Of a stretch of DNA of 64,000 nt, positions 1-64,000 are shown piece by piece. The translations under genes and the position numbers were made by a program. How positions within the stretch are numbered: position 1 is the first letter of the stretch; each line of letters begins with the position of its first letter. Origin of the DNA: Halomicrobium zhouii (GTDB lineage: Archaea; Halobacteriota; Halobacteria; Halobacteriales; Haloarculaceae); NCBI RefSeq assembly GCF_900114435.1, contig NZ_FOZK01000002.1:434001-498000 (forward strand). Reading direction: 5' to 3'. The notes under the pieces were generated by a model. That model ran no database searches. It was not told the origin of the DNA and saw only the letters and a program-made list of their open reading frames with translations.

Positions 1-382
1 CGTAGTCGGCGATGGCCAGCGCCGAGACGGTGATGCCGAACGCCCAGCCGACGCTGTAGGACACTCCCTCCAGGTAGCTGGCGAACGCGCGAACGACGCG
101 GGACGGCCCGAGCGTCTCGTAGGGGAAGACGGCTGGCCCCCCGGCCTGTGGAAAGGCCAGCGACAGCTCGGTGTAACAGAGTGCGATGGTCGTCATCAGG
201 ACACCCGCACCCATCCAGGCGACGATCGCCGAGGGGCCGGTCAGTCGCCCGGTCGTCCCGGGGAAGACGAAGATTGCCGACCCGACCATCCCGCCGACGC
301 TCAGCAGGACGCACTCCAGCAGCCCCAGTTGCCGTTCCAGCCCGGTCGACGCGTTCCCGACCGCCGGCGACTCCTCGGACAT
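1..382 (-). CDS. APC-family amino-acid permease, N-terminal fragment cut by the window edge
   Basis: The first 127 residues of a protein that runs off the left edge, starting at ATG 382 with MSEESPAVGN. After a short hydrophilic leader comes LLECVLLSVGGMVGSAIFVF, the glycine-rich first helix typical of amino-acid/polyamine/organocation permeases, where the GxG-type break binds the substrate amine. A second helix (SAIVAWMGAGVLMTTIALCY) and the TELSLAFPQAGGPAVFPYE loop match the TM2-TM3 region of the family. It should be an inner-membrane amino-acid importer or exchanger. The substrate cannot be told from this part. It is divergent from the small membrane gene at 497, with an AT-rich 114-bp gap between them. 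Confidence 0.8.
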   Translation of the reverse strand, partial: MSEESPAVGNASTGLERQLGLLECVLLSVGGMVGSAIFVFPGTTGRLTGPSAIVAWMGAGVLMTTIALCYTELSLAFPQAGGPAVFPYETLGPSRVVRAFASYLEGVSYSVGWAFGITVSALAIADY

Positions 383-496
383 TCTGGTCCGACCTTCAGG
401 CAGGGCCCACTTACCGTTTTCTGAATCCGATATGCATAACGGAATTGGAACGATCTCGACGGGTACCCCTTTCCGTGTCGCTGCAGTACCGCTGCT

Positions 497-697
497 ATGA
501 CCGACGAGAACCGCTCGCTGATCGCGAAACTGCTCGTGCCAGTGGGCACGCTGTACCTCGTCTCCCTCGCGCTCCAGCCGCCGCCGGCCCGGTGGGTCGG
601 CCTGGGCTGTCTCGCCGTCGTCGTCCCGCTGCTCGTCGCCAGGGCGCTCGGCACGGTCGCGGGAATCGGGCCGTGGGCCGACGGTGAAGCCGACTGA
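497..697 (+). CDS. Small two-helix membrane protein
   Basis: A 66-residue protein starting at ATG 497. A short charged N-terminus (MTDENRSL) is followed by two hydrophobic stretches, about residues 9-28 and 34-54, separated by a Pro-rich turn (LQPPPARW). The tail is acidic. No family is recognised; such small integral membrane proteins are common in haloarchaea. The AT-rich gap upstream contains a TATA-like stretch near 430-440 that could serve either divergent gene. Codon use is high-GC like the neighbours, which supports a real gene, but no function can be given. Confidence 0.6.
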   Translation: MTDENRSLIAKLLVPVGTLYLVSLALQPPPARWVGLGCLAVVVPLLVARALGTVAGIGPWADGEAD

Positions 698-725
698 TGC
701 CGGCGACCACCTCGGGCACCGAGCC

Positions 726-1463
726 TTACACCTTCTCGGGTAACCAGCCGCCGTCGACTTCGATATTCTCGCCGGAGACGTACGCCGCGTCGTCGCCGAG
801 GAAGAACAGGACGGTGGCCGCGATGTCCTCGAAACTCGCCGGCCGGTCGCGGGGCAGGTCGGCGGGGAACTCGTCGGAGTTCTCGACGACGTACGGCGAG
901 ACGGCGTTGACGGTGATCCCGTCGTCGTCGGTGTCGCCGGCGAGCATCCGGGTGAACATCAGGACGCCCTTCTTGGCGACGAAGTACGGGAAGTTCTTCG
1001 GGCTGACCATGCTCTGCTCGGCAGAGGCGTAGCCGATGTTCACGATGCGACCCCACTCCTGATCGCGCATGCCGTCGAGTGCCCGCTTCGAGCAGAGGTA
1101 GGTTCCGGTGAGGTTCGTGTCCAGCACGAGATTCCAGGTGTCGAGGTCCATCTCGGCCCAGTGCTGAGGCGCGAAGGCGCCGACGTTGTTGACCAGGACG
1201 TCGACGGTCCCGAGTTCGTCCTCGACGGCGGCGAACATCCCGTCGACGCTGTCCGGGTCGGTGACGTCGCCCTGGACCGCCGTCGCCTCGACGCCCTTCT
1301 CGCGGGCGCTTTCGGCGACGTCCGCGGCGGCCTCGGCGCTACTGTGGAAGTTCACCGCCACGTCCGCGCCGCAGTCCGCGATGGCCAGGAGGAGCTCGCG
1401 ACCGATGCCCTTCGCGCTGCCCGTCACGAGTGCGGTCCGTCCCGAGAGGTCTGGCGTGGTCAT
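726..1463 (-). CDS. Short-chain dehydrogenase/reductase (SDR)
   Basis: A 245-residue classical SDR. The ATG at 1463 is chosen because it opens directly on MTTPDLSGRTALVTG; longer reading frames add non-homologous sequence. The nucleotide-binding motif TGSAKGIG is at about residues 14-21, the structural NNVG at 92-95, and the catalytic triad is Ser147, Tyr160 and Lys164 (YFVAK). The C-terminus ends with the usual GENIEVDGGW segment. It is an NAD(P)H-dependent oxidoreductase of 3-oxoacyl-ACP-reductase (FabG) type. The true substrate is unknown, because haloarchaea lack a fatty-acid synthase role for most such enzymes. It stands alone, convergent with the small membrane gene. Confidence 0.88.
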   Translation of the reverse strand: MTTPDLSGRTALVTGSAKGIGRELLLAIADCGADVAVNFHSSAEAAADVAESAREKGVEATAVQGDVTDPDSVDGMFAAVEDELGTVDVLVNNVGAFAPQHWAEMDLDTWNLVLDTNLTGTYLCSKRALDGMRDQEWGRIVNIGYASAEQSMVSPKNFPYFVAKKGVLMFTRMLAGDTDDDGITVNAVSPYVVENSDEFPADLPRDRPASFEDIAATVLFFLGDDAAYVSGENIEVDGGWLPEKV

Positions 1464-1653
1464 GGGCACTGGTTCGCCCGGAGCGCCCTTTAGGTTCGTG
1501 TTCTCCCGGGACCCGGTTCGGCCACGCCGGGCGGCAGGCGCCACCGCGTTCACACGAGAGCGGGCCCGCGAGTCCAGCGAGCACGCTCGACGGATACCCT
1601 CCCCGTCGCGCGAATACAGTGAGATATTTACGCCGTCGAAATAGGGTACCCGT

Positions 1654-2046
1654 ATGACCACGATCGTCGAGTTCGACGGCGCGTCGCGCGGCAACCCTGG
1701 TCCGGCCGGTATCGGCTATCGCGTCCTCCCGGACGGCGACGGCGTCGAGGGTCACGAGTACATCGGCGAGGCCACCAACAACGAGGCCGAGTACACCGCG
1801 CTGATCCGCGGCCTGGAGAGCGCCCTCGAGAAGGGCTACACCGAGGTCATCGCCGAGGGCGACTCCCAGCTCGTCGTCCGCCAGGTACGGGGCCAGTACA
1901 ACGTCGGCGCCGACAACCTGATTCCCCTGTACAAGGAGGCCCGCACCCTGGTCGAGGAGTTCGACGACTTCGAGATCCGCCACGTCAAGCGCTCGAAGAA
2001 CGAGGGCGCCGACGACCTGGCGAACGAGGCCCTCGACCAGCGGTAA
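1654..2046 (+). CDS. Ribonuclease HI family protein, compact form
   Basis: A 130-residue RNase H-fold protein starting MTTIVEFDGASRGNPGPAGI. The four metal-binding acidic residues can be placed: Asp8 (FDGASRG), Glu46 (TNNEAEY), Asp70 (AEGDSQL) and Asp120 (NEGADDLAN). It lacks the basic handle region, as in archaeal and Sulfolobus-type RNases HI. It is expected to cut the RNA strand of RNA-DNA hybrids, for example at Okazaki primers and R-loops. A longer paralogue lies at 55995-56663. The TATA-like stretch GATATTTACG near 1622-1632 sits about 25-30 nt upstream of the start. Confidence 0.88.
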   Translation: MTTIVEFDGASRGNPGPAGIGYRVLPDGDGVEGHEYIGEATNNEAEYTALIRGLESALEKGYTEVIAEGDSQLVVRQVRGQYNVGADNLIPLYKEARTLVEEFDDFEIRHVKRSKNEGADDLANEALDQR

Positions 2047-2353
2047 CGGGCGCTCCGTGGACGGAGGAGCCGTGTCGTCGGGCCCGGGCGTCTCACGCCG
2101 GCGTGAGCGGTATTTCGTCCCCCGCTCGTCGGCGTATTGCTTCCGCCCGGACGCGGCGCTTCGATACCTGTCGCGTCGGGATTCCCAGGACGTGGACCGA
2201 CTGTTCGAAGTCCTGAGCGGCGCCTCTGGCTCACGTACTGGGACTGCGCCTCCGCTGTAGCTGGCGCTGTGTCTTCCTCCCATTCGAACGACCAGCTCTG
2301 ATTCCGACGCCAGAGAGTTGAAATTAGAAATCTATAAGTAATTAATTCGGATT
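2047..2353. other. Intergenic region between RNase HI and the toxin gene
   Basis: No convincing gene is seen here. The short open frames are shadows with arginine-rich shuffled composition. The last 50 bp are strongly AT-rich and hold the promoter of the downstream large gene. Confidence 0.6.
2332..2340 (+). promoter_or_regulatory. TATA box of the large toxin-like gene
   Basis: CTATAAGTA in an AT-rich stretch. Its centre (about 2336) predicts a transcript start near 2361-2363. That is just before ATG 2369 and after the alternative GTG at 2354, so the ATG is preferred as a nearly leaderless start. Confidence 0.55.
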
Positions 2354-2368
2354 GTGGATGGTAGAAAA

Positions 2369-5300
2369 ATGGGTGGGGATGCTAACAGTATAGCTGGAGC
2401 GTCGAATCAGTTGCTCGCGGTCGCACTGGCCGTGTTGCTGCTCACGGGGACGGTCACGCCAGTCATCGCCGTCGAAACTGACCAGAGCGGAGTAGTCGGC
2501 GGTCTGGGCGAAGCGGGGAACGTCCAGGCGGCTAACGGGACCGTCCTGGGGACAGAAGCGGCCAACACGCTGTTCGAGGGCAGTCCGAGTCTCCAGAAGA
2601 CGTGGGCCCGGACCCTGGTCCTGAACGGCACGCACGCACACGGCCACAACCGGGAGTCCCTGGAGCACCTTAACAGGTCGCTGGCGCACACGAGGGGGCC
2701 CAAGACAGTCGCCAACGCGAGCGCGTTCGAGCACGACGCGGCGGCCGTCGAATCGCTCGAACTCCACGGCGACCAGCGGCGACAGGAGATGGACGTCCTG
2801 GCGGCAGAGCTGGTCGTCTCGGCGGACAACGAGACCGCGGCCGAGCGCATCGAACACGCCCAGTGGGCGCTCAACCGGACGCGAGACAGGCTCCACACGG
2901 GCACCGAAAAGAGCTCGGCCGCACACATCCGCAACGCGGAACGGGCCCATCAGCGCGCCGCGAAGCACCTCGACGGAGCAGCGGCCGACGACATGGAAGC
3001 GCGCGCCGCGGCGATACGCCAGTACCGGGTCGCCTGGAAGCAGGCGACGAAGGCGCTGAACAGGATCGACGCGGCGACGGACCCCGTCGTCGTCATCGAC
3101 ACGCGCGGGGATCCACAGCGGAACGGCTCCGAACCGCTCACTGGTGAACTCCGCGGCCACGTCGTCGACGCGGATTCGTCGGATCTTTCGAACGCGACCG
3201 TGACCGTCGGTGACGAGCGGACGAAGACGGTCCCGATCAACGGCACCGGAACGCACGCGAACGCGACCTTCGCCGTCAACGTCACGCTCGAGGATCGGAT
3301 CACCCGGGTCAACGTCTCCGTCGAAGAATCGGGAGCCTCCCACCGGAAATCGGGCAGGCCCGACCACGCCGGAAACAAAGGGAACAGCGAGAACAAGGAC
3401 AAGAAGGACAAGGGCGAGAAGGACAAGGGCGAGAAGAACAGGGGCAAGCCCGACCACGCCCGGGGAGGCGGATCGAACGGTCACGCGGCTCCGAACGACG
3501 GTGCCGGAAACGTCGGGTACGACGTCGTTCGATTCGACGGCGACGGCCTCCCCGACACGTTCGAGACCGAAGTTCTCCACACGGATCCCCAGGATCCGGA
3601 CAGCGACTCGCCGAAAGTCGCGGCCGACGTCGGTGACAACGGCGTCATCGACGGGCTGGAGGACTTCGACGGGGACAACGTCACCAACTATCACGAGGGG
3701 CGGTTCGGAACGGACCCGTTCGCGAGCGACACAGACGGCGACCGGCTCCCGGACAGGTTCGAGATCCAGTACGGGGCACTCGATCCGCGGCAGGCAGACA
3801 CGAACGACGACGGCGTCCGTGACGACGAGTGGGACGTCGACGACGACGGCCTGACGAACCGCCAGGAGTACGAAGCGGGGACGAATCCGCAGGTCGCCGA
3901 CGCGGACAGGGACGGGCTGAACGACTCCCGGGAGCTCGAGTTCGGGACGAACGCGACCGACCCGGACACCGACGACGACGGATTGCTGGACGGCGAGGAG
4001 GTCCGGCTCGGGACCGACCCGCTGTCACCCGACTCCGACGGTGACGGCGTGGTCGACGGCGACGCGACCTACACGACGACGACGTCGAACGAGACCCTCG
4101 GGGTGAACGTCTCGCTGTCCGGTGGGGGCGACGTCGCGAGCGGCGTCACTGTCGAGAACGGCTCCCAGGAGATGTTCGAACGCGACCAGATCCGCGACGC
4201 CCAGGTTTCCTCGATCGTCGACCTCGAATCGGAGCGTTCCTTCGACTCGGCCAACGTCACGTTCTCCTACGACGAGTCGGAGCTGGGCGAGACCAACGAG
4301 TCCGACCTGGTCGTCTTCCGGTACAACGAGTCGCTGAACCTGTTCGAACCGCTGAACAGCTCCGTCGACGCGGCCAACGACACCGTCACCGGCGAGACGG
4401 AACAGTTCTCCCGGTTCGTGGTGTTCGACGTCCGGAACTGGGCGGCGAACTACGCGGCAGAGCGACCGGAGGAGAGCGCCGGCGAGGACGAGATACAGCC
4501 CATCGACGTGACGTTCATCATCGACTCGTCGGGGTCGATGTCCGGGAACGATCCCCAGGAGTTCCGCAAGCAGGCGGCCAAAGAGTTCGTCGGGGCGCTC
4601 GTCGACGGTGACCGCGCCGGCGTCGTCGACTTCGACGGCGACGCACACGTCGACCAGGAACTGACGACGGACTTCGGCAAGGTCAACGTCTCTATCGAGC
4701 GCCTGGACGCCAACGGTGGGACGAACATCGGGGCCGGCGTCGGCGCCGCCAACGAGCACTTCGCCGACCGGAGCAACGACTCCCGCGCCCAGTTCGCCGT
4801 CCTGTTGACCGACGGGCAGGGCAGTGGCGGCCGCGCCGAGGCCGAGACGGCCGCCGAACGCGGGACGACCATCTACACCATCGGCTTCGGCGGCGCGGAC
4901 GGGAACAAACTGCAGGACATCGCCCAGACCACGGGCGGGAACTACACCTACGTCGACAGCGCGAGCGACCTGCCCGACGTCTTCTCGCGCGTCGCCGACG
5001 ACATCGGCGCCCAGGACACCGACGGGGACACGATTCCGGACGTGGCCGAGCGGCGTGGCGTCCCGACGAGCCTCGGCCTGGTCCAGACGGACCCGTACAA
5101 CGACGACACGGACGGCGACGGGCTCAGTGACCGCGAGGAACTCGGACGGGCGACGAGCTTCGAGGAACTGACCGAGCGGCTCGATCCGAACAGTGACGCT
5201 TCGGCCGTCGAGCGGCGACAGGCCCGGAGCATCGTTCGGACGATGACGGAGGCGGGCTACAACCTCAGTAACGTCTCCACGAACATCTACCTCGATCCGA

Positions 5301-7747
5301 CCAGCGACCCGACCGAGCGGGACACTGACGGGGATGGCGTGGACGACTACACGGAGACCACGGAGCCGACTGAGGTCCTCTGGACGGCCGACCGCGACGC
5401 GACCCGGCGCGTCCTCGAGGAGGGTGAGCCAGACGCCGACGCCATCGACGCCGCCTACGAGACGAACTCGGTGTACTCCGATCCGTGGCAGTCCGACACC
5501 GACGGCGACGGGCTCAACGATAGCCGGGAACGAGCACTGGCGACGGACCCGACCAGGGCGGACACCGACGGGGACGGCATCGACGACGAGACGGAGGTCG
5601 AGGGCACCGGCGACCCGACGCTGTACGACGTCCGGCCACCGGACATCGAGACAGACGAGTCCGGCTACTACATCCCGAAGGAGAGCCTCGACACGACCTA
5701 CTGGGTCCAGGTCCGGATCGAAGACGACGCCGGCGTTGCGAGCGCGTCGCTCGTCAAGGGCGACAGCGTCGAGATGACGCGAGAGTTCGACGAGGACGAC
5801 CCGTATCTCACCGACGACGGTACCACCGCGCTCGGAACGCTGGAGTACACCGACAAGGCCCTCACGACCGAGGAGGTCGACACCAGCAGCGTCGAATCGA
5901 CGTTCGTCTCCTTCGGGAGCGCCGCCGTCGACGCGGTCGGCGACGTCTCCGAGACCGTCGGCGACGTCACCCTCGGTGCGACGGTGTACGTCCGGAGCAC
6001 GGACGCGAACGACAACAGTCGCCGCGTCGTCGGCGTCCAGCGCGAGAACTTCTACGGCGCCATCGCGGGAGAGCTCTACACGGGAACGATATTCGACCAC
6101 GGGACCGCCGGTTCGTTCGGGCTGGTCTCGGGCTTCTCCGCGAGCCTCGGTGTCGTGTTCGCGGACCTCGCGACGTTCATCGAGGACCCGACCGCGTTCG
6201 TCGACGGGATGGCGGCGATGTGGAACATCGTCTCCGAACAGGGATTCGACGTCCTCGGCCCGCTGATCGACGGGCTCATCCACCAGTTCGAGCAGAAACA
6301 GGCCCAGAACAACCCCTACGGCTCGCTGGAGGAGAAGGAGCATCCGGCGCTGTACGACACCTACGAGCGCAACTGGTACAAGGGGTACGCCATCGGGTTC
6401 GTCTCGAAGCTGGTGCTCAGCGCGGGCGTCGGCAAGGCCGCCAAGACGGCGATCAAGCAGACCGACACCGCCGGCGACATCGCTGACCGGCTCGCCGACA
6501 CCCGGGCGCTCCGGGCTCTCTCGCGGATGAGCGACGCGAAGGAAGCGGGCAAAGCGCGCGTCGCAGCGCGGATTCTGCTGGCCAGTGACGACGCCAGCGA
6601 AGCGGTGATCAGCCAGGCAGATACCGCCGGCGCGGCGGTGCGACTGTGGCGCGTCCAGCGCGGGATGGACGCCGACGTGGACGCGCTGCCGGAGGCTCGG
6701 CAGGCGGAACTGGGTCGGATGCTCGCCCGTGGCGACGCCGACACGAGAAGCGCCGCACGGCGGCTGGACCAGGACGCGCTGGACGATCTGACAAGGCTTG
6801 ACGTCGGTCCCAGAGTGCGGGCCGGGTTGGCGCCGAAGTACGCAGAGTTGGACGCCAATCGTCGCGCGGAGCTTGGCAAAATCATTCGAATTAAGGGAGA
6901 CAGCGCTGCTGCAGGAGGTGCACGGCTTGATGATGCCTCGCTCAGAACGGTTATTGACGCAGATTACACGACGAGACAGAGAGCGGATGTCCTCGAAACT
7001 GTTGACGACGCAAATATCCATACGCTCGGGGAGACACCCGATGGTCGCGACCTTGCAGTCCGGTATCTCACTCGGAGCGGAGGCAGCGACGGTGACGTCC
7101 TCAGAGCAAACGTTTGCAACAGTCCGTGTGATAGTATTGCAGACTCGGTTACAGGGCTTGATCTCAGCGATGATCAAGAGGAATATCTACTGGCCAATCT
7201 TGATGCGTACGACAGGCGTCAGAGTGGTCATACACGTTCAGTGAGTGATGTCGAATCCGATCTAGAACGTCTGGCTCGCGAGGACGTCGACGGCCTCAGA
7301 GAAGCAATCGAACACGGTACCCGAAACAAGAATGACCCTGTCGAAATAACCCACGACGATCTATCTGCTCTTCAAGGATTGGATGGTGAGGTTGATGCAG
7401 CAACTAATATCCTGGACAACGAACGAACGGTGATAAAGTCACTTGACAATGATATTGACACGTCGAAAGGAACTACTGACGTCGACATCGATCTCGAAGA
7501 CGGTACTGGAATCGAAGTGAAAAACAGAGATTACACCGAAATCCCCGAGTACGCGAAAGACAGTGAGATCGATGAACTGACCACGAAAATGGAGAAATAC
7601 GCAGAAGTTCGAGATGATATTGTGATAGCAACTAAAGGCGATCCCCAGAGTTCAGATGTACTGCAGTCCGTAAAAGAAAATATTGAATCGGACTACCCTG
7701 ACGCTGAGATTCAGATAATGCACATTGATGATCTAGACTCTCTGTAA
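2369..7747 (+). CDS. Large exported polymorphic-toxin-like protein with vWA domain and C-terminal nuclease tip
   Basis: 1,792 residues counted from ATG 2369 (GTG 2354 is possible). Residues about 8-35 form a signal peptide. Then come a helical N-terminal region rich in N-glycosylation-type sites, a Lys/Glu/Gly linker (about 325-372), and Asp-rich TSP3-like repeats of the DxDGDGLxD type (388-569). A von Willebrand A domain follows (about 709-883) with the MIDAS motif Asp719-x-Ser721-x-Ser723. Next are more Asp-rich repeats (883-1091), a beta-rich region, and a hydrophobic Gly/Ala-rich pre-toxin-like segment (about 1231-1390; [20 protein letters not shown]). The last third (from about 1505) is lower in GC. 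It ends in a PD-(D/E)XK-like core: Asp1704/Asp1706, then Glu1716-Val-Lys1718. Architecture and neighbours suggest a surface-displayed toxin that kills competitors by cutting nucleic acid. An adhesin with a variable tail is the main alternative. Confidence 0.75.
6458..6808 (+). repeat. Direct repeat, functional copy, inside the toxin gene
   Basis: This stretch encodes about residues 1364-1480 of the large protein. It recurs at 12240-12590. The first 230 bp match at about 95% by hand alignment, and the rest is more diverged. It lies just before the point where the toxin tip begins to differ in composition, which is where cassette exchange in polymorphic toxins takes place. Confidence 0.85.
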
Positions 7748-7755
7748 TCTAAACC

Positions 7756-8904
7756 ATGTCAGACGATTCAATTTGGGTGTGCTACCATACCGATGCCGTG
7801 CCAGAGGATATCGTTAGTCAGATTCGTCCACGAGGGCAAGCTATCGGATTCACTATCTCGTCGCATCCAGATGACTCGGCAGATCAAATTACGCTAGAGT
7901 ACGACGATGTCACGGACGTAAATATCAGATTCAATCGGGGGGACAACTGGGACTGGTCCGAACCCAGAATCCTCCTCACGTTCTCTACGATGTCGTTGGA
8001 TACGAACGTCCAAGTAAATCAAAACAAGCGCACGCGCTCACTAGTACAAGACCGTGTCGAGGCGATATTAGGGCTAATAGAGGAGATCGTCCTCGTGACT
8101 CAACCGGAATATGTTTGGAGTATGTTGAATGTCGGACCAGAACCCGATAACGGATTACGACCTTCGGAGCGGCCGATCGCCAAGAGTATCTCACGGATGT
8201 TTTGGGTGACTGTATTCTCAAAATCTACGGTGGGTGAGTTAGGTGGTAGAGAACGTGTGCTAGAGGCTCCAGCCTGGATGGTGAAAGAGTTAGATAGCGG
8301 CCACGTAATGGTTGTTAAGACAGACAACCCAGTAGATCCAACCACCAGACCGTCGGTTTCAACCGATTCGTACCTGTTGGAGGGGAAAAGTCGCGAAGTA
8401 CTCGAAGAAGACCAACAGGATATCGCCGATCCGTTTTTGCACCTCGATAACGGTGCACTGGGTACTGACGTCGTTATCCACCGAGAAAACGTCGAAGGCA
8501 ATCTTACGAACGACGATATCCAGCTGGTCCGAGTTAAAGTCGAAGAGGATGCGCTCTGGGAACTCGATAGCGGGGAATTTCTCCGGCGGCGAATCGATCA
8601 TCAAGGGGATCCGATTGGAGATCTACCCGATAAGATCGGTGTCGATGAAGAGCCATATCCACCGCTCATCCGCCTCAACGTTCCGCCTGAATTCGTGGAG
8701 CTTGATGCGCCCACTGACGAAAACGTCGTGACGAAAGTTCTGGAGATGGACATCGAGATTTCTAAATTGAAGATTCTCGCTAACTTGGCCGGCGCAGTGT
8801 CCGATGCTGAGGACCTCGCCGCGATCGAACCACTCGTCGATCAGTTACACAAACTGGATGACGTGAGCGGAATCGAACAAGTTATCGAGGAACGGATCCT
8901 CTAG
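7756..8904 (+). CDS. Candidate immunity protein for the toxin tip
   Basis: 382 residues, starting 8 nt after the toxin stop codon, so almost surely co-transcribed with it. No enzyme motif is seen and there is no signal peptide, so it is cytoplasmic, as expected for an immunity protein. A central segment (about residues 95-205) with the pattern RVLEAPAWMVKELDSG resembles the C-terminal part of the protein at 9602-10243 (WLLQAPAWERRELDDGG). That arrangement (helix, then 'PAW ... L-dG-G') recalls Imm52-type immunity proteins; this family call is tentative. The gene shares the lower GC of the toxin tip, consistent with the two having moved as one cassette. It could instead be an accessory protein of unknown role. 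Confidence 0.6.
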   Translation: MSDDSIWVCYHTDAVPEDIVSQIRPRGQAIGFTISSHPDDSADQITLEYDDVTDVNIRFNRGDNWDWSEPRILLTFSTMSLDTNVQVNQNKRTRSLVQDRVEAILGLIEEIVLVTQPEYVWSMLNVGPEPDNGLRPSERPIAKSISRMFWVTVFSKSTVGELGGRERVLEAPAWMVKELDSGHVMVVKTDNPVDPTTRPSVSTDSYLLEGKSREVLEEDQQDIADPFLHLDNGALGTDVVIHRENVEGNLTNDDIQLVRVKVEEDALWELDSGEFLRRRIDHQGDPIGDLPDKIGVDEEPYPPLIRLNVPPEFVELDAPTDENVVTKVLEMDIEISKLKILANLAGAVSDAEDLAAIEPLVDQLHKLDDVSGIEQVIEERIL

Positions 8905-9099
8905 TATGTCGTAATCTAGATGGCTCAAGTGCTGAAGAGGACTGACAGAACCTAGTTGTCAAATCGAGGCAAAAGTGACGACAGATACTGAAAAACGAGA
9001 TACCAACCGAAGGTCCGGCGATGGTTTGGGAGATGGTATTTATGACCCAAACTCTTCAAGACGCGTGCATTCGTTCAATTGCTCGGACGGTGGCACATA

Positions 9100-9555
9100 A
9101 TGGGCCGACGACTTACGACAGAACTCGATCCGTATGGTCCCCTCGCCGACAAGCGATATGAACGCGACCCACCAGTCATGGACGCGATCAAGATCGACGG
9201 GACACTTACGAAGCAAATCCTGCTCGTCTCTGAGGAACTCGGCGTCGATGGCGAGCGAATAGTTGAGTTACTCGGCGCGCCGCGAAACGGTGGCGCTCCG
9301 GAGCCGGAGCACGAAATTGCCGGTGCGCAGCAGGAGAAACTACGGGACCTGATCGCGGAGCTTCTGATCGAAATTGAGGACTACGTCGACCCAGACGAGG
9401 ACATCGCCGAACTGGCAACCGAAGTCCATCCCAGAGACAAAGCCTTGGTCGAGCCGACCGACGACGTCTTCTTAGGCGTCTACGGGAAGTTGCGCAGTGT
9501 CAGAATACTGCACGATTTTGCCATCGAACACGACATCGAGCTCTCAATTGGATGA
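9100..9555 (+). CDS. Uncharacterised protein in the immunity-gene row
   Basis: 151 residues from ATG 9100; an upstream TTG at 9079 would add seven residues. It is acidic and mostly helical, with the pattern ...LTKQILLVSEELGVDGERI... and a long helical stretch around residues 75-105. There is no signal peptide, membrane segment or recognised catalytic motif. It sits between two related candidate immunity genes and has their composition, so it may be a third immunity protein or a leftover of a lost cassette. A TATA-like TATTTATGA at 9037-9045 lies upstream. The function is unknown. Confidence 0.5.
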   Translation: MGRRLTTELDPYGPLADKRYERDPPVMDAIKIDGTLTKQILLVSEELGVDGERIVELLGAPRNGGAPEPEHEIAGAQQEKLRDLIAELLIEIEDYVDPDEDIAELATEVHPRDKALVEPTDDVFLGVYGKLRSVRILHDFAIEHDIELSIG

Positions 9556-9601
9556 CTGCTTGGAAAGTGCACGGAACGTCTCGTGAGATCATCGACTACC
9601 T

Positions 9602-10243
9602 ATGAGTGACCGAATTGAGATCGATCTCCTCGTCGGAAAGGATGCTTCGCCCTCGTCGCTTGAGCCGTTACGTCGGTACGTAAACGAACAAGCTGGATTC
9701 GAGGCTGACTGGGGGAGGGATGACGAGTGTCTCTATATGATCGGTCAACGGGATGCGGGGTCATTTGGGGTCGACCTGATGTATCACGAACCGGACTCGT
9801 CGTGGTATACCCTTCCAGCAGAAGTAGCCGTCGCGATGGATGTGTCAGAAGATGACCTCGTGGGTCACGAAGACGGTCATGCACGAATCGAACTGTTGCT
9901 GTCAATGGTCGAAATGGTACATGCAGCGGTGGATGCCCGATATGCGTACGGGTTCGACACGAACCACGTCGGCAGCGTCGGCGAGGACTGGGGCCTGGAC
10001 AAACCAATGACCGACGAGAGTCTCGCCGAGAACCGTATCGCCGAGATAAGCTGGCTGATGCTGTTCGGGCCCGAGATGGTCGCAGAGTACGGGCGGGAGT
10101 GGCTACTCCAGGCGCCGGCGTGGGAGCGGCGAGAACTGGACGACGGCGGTATCATGCTCGTCGCGAGCCCCGACCCCACGGACTACGAGACATTCACTGA
10201 TGGACGCGAGCAGCTCCGTGAATACTTCGGGTTTGCCGAGTAA
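9602..10243 (+). CDS. Candidate immunity protein, related to the gene at 7756
   Basis: 213 residues from ATG 9602. An N-terminal alpha/beta part is followed by a helical stretch and the ending FGPEMVAEYGREWLLQAPAW with DDGGIMLVASPDPTD. This order (W..LFGPE.V...G...L..PA....L.dGG) is what Imm52-like immunity proteins look like, though the family call is made from memory. Residues about 90-190 can be aligned with the middle of the 382-residue protein at 7756. No toxin precedes it directly, so it may protect against a sibling strain's toxin or be left from an earlier tip. Confidence 0.55.
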   Translation: MSDRIEIDLLVGKDASPSSLEPLRRYVNEQAGFEADWGRDDECLYMIGQRDAGSFGVDLMYHEPDSSWYTLPAEVAVAMDVSEDDLVGHEDGHARIELLLSMVEMVHAAVDARYAYGFDTNHVGSVGEDWGLDKPMTDESLAENRIAEISWLMLFGPEMVAEYGREWLLQAPAWERRELDDGGIMLVASPDPTDYETFTDGREQLREYFGFAE

Positions 10244-10327
10244 GTAACGACGCGGTACATTCGGCCCTCCGCCTCGGAATACGTCGCCTTCGAAGCGATT
10301 CTGTAGAACGGCGAGACAGCCCTGTAG

Positions 10328-10495
10328 TCACAAATTCGACGATCGGCTGGGAACGGGTCAGTTCCGGACCTGCTCCGCAGCGACGGCGACCAGAGCGCAC
10401 TGAAAGCTACCGACGACCTCGACAGTATCACGGCCGTCAGACAGACCGACGGCGAACTGATCATCGAAGGCCAGAGACACGGCATCGACGTAGAG
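10328..10495 (+). other. Open frame without a start codon, running into the second nuclease tip
   Basis: Between the stop at 10325-10327 and ATG 10496 the frame of the next gene stays open for 56 codons with no ATG, GTG or TTG. It reads as protein-like sequence (PDLLRSDGDQSALKATDDLD). This is what a C-terminal toxin cassette detached from its parent gene would look like: the coding sequence continues upstream of any usable start. Confidence 0.6.
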
Positions 10496-11026
10496 ATGAG
10501 CTACCCCGGGGATGGGGAATCATTCTACACGAGCAACAGCGACTACTCGCTCGACGAAATCCGCGAGATGAATAACCAGGATATCGGTGCGGACGTCGTC
10601 GAAGAGGACATCGCGCCGGAACTCATCGAACGACGCGACGGGTGGGATGTCGTCTACGCGGAGCAGAAAGGCGGTACAGACGCCGGGATCGACGTCATCG
10701 CAAAGGATGCAGACGGCAACTACGTCATTACCGAGGTCAAGTTCACTGGAAAGAGTTCGACACCCGGCAAAGGGATGTTCGACTCCTTCCGGGGCGACCA
10801 CCGGCAGATGGAGGACGAATGGATCCAAGACGCCTTCGACGATGAAATTGACGAGGGTAGCTTCGACGAATACACAGAAGTAAAAGGCGCAATCCGAAGT
10901 AATGATTACCGCAAAGAAGCAATCGTCGTGCAAGATGCTTCCTCGGGCAAGTCAATCACGAAAGGCCTCACGGATTTCGGATTCGACGATGTCACAGTCG
11001 TTAGGACGGGAGGTGTGACGAAGTGA
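10496..11026 (+). CDS. Orphan toxin tip: PD-(D/E)XK nuclease-like domain
   Basis: 176 residues from ATG 10496, though the protein-like frame extends 56 codons further upstream without a start. The nuclease signature is GGTDAGIDVIAKDADGNYV followed by ITEVKFTG: Asp62/Asp66, then Glu80-Val-Lys82, on two predicted strands as in restriction-endonuclease folds. The C-terminal part (KEAIVVQDASSGKSITKG) is alpha/beta. There is no signal peptide, so it would be silent or cytoplasmic unless recombined onto the large exported protein. It overlaps the next gene by 4 nt, the usual toxin-immunity coupling. A free-standing nuclease of a restriction system is the alternative. Confidence 0.65.
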   Translation: MSYPGDGESFYTSNSDYSLDEIREMNNQDIGADVVEEDIAPELIERRDGWDVVYAEQKGGTDAGIDVIAKDADGNYVITEVKFTGKSSTPGKGMFDSFRGDHRQMEDEWIQDAFDDEIDEGSFDEYTEVKGAIRSNDYRKEAIVVQDASSGKSITKGLTDFGFDDVTVVRTGGVTK

Positions 11027-12201
11027 CGTTTACAGAAGCCGAGCTCAGGGAGTATATTCAGGATGCCCGAGCGGAACTCGACTTCAACACCGGTTTGTGG
11101 CGAGATGGTTCGGTTGCCATTGATGGCGTGACGAATATCACCCGCAACACCGGAAAACAGTACAACCGCCTCGCAACGGGTGCAGCATTGCTCGGAGTGG
11201 TACGTGACGCCCGCAACTGCTTCGGGGAGGCGGCGAGAATCTATCTCGAACAGATCCGTGCCACCCGCCTGCGGCGCGATATTCGTGAACGCATCCTCTG
11301 GGAAGGCGAACCGCGCGTGTTCTTCCGAGCGTTAAACGCCGGTTTACTCAGTCGAGATGAATCGCTCCTGACCGAAATCGCGACCGAGGCTATCGAGGTC
11401 GACGAAAGTTATCTCGACGAGTTCGCCTCGGATTATCCAGATAGTCCCGCGCAATACTACGATATGAAGGTTCACGCCGCACTCGTTCTCGGCGACGAGC
11501 GAGCGGCGACGTTCCTCGACGAGTTGCGCGATGTGCTTGATGTGATAACGGATAAGAGTCAGTACTGGGAGGTAATTCCCAGGTATTACCAGGCGCTCCT
11601 CGACGAATCTGCCTCAGCAACCGAAGCAGCGCTCAGAGAGCTACACGACTTTTTCGCGGGTGAGGAACCAGACCCGGACGACCCGAACAAGTACGTTCTG
11701 CACGATGTCTGTGCATATATCGTCCTTGCACGGCGGCACGGACTCGATGTCTCGATCGATTCTGACCGCCTCCCAGAGGTCTTACTCAAGGAGGATATTC
11801 CCCACGAAGACGTGGAACTCGACGTCGACTTTGGAAACGTGCAGGTCACGAGCGACGTCGGGCTGTTCGAACTGGAACGCGACGACGACGGTTCGCCCGT
11901 GATTGCCGGGCGGATCTACCACCCGGGCGGGCGAGAGGTAACCGCCGAGGACGTTCCGGAACGGGAGGCGGGTCAAGTTCTCTCCGACGAGTGGGTCGAC
12001 GCGGCACTCGACGAGGCAGCGTGGCGAGACCACTACGCCGACGATCTGGTCGCCGACGCACAAGAGGCATTCGCAGACGGGTCACTGACACGAAAACTGG
12101 TCGTCGTGCAGGACCGGACCGACGAGCACCTGTTCGACGAGTCACTGACGACGCTGCCGATCGACGACATCGAGTTGCTGAAGGGTGCCGGTCGGCGGTA
12201 A
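11023..12201 (+). CDS. Candidate immunity protein paired with the orphan toxin tip
   Basis: 392 residues from a GTG at 11023 that overlaps the upstream stop codon (GTGA), so translation is coupled. The first 250 residues are helical and look like an all-alpha repeat fold (AARIYLEQIRATRLRRDIRE; YYDMKVHAALVLGDERAATF). The last 130 residues are acidic alpha/beta. It may belong to the helical Imm49-like class, but this is a guess from the helix pattern. There is no signal peptide or enzyme motif. The coupling to a nuclease-tip gene is the main reason for the immunity call. Confidence 0.6.
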   Translation: MTFTEAELREYIQDARAELDFNTGLWRDGSVAIDGVTNITRNTGKQYNRLATGAALLGVVRDARNCFGEAARIYLEQIRATRLRRDIRERILWEGEPRVFFRALNAGLLSRDESLLTEIATEAIEVDESYLDEFASDYPDSPAQYYDMKVHAALVLGDERAATFLDELRDVLDVITDKSQYWEVIPRYYQALLDESASATEAALRELHDFFAGEEPDPDDPNKYVLHDVCAYIVLARRHGLDVSIDSDRLPEVLLKEDIPHEDVELDVDFGNVQVTSDVGLFELERDDDGSPVIAGRIYHPGGREVTAEDVPEREAGQVLSDEWVDAALDEAAWRDHYADDLVADAQEAFADGSLTRKLVVVQDRTDEHLFDESLTTLPIDDIELLKGAGRR

Positions 12202-12239
12202 CGACGTCACGTCGGTCTGCGGTGGTTTTCTGCAAGTAA

Positions 12240-12590
12240 CAGACCGACACCGCCGGCGACATCGCTGACCGGCTCGCCGACACCCGGGCGCTCCGGGCCC
12301 TCTCGCGGATGAGCGACGCGAAAGAGGCGGGCAAGGCTCGCGTCGCAGCGCGGATTCTGCTGGCCAGCGACGACGCCAGCGAAGCGGTGATCAGCCAGGC
12401 AGATACCGCCGGCGCGGCGGTTCGGTTGTGGCGCGTCCAGCGCAAGATGGACGCCGATGTGGACGCTGCCCGAAGCCAGACAGGCACGATTGGGCGAGAC
12501 GCTGGCGCGGAGCGATGCTGATAGTCGGACCGCGATCAGGGGAATGGACCAGGACGCGCCGGACGACCTGACGAGTCTGGACGTCGAATC
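12240..12590 (+). pseudogene. Displaced, frameshifted copy of the toxin pre-tip region
   Basis: This stretch starts abruptly after a TAA and repeats 6458-6808 of the toxin gene in the same orientation. Across the first 230 bp there are about a dozen differences, and all but one codon change (Gly to Lys) is silent. A 2-nt deletion near 12474 then breaks the frame, and similarity fades before 12590. There is no start codon or promoter for it. It is the remnant of another toxin gene's 3' part, left behind when cassettes were exchanged or inserted. Confidence 0.85.
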
Positions 12591-12607
12591 GAAGACCTAG
12601 ATCCCGT

Positions 12608-13324
12608 CTACTCCTCAGCGGCGTCCGCCTCCCACCCCTCGGTGAAGATGCGCTCCTCGTCGGCGCCCTCGTCTTCCAGCAGGTCCGCCGTCTCGACGAC
12701 CATCTGGGGGACGCCACAGACGTAGCAGTCGGCCGCGTCGAGGTCGACCGCGTCCAGCGCGTCGGGCAGGTGGTCCTGCACGTGGCCGGTTCGTCCCGGC
12801 CAGTCCTCCTCCGCCCGGGAGAGGACGTAGTCGACGGCGAGGTTCTCGTTCTCGGCACGAAGCTGGTCGAGGCTCTCGCGGAAGATGAGGTGGTCCTGGT
12901 CGCGCTCGCCGAAGACGAGGTGGGCCTGCCCCTCGCCCTCGCGCGCGTACTGTTTCACCATCGGGAAAATCGGCGTGATGCCGGTCCCCGTCGCGGCGAA
13001 GACGGCGTCACGGGCCGTCTCGCGGACGTAGAGGTTCCCGTCGACGGGGTCGATCTCGATCTCGTCGCCCGGCGAACGGTCGTGCATCCACACCGACGCC
13101 GTCCCGTCGTCGTAGCGCTTGATGGCCAGACAGATCTGGCCGGTCCCTGGCTGCGTGATGGCGGTGTAGGGCCGCTCGACTTCCTCGCCGTCGTCGTCCT
13201 GGAAGTGGATGTGGGTGTGCTGGCCCGGCCGGAACTCGAAGGTGTGGTCGTCGGCGACCAGCCTGAACTGCTTGACGTCGGGCGTCATCTGGTGGACGTC
13301 GGCTACCGTGACCGTGATCGTCAT
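12608..13324 (-). CDS. FAD-dependent ferredoxin--NAD(P) reductase-like oxidoreductase
   Basis: 238 residues. The N-terminal FAD-binding beta-barrel has the RPYTAITQPGTG (RxYS/T-type) flavin motif near residue 52. A second phosphate-contacting segment lies around SPGDEIEIDPVDGNLYV. The NAD(P)-binding half has TGTGITPIFPMVK (residues about 112-124) and the C-terminal YVCGVPQMV motif (CGxPxM) that positions the nicotinamide. Length and motif order fit stand-alone ferredoxin reductase-type proteins, as in phenol-hydroxylase or Fpr modules. There is no iron-sulfur domain, so it must pair with a separate ferredoxin or flavodoxin. Confidence 0.85.
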   Translation of the reverse strand: MTITVTVADVHQMTPDVKQFRLVADDHTFEFRPGQHTHIHFQDDDGEEVERPYTAITQPGTGQICLAIKRYDDGTASVWMHDRSPGDEIEIDPVDGNLYVRETARDAVFAATGTGITPIFPMVKQYAREGEGQAHLVFGERDQDHLIFRESLDQLRAENENLAVDYVLSRAEEDWPGRTGHVQDHLPDALDAVDLDAADCYVCGVPQMVVETADLLEDEGADEERIFTEGWEADAAEE

Positions 13325-13449
13325 GTCACTCGGCTATACGTTTCGGGGAGGGAAAAGAGGTGGTCCGCTTCGGACCCGGCCGGCGGGGAACGAAACCCGG
13401 CCGAGTTCCCGTCAGTCTCCCCTGTCAGTCTCCCGCGTCCGGCACGCCG

Positions 13450-15993
13450 CTACTCGTCGGTGGTCCGCGCCGACGGCGTGAGGCGGCTGTTGTGCTCCAG
13501 TCTGACGTCGACGTAGTCGACGTTCGTGGTCGTCGGTGCCAGTTTCTCGTACTGGCCACCGTCGGTGGCGTCGTGGAGTGCCGGCCCCTCGAGGTTCGGG
13601 CCGCCGGTCTTGAAGCGCGTCGGCGGGGGCGCCACGTCGTTGTCCGTCGCGTCGCGACCGACGAACACGGTGTCCCTGGTCTCGGAGCCGCCCATCGCGA
13701 AGTGACCGATGTTGAAGTCGGCGATCACGCTGTCTTCGAGAATAGAGGTCTGGAACTCCGTCCAGACCCCCGAGTGCTCGCACTTGTAGGCGGTGAAGCC
13801 GGTGAGCAGGTCCTCCCGGTTCTTGGGGATCTCGTCGGGGTCGATCTCCATCGGTTCGAGCTGCATCATCAGCCCGATCCCCTGGCAGATGTGCTGGTAG
13901 TGTGACATCCGCCACGAGCGAAGGAGGGCGTCCTCGCCGACGTCGCCAGTGTAGCCATCGAGCTGCTTCTGGGGTCGAACCGAGTAGGAGTGGGCGACGT
14001 TGTCCTCGAAGGTTATCTCGAACTCGCTGGCGTCGAGTCCCACGTCCGACTCGTCGTGGCCGTCGTAGAAGAACCCCATCGCGCCGTAGCCGCCGGCGGC
14101 GTGGTTCCCCACGAGCTCGTTGCTGGGATTCGAGATCCAGAACGCGGCCGGTCGATAGCTGTTCTGTTGCTTCGGTCGCCGGCGGACGTCGCCCGGATTC
14201 TCCAGGTACCCACCGAAGGCCCGGTCGGACTCCCTGACGTTCTTCGTGAGGATAGCCAGGTTCTCCCGGAAGACGTTGCCCTCCTCCGCCGGGAGTCCCT
14301 CCTCGACGAGATAGGAGTGGTCGATAGTGTCGAAGACGACGTTGCCTTCGATCAGGACGTTGCCAGTGCCGTGGGCGTTGATCCCGCGCTGGAAGCTGTG
14401 CCAGACGCTGTTGTGCCTGATGTAGGAGCCGTCCTGGTCGTGGCCGTGGTGGAAGTGCAGCGGGTATCTGGCCTGGAGACCGGTCTGGCCCAGGCGGAAC
14501 CCTTCGAGCCCCTCGATCCGGACCCGTCCGGGGTCGGCGAAGATGCCGTGGCCGCCGAAGCCGGGGGCGTACTCCGAGTCGACGCCCTGGTTCCGGTCGC
14601 GATAGCTGAGTTCGTCGCCGCGGAGTTCGACGTTGCGAGTGAGCAGGCCGACCTCGGCCCGCATGTCGAGTTCCGTGCCGGCGTGAGTCTCGACGGCGCC
14701 GTAGTGGTCGTGTTCCAGGGGTTCGTCCAGCGTCACCTGGGTCCCGTTGACCGACTCGACCGTCCGCCGTTCGGCTTGCCAGGGGTCGGAGCCGCTGGGG
14801 GCGATGGCGATCTGGTCGCCCGCCTCCCAGTCGACAGCGTCGGCGAGCGTGATCGTCTCCGCACCGGCGTCGGCGCTGGCGTCGAGTTGCGTCCAGTCGG
14901 TCTTCTCCCGGCTGGCGCCGTGGATCTCGATCGAGCCGCCGTCCCAGGTGCCGAGGAACTTCGTCCCGATGGCCATGTCGTCCTCGCCCCTGACGTTCCC
15001 GTGGCCGAGGCCGACAAGCGTGATCCGGACGTCGTGTTCGTAGGGCTCGTCCGCCGACCCGATGCGGATCAGCGAGTTCGACCCCTCGGCGAGCAGCCAC
15101 GTCGTCGTGAGTTCAAGGTCGACGTCGGCGCTGCCGTGGCCGTCGTCGCCCGCGACGATGGAGCAGGCCTCGACCTCCTCCCAGACGTCGGCCTCCCCGG
15201 GTTCGTCGTCCTGGGTGTACCACTGGGCCTCCCAGTTCGCGCCGTCGTGGGAGACGACGTCCCCGGACGTGTAGGCGGCGTCGTGGGAGTCGACGGGCTG
15301 CCACCGGGGCGCACAGGCGGTCCCCTCCCCGTCGAACCGTCCGGAACTGTCACCGCTCTCCTCGAGTACCAGTTGGTTCGCCTCGTCACTCCCGTCACCG
15401 TCGGCGGTGCCCTCACACGGGCCGAGTTCTTCCCAGGGGCCCCACTGACTGGCGCCCGGTTCGTCACCTTCGGTCCACCACTGGGCTTCCCAGCGGGTCC
15501 CGTCGTAGGTGGCCCTGTCGCCCTCTCTGTAGACCGTTCCCGAGTCCCAGGGGGCCGGGCACGACGCCGCGTCGCCGGAATCGTCGCTTCCGCTGGTATC
15601 GGTACCGTCGTTGTCGCCGTCGCTGCCGGTACTACCGTCACTGCCGTCGTCACTGTCGCTGCTGCCGCCACTACCGCTGTTGTCGCCGCTGACGATCGAG
15701 TCGTCGGCGAACTCGAGGGTGCCGTTGACGAGGACGCCGTCCAGCGGTGGTGGGCTGGTGTCGAGCACGACGTGGTCGCCCTCCTCGATGGTCACCTGGT
15801 CCCCGGCTTCGGGGAGCGAGCCGTCCCAGGTCGCCGGGTCCGACCACCTGCTCGGTTCGCTCGCGGTCTGAGCCGAGGCTACGTTACTTCCGAGGGCGCC
15901 CGCTACGACGAGGCCGCCAGTCGCCTGGAGAAACCGTCGCCGTCCCAGCGCCCCACTTCGATCCGTCTCGTTCGATTTGCGTTCTCCTGTCAT
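13450..15993 (-). CDS. Exported CEMIP-like G8/parallel beta-helix protein with two chitin-binding modules
   Basis: 847 residues from ATG 15993, chosen because it gives a Tat signal (GRRRFLQATGGLVVAGALG, residues 17-35). Residues about 49-100 are the first half of a G8 domain (WSDPATWDGSLPEAGDQVTI ... VNGTLEFADDS). A Ser/Asp/Gly linker and two CBM5/12-type chitin-binding domains follow (145-193 and 227-277, each Cys-bracketed with WEAQWWT/WEAQWYT). The G8 domain then resumes (LELTTTWLLAEGS...), followed by the GTKFLGTWDGGSIEIHG strand region and a right-handed beta-helix. The helix holds YPLHFHHGHDQDGSYI and NAHGTGNVLIEGNVVFDTI, very like the CEMIP/TMEM2 hyaluronidase region. It probably binds and cleaves an aminosugar polysaccharide outside the cell; the substrate is inferred. 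Confidence 0.8.
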   Translation of the reverse strand: MTGERKSNETDRSGALGRRRFLQATGGLVVAGALGSNVASAQTASEPSRWSDPATWDGSLPEAGDQVTIEEGDHVVLDTSPPPLDGVLVNGTLEFADDSIVSGDNSGSGGSSDSDDGSDGSTGSDGDNDGTDTSGSDDSGDAASCPAPWDSGTVYREGDRATYDGTRWEAQWWTEGDEPGASQWGPWEELGPCEGTADGDGSDEANQLVLEESGDSSGRFDGEGTACAPRWQPVDSHDAAYTSGDVVSHDGANWEAQWYTQDDEPGEADVWEEVEACSIVAGDDGHGSADVDLELTTTWLLAEGSNSLIRIGSADEPYEHDVRITLVGLGHGNVRGEDDMAIGTKFLGTWDGGSIEIHGASREKTDWTQLDASADAGAETITLADAVDWEAGDQIAIAPSGSDPWQAERRTVESVNGTQVTLDEPLEHDHYGAVETHAGTELDMRAEVGLLTRNVELRGDELSYRDRNQGVDSEYAPGFGGHGIFADPGRVRIEGLEGFRLGQTGLQARYPLHFHHGHDQDGSYIRHNSVWHSFQRGINAHGTGNVLIEGNVVFDTIDHSYLVEEGLPAEEGNVFRENLAILTKNVRESDRAFGGYLENPGDVRRRPKQQNSYRPAAFWISNPSNELVGNHAAGGYGAMGFFYDGHDESDVGLDASEFEITFEDNVAHSYSVRPQKQLDGYTGDVGEDALLRSWRMSHYQHICQGIGLMMQLEPMEIDPDEIPKNREDLLTGFTAYKCEHSGVWTEFQTSILEDSVIADFNIGHFAMGGSETRDTVFVGRDATDNDVAPPPTRFKTGGPNLEGPALHDATDGGQYEKLAPTTTNVDYVDVRLEHNSRLTPSARTTDE

Positions 15994-16488
15994 AGATTGC
16001 TCTCGTGAGTGTGTCCGCCGATTCGGGACACAGATTCTCGTCCGTCGCACTGCCCTCGCTCACTCACCGGTCTACCCGCGGCACCCGTCCAGAGCCCCGG
16101 GATCCAGGACGTGACCCCCCAGGACGGGCACGCCACCGGCCGTCCTGGATTTCATATCAGGCTTCGGTATAATAAATTCCAGCACTATAGATATTGCACG
16201 CAAACCTTTCCGCTGGCAATACACTTACCCCGGAACGACAGGCCGGTACGCGACGGTCGATACCCTGGACGATTCTGCTGGGCGAGTCCCCCAACCGTGG
16301 ACCCGGTCGATCAGGTGGCGGCTCCCCCTCACGATCGGTCAGTGTGACGCCGACAGCGACCGGTTGGGAGTCGCGAGTGACCGTCGAACGAATCGACCAG
16401 TCCAGCGTCCGGAGAAACGCAGTGACGAACGCTCTACATATCCCGGAGCGACGCAACGTTTCCGCCCTCTGTCGGGAGCGGACGCCGT
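15994..16488. other. Intergenic region between the G8 protein and the HTH regulator
   Basis: No supported gene is seen. An AT-rich patch around 16160-16200 (minus-strand TTTATTATACC) may carry a promoter for the G8 gene. The rest, including open frames here, is Arg/Pro/Ser-rich shadow sequence. Confidence 0.5.
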
Positions 16489-17223
16489 TCAGTCGGCGGC
16501 CCGTTCGGACTGACGCGTCTTCTCGACCTGCAGTGGGTCGGCCGACGACGCCGCGGTCACCAGTCGCAGGAACTGGCCGGCGTTCGTGAGGAGTTTGTTC
16601 TCCGCCTTCCGGAGGTGTTCTTCGTACGTCGACCGGGCGACGGCCGTCTGGTCGGCGAGGTCCCTGAGCGACGTCTTCCGCGGCTGCTCGTAGTAGCCGC
16701 TCTCGAGGGCCAGCCGGAGGGCCGCCAGCTGTCGGTCGGTCACCGTTTCGAACAACTGGTCGACCGGGGCCAGCATGCTGTGGGGGATCTGCTGTTCCGT
16801 GATGGCCGTCTTCGAGAGCACCTCGACGTCCCGGTCGGCCTCGAGGTCCCGAAAGAGGGCCTGTACGTCGGTCTCGTCGAACGCGATGACCGTGTAGTGT
16901 TCCCACCCCTGGCGGTGGATCGTCGGCGGCTGGTAGAGGCAGTTGTACTCCTCGAACCGTTCGATGATGGAGCCCTCGAGCGAACAGAGACAGGACTGCG
17001 TGACGACGTGGAGGCCGGACTCGTCGACCGATTCGTGGAGGATGGTTCCGAGCTGGTCGATCTCGTCGCGGAGCTCGTCGGTCGGGGACGCCGAGGAGGA
17101 GAGTTCGATCACCTGGCAGTCGCTCAGGTACCACTCGCGGATCGTGAGGTCCGGGTGGCGTTCCGAGATTTCTCGGTACGGACACTCGTGTTTGACCCGG
17201 AACGAGGCCTCGTAGAGGCTCAT
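16489..17223 (-). CDS. Bat-type helix-turn-helix transcriptional regulator
   Basis: 244 residues from ATG 17223. The N-terminal half is a sensor-like region with Cys residues in HECPY, SDCQV and CLCSLE, a pattern seen in DmsR/Bat-type haloarchaeal regulators that may bind a metal or sense redox. The C-terminal third is an HTH_10 domain: LTDRQ-type start (VTDRQLAALRLALESGYYEQ), then LRDLADQTAVARSTYEEHLR and the wing helix KAENKLLTNAGQFL. It is divergent from the rhodanese-MBL/MFS operon at 17313 with 89 bp between the starts, so it is the likely regulator of that sulfur-related operon. Confidence 0.85.
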   Translation of the reverse strand: MSLYEASFRVKHECPYREISERHPDLTIREWYLSDCQVIELSSSASPTDELRDEIDQLGTILHESVDESGLHVVTQSCLCSLEGSIIERFEEYNCLYQPPTIHRQGWEHYTVIAFDETDVQALFRDLEADRDVEVLSKTAITEQQIPHSMLAPVDQLFETVTDRQLAALRLALESGYYEQPRKTSLRDLADQTAVARSTYEEHLRKAENKLLTNAGQFLRLVTAASSADPLQVEKTRQSERAAD

Positions 17224-17312
17224 ACGTGATCGAACGGTCCTGATAGAATTAAGGGTGCCGGTCATGTCCGGCACGAACTATATGCAGCTTCTTCGTCTAC
17301 GAGGAACCACTG

Positions 17313-18425
17313 ATGCCAGCAATCTCTCCAGACCGACTCGGTGACCGCTTGCGGACCGACGGCGACGACGTCGTCGTCCTCGATATTCGCCACGAACAGG
17401 CGTTCGAGGAGTGGCACGTTCCGGGCAGTATCAACGTCGACGCCTACGACGAACTGACCGCCGACCCCGAGTCGGCGAAGGACGCCCTCGCAGAGCTCCC
17501 CGAGGACGGCCAGATCGTCACCGTCTGCGCTGCGGGCGTCGTCTCCCAGACCGCGACTGACGTCCTCCGGGAGATGGGCTACGACGCCGTGACGCTCACG
17601 GACGGGATGAACGGCTGGAGTCGCGTCCACCGGCACGCGAGCGTTCCCGCTGACCTGGACGGCACGCTGATCCAGGTCGCCCGGCCGGGGAAAGGCTGCC
17701 TCTCGCACGTCCTCGTCTCCGACGGCGAGGCCGCCGTCTTCGACCCCTCGCACTACCTCGACGAGTACGAGGCGGTCCTCGACGAGCACGACGCCGAGCT
17801 CGTCGGCGTCTTCGATACGCACGCCCACGCCGACCACGTCTCCGGCGCCGCCGACCTCGCAGAGCGCCGCGGCGTTCCGTACTACCTCCACCCGAAGGAC
17901 GCACTCGCCGTCGACGCCACTCCTCTGGCGGACGGGCAGGTCTTCGAGGTCGGAACCGTCGAAATCGAAGTCGTACACACCCCCGGACACAGCGAGGGGA
18001 GCATCTCGTTCGACGTCGGCGGTGCAGCGCTCCTGACGGGCGACACGCTCTTCCACGACAGCGTCGGGCGCGTCGAACTCGGCGTCGAAGCCGGGATCGA
18101 GGACTCAGATATCGAGCAGAACGCCGCCACGCTCTACGAGAGTCTCCAGCGCCTGCTGGCCCGGCCGGACGGCGCGCTCGTCCTTCCGGCCCACGATCCC
18201 GGCTCGCCCGAACCGCCGGTGACGGCGACGCTCGGTGAGGTCAGGGACCGGAACGCCGACCTCGGCCGCGACCGCGAGGAGTTCGTCGAGGCGCTCGCTT
18301 CGGACGTCCCGGACCACCCGCCGAACTTCGAGCGCGTCAAGCGAACGAACGTCGGCCAGGAGTCGGTGCCCGCCGACGAACTGGCCGAACTGGAACTTGG
18401 GCCGAACAACTGTGCCGCGGAGTAA
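17313..18425 (+). CDS. Rhodanese-metallo-beta-lactamase fusion, persulfide dioxygenase/sulfurtransferase type
   Basis: 370 residues. Residues 1-110 are a rhodanese domain with active-site Cys72 (VTVCAAGVVSQ) and the WHVPGSINV motif. Residues about 115-300 are a metallo-beta-lactamase fold with THAHADH (His170, His172, Asp174, His175), TPGHSEG and TGDTLF metal ligands, as in ETHE1-type persulfide dioxygenases. The C-terminal 60 residues have PDHPPNFERVKRTN, typical of this haloarchaeal group. It likely oxidises or transfers persulfide sulfur in the cytoplasm. It is followed 3 nt later by the MFS gene, so the two form one operon, with the HTH regulator divergent. Confidence 0.88.
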   Translation: MPAISPDRLGDRLRTDGDDVVVLDIRHEQAFEEWHVPGSINVDAYDELTADPESAKDALAELPEDGQIVTVCAAGVVSQTATDVLREMGYDAVTLTDGMNGWSRVHRHASVPADLDGTLIQVARPGKGCLSHVLVSDGEAAVFDPSHYLDEYEAVLDEHDAELVGVFDTHAHADHVSGAADLAERRGVPYYLHPKDALAVDATPLADGQVFEVGTVEIEVVHTPGHSEGSISFDVGGAALLTGDTLFHDSVGRVELGVEAGIEDSDIEQNAATLYESLQRLLARPDGALVLPAHDPGSPEPPVTATLGEVRDRNADLGRDREEFVEALASDVPDHPPNFERVKRTNVGQESVPADELAELELGPNNCAAE

Positions 18426-18428
18426 TCC

Positions 18429-19718
18429 ATGAGTCAGGCCACCGAACTCAGACAGGGAATCCGCGAGCACCTCGGCCAGTTCTCACTCCACGTCCTGCTC
18501 GTGTTCGCGACCGGGCTGACCATCGGGTCCGAACGCGCCGTCGTCCCCGTCCTTGGCCGGGACGTCCTGGGCGTCGAGTCGCTGTTCGTCATCGGCTCGT
18601 TCGTCGTCTCGTTCGGGATCGTCAAGTCGGTCCTCAACCTCTACGCCGGGAAGTGGGGCGAGCGGTACGGCCGCAAACCCGTCCTCGTGCTCGGGTGGGC
18701 GACCGCGCTCCCGCTCCCGCTCGTCCTCGTCTTCGCCCCCAGCTGGGGCTGGATCACGGTCGGGAACGTCCTGCTCGGGATCAACCAGGCGCTGACCTGG
18801 AGCATGGCGATCAACGCCAAGATCGATCTGGCGGGTCCGGACCAGCGCGGCCTCGCGGTCGGTATCGACGAGGCGTTCGGGTACAGCGGCGTCGCCGTCG
18901 GCGCCTGGGTCACGGGCCTCATCGCCGGCCAGACCAGTCTCCGGCCCGAGCCGTTCTACTTCCTCGCCGCGGTCGTCGTACTGGCGTTCCTCGTCTCCGT
19001 CTTCCTGATCAGGGAGACGGTCCAGTACGCACAGGCCGAAGGCGACGACGACGACCACGACGCGAACCTCCCGTTCGACGAGGTGCTCAAGCGGGCGACC
19101 TACGGCGACAGGACGCTGTTCGCCGCGGCGCAGGCCGGCCACGTCGAGAACTTCGTGGACACGCTGTTCTGGATCGCCGTGCCGCTGTACCTCACGAGCC
19201 AGGGGCTGGGCATCGCCGCGGTCGGCGTCGTCGTCGGCGTCCACAGCGCGATGTACTTCCTCCAGATCGCGACCGGTGGGCTCGCGGACCGCATCGGTCG
19301 CCGCCCGCCCGTCGTCGCGGGGATGTTCCTCGCGGGCGGTGGCGTCCTCGGGATGGTACTCGTTGAGGGATACCTCCCGTGGGCTGCCCTGGCCGGCGTC
19401 TCCGGGCTGGGCATGGCGTTGCTGTATCCGAACCTGATGACGGTTCCCAGCGACGCCGCCCACCCGACGTGGCGGTCGGCCGGCATGGGCGTCTACCGGA
19501 TGTGGCGCGACTCCGGCTACGCGGTCGGCGCGGTCCTGATCGGACTCTCCATGGAGTTCGTGAACGCCGAGGCCGCCTTCTACCTGACCGCCGCCCTGAT
19601 GTTCGTCTCCGGCGCGGTCGTGTACGGCTGGATGGAGGAGACCCACCCCGACTTCGGGACGCACGAACCGCCCGCCCCCGCGCCAGACCCATCGGCCCGG
19701 ACAGTGGCCGAGGACTGA
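18429..19718 (+). CDS. MFS transporter
   Basis: 429 residues with about 12 hydrophobic helices. The loop 2-3 signature is GERYGRKPVLV and its second-half counterpart is ADRIGRRPPVV. A central acidic cytoplasmic loop (EGDDDDHDANLPFDE) separates the halves, and the tail is Pro/Asp-rich. It starts 3 nt after the rhodanese-MBL gene, so it is co-transcribed. A role in moving a sulfur compound or a related anion is inferred from that pairing only. The family fits drug/H+ antiporter-like or general MFS proteins. Confidence 0.87.
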   Translation: MSQATELRQGIREHLGQFSLHVLLVFATGLTIGSERAVVPVLGRDVLGVESLFVIGSFVVSFGIVKSVLNLYAGKWGERYGRKPVLVLGWATALPLPLVLVFAPSWGWITVGNVLLGINQALTWSMAINAKIDLAGPDQRGLAVGIDEAFGYSGVAVGAWVTGLIAGQTSLRPEPFYFLAAVVVLAFLVSVFLIRETVQYAQAEGDDDDHDANLPFDEVLKRATYGDRTLFAAAQAGHVENFVDTLFWIAVPLYLTSQGLGIAAVGVVVGVHSAMYFLQIATGGLADRIGRRPPVVAGMFLAGGGVLGMVLVEGYLPWAALAGVSGLGMALLYPNLMTVPSDAAHPTWRSAGMGVYRMWRDSGYAVGAVLIGLSMEFVNAEAAFYLTAALMFVSGAVVYGWMEETHPDFGTHEPPAPAPDPSARTVAED

Positions 19719-20135
19719 TCAGAAGTGAGGGGCTGTCGTCACGTCGCCCGCGAGGACGGGATTCGGCTGTGGTGCGAGGGCGACTGGTGATTCGTCGGTT
19801 CCCAGCTACGATGCCCGTTGGGGCACGTGAACCGCGTTAATGCGACGTCCTAGAAGGGAAGTGACGGCGCTCTACCGTTACCACGAGTCACGCCCGTAGG
19901 GGTGTCGAACTGGCGGAGCGCCCGTCGGAGGTTTCTCGAACCGGGTGTCCAGCAGTCGCGCCAGCGACGAATAATTGGTCGCTGGTGGGTCTCGCTTGAA
20001 TGCGCCGGGGCACAATCTGGTACCTGTTAATTGGCGTGGATACGCCCCTGCTCACTCCCCGGTGGCTCTAATGAAATCCTGAGCAGTGGTTCAGCAAAGC
20101 GCTCTCTTGGTCAATACAGGGAAAAGACGTACCAC
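19719..20135. other. Intergenic region
   Basis: 417 bp with no supported gene. GC falls toward the right end as the accessory region begins. No strong repeat or hairpin was noticed. Confidence 0.5.
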
Positions 20136-20327
20136 TCACGTCCAGAGGTGCCGAGTAACCAGCTGAAATACTCCTATTGCACCCACTATCAGAGAGCAGA
20201 CTGCACCGATAACAGCCCAAATCCCACCATCACCTTGCCCAATCATCACCAGCATGGCTCCGCCAGCGATAATCATAGCTACGGTAGTAAGAACAATACG
20301 CGTATCTGATTCATCCAAACTTCCCAT
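20136..20327 (-). CDS. Small two-helix membrane protein
   Basis: 63 residues: MGSLDESDTRIVLTTVAMII, with hydrophobic stretches at about 12-30 and 36-56 and a short GQGDGG turn between. The acidic N-terminus and positive end (TRHLWT) suggest both ends are cytoplasmic. Upstream DNA is AT-rich (TTCAATAGGCAC region). It is similar in size and style to the next gene at 20447. No family is recognised. Confidence 0.55.
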   Translation of the reverse strand: MGSLDESDTRIVLTTVAMIIAGGAMLVMIGQGDGGIWAVIGAVCSLIVGAIGVFQLVTRHLWT

Positions 20328-20446
20328 GCAATAGTGTAATTTTAGCTACCGATAAGTTTTGTTCAATAGGCACTTGTAGAGTACGGTTGATTCAACTATT
20401 CGTGGCTGGAATCATCGGCTCTGAGTCGGGTAATACGGGCCGTACA

Positions 20447-20650
20447 CTAATCAGGCCGACGAGATTGGACGACTGTTGCGGCTCCAGAGACGACGAGAAG
20501 GAGGGCGCCTCCAATCGCAATCAAGTTGACTGGTCTCTTCTGCAGACCTGATCCAAACGGGTTCTGAAATGCACCAGTGATTCCGTGAAGTACAAGACCG
20601 ACTCCGCCAAGAATGAGGGTTCCAATTCCCCACTTGAGTTGCCTGTTCAT
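20447..20650 (-). CDS. Small two-helix membrane protein
   Basis: 67 residues: MNRQLKWGIGTLILGGVGLV, with hydrophobic stretches about 8-26 and 42-60 and a Gly/Asn/Pro linker (TGAFQNPFGSGLQKRPVN). Positively charged residues flank both helices. An AT-rich stretch (minus-strand TTTATAAAC, about 20671-20679) lies about 25 nt upstream and looks like a TATA box, which supports the start. The function is unknown. Confidence 0.6.
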   Translation of the reverse strand: MNRQLKWGIGTLILGGVGLVLHGITGAFQNPFGSGLQKRPVNLIAIGGALLLVVSGAATVVQSRRPD

Positions 20651-20734
20651 ACGCGGGATTTACTGTCAGTCGGTTTATAAAGATTGGTTCAAAGAACCAG
20701 GGTTTGATTCGCACGTATAGCTCCAGAACGATGA

Positions 20735-21952
20735 CTAAGCAAGTTCGGAGAGCGTCGTGCCAATAGTAGCGTACACGCGCTCACCGACGAGACTGACCCC
20801 AGCCCTGTTCGGTACAGCGGACTCGAATGTGACCGTCCAGAGTACCTCGCCCGACGTCGTATCGTAGGCACGGACCTTTCCTGCGGAAAACTCGTCGCCA
20901 TCACGTACCTGTCCGACAACAACGAGCGTTTCCTCACTCACGACCGGTGCATATGCGTACCAGTCAGTCTCGTCCTCCCAGAGCGTTTCCCCAGTTGTGA
21001 GATCGAGCGCGACGACCCGACCGGACTGGAGTCCGTCGGTGCCGACCGCGGTGTACCCCCTGTCACCGACGACGGCAGGCGTCGCCACGTCCATTCCCAA
21101 GTTGCGTGGCTCCCACAATCGCTCACCGTTCTCCGTATCGTACGCACCGACGACGCCCCCATTGGGCGGGACGTCGTACGTGCCGACGAGGAGCCGCCCG
21201 TTAGCGACAGCTGGTTGATGAACCTGACCGGGGATCCACTCTCCCGTCCACAGTCGCTTGGGTCCAGCGGACAGCGGACGGTCAACTCCGGACCGTTCTG
21301 CGTAGGCGACGACGCCGTCTGACGCACCCGCCGTGTACAATCTCCCACCTTCGAGTGCCGGCATCATCCCATCTACGTGCCAGTCTTTCGTACCGGATTG
21401 GATGGCGAGAACGTTCCGCGAGGGAGTTCCGACGTACACCTCCGTCGGTCCGACGGTCAACGAACTCGGACGACGATCGCGGAGCATGTACCGGTTCGTT
21501 TCGGTGGTTCCGTCGTAGCTGACGACGGCGTAGCGGGATTCGCTTTCGTCGGTCTGCTGAACTGCGTGGAGCGTCCCGCCTGGACCGAGCCCAGCGTGTC
21601 GAACCGTGGCGTCGGTGACGGTTGTCACAGCGCCGATTTCCCGTGGGTACGACGCGAGGCTCGATCCGTACAGGACGATGCGAGAACTGCCAACGAGAGG
21701 ACGAACGGGCGATTCGACGGACGTGAGGGCCCGACGCGTCGGCGCTTGGCGAGGAGGACTCGCGTGAGGATTGTGGGCGGTGTTCGCCGCATCGTATCGA
21801 AGGAGGGGCCACGTATCCTGTGCAGGTGCCCAGGCGTCGAAACTGGCTTCCGGGGCACCGCGGAGGAGTCGGTGTCCACCGTACCCACCAACAGCGAGGG
21901 CGGCCCCGGCCCCGAGGAGCTGACGCCGGGTAATGGAGGTCATACGTTCCAT
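20735..21952 (-). CDS. Exported PQQ-like beta-propeller repeat protein
   Basis: 405 residues; MTSITRRQLLGAGAALAVGG gives a Tat-type signal from the ATG at 21943, and the upstream ATG at 21952 adds three residues. The body is built of repeats such as GRVVALDLTTGETLWEDETD, GKVRAYDTTSGEVLWTVTF and GVVGAYDTENGERLWEPRN. This is the W-docking 'LW' pattern of PQQ-like (BamB-like) eight-bladed propellers. The family usually serves as an extracellular scaffold or binding protein; there is no sign of a dehydrogenase active site. Codon use is less GC-biased than the core genes. Confidence 0.82.
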   Translation of the reverse strand: MERMTSITRRQLLGAGAALAVGGYGGHRLLRGAPEASFDAWAPAQDTWPLLRYDAANTAHNPHASPPRQAPTRRALTSVESPVRPLVGSSRIVLYGSSLASYPREIGAVTTVTDATVRHAGLGPGGTLHAVQQTDESESRYAVVSYDGTTETNRYMLRDRRPSSLTVGPTEVYVGTPSRNVLAIQSGTKDWHVDGMMPALEGGRLYTAGASDGVVAYAERSGVDRPLSAGPKRLWTGEWIPGQVHQPAVANGRLLVGTYDVPPNGGVVGAYDTENGERLWEPRNLGMDVATPAVVGDRGYTAVGTDGLQSGRVVALDLTTGETLWEDETDWYAYAPVVSEETLVVVGQVRDGDEFSAGKVRAYDTTSGEVLWTVTFESAVPNRAGVSLVGERVYATIGTTLSELA

Positions 21953-22243
21953 TTATTCCACTACCGTAAGAACTTGAAGGATGCCACACGATGAGTGGCT
22001 TCCTCCGGAAGCTGCTTAGAGAACTGGACGGGGCGACTTAGAAGGAATCAGTGGCTCAGTTGTTCACCGCAAAATTGGAACGAGCAAGACTAACTTCGGT
22101 CGTCGTGTGAACAATTGGTGCGTCCAATTACTCAGCTACCATGTATGATATTGGTCAATTTACCATGTCTTTCCAGGGTCATTTAATCGGGATCGGACAG
22201 TAGAGGGCAATGTACTTACCACAGTCGTTGATTTATCGATAGT

Positions 22244-22630
22244 ATGCGTCGCCGCCAAGTACTTCGCGCCAGTTCCGCTCTCATAGCGGCTGGTCTTCCA
22301 GCCATTACTGGCTGTCTGGGTTTCGGCACCCAGGCAACTGCGCCAATCAAACTCAACAATGACACCACCTCAGAAGTGTTCTTTCGAGTCAATACAGAAA
22401 CGTTGGATGGGGAATTTTGGCGGGAGATAGAAGTCACCATCCCAGACAATGGTTTCAAGAATGATCCATGGTTCAAAGAGATGTTCGTTGACGAGGGTGA
22501 CTACACAGTTAAGATCATGACTACCGACGAAACTGCTGAAACCCAGGTAACCCATCCATCCAATGAGTGGGACTATCTCTCAATTTCGGCAAACTCGTCC
22601 GGCATCTCAATTCAGAAATTCGAGCAATAA
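22244..22630 (+). CDS. Tat-exported lipoprotein, unknown function
   Basis: 128 residues: MRRRQVLRASSALIAAGLPA then ITGC, a Tat signal followed by a lipobox, so the mature protein is anchored by lipid on Cys at about residue 24. The mature part is an all-beta, roughly 100-residue domain (IKLNNDTTSEVFFRVNTETL ... GDYTVKIMTT) resembling small Ig-like haloarchaeal surface proteins. No family is recognised. Confidence 0.65.
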   Translation: MRRRQVLRASSALIAAGLPAITGCLGFGTQATAPIKLNNDTTSEVFFRVNTETLDGEFWREIEVTIPDNGFKNDPWFKEMFVDEGDYTVKIMTTDETAETQVTHPSNEWDYLSISANSSGISIQKFEQ

Positions 22631-22756
22631 GCATGTAGTGAATTCGGTCGATTCACCCCCTCTTCTGCGTAATATCCGCCTGAACTCCATCGTACAGACG
22701 AGATTGGTATCACTTTGGTCAACGCTCTCAGCACCTGCAAGCCCCTCAACTACGGT

Positions 22757-23392
22757 CTACTCACTGGAGCTGTCTCGACAGTAAATAGTCTGTGTGCCTG
22801 TGACGGAGACTGAACGGAGCGATCCAACGTCGTAGAGAGTCGGCGCCTCGATATCAGCGCGGACGGCCATTTCAGTGGTCAGATGGTAAACCCCGGTGAC
22901 CGGATTATCATAGAGGGCACCCTGTTGTACTGAGAGTTCTCCTTCGACACCGACGAGAAACCCGTCAGTCGTCTCTTCAGAAAGGTCGTTGTCGGCGCGC
23001 GGGTCGACGGATAACTCCTGTGTGTCCGAATTCGCCTCGGTATCGAGGTATGAGTTGAATTGGTAGACCGCTTCGAAATCAGTAGCATACGCTTCAGCTG
23101 ACGCCGCTGTGACCGATTGTGGGTACTGTGGGTAATCTTTAGTTTGCAGTCCTGCTGTCGGCTCAGGTCGTGGTAGGTCTGAGACGGTACACTCCTTCGG
23201 AGACGGCGTTTCGAACGGAAGTCCGGTCTTGCTCTCCGTTAGGGATACTGTTGGAGAGGCCGTTGACTGGTTTTCCGTCGTGGTCTCCGGAGTGTCCATC
23301 GATGTTGAATTCGGAGAACTGGTCTCACGGGAAGTACATCCTGCGATTGAGAGCGTTGAACCGAGAAGGGCCAAAACGTGTCGTCGATTCAT
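22757..23392 (-). CDS. Tat-exported lipoprotein with Thr/Ser linker, unknown function
   Basis: 211 residues: MNRRHVLALLGSTLSIAGC is a Tat signal with lipobox Cys19. A Ser/Thr/Pro-rich linker follows (about 20-70), as is usual for haloarchaeal surface lipoproteins. Then comes a globular domain with CTVSDLPRPEP near its start and TIYCRDSSSE at its end, so the two Cys may form a disulfide. The perfect TATA box 26 nt upstream predicts a leaderless mRNA starting at this ATG. No family is recognised. Confidence 0.65.
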   Translation of the reverse strand: MNRRHVLALLGSTLSIAGCTSRETSSPNSTSMDTPETTTENQSTASPTVSLTESKTGLPFETPSPKECTVSDLPRPEPTAGLQTKDYPQYPQSVTAASAEAYATDFEAVYQFNSYLDTEANSDTQELSVDPRADNDLSEETTDGFLVGVEGELSVQQGALYDNPVTGVYHLTTEMAVRADIEAPTLYDVGSLRSVSVTGTQTIYCRDSSSE

Positions 23393-23413
23393 TATATGGT
23401 GGCATTCTCTCTC

Positions 23414-23421
23414 TTTATAAA
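23414..23421 (-). promoter_or_regulatory. TATA box for the lipoprotein gene at 22757-23392
   Basis: TTTATAAA on the minus strand, centred about 26 nt before the ATG at 23392, the expected archaeal distance for a leaderless transcript. Confidence 0.65.
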
Positions 23422-24971
23422 TGCTTTTTTGCGGCTAATGTAGTATAGACGATTTAGAATACTGGACAATTCAGTAGGTCTTCTCCGGAATTGTAATACC
23501 GCGATCGGCGAGTACAGACGGAGCACGAGCTGAAGCATCACACCCGAACCAGAAGTCACAGCCAGTGAATCTACAAAACTTATGTGAGTGGTGCAGCGGT
23601 TTGTAGAACTCTCCTCGGCGAATCTAAGGCAGTAAACAGGAGTTCATAATCGGCCAGATCGTCCGGGAGGAACACTGGAGCAGACGCTCGATTGGAACTA
23701 GGAAACGAGAGATCGTGCGGATGAGCAATCGGAGGAACAGAGAAAGTTGCAGCACGAAGGCTGAGCTGGGTGGAACCGAAATTGGGCGAGTGAAAGAGGG
23801 CCAACGAAACAGGGCCTGAAAGTTTCATAATCGGTTGCAGTCTGGTGGTTTTGGGATCGGGACTGAGTGGCCAGATTGGCCTGCAATCGAGGTGATGGCC
23901 CGAGACAGAACGCGGTCGAGATGACTACTATCGAGTTGGCCTGGAAACGACCCAGTGACAGTCGAAGAACGAAAATTGGCAGTCGAGTGGCTTAGAGGGG
24001 TTAAATCGTACGAATTGAAAGTTGAACGAAGGTACGAGTCGCGTGGACTGCGTTGGAGACAAGTGGCGTCTCAACGGACCGACGACGTCAACTCAACGCC
24101 CGTTCGAACCGGGCGACAAAACCTTCATAATCGGTTGCAGTCTTGCGATTGCGCGACTCACGCACGGGTACGTTCGGTCGTCGTCGACTGCGCATCGAGC
24201 GGGCCGAGCGGCAGTCCCGATATGGGTGAGTGGCCAGCGATCGATAGAGAATACGAACGGAGGCTAGTAGCTCGACAGGGAGAGACTCAGAATCCGTTCG
24301 AGCGCCCCTGAAGGTCGACATTTGTCCGGACATTCAGATATGAAACGGGGCGTGGAATCACTCGATCGACCAGGCTTCACCATTCGACAGTCGCCCCCCT
24401 GTGACCTGCTTGAACCCCAACTCTTGGAAGTGAGTTCGGAATTTTGGGTGGATCATCCCGGCGAATCGAGCGAGACGGTGATTTCCCGGCTCAAATTTTC
24501 ATAATCGGCTTCCGTCCGGCGATTTCTCTGAATTCTGCGCGGCGCTTATTCCCAGATTAACGACCCCAAAAAACCGTGTTTGACGGCCTCTATCCGACTA
24601 CTGGCATTTCCTGCTTTCGTCACCATTCGGTCCCTTGGAGATTTTGCTCCTAGTTTGGATCGCTTCCTGCACTTGGTGCCCCTTGCGGACGATTTGACCG
24701 ATTATGAAACGGCGATTAACAACGGAGTAGCCCTTAGATCAGTGTTCGGAGCTACTGAGACACTAATAGTGGTTTTGGAAGTGTGTTTCTCTGTCTTTGC
24801 CGATTACCAGTGTGCGAGAGGACTGAGAAGCCAGTACTAAATACGGAGGAAGGGGGGACCACGGTAACCGAAGAGTTGTCCAGTCGCTGCTAAGAACCGC
24901 CTGCTGAATACAGAGTGTGTCAAAAACAGCGTAGAATCTAATCGAGAACATTCCTCTCTGTGGGCTGGTCG
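23422..24971. repeat. Gene-poor 1.5-kb stretch with a dispersed TTCATAATCGG motif
   Basis: No supported gene lies between the lipoprotein and the Tat protein. The 11-bp motif TTCATAATCGG occurs at 23643, 23824, 24124 and 24498 and inverted at 24698. Copies at 23824 and 24124 share 20 bp (through GGTTGCAGTCT). Spacing is irregular (181, 300, 374 and 200 bp). On the minus strand each copy reads CCGATTATGAA. Open frames here are short, low in acidic residues and unlike neighbouring proteins, so this looks like decayed or regulatory repeat DNA. Confidence 0.6.
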
Positions 24972-25910
24972 TCAGTCGCCCCCACTGAACTGCTTGAAGT
25001 TCTCAATGGTGACGGCGATGGCGTCCCGATCTGGGACGTCACGGACCGCGTATGCCGTTGGATAGGTCCCGGCCGTGGCATATGTCTCGGGCTGGGCAAT
25101 TCCTCGCCGGTCAGTGTCCGAGTGCTCTCGGAAGTACTTCCGAGTGATCATCGGCTCTACGAACGTCAGTTCCGCAGTCCCATCGTCGTCGGGGTCGTAG
25201 GCGCCCCAGATGAGTGTGTTCGAGAACTCCCCACCGTTCATCTCGGGAACAGTAGCGTCGACCATGTGTTCACCCATATCGGTGATTACTCGTTCCTCGA
25301 CGATTGGTCCCCGGCCGTATCCATCGGGAATGTACGTACTCGGAAGGTCGTAGGTCGGTGCGGCTGGCCCGACGATGGCGTCGACGGTGTCGGTCGGGAG
25401 CATGTGGAAGTGGATGTCGAAGTGGGGCACTTCCCATGCCATCGGTGGTGGGTGTCCCTCCGGATTCCAGTTGAGCCCGAGGAAGGTGAAGGGCGTCGAC
25501 GGCGTTTGCGGAAACGGGATGAAGAATTCCTGTGACCACTTGTGGTGGATGACCACCGATTCGCCGTCAGGTCCGTACTTGGTTGTGTACCGCTGAGCGC
25601 CAGACTGTTCAAGTTCTGCGGCCGACGGAAGCCCCTCGAGGGCGGATCGATCCATCAATAGTCCGTGATACTTTGGCCGTCCTGACGGTGTGGCGGTGGT
25701 GAACGTCCGCACCTCACCGTTACCCAGGTTCACAGGAGTTCCCCACTCGGTAATGCCGTTCGGTGGGAACGTATCGCCTGCGTCCGCGCTCGCCAGTCCA
25801 CTCGTGCCAATAACGGCACCCGTTGTAGCCACTGTCGCAAGAAATCGTCGTCTTCCAATGTGATTCCGGTGAATACCAGCTCCCAGTTCCCGCGTGTTCT
25901 CTCGCGTCAT
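24972..25910 (-). CDS. Tat-exported DUF5602-like protein
   Basis: 312 residues from ATG 25910 (MTRENTRELG), which gives a long Tat signal ending GLASADAGD; a longer frame from 25946 adds twelve residues. The mature part starts NGITEWGTPVNLGNGEVRTF and has the histidine cluster VPHFDIHFHM and the segment GHPPPMAWEVPH. These are features I associate with the DUF5602/TTHB210-like group of secreted proteins that may bind metal. No catalytic assignment is possible. It is alone on this strand, next to the repeat-rich stretch. Confidence 0.6.
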   Translation of the reverse strand: MTRENTRELGAGIHRNHIGRRRFLATVATTGAVIGTSGLASADAGDTFPPNGITEWGTPVNLGNGEVRTFTTATPSGRPKYHGLLMDRSALEGLPSAAELEQSGAQRYTTKYGPDGESVVIHHKWSQEFFIPFPQTPSTPFTFLGLNWNPEGHPPPMAWEVPHFDIHFHMLPTDTVDAIVGPAAPTYDLPSTYIPDGYGRGPIVEERVITDMGEHMVDATVPEMNGGEFSNTLIWGAYDPDDDGTAELTFVEPMITRKYFREHSDTDRRGIAQPETYATAGTYPTAYAVRDVPDRDAIAVTIENFKQFSGGD

Positions 25911-26170
25911 TGTTGGGCGGAAATGAGAGTGTGAACCACCCAACACTTCCTGTAGTAGTGGTACATGGCAGGTAAGATAACCGTATCGAACGACTATGTA
26001 TCTCGATGCGCTACTTTACTGGTCTTTGACCAGAGAAATCACAGTGAATACGGCCTATTCAAGCGATTTGGAGGGTGCCGGAGATGTCGTGGTCGACTGC
26101 GGCGGGTGGGTCACGGATTGAGTGGTCGCTTCAGGAAATTTACTTCCCAGTGCCAGCTGTGGCCGGACGT

Positions 26171-26578
26171 GTGCAACGCCGCCACGTCCTCCTCGGTGCG
26201 ACTGCCACGTTATCCGGCCTCACTGGCTGTATTTCCCCGTTCACGTCCGATGGCTCCCTCAGAGACGTGAATGTCGAACTCCGGAATGCGGACGATCGGG
26301 CACGGACGTTCCACCTCGCGCTCGAAACCGAAGCTGGCGTGCTGGACTGGGAATCGTACCGCGTCGACGTGGGCACCGACGACGAAGTGACGATGACGCC
26401 GGACAGAGACGTCTCTCCAGTCGCGTTACACGGAGTCGTCGAGAATTTCGCGGCGAGCGTCGATATCCTAGGCGTTGACGACCTCGACGAGGACTACTGC
26501 CTCCAGTTCCATTTTTGGTATGCACATCCCAGCGACGAGAGCCCACAGTTAGCGCAGGTCGCTGACACCGAATGCTGA
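26171..26578 (+). CDS. Small Tat-type lipoprotein, unknown function
   Basis: 135 residues from GTG 26171, chosen because it opens directly on VQRRHVLLGATATLSGLTGC, a twin-arginine signal with lipobox Cys20; the in-frame ATG at 26075 adds 32 unrelated residues. The mature domain (VNVELRNADDRARTFHLALE ... ) is a beta-sandwich-like module of about 110 residues with one late Cys pair (EDYCLQ, DTEC). It resembles other small haloarchaeal lipoproteins of unknown role. Confidence 0.6.
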   Translation: MQRRHVLLGATATLSGLTGCISPFTSDGSLRDVNVELRNADDRARTFHLALETEAGVLDWESYRVDVGTDDEVTMTPDRDVSPVALHGVVENFAASVDILGVDDLDEDYCLQFHFWYAHPSDESPQLAQVADTEC

Positions 26579-26882
26579 CCATGGACGCGATCTACCGATA
26601 GATCCGCGCATGGATTGAGTAGTTGCTTCAGCTCGAATCGGACCGGTATCTGATTCGTCGCAAGTTGAGTGTATGACGTCCATACGACCAGTTCTGAGCA
26701 AATACGATCGTTGAGCCGAGCGCGTTCTCAACAAATCGAGCGTCGATGCACGACGGCACTACACGTAGAGAGAGCACAGGACAGTAATAGCGAAACTGAG
26801 CCCGCTCATTACGTACGGAATCCATTTGCGTACACTGATCAGGTGAACGCGACTTTCCCGACGCCGGCGCCCCTATCGACCC
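26579..26882. other. Intergenic region before the decayed mobile gene
   Basis: 304 bp with no supported gene and mixed composition. It marks the left edge of the mobile-element relic. Confidence 0.4.
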
Positions 26883-28026
26883 GATGGTTGAGCGCATTGA
26901 ACGACAGCTCTCGGTGAGCGGCTAGCACGTCGACACGCTGATCCAGAAGGCCAACACCAGGGGCTCGTCGACGTCACGTCCGACGGAGAGCGTATCGACC
27001 TGACGCCCGAGGGCCGCGAACAGCTGTGGGATTCTGGCCAATCGGGCAACGCCGGGAAGATCGGCCATCAGGCGCCAATGGAGTACATCGCACGTGGACT
27101 CAGCGCCCTCGGGTACCACGTCCGCGTCCCGCGCCAGACGGGCGACGAGATGCCCGACCTCGTGGCCGAGGTCCCGATCGAGACTGGCGGGGCGACGCTC
27201 GAAGAGGCCAAACAGAACCGGGAGCAGCTGCTCGACGACTATCCGGGTATCTTCGCACTCAGTGGCGAGCAGGACATTGCCGTCGAGTTCGAGAAGGCGA
27301 CCCGTTCGGCGCCGGCACAGATCGGCGACAACCTGGGGAAGGGCGTCGAGAACGGCGACCACGTCCTGTTCGTCGTGAACGCCGACGACGACGGCTTCGC
27401 CGACGGTGCACGCCAGATATCGGACAAGCTCGCCGACCCGATGCTGACCTACACGAAGGCCCGCACCCCGAACGACGCCGACCGTCGGTACCACCACTGC
27501 GACTACAGGTGCACCTCGTCAGCGGAGGGAGACAGCTACGTCGCGCTGCCGGGAGACGCCACGTATCAGTGGGTCGACGACGGCGACTCGGCAGTCGTCC
27601 TGCGCAACTCAGACGGAGACGAGTACGCGAGATTCGATTCGATCGGCGACTGGCTTGACCGCTGACTGGCCGATTTCCCGGTGATGTACGAAGTCAGTGA
27701 CGACGGCTATGCCGACGTCCGGGGAGATGAGAACACGATTTCGAAGACGCAGTTCCGGGAGGAGTACACGCCCGTCAGTTCGCCGTATCTACCGCGAGAG
27801 GAGTTTCAGGGCGAACTCCCGTCACCTGGCACCTGGGATATCGCCGTGCTCCCCCAACGATTCTGAGCTCCCACTGCAGTACTACGATGCGGACGAGGAC
27901 ACCTGCTATCCGCTTCCAGACCTTGCTAGCTCGGGTGCGTCAAAGGCCGATACTGTGGCCGAGAGTTCGCCGGTGCCAGCCGAAGAAATCGAGGACGATG
28001 ACGATCTGTGGCCAAATCACGTCTAG
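26883..28026 (+). pseudogene. Decayed gene, probably from a plasmid or integrative element
   Basis: A once-long protein can be pieced together. It opens MVERIERQLSVSG, then a TAG at about 26922, then HVDTLIQKA. After a frameshift comes HQGLVDVTSDGERIDLTPEG, a winged-helix-like ending, and then an intact 196-codon part (27078-27665: MEYIARGLSALGYHVRVPRQ...). After that stop codon the same frame continues (VMYEVSDDGYADVRGDEN...) to 27866, and a shifted frame carries the last 50 residues (DDDDLWPNHV) to 28026. The intact part looks like the C-terminal region of large plasmid-borne haloarchaeal proteins associated with conjugation ATPases. That assignment is from memory and tentative. Confidence 0.6.
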
Positions 28027-28125
28027 AACGCCCCTGACTCCATCGTCACATCGGTGCAGCCGTATTCGACCGACATCGTCGCCACGACCGTCTCGCCAGC
28101 GCAGGAACTTTTACTGTCGCCAGCC

Positions 28126-28134
28126 CTTTATACC
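28126..28134 (+). promoter_or_regulatory. TATA box of the MNT/HEPN operon
   Basis: CTTTATACC centred 25 nt before GTG 28155, so the mRNA probably begins at that GTG. Confidence 0.5.
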
Positions 28135-28154
28135 TCGTTGCATAAGATCACACA

Positions 28155-28844
28155 GTGTCTGAAATGACGAAACGAGGCATAACTGTCTGTATCGATGTCG
28201 TGCCAGGCGATGATACAGGCCTCTTTCGTAGCGAGGCAGCCGACGAGATACTCCGTCTGCTTGTCGATGCTCACGAGACCGAATTTACGATTGCCGAACT
28301 CGTCGATGCAACGGGCGCGGCGCGCTCAACAGTCTGGCGAGCGGTTAATCTCCTCGAAAGTACCGGTGCAGTCCGCGTGCGAGAGACGGCCCAACGAAAC
28401 TACGTTGGAATCGACCCGGATCGCCTCCACAAAGACGACCCCATTCTTGCTATCCCACAGTCGGAATTCCACGATCCGATTCGCTTGTTTGTCGAACGAG
28501 TCCGACAGGCCGTCACCGACACCGATGACGTCAATGACGTCCTGGGTATCGTGGTCTTCGGAAGCGTCGCTCGTGGTGAAGCCGATCGGCAGAGTGACCT
28601 CGACCTGTTCGTCATCGTCGACGGTGACCGGACGAAAGCACGACAGCTCGTAACGGATATCGTCGCGGACCTCCGCGACCGACGATTCGACGGAGACCGA
28701 TTCGACTACGAGCCGTACGTCGAATCCGCTGAAAGTGCACGTCGAGCCGGTTCGAAACTTCGGGAAATCTTCGATGAGGGAATCACGGTCTACGGTGACG
28801 ACCGGCTTCAGACGATTCGAAAGGAGGTCTTCGCCGATGAGTAG
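28155..28844 (+). CDS. wHTH-MNT nucleotidyltransferase, antitoxin of a HEPN/MNT pair
   Basis: 229 residues from GTG 28155; ATG 28164 is an alternative start. Residues about 30-85 form a winged helix (FTIAELVDATGAARSTVWRA). Residues 130-200 are a minimal nucleotidyltransferase fold with GSVARGEADRQSDLDL: Gly136-Ser137 and metal-binding Asp148 and Asp150. In this family the MNT protein neutralises the partner HEPN RNase, in studied cases by adenylylating it. The wHTH probably autoregulates the operon. Its stop overlaps the HEPN start by 8 nt. Confidence 0.85.
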   Translation: MSEMTKRGITVCIDVVPGDDTGLFRSEAADEILRLLVDAHETEFTIAELVDATGAARSTVWRAVNLLESTGAVRVRETAQRNYVGIDPDRLHKDDPILAIPQSEFHDPIRLFVERVRQAVTDTDDVNDVLGIVVFGSVARGEADRQSDLDLFVIVDGDRTKARQLVTDIVADLRDRRFDGDRFDYEPYVESAESARRAGSKLREIFDEGITVYGDDRLQTIRKEVFADE

Positions 28845-29334
28845 TACGCGTATCGAACAATACATCGACGACGTCCAAGCAGCGTTCGACCGCCGGCCAG
28901 CACAAATCGAATCCGGGCTCGACGTCGACGACGCGTCTCTCCTCCAGCTTCGGAAGGCGTGCCGGCTGCTCGCCGGCGCCGCATCCCTCCGCGATGAAGG
29001 CTACTACACACTGGTCATCGAGGCATCGTTCGTTGCCATCGAACGGACAGTCGAGTTTCGGCTCCTCGAGCGTGGAACGATGGAGCCTGCCGACCTCCCT
29101 GGAACCCACCCCGGCGTCTACCGGGAAGCAGCTTCAATTGGGATCTTCGCTGAATCCACCGCCGAGGATCTTGCAGACCTCTGGCGTGAACACCGAGCAA
29201 AGACGTATTACCAGGACGGACTTGCTGCAGCGGATCGCGCAGAGAAAATGTATGCACTCGCCACTGAGGTTCACGCCTTCATCGTCGGCCGGTCCACACG
29301 GGGCCACGAGTGTTTCTGTGATCGAGACGGCTGA
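28837..29334 (+). CDS. HEPN-domain toxin of a HEPN/MNT pair
   Basis: 165 residues from ATG 28837, inside the end of the MNT gene. A strong Shine-Dalgarno (AAGGAGGT) lies about 8 nt upstream, unusual for a haloarchaeon and fitting an internal operon gene. It is all helical. The likely active region is ADLWREHRAKTYYQ (Arg117, His119, Tyr124), reminiscent of the R-x-H and trailing Tyr of MNT-paired HEPN RNases, although the spacing differs from the canonical RX4-6H. It would be an RNA-cutting toxin held in check by its partner. Confidence 0.75.
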   Translation: MSSTRIEQYIDDVQAAFDRRPAQIESGLDVDDASLLQLRKACRLLAGAASLRDEGYYTLVIEASFVAIERTVEFRLLERGTMEPADLPGTHPGVYREAASIGIFAESTAEDLADLWREHRAKTYYQDGLAAADRAEKMYALATEVHAFIVGRSTRGHECFCDRDG

Positions 29335-29578
29335 GTCCCGACTCCGTTTCGAGCCTCTTGTTTAGACACTATGTTCAGTGAAACAGCCAGTAAGTAGGGT
29401 TACACACTTAACGAGGCTCGTGCGTCTGCAATAACCGAGAAGCCGCTGAGCGTACTTTACAGGGAGTGGCAATCTACGTGGATTTCTTCGTGGCTGTCGA
29501 ATCCATATGATTCCAAGTGCCGGTGGCACTGAGAACGTGACTGTACGCTTTTCATTGCGGGGCGTGTTGGCTCGGTAA

Positions 29579-29971
29579 ATGTCAGTGATTCCGCGGGAGT
29601 GGGGTGAGCCGGATTCTCGGCCAGGCTTCTACTACGACCTCTTCTGGATAGGACTGGCGGTCGTCGTACTCGGCGTGCTCGCGTACTGGGAGCCGTTCTC
29701 GATCACTGTCTCGAGTACGCCACGACGACTTGCCGGTGCGACAATCCTCGGAGTGTTTCTCGGCATTGCCGTTACGTACGGCTCGTTCGTGAACGAGCGG
29801 TTCCAACGACTCTGGGCAGATTTTCGCATCCGGTTCGCCGGTCTCTTCGTACTCATTATGGTCGGCCAGATCGGATTTGCTGTCGCTCCCATGCGGACGG
29901 TACTCACGATGCTAGCGACATTTCTCACACTCATTCAACTTCGCGTCGCCGTCTATCTCCGTACCCGGTGA
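29579..29971 (+). CDS. Four-helix membrane protein
   Basis: 130 residues from ATG 29579. There are four hydrophobic stretches at about 21-40, 50-72, 83-101 and 106-124, with a short hydrophilic N-terminus (MSVIPREWGEPDSRPG) and Arg-rich loops between helices 2 and 3 (NERFQRLWADFRIR). No known motif is seen. The upstream 244 bp is noncoding. Many haloarchaeal genomes carry such small unknown membrane proteins in accessory regions. Confidence 0.6.
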   Translation: MSVIPREWGEPDSRPGFYYDLFWIGLAVVVLGVLAYWEPFSITVSSTPRRLAGATILGVFLGIAVTYGSFVNERFQRLWADFRIRFAGLFVLIMVGQIGFAVAPMRTVLTMLATFLTLIQLRVAVYLRTR

Positions 29972-30129
29972 GTACCACAGCTAATCGCCAAATGGTTCGC
30001 CTGAATTGACCGAAGAGACTCAATCCCTCGGGGCAGGTTCTCACCACCTGATTTGTAGTGAAACAGCCGCTCAGTAGATGTGCGTATCGACCGGCAGTGA
30101 CTTGTCAATCTGACGTATCGTTATTTACT

Positions 30130-30297
30130 ATGGATGGGAATGGACCGAATGTCAAAGTGGTGTTTGCTGGGGTTCAAATGACACTGATTGCAATTGTCTT
30201 ACTCTTACTGGATCAAACGATCGATACTCTTTCTGGAGCCGCTCTCCTTCTTGCCGCAGTTGGAACTATTGCTGTCAGTCTCGGTATCAAGTGGTAA
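30130..30297 (+). CDS. Small two-helix membrane protein
   Basis: 55 residues from ATG 30130: MDGNGPNVKVVFAGVQMTLI, with hydrophobic stretches at 10-29 and 34-52 and a DQTIDTLS loop. A GTG at 30058 would add 24 unlikely residues. TTATTTACTA just upstream is AT-rich but very close to the start. The function is unknown. Confidence 0.45.
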   Translation: MDGNGPNVKVVFAGVQMTLIAIVLLLLDQTIDTLSGAALLLAAVGTIAVSLGIKW

Positions 30298-30354
30298 ATT
30301 CAGTATCTTAACTGAACTAGACTGCATCAATTATATTCAAACGTTTCAGACGAA

Positions 30355-30499
30355 TATGGTCGAAGCGCTACGTACTCTGTTGGGATTTGCTGAATTCAGC
30401 TGCAGTCTTCGCTACCAGATTCTGAAGTATGGACTGGCAGCGGGCGGATCTGCGGCCATCGCCGGCCTCGCGCTAGCAAACGGACTGTGCATTGTGTGA
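30355..30499 (+). CDS. Possible very small membrane protein
   Basis: 47 codons from ATG 30355: MVEALRTLLGFAEFSCSLRY and a single Gly/Ala-rich hydrophobic stretch GLAAGGSAAIAGLALANGLC. It lies 57 bp after the previous small gene. It is supported only by composition and the membrane-like segment. Confidence 0.3.
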
Positions 30500-30527
30500 C
30501 GGTGTGGCAGCGATAGATACAGTCAAT

Positions 30528-31562
30528 TTACGAGTCAGCCAGCGAATCAATAATCCCTTGTATCTCATTGAGGGATTCTACAAGTTGTGTGAGTTCGTCT
30601 CTGTTGTGAACAAGCGTTTTATTCGCATGCATCACCCGGTTTCTGAACTCCCGTATATTATCCATTGTCTCCCGAAATTCCTCCTCTAATTGGAATCCTG
30701 TGGCAGACAGCAGTCTGTTTGAATTGGAAATAATATCTGCCATGTCTGACAGGCCTAAAAACTCGGAAATATGGACTTCAGTTTCTGTCCCCTTGTTTTC
30801 CCGCCAATTTTTCACTGCAATTCCGGTTATAGCCGAGGCCAAGTTTGCAGACTTCGGGTATTCTTCTTTGATGAGTTCAGCCAATTCTCCAGCAAAAAGT
30901 GCAAAATAGGGGAAAAGGGCATCCTTTGTTCGCTTCTTATTAATGTCTGAAATTGTAACTAAACCAAATCGGTTCGGATATGTAGAAAGTAAATCGTCTG
31001 CAGCTTCTGGATATTCCTGTCGCAGGGCATACGGGGATTTATAACTGATTTCGTGATCCTCTTCGTGTTCAGACCGTGCGAGTTCTTCGGGCTCAAAGTC
31101 TATTTCTTCCTTGTCATATACTTCAAACGTCAGATCGCCTAAGTCATCGGAGATTAAGAATGGATAATCTATCAAAAGTGAAAGCCCCTTAAGCAGTTCA
31201 GTGTGTGCTGAGACAACCATCTCTTCCGGCAGAGCATGGTACTGGTCATTTTCTACGTCAAAATATTCTTTCTCGGAGATTAGTGGAATGAAGTTTTGGC
31301 CCCTTGCTTTGTATTTGTATAGGTTATTATCTAGATCAGATTTGGTATCTACATCAGTTATTTCAGCAATCTCGTTAAGATGAATTGTTGATACCTGATC
31401 AATCGAAGTCGTATGTCGCGCTACAACATACATTTCCTCTACTTCGCAAACGGTTTCAGAAGGAGGAAATCCAACAATTTCAGGATTGCCATCAAGAGCT
31501 TCCTTATCAAATGGGATTCGAATATATGGATTCCCATCATCTTCCAGGTCCTGATATTCCAT
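30528..31562 (-). CDS. HEPN-tailed protein, candidate RNase of a defence system
   Basis: 344 residues, clearly lower in GC than its surroundings and less acidic than core proteins. The first 260 residues are not recognised. The C-terminal 80 residues are helical and end with NIREFRNRVMHANKTLVHNR, where Arg307-Asn-x3-His312 is a canonical HEPN RX4H catalytic motif (the 'RNxVMH' form seen in abortive-infection RNases). A cytoplasmic RNase that acts on infection is the best guess. The gene stands alone, between small membrane genes and the tRNA-linked element. Confidence 0.65.
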   Translation of the reverse strand: MEYQDLEDDGNPYIRIPFDKEALDGNPEIVGFPPSETVCEVEEMYVVARHTTSIDQVSTIHLNEIAEITDVDTKSDLDNNLYKYKARGQNFIPLISEKEYFDVENDQYHALPEEMVVSAHTELLKGLSLLIDYPFLISDDLGDLTFEVYDKEEIDFEPEELARSEHEEDHEISYKSPYALRQEYPEAADDLLSTYPNRFGLVTISDINKKRTKDALFPYFALFAGELAELIKEEYPKSANLASAITGIAVKNWRENKGTETEVHISEFLGLSDMADIISNSNRLLSATGFQLEEEFRETMDNIREFRNRVMHANKTLVHNRDELTQLVESLNEIQGIIDSLADS

Positions 31563-31638
31563 TGTCTCGGTAGTATCTAATCCCCAAAGTAATCATAACT
31601 TGGATTTCTCTCAGCAGCAGGGCTGTGTATTTTGATGA

Positions 31639-31691
31639 TGTGGCCTTAGCCACACCCCTAATGCGGAATGGAACCCCCCGGGTTGGGTTCC
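31639..31691. repeat. Two small hairpins downstream of the element genes
   Basis: TGTGGC-CTTA-GCCACA (31639-31654) and GGAACCC/GGGTTCC (arms 31670-31676 and 31685-31691). They lie in the 264-bp noncoding gap between the HEPN gene and the element genes and could act as terminators or processing sites. Confidence 0.4.
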
Positions 31692-31826
31692 CAAGCGCGA
31701 GACTCACGACTCCTGGAGCTGACCGCGACGGTCGCGACGTCGATCGGCGCTCGCGCGACGAGAAAGAGGCGACAATTGCGTGATTTCCGGGGTGCTGCAC
31801 AGTGATGCCTCTATCCAGGCCGGGCG

Positions 31827-32063
31827 TTACCCGGTGTTCAGGAACTGCCACGCCTGGCCCACGCTGCCATCGTAGAACCGAACTCGTGCCTGTCGGAACC
31901 GCTCTTCTGGCATCCCGGCGTCTTTCCAGACACGGAAACCCTCGCAGATCGCCTTCGACGCGTTCGTGACGTCGGCACCGTCGAAGCGGAGCGTCATCTG
32001 CGCATCGCGAGTATCCGAGACGTCGACGCCGTGGCGAGCAGCCCACGCGATGAACGAACTCAT
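31827..32063 (-). CDS. Small protein of the degraded integrative element
   Basis: 78 residues: MSSFIAWAARHGVDVSDTRD ... FDGADVTNASKAICEGFRVW. Its ATG overlaps the end of the upstream gene by 4 nt, so the two are coupled. No family is recognised. Its position after a DUF7845-like gene and beside a tRNA matches short ORFs found in haloarchaeal integrated elements. Confidence 0.5.
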   Translation of the reverse strand: MSSFIAWAARHGVDVSDTRDAQMTLRFDGADVTNASKAICEGFRVWKDAGMPEERFRQARVRFYDGSVGQAWQFLNTG

Positions 32064-32854
32064 CGTCTCCTCGAGTCCCGCTCTACGGCTTCCACGGCCT
32101 TCGCCGTCGTCTCTGCAGCCCGCTGGACGCTCTCACGCGCCTCGCTGACGGCCGCGTGAACCATCTCGGCGACGTAGTCTGACCGGAGCGAGACGTCGGC
32201 GTACTCGTGGTCAACGAGGTCGCTCATGTCCCGCAACGCTCGGCGAACGCTCTCGACGTGGCGGTCGTTCTGGAAAGCAATGTCCTTCGGTGCCACCTGC
32301 CCACCGTCGGTGACGAGCGTCTCCAGAGTCTCCCACTGCACCGGGGAGAGCCCGTCGGCCAGGTGGCGAACGACGACGCTCTCCTGGGCCTGCTCGACAC
32401 GGGTCAGGCCGAGTCCGATCCGGTCCGGCCCGGTCTCGTCGACCTCCGGAGTGAAGTACGCGTCTTCGACGAACGGATCATTACCGCCTCCAGACGGTGC
32501 GACGTCCAGGCCGGCGTCGGCCAACACTGACAGAACGGTCTGGTCCAGCTCCCGCCGGAGCTGATCCAGGTAAGCCCATCGTACGGTCTCGTCGCGCTCC
32601 AGCTGCGACACCTGAAGTGAAGCGCCGACCTTCGGGTGCGCCAGTGGATGATCGTCCGGGACGGCCAGTGCCTCGCGGGCGTAGTAGTGCTTCACCTCTT
32701 TCGGCAGCGCGTGGTCGGGGAACGCCTCGCGGATGCGCCGGCTATCCAGCGTCGCGGTGTGATAGTACCCTGGTAGGGACCGGCCCTGCTCGTCGTCGTC
32801 GTTCTGGACGACCTTGCGGTACCCACGCCGGTCGCTCTCCAGCAGGTGACCCAT
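32060..32854 (-). CDS. DUF7845-like element protein, N-terminally truncated
   Basis: 264 residues if read from ATG 32854. Upstream of that the frame runs through a hairpin array and cannot be real coding sequence. The conserved part runs from ATLDSRRIREAFPDHALPKE through a winged-helix region (LSPVQWETLETLVTDGGQVA ... VRRALRDMSDLVDHEYADVS) to a helical tail. I associate this layout with DUF7845-type HTH proteins of haloarchaeal proviruses and integrated plasmids, from memory. The family's N-terminal half seems to be missing, so the gene is probably a remnant next to the tRNA attachment site. Confidence 0.5.
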   Translation of the reverse strand: MGHLLESDRRGYRKVVQNDDDEQGRSLPGYYHTATLDSRRIREAFPDHALPKEVKHYYAREALAVPDDHPLAHPKVGASLQVSQLERDETVRWAYLDQLRRELDQTVLSVLADAGLDVAPSGGGNDPFVEDAYFTPEVDETGPDRIGLGLTRVEQAQESVVVRHLADGLSPVQWETLETLVTDGGQVAPKDIAFQNDRHVESVRRALRDMSDLVDHEYADVSLRSDYVAEMVHAAVSEARESVQRAAETTAKAVEAVERDSRRR

Positions 32855-32908
32855 CGACGCTATCGGTTCGACGAGGGAATGAGACGAAGCGAGGGAATAG
32901 AAGTGAGG

Positions 32909-33207
32909 GGACTCGTCGGGACTGAGCGAACGCGAAGCGTTCGCGAAGGTCGACGAGTCCATTGACTGACCGAGCGAAGCGAGGGAAGGAAATGGACTCG
33001 TCGGAAGACTCACTTCGTTCGTCTTCTCGGTCGCGGTCGTTTCACTCCCGCGACCTCGGATTTGAACCCGGAACCAGACGTTCCGGGCGTGCGGCCTCAC
33101 TCCGTTCGGCCGTTCCGGGGCTGCGACTGGTAGGGCTTCAAATCCCGACTCGAACATCACTACAGTACGGCTCACGGCCGCGAGCACACGCTACGCGGTG
33201 CTCGCGG
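32909..33207. repeat. Array of hairpins on the 3' side of tRNA-Ala
   Basis: Seven inverted repeats in 300 bp. They are a GGACTCGTCG pair (32909-32918 with 32951-32960) enclosing GCGAACGC-GAA-GCGTTCGC (32926-32944), then GAAGAC (33004/33021), GGTCGCGG (33029/33048), CCCGGAAC (33067/33080), CGGCC (33092/33107) and CCGCGAGCAC (33178/33198). The sequence TGGACTCGTCGG, which is also the tRNA 3' end, recurs at 32909 (partial), 32993 and 33229 and inverted at 32951. GGATTTGAACCCG from the T-arm recurs near 33057. The array looks like piled-up attachment-site or tRNA-end fragments. Confidence 0.7.
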
Positions 33208-33228
33208 AGGAGTTCGCCGCAAAAGTAG

Positions 33229-33300
33229 TGGACTCGTCGGGATTTGAACCCGAGGCCTCTTCCTTGCGAAGGAAGCGATCTACCACTGATCTACGAGCCC
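33229..33300 (-). tRNA. tRNA-Ala (anticodon CGC)
   Basis: 72 nt on the minus strand without encoded CCA. All arms pair: acceptor GGGCTCG/CGAGTCC with the G3-U70 wobble that marks alanine tRNAs, D-stem GATC/GATC, anticodon stem CTTCC/GGAAG around TTCGCAA, and T-arm TCGGG-TTCGAAT-CCCGA. The 3' end is copied in the neighbouring hairpin array, consistent with use as an integration site. Confidence 0.95.
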
Positions 33301-33439
33301 GCGTGAGCCACTCGAACGCGGACGTGAATAAGTCCTGCGCGTGAGAGTGGCGTTCGAGAGTCGGTCACACGCCCCGTGGCGTGCGAACGGTGAAACGTCG
33401 AACGCGGCGTCGTGGGTCCGGTGGACCCGGTCTCTCAGT

Positions 33440-33751
33440 TCAGTCCTCCAGGACGATCTCGATCGAGACGTCGTTGGGGACCTGGATCCGCATCAGCTGG
33501 CGCAGGGCGCGTTCGTCGGCGTCGATGTCGATGAGACGCTTGTGGACGCGCATCTCCCAGTGTTCCCACGTCGCGGTCCCCTCGCCGTCGGGGGACTTGC
33601 GGGTGGGTACTTCGAGCGTCTTGGTCGGCAGCGGCACCGGCCCGGAGAGCTCGACGCCCGTCTTGTTGGCGATCTCGCTGACGTCGTCGGTGATGTCGTC
33701 GAGGTCCTCGGGGTTGGTGCCCGCCAGACGGACGCGTGCTTGCTGGGGCAT
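33440..33751 (-). CDS. rps10: Small-subunit ribosomal protein S10
   Basis: 103 residues: [20 protein letters not shown], with the S10 signature [18 protein letters not shown] and [20 protein letters not shown]. Length and acidity fit haloarchaeal S10. Its start overlaps the stop of the EF-1alpha gene by one base, so the two are translated from one mRNA. S10 sits in the 30S head, and this EF-1alpha-S10 pair is standard in archaea. Confidence 0.97.
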
Positions 33752-35016
33752 TATCGCTCGTCGACGGACAGGACCTTGCCGGCGGCGATGGTCTGGCCCA
33801 TGTCACGGATGGCGAAGCTTCCGAGTTCCGGAATCTCGCCCGACGGCTCGATGCTGAGCGGCTTTTGCGGTCGGATGGTGACGACCGCGGCGTCGCCGTT
33901 CTGGATGAAGTCGGGGTTCTCCTCGGCGACCTCGCCGGAGGAGGGGTCGATCTTCTGGTCGATGGACTCGACCGTACACGCGACCTGTGCGGTGTGGGCG
34001 TGGAAGACCGGCGTGTAGCCCGCGGTGATGACCGAGGGGTGCTGCATCACGACGATCTGGGCCTGGAAGGTGTCGGCGACCGTCGGCGGGTCGTCGGCGG
34101 GGCCACAGACGTCACCGCGGCGGATGTCGTCCTTGCCGATGCCGCGGACGTTGAATCCGACGTTGTCACCGGGGCCTGCCTCGGGCACCTCTTCGTGGTG
34201 CATCTCGATGGTCTTGACCTCGCCACCGACGTCCGAGGGCTGGAAGGAGACGTTGTCTCCGACGTTGAGCATCCCCGTCTCGACTCGACCGACCGGGACC
34301 GTCCCGATGCCGTCGATGGTGTAGACGTCCTGGATGGGGAGACGCAGCGGGGCGTCCGTCGGCGGCTCGGGCTCGGGCAGGTCGTTAAGGGCCTCGAGCA
34401 GGATGTCGCCGTCGTACCAGTCCGTGTTCTCCGAGCGCTCGGCGATGTTGTCGCCCTCGAAGGCGGAGATCGGGATGAAGCTGGCGTCCTCGGTGTCGAA
34501 GCGGACCTGGTTGAGGAGGTCCTTGACTTCCTCGACGACCGAGTTGTAGTCGTCCTCGGAGTAGTCGACGAGGTCCATCTTGTTGACGCCGACGATGAGT
34601 TCGCCGATGCCCAGGGTGCGGGCCAGGAACACGTGCTCCTGGGTCTGGGGCGCGACGCCGTCGTCGGCCGCGACGACGAGCACGGCGTTGTCCGCCTGGC
34701 TCGCGCCGGTGATCATGTTCTTGACGAAGTCGCGGTGGCCAGGACAGTCGACGATGGTGAACTCGTACTCGTCGGTGGTGAACTCCTGGTGGGCGATGTC
34801 GATGGTGACACCGCGCTCTCGCTCTTCGGCGAGGTTGTCCATGACGTAGGCGAACTCGAAGCCGCCCTTGCCCTTCTCCTCGGCTTCTTCCTTGTGCTGT
34901 TCGATGACGTGCTCGGGGACGGACCCTGTCTCGTACAGGAGCCGGCCGACGAGCGTACTCTTTCCGTGGTCGACGTGGCCGATGATGGCCAGGTTCTGGT
35001 GTCGGGTATCGCTCAT
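33751..35016 (-). CDS. tuf: Translation elongation factor EF-1alpha
   Basis: 421 residues: [20 protein letters not shown]. The GTPase motifs are complete: GHVDHGKST (G1), DCPGH (G3) and NKMDLVD (G4). Domains 2 and 3 carry the usual [12 protein letters not shown] and QTIAAGKVL segments. The protein brings aminoacyl-tRNA to the ribosome. It is co-transcribed with S10. An upstream methyltransferase and homoserine dehydrogenase lie on the same strand. Confidence 0.98.
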
Positions 35017-35183
35017 TGGTTATCTCACGCGCAGAGGCGCTATACCGGAATCTTTACGCGGTGGTTCATAAAACGATTTCGAAGTCGCCCGTAGGCCATC
35101 CCGGCGCCTTCTTGCGATCTGGCACGGAGTGACACGGATCGGGTACCGATCCCGCGCGCTCGGTCCGACCCGGCACGGTCGGG

Positions 35184-35813
35184 TCAGCGCTCGTCGGTCG
35201 GACGCACGATGGCGACCGTGTAGAGGCCACCGAGAACAGGCGTTCGCGTCTCGACGTCGAGACCAGTCCCGTCGAGCAGCGGTTCGAGCCGGCGATTCAG
35301 GTCCGAGAACAGGAACCGGGCGACCGGATTGAGGGCGCGCCGGAAGAGCGACGGCTCAGCCTCGGCCGACAGGAACTTGTCGAACACCGACGCGCGGCCA
35401 TCGGGGGCGAGGACGCGCGCGACCTCTGCCACGACCCGCCGCGGTTCGGGAACCACCGCGAGCACGAGGTGGAGAACCACTGCGTCGAAGGCGTCGTCCG
35501 CGAAGGGGAGCGACCGGGCGTCGGCGACCCGCGCGTCGACGTCGATCCCCAGTTCCGCCGCCCGCTCCTCGGTTCGCCGCACCATCGCGGGTGTGACGTC
35601 GATCGCGGAGATCTCGATGCCGGCCAGGAGGTACGGGAGGTCTGCGCCCGTGCCACAGCCGACGAGCAGGACCCGGTCGCCGGGTTCGACGTCCAGGGCG
35701 TCGAGCGCCCGCTCGCGCCCCCGTTCGAGCGGTTTCGCCACCCAGTCGTATACGGGCGCGTACACGCGGTATCGGGTCCGGTTCCACCAGTCCGTCTCCT
35801 CGTTCCCGTCCAT
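35184..35813 (-). CDS. Class I SAM-dependent methyltransferase
   Basis: 209 residues: MDGNEETDWWNRTRYRVYAP. The SAM-binding motif is DRVLLVGCGTGADLPYL (about residues 45-61), followed by the acidic motif II AIDVTPAMV and motif III LPFADDAFDAVVLHLVLAVV. It resembles UbiE/COQ5-type or general methyltransferase family 11 proteins. The substrate is unknown. It lies in the gap between EF-1alpha and homoserine dehydrogenase, which in many haloarchaea are close neighbours. Confidence 0.87.
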   Translation of the reverse strand: MDGNEETDWWNRTRYRVYAPVYDWVAKPLERGRERALDALDVEPGDRVLLVGCGTGADLPYLLAGIEISAIDVTPAMVRRTEERAAELGIDVDARVADARSLPFADDAFDAVVLHLVLAVVPEPRRVVAEVARVLAPDGRASVFDKFLSAEAEPSLFRRALNPVARFLFSDLNRRLEPLLDGTGLDVETRTPVLGGLYTVAIVRPTDER

Positions 35814-35896
35814 CTACGGGCTCCGTCGGCGTCGACGGGCGTAGCTCTTCGGGACGAGGGACAGCGAGAAGGGACGCGGCAGCCGCGGGCAGCGAA

Positions 35897-36850
35897 CTAC
35901 TCCGGCAGGCGGCCGACGTCGGCCAGTACCGCCGTGGCGGTCTCCGGGCCGCCGGCGCCCCGGCCCGAGACGTTGAGCCGGCCGGCGTGTTCGGTCTCAA
36001 GCTGGACGATGTTCCGGGTGCCCGACACTGCGAGCGCGGCGTTCTCGGGGACGAGTCGGGGGCCGACGCGCACGGCCCCGCTCTCGGCGACTTCGCCGAT
36101 GAGGCGCACGGTTCGGCCGTCCTCTTTCGCCAGGTCGATGGCGCTGCCGGGCACGTCGACGATGCCGTCCACCTCGGCGTCGTCCAGGCTGTACTCGCGC
36201 TCACCCTGGGCGAGGACGTTGGCGACGATGACGCACTTCAGCGCGGCGTCGGTGCCGTCGACGTCGAACGTCGGGTCGGCCTCCGCCACACCGAGGTCCT
36301 GGGCCTCGGCGAGCACGTGCTCGTAGCCCAGCCCGTCCGCGCCCATCCGCGAGAGGATGAAGTTCGCCGTCCCGTTGAGGACGCCGCGGGCCGCGGTGAT
36401 GTGGTCCGGGCCGAAGTCGTCGATGGTCGAGAGCACCGGCATGGCGCCGCCGACGGTAGCCTCGAACAGCACCGACCCGTCGCTGTCTGCCTCCAGGTCC
36501 CGGAGGTCGCCGTACCGCTCGGCGACCGGGCCCTTGTTCGCCAGGACGGCGTGACGGTCCCGTTCGAGCGCGGTCCGGACGTGGTCGAAGCCGGGCTGGG
36601 CGTCGCCCAGTGTCGTCGGCGTCGCCTCGACGAGGACGTCGTACTCGCCGTCGAGGACGTCGCTCGGGTCCGCGCTCCCGACGACGCCCTCCTGGGCTTT
36701 CGACGCGAGCGCCGCGTCGACGTCGATGCCGTCGGCGTCGGCGGCCGCACTTCCGGAGTCGGCCAGACCAGTCACCGTGTGGCCGTACTCGCCGGCCAGT
36801 TCCGCCACGGAGGTGCCGACCGCGCCGGCACCGAGGATGGCGACCTTCAC
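35897..36850 (-). CDS. hom: Homoserine dehydrogenase
   Basis: 317 residues: MKVAILGAGAVGTSVAELAG gives the N-terminal Rossmann motif GAGAVGTS. The segment NKGPVAERYGDLRDLE carries the family's key NKxP Lys, and GGAMPVLSTI and ARGVLNGTANFILSRM match the catalytic domain (GxxNGTxNYIL). There is no C-terminal ACT domain; instead a separate ACT protein overlaps by 4 nt upstream. It converts aspartate semialdehyde to homoserine for threonine and methionine synthesis. Confidence 0.95.
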   Translation of the reverse strand: MKVAILGAGAVGTSVAELAGEYGHTVTGLADSGSAAADADGIDVDAALASKAQEGVVGSADPSDVLDGEYDVLVEATPTTLGDAQPGFDHVRTALERDRHAVLANKGPVAERYGDLRDLEADSDGSVLFEATVGGAMPVLSTIDDFGPDHITAARGVLNGTANFILSRMGADGLGYEHVLAEAQDLGVAEADPTFDVDGTDAALKCVIVANVLAQGEREYSLDDAEVDGIVDVPGSAIDLAKEDGRTVRLIGEVAESGAVRVGPRLVPENAALAVSGTRNIVQLETEHAGRLNVSGRGAGGPETATAVLADVGRLPE

Positions 36851-37380
36851 GCGTCACCACCCGCCGTGAGCGGCTCGACGACACACAGGTCCTTGCTGGC
36901 CGCGATGTCCCGGATGGCAGCCAGCGTATCCTCGGCAGCGTCTGCCTCGGTGGCCAGGCGCAGGCGCGCGCTGGAGACGTCGTCGGTCCCCTCGGGCGCG
37001 GACAGCGAGAGGTCCGTGACCGTGGCGTTGCCGGACTGGTGGATCTGGGACAGCGTGTCCGACAGGTCCGTCTCGACCAGGTGGCCAGACAGCACGACCG
37101 TCAGTGCCTCGCCGTAGCGGTCCGCGCCGGCCTGGATGATGGTGAACTCCTCGGCCTTCAGCGCCTCGACGATGGTCTCGAAGCGCTCGGGCGTCGCCTC
37201 CAGGTCCACCTCCACGGGGATGTGCCCGCGCGGGGTGAGGTTGCCGCGCTCGTGGAAGATAGAGAGGAGGTTGCCCCCGTTGTCCGCGATGGGGTGGAGC
37301 GCCCGCAACAGCTCGCCCGGCTCGTCGACCAGTTCGAGCCGTATCGTGTACGCGTTCACCTCGTCGGACGAGTCGCTCAT
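36847..37380 (-). CDS. ACT-domain regulatory protein, probable partner of homoserine dehydrogenase
   Basis: 177 residues from ATG 37380 (MSDSSDEVNAYTIRLELVDE); the sixteen residues upstream of it are not conserved-looking. Residues 10-80 are an ACT domain (LVDEPGELLRALHPIADNGG ... GHIPVEVDLEATPE) that binds an amino acid. A second ACT-like half follows. Its stop overlaps the hom start by 4 nt, so it is likely the detached regulatory subunit giving feedback control by threonine; this is inferred from the pairing. Confidence 0.88.
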   Translation of the reverse strand: MSDSSDEVNAYTIRLELVDEPGELLRALHPIADNGGNLLSIFHERGNLTPRGHIPVEVDLEATPERFETIVEALKAEEFTIIQAGADRYGEALTVVLSGHLVETDLSDTLSQIHQSGNATVTDLSLSAPEGTDDVSSARLRLATEADAAEDTLAAIRDIAASKDLCVVEPLTAGGDA

Positions 37381-37598
37381 CGACCGCTCACCTCCCGCCG
37401 CGTGCGTTCGCTCATTGTGGCGAACCACTGGTTCGGACTATAAGAATCCTCCACTTCCGCTGCAGGCCCCAGGCGTCCGCAGTCGGCCGGAACCGTCCGC
37501 CGTCCGGCCTCGAGCGGCGCGACAGTGCTCGTCGGAATCGAACACCAGCGGTGGCCCGAGCCACAACCGTGAAGTCCCGCCGCCCAAATCGTTTCCCG

Positions 37599-39701
37599 AT
37601 GACCTGCGGACCCACTCGCCCGGTCGCCGCCGTCCTCCTCGTTCTCCTCGTCGCGGGGTCGGCCGCCGGAGCGACCGTGACGGGCCCACTCCCCGACGAA
37701 TCGGGCCCGGGCCCCGCGACTGGCGTCCACTTCGACGCGGCGGCGGCCGGCCACGGCCCCGTGCGTGGCGACGCCGCGGCGGCGACCGACGGGAGCACCA
37801 TCCACCTGGACCAGACGCTCCACCGCCTCCCGGACCGCCCCGGCGAGTACGAGGCCGACAACCGGTATCGGCTCCCCGACCACGCCGTGAAGCTCGAAGT
37901 GACGGTTCCGGAGAGGGCGACCGGGTTCCGGACTGATGGGTTCACTGCCGAGGGGGACAACACCTACGCCTGGGACGGCGAGACCGAGGACCCCCGGCTC
38001 CGCTTCCGGATGCCGGCCAACAGGACCGTGGACCGGGACGACCCCCTCTCGGGTCCGGGCAGCTACCTCTTCGTGGACACGGGCGAGTGGGGCATCGTCC
38101 AGCGACCGCCGCTGGGTCACTCGTGGGGCTGGCGCGGCTCGCCGTCGGTCACGTTCGACCGCTCACTTTCGGCGAGCCCCGGCGCCGCCGGCTCCGACGT
38201 CGCCTACCTGGGTGAGTACGAGGAATACGAGCACGCGGCCCACGGCCAGCGATTCAGGCTCGTCGTCCCGGCCGAGGCCGACCTGGCCGAGAACCGCTCG
38301 GCCGTCTTCGGGACGCTCGCGAACGCCTCCGACGGGATCCGCGTCGGCGACCGCGACGACGAGGTGTTCCTGATCGCCGCGCCGACGACCGACGTCCGGT
38401 GGGGCGCTCGCGGGGTCCAGACCGGTGACGCCGACGCGTGGGTCCGCGATCTCGAACGGGTCGACGACGTCGAGAACGTCTGGGTCCACGAGTACGTCCA
38501 CACGCGCCAGGCCTACGAGACGACCGAGGGCGTCCGCTGGTTCACCGAGGCGTCGGCGAGCTACTACGCAGCGCTGCACGCGTTCGAACAGGAGCGGGTC
38601 GGCTTCCGGACCTTCCAGAGTCGACTCGAACGGGGAACGGACCCTCGCCACGAGTCCGCCGTCCTCACAGACCGGAGCACCTGGCAGTACAACCCCGACT
38701 ACTACGTCGGCCCGCTCGTCCTCGGCGACCTCGACCGGCGGACGCGCGCGGCCAGCGACAGCGAGCGCGCGCTCCACACCGTCTTCGCCCGGCTGAACGA
38801 CGCCGACGGGACCGTGGACGCCGGGCAGTTCTACGAGTACGTGGCCGACGCGGGCGGCACGGACGACGCCGACCTCACGCGGCGCTACGCGGAGACGACC
38901 GAACGACCGACGGTCTGGAACGTCTCCACCCACCAGGCGGTCTTCGGTCCCGTCCCGGCCCAGATCGAGTACGAGATCGCCACGACCGACGACGGGGAGG
39001 ACGCCGTCCGCGCGAGGGGTCCCTACCGGAACCGAACCCTCCGGACGCCCTACGTCCTCGTCCCCGGCGAGCAGCTATCGGTCGACGTGAACGTCGCGAA
39101 CAGCGGCGGCACGGCCGGCGACTACGACGTTCGCCTCCGTGACGGCGAGACGACGCTGGACCGGAAAACCGGTCGGATCGCGGCCGGCAACGCGACCACC
39201 GTCACCGTCAACAACACCTTCGACGCGCCCGGGAACTACGAACTCCGGGTCGGCGGCGAGCGGCTCTCGGTGAACGTCTGGGAGCCCGCTGCGGCCGAGG
39301 TGACCGGCCTCCGAACCGACAGCGGCGAGGGCGTCCGGCCCGGCGAGTCGGTCACCGTGGCGGTGACGGTGCGCAACGACGCCGGCTGGCCGGGCGAGCG
39401 CGACGTCCGCGTGACGGCCGCGGACACTACCACTGGCGGCCGGACCGGTGACGACTGGACCGTGGCCGAGCAGACAGTCAGGCTCGACGCCGAGAGCGAA
39501 CGGACCGTGACTGCCACTGTCACCTTCGACGAGCCCGGAACCTACCGGCTGGGGGTCGCCGACAGCAACGTCACGTCACAGACCGTGAGTGTCGCCGCAG
39601 ACCGCGGACCGGATCCAGATACAGGCCCGCTACCCGCCACCCTCGTCGTCGTGGCCGTCCTGGTCGCGGTGTTCGTCGCGGCGCTGCTAGCGAGGCGGTG
39701 A
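37599..39701 (+). CDS. Exported, membrane-anchored gluzincin-type metalloprotease
   Basis: 700 residues from ATG 37599 (MTCGPTRPVAAVLLVLLVAG), a Sec signal peptide. The catalytic zinc site is WVHEYVHTRQ: His297, Glu298 and His301, with Glu317 (WFTEASASYY) as the likely third ligand. The domain resembles M61/M1 glycyl-aminopeptidase-like proteins. Residues about 470-660 hold two CARDB/Ig-like beta domains. The C-terminus has a single TM helix (PATLVVVAVLVAVFVAALLA) and ends with Arg-Arg, so the enzyme faces outside. A paralogue with the same layout is at 61414-63555. Confidence 0.83.
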   Translation: MTCGPTRPVAAVLLVLLVAGSAAGATVTGPLPDESGPGPATGVHFDAAAAGHGPVRGDAAAATDGSTIHLDQTLHRLPDRPGEYEADNRYRLPDHAVKLEVTVPERATGFRTDGFTAEGDNTYAWDGETEDPRLRFRMPANRTVDRDDPLSGPGSYLFVDTGEWGIVQRPPLGHSWGWRGSPSVTFDRSLSASPGAAGSDVAYLGEYEEYEHAAHGQRFRLVVPAEADLAENRSAVFGTLANASDGIRVGDRDDEVFLIAAPTTDVRWGARGVQTGDADAWVRDLERVDDVENVWVHEYVHTRQAYETTEGVRWFTEASASYYAALHAFEQERVGFRTFQSRLERGTDPRHESAVLTDRSTWQYNPDYYVGPLVLGDLDRRTRAASDSERALHTVFARLNDADGTVDAGQFYEYVADAGGTDDADLTRRYAETTERPTVWNVSTHQAVFGPVPAQIEYEIATTDDGEDAVRARGPYRNRTLRTPYVLVPGEQLSVDVNVANSGGTAGDYDVRLRDGETTLDRKTGRIAAGNATTVTVNNTFDAPGNYELRVGGERLSVNVWEPAAAEVTGLRTDSGEGVRPGESVTVAVTVRNDAGWPGERDVRVTAADTTTGGRTGDDWTVAEQTVRLDAESERTVTATVTFDEPGTYRLGVADSNVTSQTVSVAADRGPDPDTGPLPATLVVVAVLVAVFVAALLARR

Positions 39702-39752
39702 AAGCGCCGAAAGAGAGAAATCGAAAAGAGCGTTCAGGCGCCGACGTCCGCG

Positions 39753-42083
<2,331 letters not shown>

Positions 42084-42164
42084 TTATTTTCCCACGTCGG
42101 TGTGCATTTATGGGGCAGATGGGCTGGGGAGTCGAACCGATTCGAGGACGGACAGGTGAGAGAG

Positions 42165-43943
42165 ATGGCGCGTGAAGGCCGGGAACGGGACGGACGTCGC
42201 AGGGAGCTGGGCCGGCGGTCGTTTCTCAACCACGTCGGTGTCGGTGCCCTGGGGGTCGGTGTCGGCGTCGGTATCGACGGCTTCGGTTCCGGACGGGCGA
42301 GGCAGGAGTCGGACCCGCTGCCGTGGACAGCGACGTTCGAACGAGCAGATGGGACCACCGACCACGACGGCGAATCGGCCTGGCACGTCGAATCCGCCGA
42401 CAGCCACCCGTCGTTCGCCGTCCGGTCGGGAGCGCTGACCGCGACGGAGACGGCGGGCGACGCGCGGTGGCTGTCCGAACCAATCGACGTCTCGGGCGCC
42501 GACGCGGTGGACGTGGCGGTTGAACTACGCGGGAGCGGTCCGCTCTGGGGCGGCCCAGCACCGGTCGTCGGCACCGACCCACCGACGGATCCGGACGCCG
42601 ATGGGATATACGAGGACGTCACCGGCGACGGCCGGCTTGACGACGAGGACGTGGGGGCGCTGTTCGAGGCGCTCGACGACGAGAACGTGACCGACGACGC
42701 GGCCGCCTTCGACGGCAACTGTAACGGTCGCGTCGACTACAACGACGTCGTCCGACTGGCGAGGGCCGCGAACGGGACGGCCGACCGTGCCCACCAGGGC
42801 GACTGCGGCCGGCCCGCGGACGAACTGGCGGTCTCCTACGTGCTCGACGGCGTCGAGACGGTCGTCGCGACGTTCTCAGACGACGCCTCGGCCGACGGCG
42901 AGACCGTCTCTGCGACCGGGCTCACCGGCCAGACCCTGCGCGTCGTCGTCACCGCACGCACCACCGACCCGGCGACGGCCTACCACGTCGACGCCGTCGA
43001 GGTGACCGCGACGGGTGACGACGGCGGGCAGGAGGACGGGAGTCAGGACGAAGGCGGCCAGCATGACGGGGACGAGGGAACCGATGGAGCGGCCGACCCG
43101 ACGCTGTTCTACGAGGACTTCGAGAGCGGGTCGATGGCCGACGAGGAGACCCTCGCGCTGGAGTCCAACGAGTCCGGGTTCGTCTGGCATGGCAACAACC
43201 GGACGGCCGTCGTCGAGGACGAGTGGCCCGACGGCGGCCGCGTCGTCTGGCACAACGAGCCCAGAGACGAGTTCGTCGAGGGCGCGGACTACCGGACCCG
43301 CGACGGCAGCAGGTCGCTGCGATTCCGGTATCCACCCGAGGAGAGCTGGGCCGAACAGCGCTTCACGATGAACCGGGAGGGGACGGGCTACGACGAGGTC
43401 TGGATCGGCTACTGGATCCGCGTCCCGCACAACTTCTCGCACGCCAGCGGCAGCGGCAGCCCTTCCAACAACAAGTGGCTCGCCGTCTGGATGGACGGGT
43501 ACTCCCAGAAGGGCACCGGGGCGACGGCCGTGTTCAACACCTGGTCGTCGTTCGACCACGAGGAGGGCGCGGCGCGGGCGACGATATCGGCCTCAAACGC
43601 CGGCGGTGCCGGCCACCACCGCGGCATCGACGACTTCATCCTCCCATCCCGGGATCGGGGCCGGTGGATGTACACCGTCCACCGGCTGGTGACGAGTTCG
43701 GAACGTGGTGCCGCCGACGGGACCGCCCACTGGTGGCGCCGGTGGGAGGACGCCGAGGAGTTCGAACTCGTCAAGGAGGTGACCGACTACGTCTTCGACC
43801 CGCCGTCCGACCCCGAGAAGCCGCAGGGGTGGAACAAGGGGTACCTCATGGGGTGGACGAACCCGAACTACGCCGAGGAGACGGAGTTCCTGATAGACCA
43901 GTTCGCCCTCTCGACGGAGCCGCTGGTCGACGACCTCCCCTGA
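42165..43943 (+). CDS. Tat-exported dockerin-bearing protein with a polysaccharide-lyase-like domain
   Basis: 592 residues from ATG 42165, giving a Tat signal (RRELGRRSFLNHVGVGALGV); the upstream in-frame GTG at 41988 would bury it. A beta-sandwich region lies at about 50-135. A dockerin-type pair follows (DVTGDGRLDDEDVGALFEAL and NCNGRVDYNDVVRLARA). Next come a second beta domain, an Asp/Gly/Gln linker, and a 270-residue C-terminal domain (LFYEDFESGSMADEETLALE ... NNKWLAVWMDGYSQKGTGAT ... KGYLMGWTNPNYAEETEFLI). That last domain resembles concanavalin-A-like polysaccharide lyases; the exact family is not settled. It probably acts on extracellular polysaccharide. Confidence 0.68.
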   Translation: MAREGRERDGRRRELGRRSFLNHVGVGALGVGVGVGIDGFGSGRARQESDPLPWTATFERADGTTDHDGESAWHVESADSHPSFAVRSGALTATETAGDARWLSEPIDVSGADAVDVAVELRGSGPLWGGPAPVVGTDPPTDPDADGIYEDVTGDGRLDDEDVGALFEALDDENVTDDAAAFDGNCNGRVDYNDVVRLARAANGTADRAHQGDCGRPADELAVSYVLDGVETVVATFSDDASADGETVSATGLTGQTLRVVVTARTTDPATAYHVDAVEVTATGDDGGQEDGSQDEGGQHDGDEGTDGAADPTLFYEDFESGSMADEETLALESNESGFVWHGNNRTAVVEDEWPDGGRVVWHNEPRDEFVEGADYRTRDGSRSLRFRYPPEESWAEQRFTMNREGTGYDEVWIGYWIRVPHNFSHASGSGSPSNNKWLAVWMDGYSQKGTGATAVFNTWSSFDHEEGAARATISASNAGGAGHHRGIDDFILPSRDRGRWMYTVHRLVTSSERGAADGTAHWWRRWEDAEEFELVKEVTDYVFDPPSDPEKPQGWNKGYLMGWTNPNYAEETEFLIDQFALSTEPLVDDLP

Positions 43944-44088
43944 GTTTGGGGTTTGTTTACAGGTGTTCGGGGCGTACTATGACGCTCACCATGCGTGTCG
44001 ATTGTAGGAAAGACGGTAATACGGCAAAACCAGAGACGATAGTCGAACTTAGATATAGATTGAGTCAAATAGTTTTCTGAGCGATTTT

Positions 44089-46620
44089 TCAAACTGGCAA
44101 AATATCCTCCTCTAAAAATGAACGTAGGTCTGGGATATTAATGCCACTGTCAACTATTTTCTCATTTAGCCGTTCAAACAACTCTTCAGCCTCATCCTCA
44201 TTTAGATGAACGTAAAAATCCCGGTCGACGTTCTGATGGTACATCTTCCCACCATTCAGTGTTAGGTAAAGCTCCTCGTGGAAAATGTGGAGGTTATTCT
44301 TTAATGCTTCTATATTCTCATTGTATGCTTTATGCAGATATAGCAAGAAGTTAGAATGCATAAGTACAGGCACACCATCCCAGCTTCGCATTCGATTTAA
44401 CTTATTTGCACCCACCGCTCCGAAATTTCCCGGTGCAGCATTTGTTATGACGATAAAATTCTGAAATACTGTATCTGATCTCTTTACTTCATCACTTTTG
44501 TATATGCGAAGGGCGTAATCACTAAGTGTTCCAGCTTCTTTTGAATCCATGGCAATATCTGTCTTTGATGTGAATTTAGCATCGAAGGCAAATGAGCGGA
44601 AATACGTTTTGTCCCCTTTGAAAAATGTCAGTTCTCCAAACCCATCAGGTTGATTTCCACGCCGTTTAGACCCCCATTGCTGAAGAGTTGGAATGATCTG
44701 GTTCAGGATGTGGAATGCATCTTGTTCAAATTCCTCACCCCGATGGTCATCAGGATTTTCTATAACATTCTTTATGTTATTAAATGAATCGAGAGCATTG
44801 TCAGAAGCTTGTTTCTCTGCATTTCGAACGACCTCTTCAAACCTAGCTGATATATAATCGTCTGGGAGAGAACCGTACAAGTCCTGGTTTATTAACTCAC
44901 TTAAATCAACGATATTGGCCGTTGTTTCTTTGATAAGGGTTTCATCAATGGTTTTTCCTGGATTTACTACCAAAATTGGGTGGATACTCTTCCTTAGATA
45001 TTTTATAGTGCCTGCAGTGAGATTCGTTTCTTGATTATTTATTAAGACCCGAACGAGACTTTTTCCATTACCGATCTGGATCAATTTGAATTCATTTCCA
45101 TATATTTTCTCTCTCTTGACACCATGATACGAAAGGCCCTCATTTTCAAGCTTATCCTTTAAATACTTACGGACGCCAGAGGTAGACAAACCCAATTCAA
45201 ATGATGTGTCAAATACTTTTAACTCATTTCCACAATTGGGACAACCGTCATTATATTTTCGCTTATAGAAGTTCTCGCACCCGATACACTGTCTTCGCTC
45301 TAATTCCGACTTGTTTAATACCTTAATCTCCCCAACCAAAGAGGTTAGCAAATCGTCATCTTTGACATATTTTGTTTGCCAATATCCCATCCCCTTTAAC
45401 ATTTGAGAGATCAAATCGGTTCGATCGCGAGTGATCCAATAAAGAGGAATTTTTTGATTTAGTGGTAGTCCAAACTGTTCTTTGAAGGCCGTTTTCACTT
45501 CATCCGATTTCAATTCTGATCTGGTTTTTATATTAGCATTTAACCGGACAAATGACTGATCAAGATTTCTCTCAATCCTCACACTCACATCTACTCCTTC
45601 ATGGCTAAACCATAGTTTTTTGATGTTAGCAATATTGACGTTAACGATCTCTTGGCCAAGACGGTTAACCACAGGTCGAACTTCTTTTCTGGCAGACTTG
45701 TTGGAAAGTGATAACGGTACTGAAGGTTGAGTGTTCGTATCACGGAAATCAATTGACAAAATTTTGATTTTATCTGGCTCGTTATTTTCAGGTTTTTCTA
45801 GTTCTTCCTCGAAACGTGTTTTTGACAATTCAGTCTCGTCATCTACGATGTCAGCATCAGTTGTAAGAATTGAGAATATCTCTTCAGCCTTTGTCAACAA
45901 TGTATCTCGGATCCCCTTACTACGGGTACTAATAACCAAGTGGGCAGCATCTTCTTTGACTTCTAAAAATACATAACGAAGATCTCGCCTACGTTGCGGG
46001 CCAGTGACATCTGGTTTTTCGACATCTGAAGCCTGTCGTGATATTGCAAAAAGGGTTGAATTGTCAAAAGGAAGTTTGTTTTTATCCTGGTATTCAAAAT
46101 TTTCCGCTCTTGTATTTCTGGCCAAGGTCATTCGGAGACCTCTTACATTGTCCTCAAACCGGGACACGTAGTCGTCTGGTAGTGAATTCTTGATCTTATA
46201 CCTTGATTTGTGTTTTGAATCCAGCCACTCACTATAAAGATGGACATGATAGAGATAATCGTCTTCGCCATCCAGTATGGTAGATAGAACATGATGATAT
46301 CCCCGTTCACTGGCGATGACATCTCCAGACTTTTCAGCCATCTCTTCAACAGCCAATAGCTTGTCATTTAAGAAACGGTGGAGTGTGAAGAGAAATATAG
46401 ATTTGTCACCACTATCGAGTGTCTCAGAAATGAATCCTCCTTCAGACATATCAACATCGCAGAATTTACACATCAATTCTAAAGTATCGGCATCAGTATC
46501 ATCCAATTGGGCCTGGAATTTACTACGATAAGTCTCCGCCCATTTACCTTTGAACTTTCTAAAATCGCTGGGAACGCGTTCTAGTAAGGATTTAACAGAG
46601 GAGTCTTCGATTTGTGTCAC
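44089..46620 (-). CDS. AT-rich 843-residue zinc-ribbon/PD-(D/E)XK-like protein, candidate defence nuclease
   Basis: 843 residues from GTG 46620, with a TATA box about 26 nt upstream predicting a leaderless mRNA. The gene is far lower in GC than its neighbours, and Lys/Asn/Ile replace Arg/Asp/Val. The first 430 residues are not recognised. Cys445-x2-Cys448 and Cys460-x2-Cys463 form a zinc ribbon. A helical part follows, then a nuclease-like core: a Glu-rich helix (GEEFEQDAFHILNQ), QPDGFGE (Asp659) and FAFDAKF (Asp680-Ala-Lys682), the PD-x(n)-DxK pattern. It is likely a stand-alone restriction or anti-phage protein gained by transfer. No matching family was recalled. Confidence 0.65.
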   Translation of the reverse strand: MTQIEDSSVKSLLERVPSDFRKFKGKWAETYRSKFQAQLDDTDADTLELMCKFCDVDMSEGGFISETLDSGDKSIFLFTLHRFLNDKLLAVEEMAEKSGDVIASERGYHHVLSTILDGEDDYLYHVHLYSEWLDSKHKSRYKIKNSLPDDYVSRFEDNVRGLRMTLARNTRAENFEYQDKNKLPFDNSTLFAISRQASDVEKPDVTGPQRRRDLRYVFLEVKEDAAHLVISTRSKGIRDTLLTKAEEIFSILTTDADIVDDETELSKTRFEEELEKPENNEPDKIKILSIDFRDTNTQPSVPLSLSNKSARKEVRPVVNRLGQEIVNVNIANIKKLWFSHEGVDVSVRIERNLDQSFVRLNANIKTRSELKSDEVKTAFKEQFGLPLNQKIPLYWITRDRTDLISQMLKGMGYWQTKYVKDDDLLTSLVGEIKVLNKSELERRQCIGCENFYKRKYNDGCPNCGNELKVFDTSFELGLSTSGVRKYLKDKLENEGLSYHGVKREKIYGNEFKLIQIGNGKSLVRVLINNQETNLTAGTIKYLRKSIHPILVVNPGKTIDETLIKETTANIVDLSELINQDLYGSLPDDYISARFEEVVRNAEKQASDNALDSFNNIKNVIENPDDHRGEEFEQDAFHILNQIIPTLQQWGSKRRGNQPDGFGELTFFKGDKTYFRSFAFDAKFTSKTDIAMDSKEAGTLSDYALRIYKSDEVKRSDTVFQNFIVITNAAPGNFGAVGANKLNRMRSWDGVPVLMHSNFLLYLHKAYNENIEALKNNLHIFHEELYLTLNGGKMYHQNVDRDFYVHLNEDEAEELFERLNEKIVDSGINIPDLRSFLEEDILPV

Positions 46621-46640
46621 TATGGCTGTGATATGTCCGC

Positions 46641-46649
46641 ATATTAATT
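46641..46649 (-). promoter_or_regulatory. TATA box of the 843-residue gene
   Basis: AATTAATAT on the minus strand, centred about 25 nt before the GTG start at 46620. Confidence 0.5.
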
Positions 46650-46782
46650 ACATTAACGGCGATTTCAGCTAATGGGGTTAGTTGAGAGGATCTGAAATAT
46701 TCAAAGCTCTAACTTTACATCATCAAATTGGTAGAGCTTCTTCGAAACGGTCCTTATTCTACGAAACTGAAAAGGGATCGAC

Positions 46783-48969
46783 TTAGAAGTAGTCGATGGC
46801 GGGGTGAAGCTCCTGCTTCATCCCCTTGCGCTCGCGGATCTCGGAGATCTTGTCGGGCTGGAGGTTGTCGGCCATGACCTGGAAGCCGGCGTTCTCGGTG
46901 TTCCAGGAGGCACGACCCTCGGTCGCAGAGCGGATGTCGCTGGAGAAGCCGATCATCTCGTCGACAGGCGCGATGCCCTCGACGACCATCAGGTCGCCTT
47001 CCTGGTACATGTCGTCGACGCGGCCACGGCGACCCTGGATCTCGCCGCTGGCGGCGCCCATGTGGTCGTTGGGGACGTCGATACGGACGTCCTGGATCGG
47101 TTCGAGGAGTCGGATCTCCGCGTCGATGAGCGCGTTGTGGACGGCCTCGCGCATCGCGGGGATGACCTGTGCCGGGCCGCGGTGGATGGCGTCCTCGTGG
47201 AGGCGGGCGTCGTGGAGACGGAGGAGCGCGCCCTGGACGGGCTCGGCGGCGAGCGGGCCGTCGTCGAGTGCGTCCTCGAGGCCCTCGATGAGGAGCTCCA
47301 TCGTCTCGTTGAGGTGCTGGATACCCTTCGTCTGGTCGACGAGGACGTTGGTCCCGTGGATGTGCTCGATGTCCTGGGAGGTCTCCTTGTCCATGCCGGC
47401 CTCCTGGAGCGCTTCACGGCGCTCGAGTTCGGGCATGTCCATGGAGGCCTCGCCCTTCTTGATCGTCTCGACGATCTCGTCGTCCATCGGCTCGATGCTG
47501 ATGTAGAACCGGTTGTGGCGGTTCGGCGAGATGCCCTCGACTTCGCGGGAGGGCTGCTGTGGCGCCTCGCGGTAGACGACGATGGGCTCACCGGTGTTGA
47601 TCGGGATGCCCTGGTTGCGCTCGATGCGCTGGCCGATGACTTCGAGGTGGAGTTCACCCTGGCCGGAGATGAGGTGCTCGCCGGTGTCCTCGTTGATCTC
47701 GATCTGGATGGTGGGGTCCTCCTTGGCGACTTGCTGGAGCGTCTCGATGAGCTTCGGCAGGTCGTCCATGTTCTGTGCCTCGACGGACTTCGTGATGACG
47801 GGCTCCGAGATGTGCTCGATGGACTCGAAGGGGGTCATCTCGACGGAGGAGACCGTGGAGCCGGCGATGGCGTCCTTGAGGCCGGTGACGGCGGCGATGT
47901 TGCCGGCGGGAACGCGGTCCACTTCCTCGCGCTCGCCACCCATGTAGATGCCGACGCTCTGGACGCGGTTGGTCCCGACGGTCCCGGAGACGTAGAGGTC
48001 CTGGCCCTTCTCCAGCGTGCCGGAGAAGACGCGGCCCGCGGCGATCTCGCCCGCGTGGGGGTCGACGCCGATGTCGGTGACCATCAGAACGACCTCGCCG
48101 TCCTCGTCGACGAGACGCATCGTGTCGGCGAGTTCGGAGTCGGCGTCGCCACGCCAGATGCGCGGGATACGCATGGGCTGGGCGTCGATGGGGTTCGGGA
48201 AGTGCTCACAGACCATGTCGAGCACGACGTCCGAGAGCGGCGTCTTCTCGTGGAGCTTCTGGCGCTCGTCGGCGCGTTCGAGCTCCATGATCTCGGCGAA
48301 GTCCATCCCGGTGCGCTGCATCGAGGGCATCGAGACGCCCCACTTGTAGAGGGCGGACCCGAAGCCGACGGTGCCCTCCTCGACGGAGACGGTCCAGTCC
48401 TCGATGTCGTCCATCTCCTCGGTCATGCCGCGGATGAGCTCGTTGACGTCGTCGATGACGTTGAGCAGGCGCCGCTGCATCTCCTCGGGGCCCTCCTGGA
48501 GCTCCGAGATGAGGCGGTCGACCTTGTTGATGAACAGCGTCGGCTTGACGCCCTCGCGGAGCGCCTGTCGCAGGACGGTCTCGGTCTGGGGCATGGCGCC
48601 CTCGACGGCGTCGACGACCACGAGCGCACCGTCGACGGCGCGCATCGCGCGGGTGACGTCGCCACCGAAGTCGACGTGGCCCGGCGTGTCGATGAGGTTG
48701 ATGAGGTGGTTGTCGCCCTCGTACTCGTGGGTCATCGAGACGTTGGCCGCGTCGATGGTGATACCGCGTTCCTGCTCGTCCTCCTCGGTGTCCATCGCGA
48801 GTTGCTCCCCGGCGGTCTCGTCGGAGATCATGCCCGCACCGGCCAGGAGGTTGTCAGTCAGCGTCGTCTTCCCGTGGTCGACGTGAGCGGCGATGGCGAT
48901 GTTCCGGATGTGCTCCGGGTTGTCCATCAGTGTCTCACATTCTTCAACGATCTTTTTTCGTCGGCCCAT
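46783..48969 (-). CDS. fusA: Translation elongation factor EF-2
   Basis: 728 residues from ATG 48969 ([20 protein letters not shown]); the frame is open further upstream only because it crosses the hairpin array. GTPase motifs [23 protein letters not shown] and NKVDRL are complete. The domain IV tip has [13 protein letters not shown], whose His is the diphthamide target in archaeal EF-2. It drives ribosomal translocation. It lies about 12 kb from EF-1alpha and S10 on the same strand, with accessory genes in between. Confidence 0.97.
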
Positions 48970-49010
48970 TATACGGCAGGCTATCAGTAGCAGGGGCAAA
49001 AGGGTGCTGT

Positions 49011-49287
49011 TTCGATTTGCGTGCGACAGGGTGGAGCACGCAAATCGAAGCTCGTCAGGGAGCGAACGTCGTGAGCGGACTGACGGTGTTTCCACTTGCG
49101 TGCGACAGGGTGGAGCACGCAAGTGGATGCTCGATAGACGGCGAGCGGTAGCGAGCCGTCTATCGGTGTTTCCACGTGGGCGTGCTACTTGTACGCGCCC
49201 ACGTGGAAGCTCGTTGGAGCCGACCGGTAGGGAAGGCTCCAACGGCGTTTCGACGGGAGTGCGACAGAGTTGAGCAAGAACGTCGAA
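49011..49287. repeat. Periodic array of seven hairpins upstream of EF-2
   Basis: Seven successive inverted repeats: 49011-49049 (14-bp arms), 49053-49085 (6-bp), 49091-49127 (13-bp), 49132-49165 (11-bp), 49170-49208 (13-bp), 49212-49244 (10-bp) and 49249-49287 (7-bp). Spacers alternate between AGCTCG/TGCTCG and GGTGTTT/GCGTTT, so a two-hairpin unit recurs about every 79 bp. Hairpins 1 and 3 share the loop GACAGGGTGGA and differ in their arms by matched changes (CGATTTGCG versus CCACTTGCG with complementary arms). It lies within 42-318 bp upstream of the EF-2 start. Confidence 0.85.
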
Positions 49288-49300
49288 GGGAGAAGCAGCG

Positions 49301-49558
49301 TTACTCGGGACGGAGCTGGTCGAGCGGCAGGCACGTGCCGTCGTCGGTCCGGGGTACCTCGCTCGCCAGCTTCGCCTCGTCGTCGGGGTCGACGTCGAGG
49401 ACGTCCTGGACGCGGACGTTGGGCTGGCTGCTCCGGACGCCGATGAGGGTCAGCGAGAGGTGGCCGTCGGTCCGGCCGCCGGCGACCGTGACCTCCTCGA
49501 CGTCGTCGTCCAGCGAGACCGTCGTCCACCCGTCTGGTTTCCGCACCCGGAGGTCCAT
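49301..49558 (-). CDS. Small acidic protein, unknown
   Basis: 85 residues: [20 protein letters not shown] ... [20 protein letters not shown]. It is cytoplasmic, acidic and beta-rich. No family is recognised. It is convergent with nothing and precedes the hairpin array on the same strand as EF-2. GC and codon use are like core genes, which supports a real gene. Confidence 0.55.
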
Positions 49559-49654
49559 ACAGGTGGTCTCCCGTCGTGAGTGAAGATTCCATCGGCCGGA
49601 CGGTGCGGTCGGACCTGATACGTTCGGACCGTCCGCAGTTCGCCACGTCGGCGC

Positions 49655-50065
49655 TCAGGAGATCACGTCGACCGTCAGCGGGTAGTCGTACACCTCGTCG
49701 TTGCTCGCCCGGACCACGGCGATACCGGTGAGGACAAGCCACGCGATGCCGACGATGGGGAAGACGACCAGTCCGAGGCCGACGAAGATGGACAGCGCGG
49801 AGACGGTCAACAGCACCGTCCACGTGATCTGGAAGTTGATCGCCTGCTTCCCGTTCTCGTCGACGAACGGCCCTTCGTCTTTTTTGATCGCCCACACGAG
49901 CAGGGGGCCGAAGACGTTCGCGAGGGGGATGGCCAGTCCGACGAACCCCATCGCGTGGACGATGATCGCCCACGTCCGTTCGTCGTCGCTCACCTCGGCC
50001 TCGACGTCTGCTTCCCCGTGGCTCTCGTCGACGGAGACTGCCTCGTCACTGGGTTCCGTTGCCAT
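49655..50065 (-). CDS. DUF4870 membrane protein
   Basis: 136 residues from ATG 50065 (MATEPSDEAVSVDESHGEAD). An acidic N-terminus is followed by DUF4870 features: ERTWAIIVHAMGFVGLAIPL, FGPLLVWAIKKDEGPFVDEN, then GKQAINFQITWTVL and two further helices, with the conserved GKQAINFQ motif. There are about four membrane segments. This is a common, poorly understood bacterial and archaeal membrane protein; no function can be stated. Confidence 0.85.
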   Translation of the reverse strand: MATEPSDEAVSVDESHGEADVEAEVSDDERTWAIIVHAMGFVGLAIPLANVFGPLLVWAIKKDEGPFVDENGKQAINFQITWTVLLTVSALSIFVGLGLVVFPIVGIAWLVLTGIAVVRASNDEVYDYPLTVDVIS

Positions 50066-50353
50066 AGTCGATACGTATCTTCGAGGAATCATAAACCCGG
50101 GGCTACCGATCGGCCGTTCCGGACGACACGTCATTCAATCAATTCGATTTATTATTATAATTTGTCCATACTACCTAACAAGTTAGCGTGCTCGACTATG
50201 CACAGTCGGTGAGCCATCACCGACGTCGGGCGCAGTCCCGTCAGCCAACCACCACCTGCCCCCGACGTTCCAGTCGCCGGGGTCGCCCCGGCTAGAGATA
50301 TTTGGGTGATATCCGCCGCTCGACGTCGGTCGCGGAACCGGTGAAGCCATCTT

Positions 50354-51136
50354 CTAGACGTGGTCTCTCGGCAGCAAGTCCTCGAATGCCTGGTCGGCGA
50401 GCCAGTCGGCGAGGTGGACCAGCTGTTCCGTCGCGGCATCGAACAGCTGTTCGCCTTTCTCGGCGGTCGCGTCCGTCTGGTCGCCGAGGACGCCGTTGTC
50501 CGTGTTGTCGGCCGCGTCGTAGAACGTTCGGGAGCCGTGTCGCATCATCTCGGCGTCGTCCACGCTCGTCATGCCACCGTCGCGCGCGTCGGCCAGTCGG
50601 TCCTCGTGGACCAGCGCCGAGTCGAGGTACTGGATCATCGCCGTCTCCTTGGGGCCGCCGTGTGGCCCGTTCTGTTCGAACAGGTCGTCGACGAGGTCCG
50701 GGATGCTCTCGTCCCACATCCACTCGATTCCGTAGGCCACCTCCTCCTGTCGGAGGCGCGCCCCGACCTCACGGAGGTGGGGGACGTTCCCGCCGTGTGC
50801 GTTCACGTAGACGACGCGGTCGATACCGTGATACGTGAGATTTCGGGTGAGCGAGGCGACGTACTCGCGGAACACCGATGGCTCGACCCACATCGTGCCG
50901 TGGAACTGCCGGTGGTGACCGCTGACGCCAACGGTGATGGTGGGCGTACAGAGATACCCGGTCCGTTCGGCGACCTCGCGGGCGAAGGCTTCCGCGATGA
51001 GGTGGTCCGTGGCCTCCGGCAAGTGAGGCCCGTGCTGTTCCGTCGAACCGAGCGGGATCAGCGCCAGTGACTCGGTTTCGAAGTAGTCCTCGAGGTCAGG
51101 CCATGCGACGTCTCCGAGATACATCGTACCAGACAC
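50354..51136 (-). CDS. Creatininase-family amidohydrolase
   Basis: 260 residues: MSGTMYLGDVAWPDLEDYFE; the second Met (51124) is an alternative start. Metal-binding motifs are IPLGSTEQHGPHLPEATDH (Glu, His, Asp ligands) and VYVNAHGGNVPHLREVG (the family's NGHGGN variant). NGPHGGPKETAMIQYLDSAL supplies the late Glu. The family includes creatininase, ArfB and MftE, which hydrolyse amides or tidy peptides. The substrate here is unknown. It lies alone between the DUF4870 gene and a small unknown gene. Confidence 0.87.
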   Translation of the reverse strand: MSGTMYLGDVAWPDLEDYFETESLALIPLGSTEQHGPHLPEATDHLIAEAFAREVAERTGYLCTPTITVGVSGHHRQFHGTMWVEPSVFREYVASLTRNLTYHGIDRVVYVNAHGGNVPHLREVGARLRQEEVAYGIEWMWDESIPDLVDDLFEQNGPHGGPKETAMIQYLDSALVHEDRLADARDGGMTSVDDAEMMRHGSRTFYDAADNTDNGVLGDQTDATAEKGEQLFDAATEQLVHLADWLADQAFEDLLPRDHV

Positions 51137-51252
51137 TGACGACCGGTCAGCCCATACGTTACCCGGTCGGATACAGTGCTGGCCGTCTCCAGGCTGGCCA
51201 CTGCCTTCGAACAGGTCTGGCCCAGTCTGTCAGGTGGCCCCCACCGCTCGAA

Positions 51253-51591
51253 TCACGCCTCTGCCGCACCCCGCTCCTCGAGGAGGGCGGTGAGGTGGTG
51301 CAAGAGCCCTTCCAGTCGCGAGCGTTCGAGTTCCCACCACGACGTCGAGTGGTGATACTCCGCGACGACCGATCGCATCGCCTCGAGCTCCGTCGTCGTG
51401 ACGCTCGTCTCGCCGGCGTCGAGCGTCTCGAACGCGTCGAACACCGCCACCGGTGGCGGGTCGATTCCGGTCGGATCGTCTGCTCTCGCTTCCCGCTCGA
51501 GGCGGTCCAGAAGCACGTGGTGGAGCGTCCAGCGGGACTCCCGGTCCAGGGATAGCGAGACCGCTGGCGGGTCGTGGGCGTTGTCTGGCAT
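51253..51591 (-). CDS. Small haloarchaeal protein, unknown
   Basis: 112 residues: MPDNAHDPPAVSLSLDRESR, then a long helix (WTLHHVLLDRLEREARADDP) and a second helical region (EAMRSVVAEYHHSTSWWELE ... GLLHHLTALLEERG). The layout matches small haloarchaeal DUF7853-like proteins, recalled from memory. It is cytoplasmic and acidic, with no catalytic motif. Confidence 0.6.
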   Translation of the reverse strand: MPDNAHDPPAVSLSLDRESRWTLHHVLLDRLEREARADDPTGIDPPPVAVFDAFETLDAGETSVTTTELEAMRSVVAEYHHSTSWWELERSRLEGLLHHLTALLEERGAAEA

Positions 51592-51892
51592 GGCGGTGAC
51601 TATAGCGACGGTAAGTATTGTTGCTTGTTAACTCTTACCACGGCCGGTGACAGATCTTCGCACACCTTGTCTGGACGAGAAACGGGCGATAGTAACCGAG
51701 AGACGTGAGTACCAGTCGTCGTGTCGGTTGGAAGCCCGTACCGACGTTCGACGTGGACGGTCCCGTGCTCGTGTTGACCGGGACCGACGGGCCTGATCTC
51801 CTCCGGGAGAGCGCCTGTGACGTTCTCCGAGTCCAGCGTGTCGTGGTAGCTCTTGAGGGCAGTTTGTGGGTCGGTGCTCGGCTCGCTCCCCA
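51592..51892. other. Intergenic region upstream of the ArsR operon
   Basis: 301 bp with no supported gene. AT-rich at its left end (GGTAAGTATTGTTGC), which probably holds the promoter of the minus-strand gene at 51253. Confidence 0.4.
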
Positions 51893-51947
51893 CATTCAAC
51901 GGAGTGGTTAAGTATTGTCGAACCTAACATTCAACTGGATGGTTGAA
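51893..51947 (+). promoter_or_regulatory. Duplicated operator at the ArsR/SRPBCC promoter
   Basis: Two direct copies, 35 bp apart, of CATTCAACnnnnTGGTTnA: 51893-51912 (CATTCAACGGAGTGGTTAAG) and 51928-51947 (CATTCAACTGGATGGTTGAA). Each is an imperfect palindrome (TTCAAC...GTTGAA in the second). The second copy covers the ATG of the ArsR gene, so binding would block both transcription and start. Confidence 0.6.
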
Positions 51948-52277
51948 CGACAGCACGACGACCTGAACCTCGACGCCGTCTTTCAGGCGCTCTCGCACCC
52001 GACTCGACGGGCGCTCATCGAGCAGCTCGCCGGAGGACCGAAGCGCGTCTCCGCGCTCGCGGAGCCCCACGACGTCTCGCTGGCGGCGGTGTCGAAGCAC
52101 CTGCAGGCCCTGGAGGACGCGGGACTCGTCGAGGTCGAAGAAGACGGGCGAGTCCGTCGGTGTCACCTGGACGCCGCGCCGCTGGGCGAGGCCTTCGGCT
52201 GGTTGACCCGCTACCGCGTCTTCTGGGAGGACCGATTCGACGCGCTGGCCGACCATCTGGAGTCTGACGACCAATGA
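51939..52277 (+). CDS. ArsR-family transcriptional regulator
   Basis: 112 residues from ATG 51939 (MVERQHDDLNLDAVFQALSH). It is a classic ArsR winged helix: FQALSHPTRRALIEQLAGGP, then SALAEPHDVSLAAVSKHLQA and LEDAGLVEVEEDGRVRRCHL. The end (WLTRYRVFWEDRFDALADHL) is typical of the ArsR proteins that pair with SRPBCC/AHSA1 genes. It has no metal-binding Cys pair. Its stop overlaps the next gene by 4 nt. It likely represses its own operon. Confidence 0.92.
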   Translation: MVERQHDDLNLDAVFQALSHPTRRALIEQLAGGPKRVSALAEPHDVSLAAVSKHLQALEDAGLVEVEEDGRVRRCHLDAAPLGEAFGWLTRYRVFWEDRFDALADHLESDDQ

Positions 52278-52774
52278 CAGACGACAACAGCGGAAGCGAG
52301 CCGACGACGAACAGCGAACAGAACGACACCCGCAGTATGACCGTGAGCCGCGTCATCGAAGCATCGCCCGAACGAGTGTACAACGCGTTCCTCGATCCCG
52401 ACGAACTCGCCCAGTGGTTGCCCCCGACCGGCTTCTCGGGGGAGGTCCACCACCTAGAGCCCGAGGAAGGCGGGACGTACCGGATGACGTTCACGGGCGA
52501 GACAGAGGAATTCGCCGAGTACGATTCGACCTTCGGCGGCACTTACCTGGAGCTGGTTCCGGGTGAACGCATCGTCTATACGGACGAATTCGAAACCGAC
52601 GAACCGAGCATGGCCGGCGAGATGACCGTGACGGTCACCTTCGAGGACGTCCCCGACGGGACCGAGATCACCGTCCACCACGAGGGATTCCCCGAGGGCG
52701 CCTCACCGAGCGACGCCAACGAGGGATGGACCGACTCGCTCGGAAACCTCGCAAACGTCGTCGAGGTGGCCTAA
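52274..52774 (+). CDS. SRPBCC (AHSA1-like) protein
   Basis: 166 residues: MTDDNSGSEPTTNSEQNDTR, then the START-like fold: TVSRVIEASPERVYNAFLDP, DELAQWLPPTGFSGEVHHLE, GGTYRMTFTGETEEFA and YLELVPGERIVYTDEF. It ends EGWTDSLGNLANVVEVA, the C-terminal helix of the AHSA1/CalC group. It binds a small hydrophobic ligand in a cavity; the ligand is unknown. It is translationally coupled to the ArsR gene. Confidence 0.9.
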   Translation: MTDDNSGSEPTTNSEQNDTRSMTVSRVIEASPERVYNAFLDPDELAQWLPPTGFSGEVHHLEPEEGGTYRMTFTGETEEFAEYDSTFGGTYLELVPGERIVYTDEFETDEPSMAGEMTVTVTFEDVPDGTEITVHHEGFPEGASPSDANEGWTDSLGNLANVVEVA

Positions 52775-52863
52775 ACACCCGGAAAACTCCGGAAGGTGCC
52801 GTCTCCGGAACGCGAACCGCTCTGACGGTCTGTCCAGCATTCCTCACGGAACGGCGGTTCTGA

Positions 52864-53562
52864 TTACGAATGGCCGGGCCACTCGCAGACGTACTCCGCG
52901 TAGAACTCTCCATCGTACGTGGATTCGAGGATGTCGAAGCCGACCCGCTCGAGCATGGCTTCGAGCACGAATCCGTACGTGCTGTACTCCTCCCGGAAGT
53001 GAACGTACAGCGCTTCGTCGGTGAACTCCGTCGTCCGTTTCTTCTCTTCGAGCCAGGCCTCGATGTCGTGGACGCTGTCGTCCGGATCGAACGAGAAGAC
53101 GAAGTCACGCAGGCGGAAGATGCCACCCGCTTCGAGCGTGTTCCCGACGTTCTTCAGCGCCTCGACCTTCCAGAAATCCGGGAGATGGTGGAGCGCGTCC
53201 TTCGAGACGGCGAACGACGCCGGGTCGCCCCGGTGGTCGTAGCTCAGGAATCCGTCGTGGACGGTCTCGACGTTCTCTACGTCCTTGGCGTCGATCCGTT
53301 CGTCGACCAGTTCGAGCATCGGTTCGGAGACGTCGACCGCGACGACGCGGTCACAGTGTCGTGCGACCGCGAGTGGAGACACGCCCGTTCCAGTGCCGAA
53401 ATCGACGACTGTGTCCTCGTGGGAGAGGCCGAACTCCCGCAGCACGTCTATCTCTCCCGATGGATCGAAGGGCATCTTCTCGTCGACGCGGGATACCTCA
53501 CCCGAGTCGAGGTGTTCCGACCCGGCGTGCTGTTTTTCGTCGATCGTCCAGCCACGTTCCAT
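52864..53562 (-). CDS. Class I SAM-dependent methyltransferase
   Basis: 232 residues: MERGWTIDEKQHAGSEHLDS. The SAM motif is TVVDFGTGTGVSPLAVARH (about residues 51-69), followed by VVAVDVSEPMLELVDERI and AVSKDALHHLPDFWKVEALK. The C-terminal part (EEYSTYGFVLEAMLERVGFD) is like methyltransferase family 11/25. The DALHHLPDFWK motif is characteristic of this small haloarchaeal and bacterial group. The substrate is unknown. Confidence 0.87.
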   Translation of the reverse strand: MERGWTIDEKQHAGSEHLDSGEVSRVDEKMPFDPSGEIDVLREFGLSHEDTVVDFGTGTGVSPLAVARHCDRVVAVDVSEPMLELVDERIDAKDVENVETVHDGFLSYDHRGDPASFAVSKDALHHLPDFWKVEALKNVGNTLEAGGIFRLRDFVFSFDPDDSVHDIEAWLEEKKRTTEFTDEALYVHFREEYSTYGFVLEAMLERVGFDILESTYDGEFYAEYVCEWPGHS

Positions 53563-53718
53563 ACTGGCCGTTCTGACGAGTCAATCTACCAACAATCTGC
53601 TGGTGGTATGTGAGCCTGTACCGGGGGCCGGCCCTGCCCGGTCGTGTGACGACTGGTCGCGGTCCCCGATTGTGATCGCTTTTCGGAAGAGGTGGCGAAA
53701 ACCAGTACGGACCCGGTA

Positions 53719-55866
53719 CTACCACCGGTTCCGCTCGGCGAGTGCGAAGGGATAGACCGGGCCGCTCCCGGCGTCACGGAGGACGAACGACGCTTCCGTC
53801 GACGACCACCGCGACCCGACGGTCTCGTCGACCAGCAACACGGGGCCGGATCGAACGGATTCAGTCACTGCAAACGCTCCCTCGACGTTCCAGCGCTGCT
53901 GGTAGGAGTTCGCCAGTTCGTGCTGTGGGCGCATCTCGCCGACCCGCTCGATTACCGGGAGGTAGTCCAGCCCGAGCTCGCTGGCGATCCGCCGGGCGAG
54001 GTCGTCGACTCGCTGCTCGTCGGTCGGTGACGGCACGGCGGTGACCCAGGTCGGTGCCGGTGACGGGTCCCACTCCAGGTCGACGTGCCGGACCGCCGCG
54101 TCGATCAGCTCCTGGTCGTACGTGCCGCCGTCGTCCTGTGCTCGACGCACCAGTTCGCCGTAACCCGGATCGCCGTAGACAGACAGGACGCGCCCCGGTT
54201 CGGGTTTGCGGTCCTCGGCGATTTTCGACCGGCCGTCCGCGTCGGGCACGTAGTATCGCGGGGATATCTCGTCCCACGATTCGGCACGGTAGTGGTCGAC
54301 GGCAGCACTCACGAGTTCCTCGTCGTCGACAGACGCCGGACGGAACGGCCCGGCACAGTTGGCACAGTGGCCACAGTCCGTCTCGAGTGACCCGTCGAGT
54401 TCGTCGTCGATGAACCGCGTCAGGCACTCGTCCGTCTGGGTGAATTCCTGGATGCGTGCCAGCTCCTCCCGGCGGTGCTCGGTGACCGACTCGATGCGCT
54501 CGTGGTCGTACGTCCAGTCGGCCGAAGTCCGCGTGAACCCGTCGTCGACGCGGATGATCGCGTTGTCCACTCGCAGGATATCGAGACACTGGGAGGTGGC
54601 CTTCCACGAGAGGTTCGTCTCTTTCAGGAGTTCGTACTTGTACAGCGGTTCGTCACTGCCCCCCAGCGTCGAGAGGACCGTCTCGAAGTCCTGGGGTTCC
54701 GGAAACGCCTGTTCGATGAAGTACTCCGCGACCCGGTCGTCCTCCTCGCCGGAGAGCAGTATGGCGAAGGCCTCGTCCAGGCCGCGACCGGCGCGGCCGA
54801 CCTCCTGGTAGTACCGGATGAGGTTCGGCGGTCGCTGGAAGTGGATCACCCAGCCCAGGTCGGGTTTGTTGAACCCCATCCCAAGGGCGTTCGTCGCGAC
54901 CAGTCCGTCCACGTCGTTGTCCATCAGTCGGTCTTCCAGTTCACGACGGCGGTCGCCGTCCATCCCGCCGTGGTACGGTTCGACGTCGAGGCCGCGGGCG
55001 TTCAACCACGCCGTGACCGTCTCGACCTCGTCGGTCGTCAGGCAGTAGACGATGCCGGACGACGGCAGGTCCGGGACGTTCTCGGCGAGCCAGGCCAGCC
55101 GGCGTGACCGCGACCCGATATCGACGGTCTGGAGCCGCAGAGAGTCACGGACGAGGTCGCCGCGGACGGCCCGGAGGTCGGGCACCTGGTCCGTGACGTC
55201 GTCGACCACGCGGTCGTTGGCGGTCGCCGTCGTCGCCGCGACGGGGATGTGGTCCGGGAGTTCCTGCAGGATGCGCTTGATTCGCCGGTAATCCGGCCGG
55301 AAGTCGTGGCCCCAGTCGGAGATGCAGTGGGCCTCGTCGACGACGAGCATGCCGAACTCCTCGTCCATCGCCACCAGGACGTCTTCCTGGAACTCGGTGT
55401 TCGCCAGGCGTTCCGGCGAGATCAACAGGATGTCACACTCCCCGTCGACGACGGCTTCCTTCGCCTCGGTCCACTCCTCGGTGTTGTTCGAGTTTATCGT
55501 CCGGGCTTCGAGGCCGAGCTGTGCTTCGGCGTCCTGGATCTGGTTGTGCATCAACGCCAGTAGCGGGCTGACGATGAGCGTCGGGCCCGCTCCCTGCTCG
55601 CGGAGCAGTTTCGTCGCGATGAAGTAGACGGTGCTCTTGCCCCAGCCGGTCCGCTGGACGAGCAGCAATCGCTCCCCGTCGACGACCAGGCTCTCGATCG
55701 CGTCCAGTTGATCGGGCCGGAATTCGGCGTCCGGCCCGATGCTCCGTTCGAGCAGCGCCTGGGCGCGCTCCCGGATCCCCTCTCTCGAATTGAGTGCCAC
55801 AGGCGTGTTCACAGCGTAATCGTACAAAAACGCTCGCCGGAGGTGGGAGGGGGGCAGAACCCTCAC
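53719..55866 (-). CDS. recQ: RecQ-type ATP-dependent DNA helicase with PRTase-like tail
   Basis: 715 residues from ATG 55866; a GTG at 55812 (VNTPVALNSRE) is an alternative start. Helicase motifs: VQRTGWGKSTV (I), VVDEAHCISDWGHDFRPDY (II and aromatic-rich loop), AATTATAND (III), TNALGMGFNKPDLGWVIHF (V) and RYYQEVGRAGRGLDE (VI). The zinc site is DECLTRF ... DCGHCANC. The last 120 residues end with GPVLLVDETVGSRWSSTEAS, a PRPP-loop-like strand of phosphoribosyltransferase fold, as in bacterial RecQ-PRTase fusions. The motif is degenerate. It unwinds DNA 3'-5' in repair. Confidence 0.92.
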   Translation of the reverse strand: MRVLPPSHLRRAFLYDYAVNTPVALNSREGIRERAQALLERSIGPDAEFRPDQLDAIESLVVDGERLLLVQRTGWGKSTVYFIATKLLREQGAGPTLIVSPLLALMHNQIQDAEAQLGLEARTINSNNTEEWTEAKEAVVDGECDILLISPERLANTEFQEDVLVAMDEEFGMLVVDEAHCISDWGHDFRPDYRRIKRILQELPDHIPVAATTATANDRVVDDVTDQVPDLRAVRGDLVRDSLRLQTVDIGSRSRRLAWLAENVPDLPSSGIVYCLTTDEVETVTAWLNARGLDVEPYHGGMDGDRRRELEDRLMDNDVDGLVATNALGMGFNKPDLGWVIHFQRPPNLIRYYQEVGRAGRGLDEAFAILLSGEEDDRVAEYFIEQAFPEPQDFETVLSTLGGSDEPLYKYELLKETNLSWKATSQCLDILRVDNAIIRVDDGFTRTSADWTYDHERIESVTEHRREELARIQEFTQTDECLTRFIDDELDGSLETDCGHCANCAGPFRPASVDDEELVSAAVDHYRAESWDEISPRYYVPDADGRSKIAEDRKPEPGRVLSVYGDPGYGELVRRAQDDGGTYDQELIDAAVRHVDLEWDPSPAPTWVTAVPSPTDEQRVDDLARRIASELGLDYLPVIERVGEMRPQHELANSYQQRWNVEGAFAVTESVRSGPVLLVDETVGSRWSSTEASFVLRDAGSGPVYPFALAERNRW

Positions 55867-55994
55867 TGAGCGAGATCACCTGAAGGGATTATCCCGTTCG
55901 ACCACCGAGGGATCCTCGTGAAGCGGCGCGATCATTCGACGATCCGATCCGGGAGCGATGGTCCGAGGGGCTGGAACCGAGAGGGGCCAGAGAC

Positions 55995-56663
55995 GTGACC
56001 GACGAACCCGGCCCGGTCGAACCCCTCCCGGTCGAACACCTCTCGCCAGTCGCCACGCTCGTCGACGAGGTGCTCGCGAGCGTCGGCTACGAGATGGCGG
56101 CTGCCACGGACGCCATCGACGACGCCGTCCCAGGCTACGGCGGCCTGTTCGACCCCACGACGGACCGGGACGAGTTGCGTCGCGCGCTCGAAGGCCTGCT
56201 GGCGTCAGGCCTCACCCGGCCGCCCGTTCAGGAGGTGACGGGCGACGGCTTCGTCCTCTACGTCGATGGGAGTTCGCGCGGCAACCCCGGTCCCGCGGGT
56301 GCGGGCGCCGTCGTCATGGACGCCGACGAAGTCCCGCTCGCCCGCCTCGGCCGGCCCGTGGGCTCCCGGACGGGGAACAACACCGCCGAGTACGTCGCCC
56401 TCCAGCTCGGCCTCGCCGAACTACTGGCCCGCTACGAACCACGGACGCTGGAGGTCCGCATCGACTCGATGACGGTCGTTCGGGACGTCTGGGGCGGCGA
56501 CGACCCGACGGAACCGGGCGTCGAGGCCTACAGCGACGCCGTCGCGACGGCGCTGTCGAACGTTCCGGACCACCGGTACACACACCTGGCCGACAGCGAC
56601 CCGAACCCCGCCGACGCGCTGGCGACGGTGGGCGCCGATATCGCGGCGATGGGTCCCGGATAG
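55995..56663 (+). CDS. rnhA: Ribonuclease HI, long form
   Basis: 222 residues from GTG 55995. An N-terminal helical extension (about 1-85) precedes the RNase H domain: LYVDGSSRGNPGPAGAGAVV (Asp91), GNNTAEYVAL (Glu132), RIDSMTVVRD (Asp157) and NPADALATVG (Asp207), so all four metal ligands are present. Extension plus domain matches the Halobacterium-type RNase HI. It removes RNA from RNA-DNA hybrids. It is divergent from recQ with a 128-bp gap. Confidence 0.9.
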   Translation: MTDEPGPVEPLPVEHLSPVATLVDEVLASVGYEMAAATDAIDDAVPGYGGLFDPTTDRDELRRALEGLLASGLTRPPVQEVTGDGFVLYVDGSSRGNPGPAGAGAVVMDADEVPLARLGRPVGSRTGNNTAEYVALQLGLAELLARYEPRTLEVRIDSMTVVRDVWGGDDPTEPGVEAYSDAVATALSNVPDHRYTHLADSDPNPADALATVGADIAAMGPG

Positions 56664-56798
56664 GAGACCACTCACGAAACGAGTGGCACCAGATCGGGAC
56701 GAGACCCACAACGATTAGCCGTGAACTGCACATGGACGAGATACGCACCTAATATTTGAGGGTGTACTGACTTCATCCCACAGACATCATTATCAATT

Positions 56799-57035
56799 AT
56801 GAATGTGGTATCGGAGGTAATCGAAGCCGTCGCAGATTCGAAGGGGGTGGATCCGATGGAACTGCCACCACTGAACGAGTCGATAGATCCGGACGCCCTC
56901 GAGACCCTCTGGGACCGGGACGCGGCGAACGGTGTCGTGATATTCGAGTACGCGGACACGAGAATTCGGGTCTTCTCCGAAGGTGCAATTATGATTAGTG
57001 ATTCGGTGGGAGAGGTATTCACCGACAATCGGTAA
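56799..57035 (+). CDS. HalOD1 output-domain protein
   Basis: 78 residues: MNVVSEVIEAVADSKGVDPM, then ELPPLNESIDPDALETLWDR and VVIFEYADTRIRVFSEGAIM. This is a single HalOD1 domain, a haloarchaeal output module found alone or attached to response regulators. It has no receiver domain here. It probably works as a signalling adaptor. AT-rich DNA precedes it. Confidence 0.85.
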   Translation: MNVVSEVIEAVADSKGVDPMELPPLNESIDPDALETLWDRDAANGVVIFEYADTRIRVFSEGAIMISDSVGEVFTDNR

Positions 57036-57214
57036 TCGTTCGAGACTCCACCGGCCTCGGCATCGCTCGTTACTATCCCCCATGCGGTCGGTATTTCCTC
57101 GCCTGAAGTCGGAGGAGACCAACGTCAGCTCGTACGGTCTGCGCCCGCGACGGGTGGACTTCTCGAGTGCTTCAGTAGTAGCATTAATGACAGCCTCGTC
57201 TCACCATCGTCTAT

Positions 57215-57769
57215 ATGAAACGTCGAAAAGTGCTTTCGGTACTGCTTGGCGGTGGCGCGACAGCCGCTCTCGGTGGCGTCGCGGTGTTCGAGCCTGACCT
57301 GATTACGGGCCCGCCACGAACGCAGGGTGACCCGATTTCACTTGGCAAACACCACAACCCAGGGAACGTGACCGAGTATTACCCCTCGAATCAGTCAGTG
57401 ACGTACCGGCTCCAGGGAACCGAGAATCTTACCGAAACGATTCCATTTACCGAATGGGCGAAAACACAGAGTGAGACGATCGCTGCCAACGCTGTATTAC
57501 AGGCGATACACTCTCGTTTCGACGACGAAGTCACTGGTATTTCGATTCACAGGTCCAGACAGTACCTGGAGAAAGCTCTCCGTGTGCTGTATGTTCTCAA
57601 TGGCGATGGAATGCCAGAGATGGAAGCACCAAACGTTCCGTTCGAGGCGATTCTAGAACGGGCGCCGTCGACGGTCGACCTCACGGTCGTCTTGGAGGGG
57701 AACGAGTACGAGGCCGAATACCCCGTCGTCGCCGAGCGCGTAACGCTCGATCTAGTCGACTTCAACTGA
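57215..57769 (+). CDS. Tat-exported protein, first of a tandem pair
   Basis: 184 residues: MKRRKVLSVLLGGGATAALG is a Tat-like signal (KRRK, then a Gly/Ala-rich core). The mature part (GPPRTQGDPISLGKHHNPGN ... NVPFEAILERAPSTVDLTVV) is not recognised. It is about 60% identical to the next gene, and the segments at the start (DLITGPPRTQGDPISLG) and end (MEAPNVPFEAILERAP, LEGNEYEAEYPVVA) are nearly unchanged. The middle is free to vary. Confidence 0.65.
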   Translation: MKRRKVLSVLLGGGATAALGGVAVFEPDLITGPPRTQGDPISLGKHHNPGNVTEYYPSNQSVTYRLQGTENLTETIPFTEWAKTQSETIAANAVLQAIHSRFDDEVTGISIHRSRQYLEKALRVLYVLNGDGMPEMEAPNVPFEAILERAPSTVDLTVVLEGNEYEAEYPVVAERVTLDLVDFN

Positions 57770-57902
57770 CCTCGCCGTCTCGCTTCCCGAGTTTCGCCTG
57801 CCACTGTGGCTGCAGTGAAACCTTTCTTTGAACGTGAGGAGATCATATAATCTACAATTCTAATACAACAATAATATCCAATCAGGGGCTATTATCGCCG
57901 AT

Positions 57903-58451
57903 ATGAAACGGCGAAAATTACTTTCGCTAATTGGCGGTGGCGGAGTGCTCGCTACTCTCGGTGGCGTCGCGGCGTTCAAGCCGGACCTGATTACGGGCCC
58001 GCCACGAACGCAGGGTGACCCGATTTCACTTGGCGAGCGCCACCAGATGGATAACGTGATCGAGTACCATTCGTCGAACCACACTGTAACACACCTTGGT
58101 CCGGGTAGCCACCCACGAATCGAGACGAATTCGTTTCGCAAGTGGGCGAAAATGCAGAGCGAGACGGTCGCCAAAAATGCCGTTCTGGACGCGTTGAAAT
58201 CACGATTCGACGGCGAAGTTACCGGGATAAATATGATTCAGTCGAGGCATTACCTGGAGGAGGCGATCTGCATTTTCTATATTTTGAATGCCGGTCAATT
58301 GCAAGATATGGAAGCCCCGAACGTCCCGTTCGAGGCGATTCTAGAACGGGCGCCGAAGAAGGTTGATCTCACCCTCGTGCTGGAGGGGAACGAGTACGAA
58401 GCGGAATACCCCGTCGTCGCCAGGCGACATACGGTCGATCTAATTATGTGA
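57903..58451 (+). CDS. Tat-exported protein, second of a tandem pair
   Basis: 182 residues: MKRRKLLSLIGGGGVLATLG, a Tat-like signal, then the same body as the gene at 57215. The 133-bp gap contains AT-rich promoter-like DNA (GATCATATAATC near 57841), so it may be expressed independently. The last residues differ (VDLIM instead of VDFN). Function unknown; the pair arose by duplication. Confidence 0.65.
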   Translation: MKRRKLLSLIGGGGVLATLGGVAAFKPDLITGPPRTQGDPISLGERHQMDNVIEYHSSNHTVTHLGPGSHPRIETNSFRKWAKMQSETVAKNAVLDALKSRFDGEVTGINMIQSRHYLEEAICIFYILNAGQLQDMEAPNVPFEAILERAPKKVDLTLVLEGNEYEAEYPVVARRHTVDLIM

Positions 58452-58482
58452 GCCGTCACCTACGCCGGTCGATCCATCGCCC

Positions 58483-61227
58483 TCAACTGACCTCGCCGTC
58501 TCGCTCCCCGAGTTTCTCCTGCCACTCCTGGACCTTCGCCATCAGTTCGACGGGCGGCGTCTCGTTGACGTCGACGTCGTCGAGTTCGTCGAGGATCGCT
58601 TCTGTCTCGGGATCGAGCGACTGGCCGCCCGAGTCGCTCGCGGGCGCTTCCTTCTGGCTCCCGTCGGTCGCGATCTGTTGTCCGGTGGCGCTCGTCTCCC
58701 CGGCGTTCAACTCGCCCGACCCGAGGTCGAAGACGACCTGCGTCGACTCCTTGCCGTCGCTCCGGTCGCCGCCCTGGACCTCGATCGCTTTCTCCTCGCG
58801 GAGCCTGTCGAGGACGTCCCGCGAGCGGTCGACGACGGGCTCGGGGACACCGGCAAGATCCGCGACGTGGACCCCGTACGAGCGATTCGTCGGGCCGTCA
58901 CGCACAGTCCTGAGGAACGTCACCTCGCCGTCGGACTCGTCGGCGGCGACGTGGACGTTCTCGACCTTCGGGAGCTTCTCGCCGAGCGAGGTGAGTTCGT
59001 GGTAGTGGGTCGCGAACAGCGTCTTCGCCTGGATCTGGTTGGCGAGATACTCCGTCGCGGCCCAGGCGATGGAGATGCCGTCGTACGTCGCCGTCCCGCG
59101 GCCCACCTCGTCCAGAATCACGAGCGAGTCGTCGGTGGCCGAGTGGAGGATGTTCGAGAGCTCCTGCATCTCGACCATGAACGTCGAGCGGCCCTGGGCG
59201 AGTTCGTCCAGCGCGCCGACGCGAGTGTAGATACCGTCGACCAGGCCGACGCGCGCCGACCGCGCGGGGACGAAGCTCCCGACCTGGGCGAGCAGCGTGA
59301 TGAGCGCCGCCTGGCGCATGTAGGTCGACTTCCCGGACATGTTGGGACCGGTGACGATCAGGAACTGGCGCTCCTCGTCCAGTCGAAGGTCGTTCGGGAC
59401 GAACTCGGTGGTCTGCTCGACGACCGGGTGGCGGCCACCCTGGACGTCGAGTTCGCGGCCGTCGGAGAGGTCGGGCCGGGTCCAGTCGTTGCGGACGGCG
59501 TGGGTCGCGAGACTCGCCAGCGCGTCGAGTTCGGCGAGCGCCCGGCCGACGTCCTGGAGCAACTCTGCGCGGGCGGCGACACGCTCCCGGAGTTCCTCGA
59601 ACAGTTCGTACTCCATGTCGTGGCGGCGCTCCTCCAGCCGGAGGACCTCCCGCTCGCGCTCCTGCAGTTCCGGGATGGTGTAGCGCTCGGAGTTCTTCAG
59701 CGTCTTGATGGCGTCGTACTCCTCGGGCACCTGGTCGGTCTCGGACTTGCCGACCTGGATGTAGTAGCCGTCGGTCTTGTTGCGGTCGACGGAGAGGTGG
59801 GTGATGCCGGTCCGCCCTTTCTCCCGTTCCGGCAGGGTGTCGATCCACTCCAGGGCTTCCTCGTGACTCGCGACGAGGTCGTCCAGGTCGTCGTCGTAGC
59901 CCGTCCGGAAGAGCCCGCCCTGGGTGACGGTCCCCGGCGGCTCCTCGACGAGCGCATCGTCGATTTCGCCGGCCAGGGCGCCGACCGCCTCGCGGTCGAG
60001 TCGCGAGAGCACGTCGACGAGGGGCGACTCAGCGAGGCGGTCGGTCCGGTCGACCAGGTCGGTGACGGCGTCCAGCAGCGCGAGCGTTTCGCCGACGGAG
60101 CGCAGGTCCCTGGCGTCGGCGCTGCCCGAGACGGCCTTCGAGGCCAGCCGTTCCAGGTCGTACACCGGGTCGAGAGTCTCGCGTAGCTCCTCGCGGGCCA
60201 TCGCCGCCTCGGCGAGTGCGGCGACGGACTGCTGCCGGCGAGCGAGTTCGCCCCGGTCGCGGCGGGGCCGCTGGATCCACTGGCGCAGCAGGCGCGCGCC
60301 GGCGGACGTGACGGTGTGGTCGAGCGTGTCGAACAGCGAGCCGTCGCCCTCGCCCTGCATCGTCTCGGTGAGTTCGAGGTTGCGCTGGGTCGTCGCGTCG
60401 AGGTCGACGTGGTCCGTCGCACCGTAGGCCTGGAGCCGCGTCACCGACGCCAGCGTGCCCACGCCGGTCTCCTCGACGTAGGAGAGGACGGCGCCCGCGG
60501 CCCTGATCGCGGCGTCGTTCCCCTCGACGCCGACGCTCTCCAGGGTCTCTTTGCCGAAGTGCTCGCGCACGCGGTGGCGAGAGCGGGCCGGGGCGAAGGA
60601 CTCGGCAGAGTGTAGCGTCAGCGACGCGTCAGTGCGCTCGCGCACCTGGTCGAGGAAGTCGTCGTCGGCGCGCAACTCGGGCCCGGGCAACACCTCCGCC
60701 GGGTCGAACTTGTACAGCTCCGTCTGGGCGGTCGCTGCGGCGTCCTCGCCGTCCAGTTCGGTGACGTGGAACTGGCCGGTCGTCACGTCGGCGAACGCGA
60801 GGCCGTAGGAGTCGCCGGCGGTCCCGTCGCTCCGTCGCGCGCCGCCACCCTCCTCTCGGACGACGGCCGCGAGGTACTGGGCGGCGTCGTCCGTCGTTTC
60901 GAGGAGCGTCCCAGGCGTGACGACGCGGGTTATCTCCCTGGCGTGGCCGTCCTCGGTCTCGTGCTGGTCGGCGACGGCGACCCGGTAGCCCCGCTCGACC
61001 AGCGCGGAGACGTACGGCGTGAGTTCGGTGAGGGGGACGCCGGCCATCGGATAGGACGAGCCGTGGGAGGACTTCTGGGAGACGGTGAGGTCGAGTTCGT
61101 CCGCGACGAGTTCGGCGTCGTCGGCGAAGAACTCGTAGAAGTCCCCACACTGCATCGCCAGCACGTCCGCGTCGGTGCTCTCCTTCAGCGCGAGGAACTC
61201 CCCGACGATGCCCGTCGCCTCGGTCAT
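58483..61227 (-). CDS. mutS: DNA mismatch repair protein MutS (MutS1 type)
   Basis: 914 residues from ATG 61227 (MTEATGIVGEFLALKESTDA); longer reading adds unrelated residues. The N-terminal mismatch-binding motif GDFYEFF (Phe30-Tyr-Glu32) marks true MutS1. The connector, core and clamp domains follow, then the ABC-type ATPase: VTGPNMSGKSTYMRQAALIT (Walker A), STFMVEMQELSNIL (signature), VILDEVGRGTATYDGISIAW (Walker B) and FATHYHELTSL. It recognises mismatches. The partner MutL is not in the window. Confidence 0.96.
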   Translation of the reverse strand: MTEATGIVGEFLALKESTDADVLAMQCGDFYEFFADDAELVADELDLTVSQKSSHGSSYPMAGVPLTELTPYVSALVERGYRVAVADQHETEDGHAREITRVVTPGTLLETTDDAAQYLAAVVREEGGGARRSDGTAGDSYGLAFADVTTGQFHVTELDGEDAAATAQTELYKFDPAEVLPGPELRADDDFLDQVRERTDASLTLHSAESFAPARSRHRVREHFGKETLESVGVEGNDAAIRAAGAVLSYVEETGVGTLASVTRLQAYGATDHVDLDATTQRNLELTETMQGEGDGSLFDTLDHTVTSAGARLLRQWIQRPRRDRGELARRQQSVAALAEAAMAREELRETLDPVYDLERLASKAVSGSADARDLRSVGETLALLDAVTDLVDRTDRLAESPLVDVLSRLDREAVGALAGEIDDALVEEPPGTVTQGGLFRTGYDDDLDDLVASHEEALEWIDTLPEREKGRTGITHLSVDRNKTDGYYIQVGKSETDQVPEEYDAIKTLKNSERYTIPELQEREREVLRLEERRHDMEYELFEELRERVAARAELLQDVGRALAELDALASLATHAVRNDWTRPDLSDGRELDVQGGRHPVVEQTTEFVPNDLRLDEERQFLIVTGPNMSGKSTYMRQAALITLLAQVGSFVPARSARVGLVDGIYTRVGALDELAQGRSTFMVEMQELSNILHSATDDSLVILDEVGRGTATYDGISIAWAATEYLANQIQAKTLFATHYHELTSLGEKLPKVENVHVAADESDGEVTFLRTVRDGPTNRSYGVHVADLAGVPEPVVDRSRDVLDRLREEKAIEVQGGDRSDGKESTQVVFDLGSGELNAGETSATGQQIATDGSQKEAPASDSGGQSLDPETEAILDELDDVDVNETPPVELMAKVQEWQEKLGERDGEVS

Positions 61228-61413
61228 ACCCACCCGTGCGTGCGTGGGCGGCATAGGGGTTGTGGGTCCGCCTCGGCGGTGACGGGCGGTGCGGAGGCGT
61301 GCGCGTCGCTCGAATCGTTCCGGGCCCGTTTTCGGAGCGACTCCCCGGAATCGGCCGTCTCGCGCGGAAAACACGGATCAGGTATTTCACCTCCCAGTTG
61401 CTAACGGATCCCA

Positions 61414-63555
61414 ATGCGCCTGGCGCGCCGCGCCGTGCTCGTCCTCGTGTTCGCGTCGGTCCTGTTGACCGGCGCGGTCGCTCCGGCCGTGGCGAGTGGC
61501 GACGTCGCGCCGCGCCAGGACAGCTCCGGCCCGGCCCAGATCGGCTTCCAGAGCGACGACGGAACGACTATCAACGCGACCCAGGAGTTCGCGCTGACGC
61601 CGTCGACACCCGGTGAGGTGTCGGTCGAGCTGGAGTATACAATCTCCAGCGGCGTGGTCTCGCTCCACACCGAACTCCCCGACGACGCCGAAGTGACCGA
61701 AACAGACGGCTTCGTCCGTGACGGCTGGCGCGAGTACCGCTGGGACGAGACGACGAGCACTCCCTCGATCACGTACACGATTCCGGTCAACGAGTCGCTG
61801 AACGAGACGGGGCCCGATGGGACCGACGGAGACCTGGTCGCCGTCGACGCGGGCGACTGGGCCCTGTTCCAGCGCCCGCCCGTCACGACCGACTGGACCC
61901 GCTACTCGTCGGCGGGCCCCGTCGCGTACGACCGGACGTCGACGACCGCGGGCCCGGGCGCGACGGGGGAGTGGCTGGTCTACCTCGGCGAACACGAGAC
62001 GTACGAGCGGACTGCCAGCGACCAGCGGTTCAGACTCGTCGTCCCCGCGAACGCGAGCATGCGCGACGCGCCCCGGTCGGTACTCGACTCGCTGGCCGAC
62101 GCCTCGGACGCGCTGCGCGTCGGTGACCGCGACGACGAGGTGTTCGTCGTCGCCGCCCCGACCGACGGCGTCCAGTGGGGCGTCCGCGGCTACCAGACGG
62201 GCGAATCCGACCTCTGGGTCCGCGACGTCGAACCGGTCGACAGCGCCGAGAACCCGTGGGTCCACGAGTACGTCCACACCCGCCAGGACTTCGCCCTCGA
62301 CCCGGAGATGCGCTGGTTCCGCGAGGCCTCGGCCAGTTACTACGCGGCGCTGTTGACCTACGAGCAGGGACGCGTCCCCTACGACGCGTTCAGCCAGCGG
62401 ATCGGCACCGGTGCGAACAGCTCCTACGCCGACGCCGTCCTCGCCAACCAGTCGACGTGGCAATCGGCTCCCGACTACGACAAGGGCGCGCTCGTCGCCG
62501 GGCAACTGGACCGGCAGATTCGCAACACGCGCGACCAGGAACGGACGCTCCAGACGGTCGTCCAGGCGATGAACGCCGAATCGGGTCCGGTTTCGCTGTC
62601 GGACTTCCTGGCGGCCCTCGGTGAACACGGCGACGACGAGATCGTTGACGCGGCCACCCGGTACGCCGAGGAGCCCGCGAACGTCACGATGTGGGACCAG
62701 CCTGCACACGTCATGGCCTTCGGCGACCCACCCGCCCGCATCGGCTTCCAGCTCCCCGGCGACGGCAACGACGCAGCCTACCGGGTCGAGGGGAGCTACC
62801 GGAACGCGACCATCGAGGCGAGTGACGGTCCAGTGGTCGTCGTGCCCGGCGAACGGCTCCGGGTCGGGACCGTGGTCGAGAACGCCGGCGGGCGGGCGGG
62901 GAACTTCACCGCCCGGCTGGCAGTGAACGGGAGCGTCGTCGACCAGGCCAACGGCTCGGTCGCGCCCAACGAGACGGTCGTGCTGGGCCTGAACCACACG
63001 TTCGACGAGCCAGGGACGTACGAACTCGCGGTCGGGGGCGACGAACGGACCGTCGAGGTCAGAGAGCCCGCCGAGGGCCGGGTCACCGACGTCACGGTGA
63101 CCTCCCGGGAGGTGATGAAAGGCGAGTCCGTCCAGATGCGCGCCAGGGTCCAGAACGACGCTTCCGTCCCCGCCGAGACGTCGGTCGTGTTCCGCCGGGA
63201 CGACGGCCTGGCCGTCGCGGAGACGGTCCGTCTGGCCCCCGACTCCGCCGGCTGGGTCGACGCGAGCGTCCCGATGTCGCGGACCGGGGCCACGACCGTG
63301 CGCGTCGACGGTGCCGGGGAGGTGACAGTCGCCGTTCGCGCGCCCCCGGTGCAGACGACGGTCGGCGAGAACGCGACGGACTCGACCACCGACTCGCCCA
63401 CTACGGTGACGACCGCCACGCAGACCCACTCGAGGACGGCGACCCCGACCGACACGCCCGGCTCGACCAGTTCGGGGCTCGGCACTGAGGCGCTCGCGGT
63501 CACGCTGACGGTGGCGCTCGTCGCGACGCTGGCGGTGCTCCGCGAGCGCCGGTGA
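61414..63555 (+). CDS. Exported, membrane-anchored gluzincin-type metalloprotease (paralogue)
   Basis: 713 residues from ATG 61414: MRLARRAVLVLVFASVLLTG is a Sec signal. The zinc site is WVHEYVHTRQD (His284, Glu285, His288) with Glu304 (WFREASASYY) as third ligand. The order of domains matches the gene at 37599: N-terminal beta region, peptidase, CARDB-like domains (VPGERLRVGTVVENAGGRAG), a Ser/Thr-rich stalk, and a C-terminal TM helix ending with RERR. It is probably surface-anchored. Shared strings such as WVHEYVHTRQ and EASASYYAAL show descent from one ancestor. Confidence 0.83.
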   Translation: MRLARRAVLVLVFASVLLTGAVAPAVASGDVAPRQDSSGPAQIGFQSDDGTTINATQEFALTPSTPGEVSVELEYTISSGVVSLHTELPDDAEVTETDGFVRDGWREYRWDETTSTPSITYTIPVNESLNETGPDGTDGDLVAVDAGDWALFQRPPVTTDWTRYSSAGPVAYDRTSTTAGPGATGEWLVYLGEHETYERTASDQRFRLVVPANASMRDAPRSVLDSLADASDALRVGDRDDEVFVVAAPTDGVQWGVRGYQTGESDLWVRDVEPVDSAENPWVHEYVHTRQDFALDPEMRWFREASASYYAALLTYEQGRVPYDAFSQRIGTGANSSYADAVLANQSTWQSAPDYDKGALVAGQLDRQIRNTRDQERTLQTVVQAMNAESGPVSLSDFLAALGEHGDDEIVDAATRYAEEPANVTMWDQPAHVMAFGDPPARIGFQLPGDGNDAAYRVEGSYRNATIEASDGPVVVVPGERLRVGTVVENAGGRAGNFTARLAVNGSVVDQANGSVAPNETVVLGLNHTFDEPGTYELAVGGDERTVEVREPAEGRVTDVTVTSREVMKGESVQMRARVQNDASVPAETSVVFRRDDGLAVAETVRLAPDSAGWVDASVPMSRTGATTVRVDGAGEVTVAVRAPPVQTTVGENATDSTTDSPTTVTTATQTHSRTATPTDTPGSTSSGLGTEALAVTLTVALVATLAVLRERR

Positions 63556-63660
63556 CGAGGCCCCTGGGACGGCGAACAGTCTTAGTGGTGGGTGTAACTT
63601 TTCACCGGTGTCGTCGGCCCAGTCGCGACGACAACCGGTACTCGATTACGACCACCACTA

Positions 63661-64000
63661 TCAGTCCCGGTCCTCGACCGCGTCGAGCAGCCGTTCGGTC
63701 CGGTCGACGAGCGAGCCGGCGTCCGGCGCGAGCAGCGTGACTCCGGTCTCGTCTCGCGTCGGATCCACGACGGCGACGGGCGGGGCGTCGTCGTCAGCCG
63801 TGGCGTCGCTGACCCGCCGTGCGAGCGGTCGGTCCGTCCCGTCGGTGTCACCGACTTCGGCGGCTAGCTCGACGACTGGCTCGTCGAACTCGGCGAGCGC
63901 CCGGTCGAGCGCCGGAGAGCGACGGCACTCGAGTGCGAACCGGGTCGCCGGGGCCACCTCGCGGACGGCCAGGACCAGGGACGCGAGCCGACCGCCGGCT
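63661..64000 (-). CDS. C-terminal part of a protein cut by the right edge, possibly ThiN-like
   Basis: About 112 residues are visible and the gene starts beyond the window. The visible part begins within LVLAVREVAPATRFALECRR and runs through SPALDRALAEFDEPVVELAA to a tail LLAPDAGSLVDRTERLLDAV. The 'APDA..LV.R...L' ending and preceding beta-alpha pattern resemble the ThiN (thiamine-phosphate synthase-like) domain that is fused to kinases or HTH domains in archaea. This is tentative. Confidence 0.45.
   Translation of the reverse strand, partial: AGGRLASLVLAVREVAPATRFALECRRSPALDRALAEFDEPVVELAAEVGDTDGTDRPLARRVSDATADDDAPPVAVVDPTRDETGVTLLAPDAGSLVDRTERLLDAVEDRD

Follow-up and report, generated by a model that had tools for sequence, protein, structure and literature searches.

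In the haloarchaeon Halomicrobium zhouii, a tight row of inverted repeats lies directly upstream of the EF-2 gene (aEF-2), and the question is what is preserved in it: a fold of RNA, a fold of DNA, or only the outcome of copying between palindrome arms. The row was analyzed within a window of 64,000 nt, that is, the whole stretch of DNA studied (positions 434,001 to 498,000 of contig NZ_FOZK01000002.1). On the contig, the array region corresponds to C2:482950-483310 (C2:483011), in the interior of 1,303,888 bp.

Seven hairpins beside the EF-2 promoter

An earlier note, made from the letters alone, had described seven perfect or near-perfect inverted repeats with a period of about 79 bp. A stem search bore this description out: seven hairpins, A1 B1 A2 B2 A3 B3 A4, occupy positions 49011-49287 (Table 1), and the start-to-start distances of the A copies are 79, 80, and 79. 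The term "near-perfect" suits hairpins 2 and 7 (B1 and A4), whose perfect arms are short and which need non-Watson-Crick steps. The 64-kb window contains eight perfect stems with arms of ≥10 bp and a loop of ≤20, and five of them are concentrated in 234 bp of the array. Read on the plus strand from EF-2, units and spacers follow a regular grammar, A1 GCTCG B1 CGGTGTTTC A2 GCTCG B2 CGGTGTTTC A3 GCTCG B3 CGGCGTTTC A4. The z values of the fold energy of the array were −11.8 (plus strand) and −10.1 (minus strand) for RNA and −11.2 (plus) and −11.8 (minus) for DNA; no shuffled sequence was equally stable on either strand, as RNA or as DNA.

Table 1. Features of the EF-2 locus (positions in the 64,000-nt window)
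Feature	Position	Strand	Description
EF-2 gene (aEF-2)	46783..48969	-	ATG at 48969; Pfam GTP_EFTU and EFG domains; N-terminus 88-99% to haloarchaeal EF-2
Putative EF-2 core promoter GAAACAGCACCCTTTT	48998..49013	-	BRE/TATA-like; GAAACACTACCCTTTT-type motif
Hairpin A1	49011..49049	+	14-bp stem, then GA/GA step, CA/TG, loop GGG; 11-nt loop region GACAGGGTGGA between 14-bp arms
A-to-B spacer GCTCG	49050..49054	+	its CG starts the B stem; also in relatives' arrays and at other genome loci
Hairpin B1	49053..49085	+	6-bp perfect arms, loop 21; CGTCAG-GGA-GC-GA-AC-GTC-GT-GA-GC-GGA-CTGACG
B-to-A spacer CGGTGTTTCC	49084..49093	+	overlaps the ends of both flanking stems
Hairpin A2	49091..49127	+	13-bp stem; loop GACAGGGTGGA as in A1, both arms changed
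Hairpin B2	49132..49165	+	11-bp stem; CGATAGACGGC-GA-GC-GGTA-GC-GA-GCCGTCTATCG
Hairpin A3	49170..49208	+	13-bp stem; loop region TA-CTTG-TA
Hairpin B3	49212..49244	+	10-bp stem; CGTTGGAGCC-GA-CC-GGTA-GG-GAA-GGCTCCAACG
Hairpin A4 (distal, partly decayed)	49249..49287	+	7-bp perfect arms; TTCGACG..CGTCGAA, GA/GA within the stem
85-aa ORF adjoining the array	49301..49558	-	no Pfam match

The array abuts the predicted core promoter of EF-2: the outer arm of hairpin A1 shares bases with the promoter's GAAAC. Of 143 EF-2 upstream regions, with or without arrays, 124 contain the promoter-like motif GAAACA(CT/GC)A(C/T)CCTTTT, at 26-29 nt before the EF-2 ATG. With this spacing, transcription of EF-2 is expected to begin at the ATG or shortly ahead of it, so that the array would lie outside the EF-2 mRNA. 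In several relatives, a divergent DUF5781 gene is located on the side opposite EF-2; the array there is thus placed between two divergent genes.

A DNA search gave matches in 33 of 59 genomes; most of these matches reach no further than the beginning of EF-2 and its promoter. The same spacers mark arrays in members of the same genus (L009, L011, L013) as well as of further genera and families (L012, L014, L020, L033, L037, L149). Like the array studied here, they directly adjoin the EF-2 core promoter; their stems differ, and their hairpins number from one to seven or more (seven in the window, five in another order in the nearest relative, and a single one in the H. katesii group). No array was found upstream of EF-2 in representatives of Haloarcula, Natrinema, Halobacterium, and Halorubrum. 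Since most of the array-less relatives have the same EF-2 promoter motif, the array is not essential for EF-2.

Some of the EF-2 regions of relatives have features of their own. In L027 (G034:C1:2799941-2803005), near-identical 137-bp units follow one another, with 10 hairpins in 520 nt; this run is a very recent tandem expansion. Transposon-like sequence is present beside or inside the hairpin arrays of two congeners (L009 and L011), and in L011 it separates the array from the EF-2-proximal hairpin. In L012 (G023:C76), the EF-2 frame stays open beyond HVDHGK, and the sequence that follows, CIAGDARVALADG, has the look of an intein inserted in the P-loop.

Covariation of the stems and a one-strand G·A code

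The earlier note had also stated that hairpins 1 and 3 share a loop and that their arms changed jointly, and this proved correct: the outer arms are CGATTT/AAATCG in A1 and CCACTT/AAGTGG in A2, around the common loop GACAGGGTGGA. Two causes had been proposed there, selection on the fold or a copying mechanism preserving palindromes, and covariation analysis on homologous regions was suggested as a check. For this analysis, 25 distinct 39-nt A hairpins were aligned without gaps. At the 14 Watson-Crick pairs, 90% of the cells pair, a percentage biased upward by the choice of hairpins with at least 9 of 12 pairs; the informative part is the two-sided changes, which were found at eight of the 14 pairs. 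Columns 4-7 vary with compensation. The covariation score was 0.412 versus 0.167 ± 0.018 after shuffling (0 of 500 shuffles reached it, a count that is not a probability, the A-hairpin sequences being related), and slid controls, which preserve the relatedness, gave at most 0.105.

In addition to pairing, the units keep a structural code on one strand, in which tandem G·A/A·G steps (or GGA/GGA) alternate with Watson-Crick steps; this code is new here. At the two two-base steps of the A hairpins, 15 and 13 of the 25 sequences have GA/GA, and the rest mostly GC/GC or GG/CC. The same GA steps plus GGA/GGA are present in the B hairpins, including that of L171 (CGTCAG-GGA-AC-GA-GC-GGA-GC-GA-GT-GGA-CTGACG). 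The G·A steps probably have sheared geometry. Tandem G·A pairs beside a short stem are also characteristic of the archaeal kink-turn and box C/D; unlike these, the A hairpins have symmetric 2x2 internal loops without the 3-nt bulge, and a standard k-turn is not formed. The strong covariation in relatives and the conserved non-Watson-Crick code support selection on the fold. The contrary outcome considered in the earlier note, neither a second locus nor any covariation, did not occur, as further loci were found as well.

The copying mechanism corresponds to a neutral bias of mutation, in which stems would be kept perfect, without selection, by template switching from one arm to the other (quasi-palindrome correction). 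Inverted repeats are well known to undergo such correction, and the stems are unusually mismatch-free. However, arm-to-arm templating would turn GA/GA into GA/TC or TC/GA, and such a templated change was seen once among the 25 A hairpins (TC/GA in L010). Elsewhere GA/GA persists or is replaced on both sides by GC/GC (4 and 5) or GG/CC (4), giving 13 replacements over the two steps. Moreover, close relatives differ by one-sided changes, namely A-T to G.T in an arm between A3 and L009 and T-A to T.C between A1 and L009, and the constancy of the one-strand G·A code is left unexplained by templating. The copying alternative is weakened by these data and appears very improbable; ordinary compensatory evolution fits the stem changes better.

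A different kind of change was noted upstream of EF-2 in L122: the A hairpin at position 201 of this region has TC/TC in place of GA/GA, with the inner part flipped and the outer arms the same. This points to occasional inversion, as if by recombination between the arms.

Related modules elsewhere in the genome

A genome search for the spacers, also suggested in the earlier note, showed that the module spacers recur at further loci. The B module with its spacers was found 3' of a dnaK-like gene (dnaK was identified by eye, by its repeat at the C-terminus), where it is a near copy of B2, at C2:145183, and within C1:318966-319205, which is a tandem A-B-A-B array. The hairpin clusters across the chromosome are mutually homologous. 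A search of plasmid and phage collections gave no match.

The code itself is also widespread. The pattern stem-GA-NN-loop-NN-GA-stem occurs 95 times in 1.26 Mb of the same contig, compared with 6-10 times in Markov shuffles; 69 of the 95 occurrences are intergenic, and among the intergenic triloops of this pattern 48 of 54 are GNA. Among internal 2x2 mismatches genome-wide, GA/GA accounts for 51 of 104 in intergenic hairpins (the runner-up type for 6) and for 17 of 456 in coding hairpins. Perfect-stem triloops have C-GNA-G caps in 45 of 89 intergenic and 18 of 228 coding cases, CTTG loops number 6 and 1, respectively, and intergenic UUCG and GNRA loops number 1 and 3; these genome-wide counts are not independent, as the modules are mutually related, and the division into intergenic and coding comes from heuristic gene calls, some with misplaced starts. 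In stretches of three other genomes, the loop-type counts, which are small, have the same direction.

Two other sites were noted. At L047 (G000 C1:209429-209728), there is a further array of GA-type hairpins with a period of ~140 bp. At L281:18678 (G000 C1:278678), a B module is located inside the ORF C1:278224-279192, where it codes for a variable loop with ~5 residues more than most relatives have; the nearest congener shares this module. An insertion with target-site duplication, suggested by a flanking TGTACGTCCC repeat, was considered for this site and rejected: orthologues show that both YVP strands are native and that only ~5 residues differ.

The genomic distribution resembles that of the BIME/REP elements of enterobacteria, which are likewise intergenic and dispersed, are built from palindromic units in variable number, the units as well as their two short spacers alternating, and show mosaic exchange between loci. 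In contrast to REP, in which the stem sequence is conserved, the haloarchaeal stems vary with compensation, and only the spacers, G·A steps, and loop type are kept; these modules are, in addition, archaeal. The genome contains Y1_Tnp (Y1 transposase) genes, and a RAYT association of the modules is hypothetical. The array could be a set of selfish or passively spreading palindromes, moved and expanded by recombination or by a Y1-type nuclease; the fold would then be conserved as what the spreading enzyme recognises on single-stranded DNA, and the EF-2 site would be just an old landing place. The homologous clusters, the near-identical B modules at EF-2 and near the dnaK-like gene, the A-B-A-B array, the Y1 transposase genes, the differing copy number even within the genus, and the run of 137-bp copies in L027 all agree with spreading. 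Yet compensated stem drift at a fixed place over several genera is unexpected of a mere passenger, and no target-site duplication was found, the sole candidate, in a coding gene, being native sequence. We consider spreading as the whole explanation rather unlikely.

Like intrinsic terminators and attenuators, the modules are GC-rich hairpins near genes, but they form arrays of up to seven, lie upstream of the promoter at EF-2, and have no consistent orientation to genes. A terminator or 3'-UTR role was rejected, as no rule of orientation relative to genes was found. A replication-strand bias was rejected as well: orientation has no association with local GC skew (18/17/13/10).

A fold of DNA or of RNA, and its possible role

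The earlier note had left the fold as either RNA or cruciform DNA. RNA would act if the array were transcribed into a structured non-coding RNA, or a long leader or antisense RNA (probably from the purine strand), with selection on an RNA fold that has tandem sheared G·A pairs. The very stable RNA fold (z above) is consistent with this, tandem G·A steps are common in RNA too, and nearly all G·A loops of the EF-2 array are on one strand. In the EF-2 arrays alone, G.T exceeds A.C slightly (5 vs 0, small numbers). Against this, beside 114 perfect stems genome-wide there is no G.T excess (G.T 4, A.C 5). Single-mismatch counts for G.U were too few for a decision by themselves. The Rfam search of the array found no family, its best match (asX1, 21.9 bits) being below the cut-off of 70. 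The loops of the genome-wide family are GNA triloops or CTTG rather than GNRA or UUCG, and the array would lie outside the EF-2 transcript. The purine strand agrees within hairpin clusters (36 of 40 and 23 of 27 pairs); in tandem gene pairs, however, orientation shows no sense preference (11 sense vs 15 antisense). An RNA is improbable in our judgement.

DNA analogues with such loops exist. The foldbacks of Streptomyces telomeres contain GNA (GCA/GGA) and CTTG loops with sheared G·A pairing and, in a tight row of palindromes within ~150-300 nt, show compensatory changes with sequence turnover (PMC4513846, PMC7205883). The close packing recurs in the EF-2 array, and GNA and CTTG loops dominate among the haloarchaeal hairpins genome-wide, where the sequence suggests sheared G·A closure. 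At EF-2, CTTG is found only in A3, and most of the other A-hairpin triloops differ from GNA; the argument for DNA from loop type therefore draws on the genome-wide family. The systems differ in that the Streptomyces palindromes form the ends of linear replicons, with 3' overhangs bound by Tap/Tpg, whereas the EF-2 array is contig-internal and is marked above all by in-stem tandem steps, GA/GA and GGA/GGA. Minihairpins of the d(GCGAAGC) type are exceptionally stable as DNA. Of the two folds named in the earlier note, DNA is thus favoured by the loop type and the absent strand preference, and RNA has become the less favoured; for the array family, DNA appears distinctly the more probable, and the feature preserved is probably a DNA fold.

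We give an even chance to the reading that the array consists of DNA foldback modules from a strand-polar family of palindromes dispersed through haloarchaeal intergenic regions, whose fold is kept while the letters drift and which are extruded by negative supercoiling beside the EF-2 promoter. Each module would be a stem with tandem, probably sheared, G·A steps and a tight loop, with selection acting on the fold. Negative supercoiling behind transcribing polymerases (the EF-2 promoter is presumably very active) would cause hairpin extrusion; at the nearest hairpin, which lies over the promoter GAAAC, extrusion could take up supercoils and either compete with promoter binding or reset it. Recombination between units and exchange with modules elsewhere would change copy number and stem order. 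As the array is absent in many relatives, it may tune rather than enable EF-2 expression, or it may be a tolerated spreading element. A further-reaching version, which we find doubtful, is that haloarchaea possess a family of structure-coded DNA elements (sheared G·A steps and C-GNA-G/CTTG loops on one strand) read by a dedicated protein on extruded or single-stranded DNA, the EF-2 array being a conserved supercoil-sensing promoter switch.

No prior description of such repeats in haloarchaea was found in the open-access literature, and one may exist elsewhere. The modules form a dispersed haloarchaeal repeat class that is defined by shape. Covariation is usually a sign of RNA structure; here it is found in hairpins that bear marks of DNA structure and probably lie outside the transcript. 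If the acting molecule is indeed DNA, as we infer, the EF-2 array would be a natural case for testing whether selection acts on DNA folds within the chromosomes of cells.
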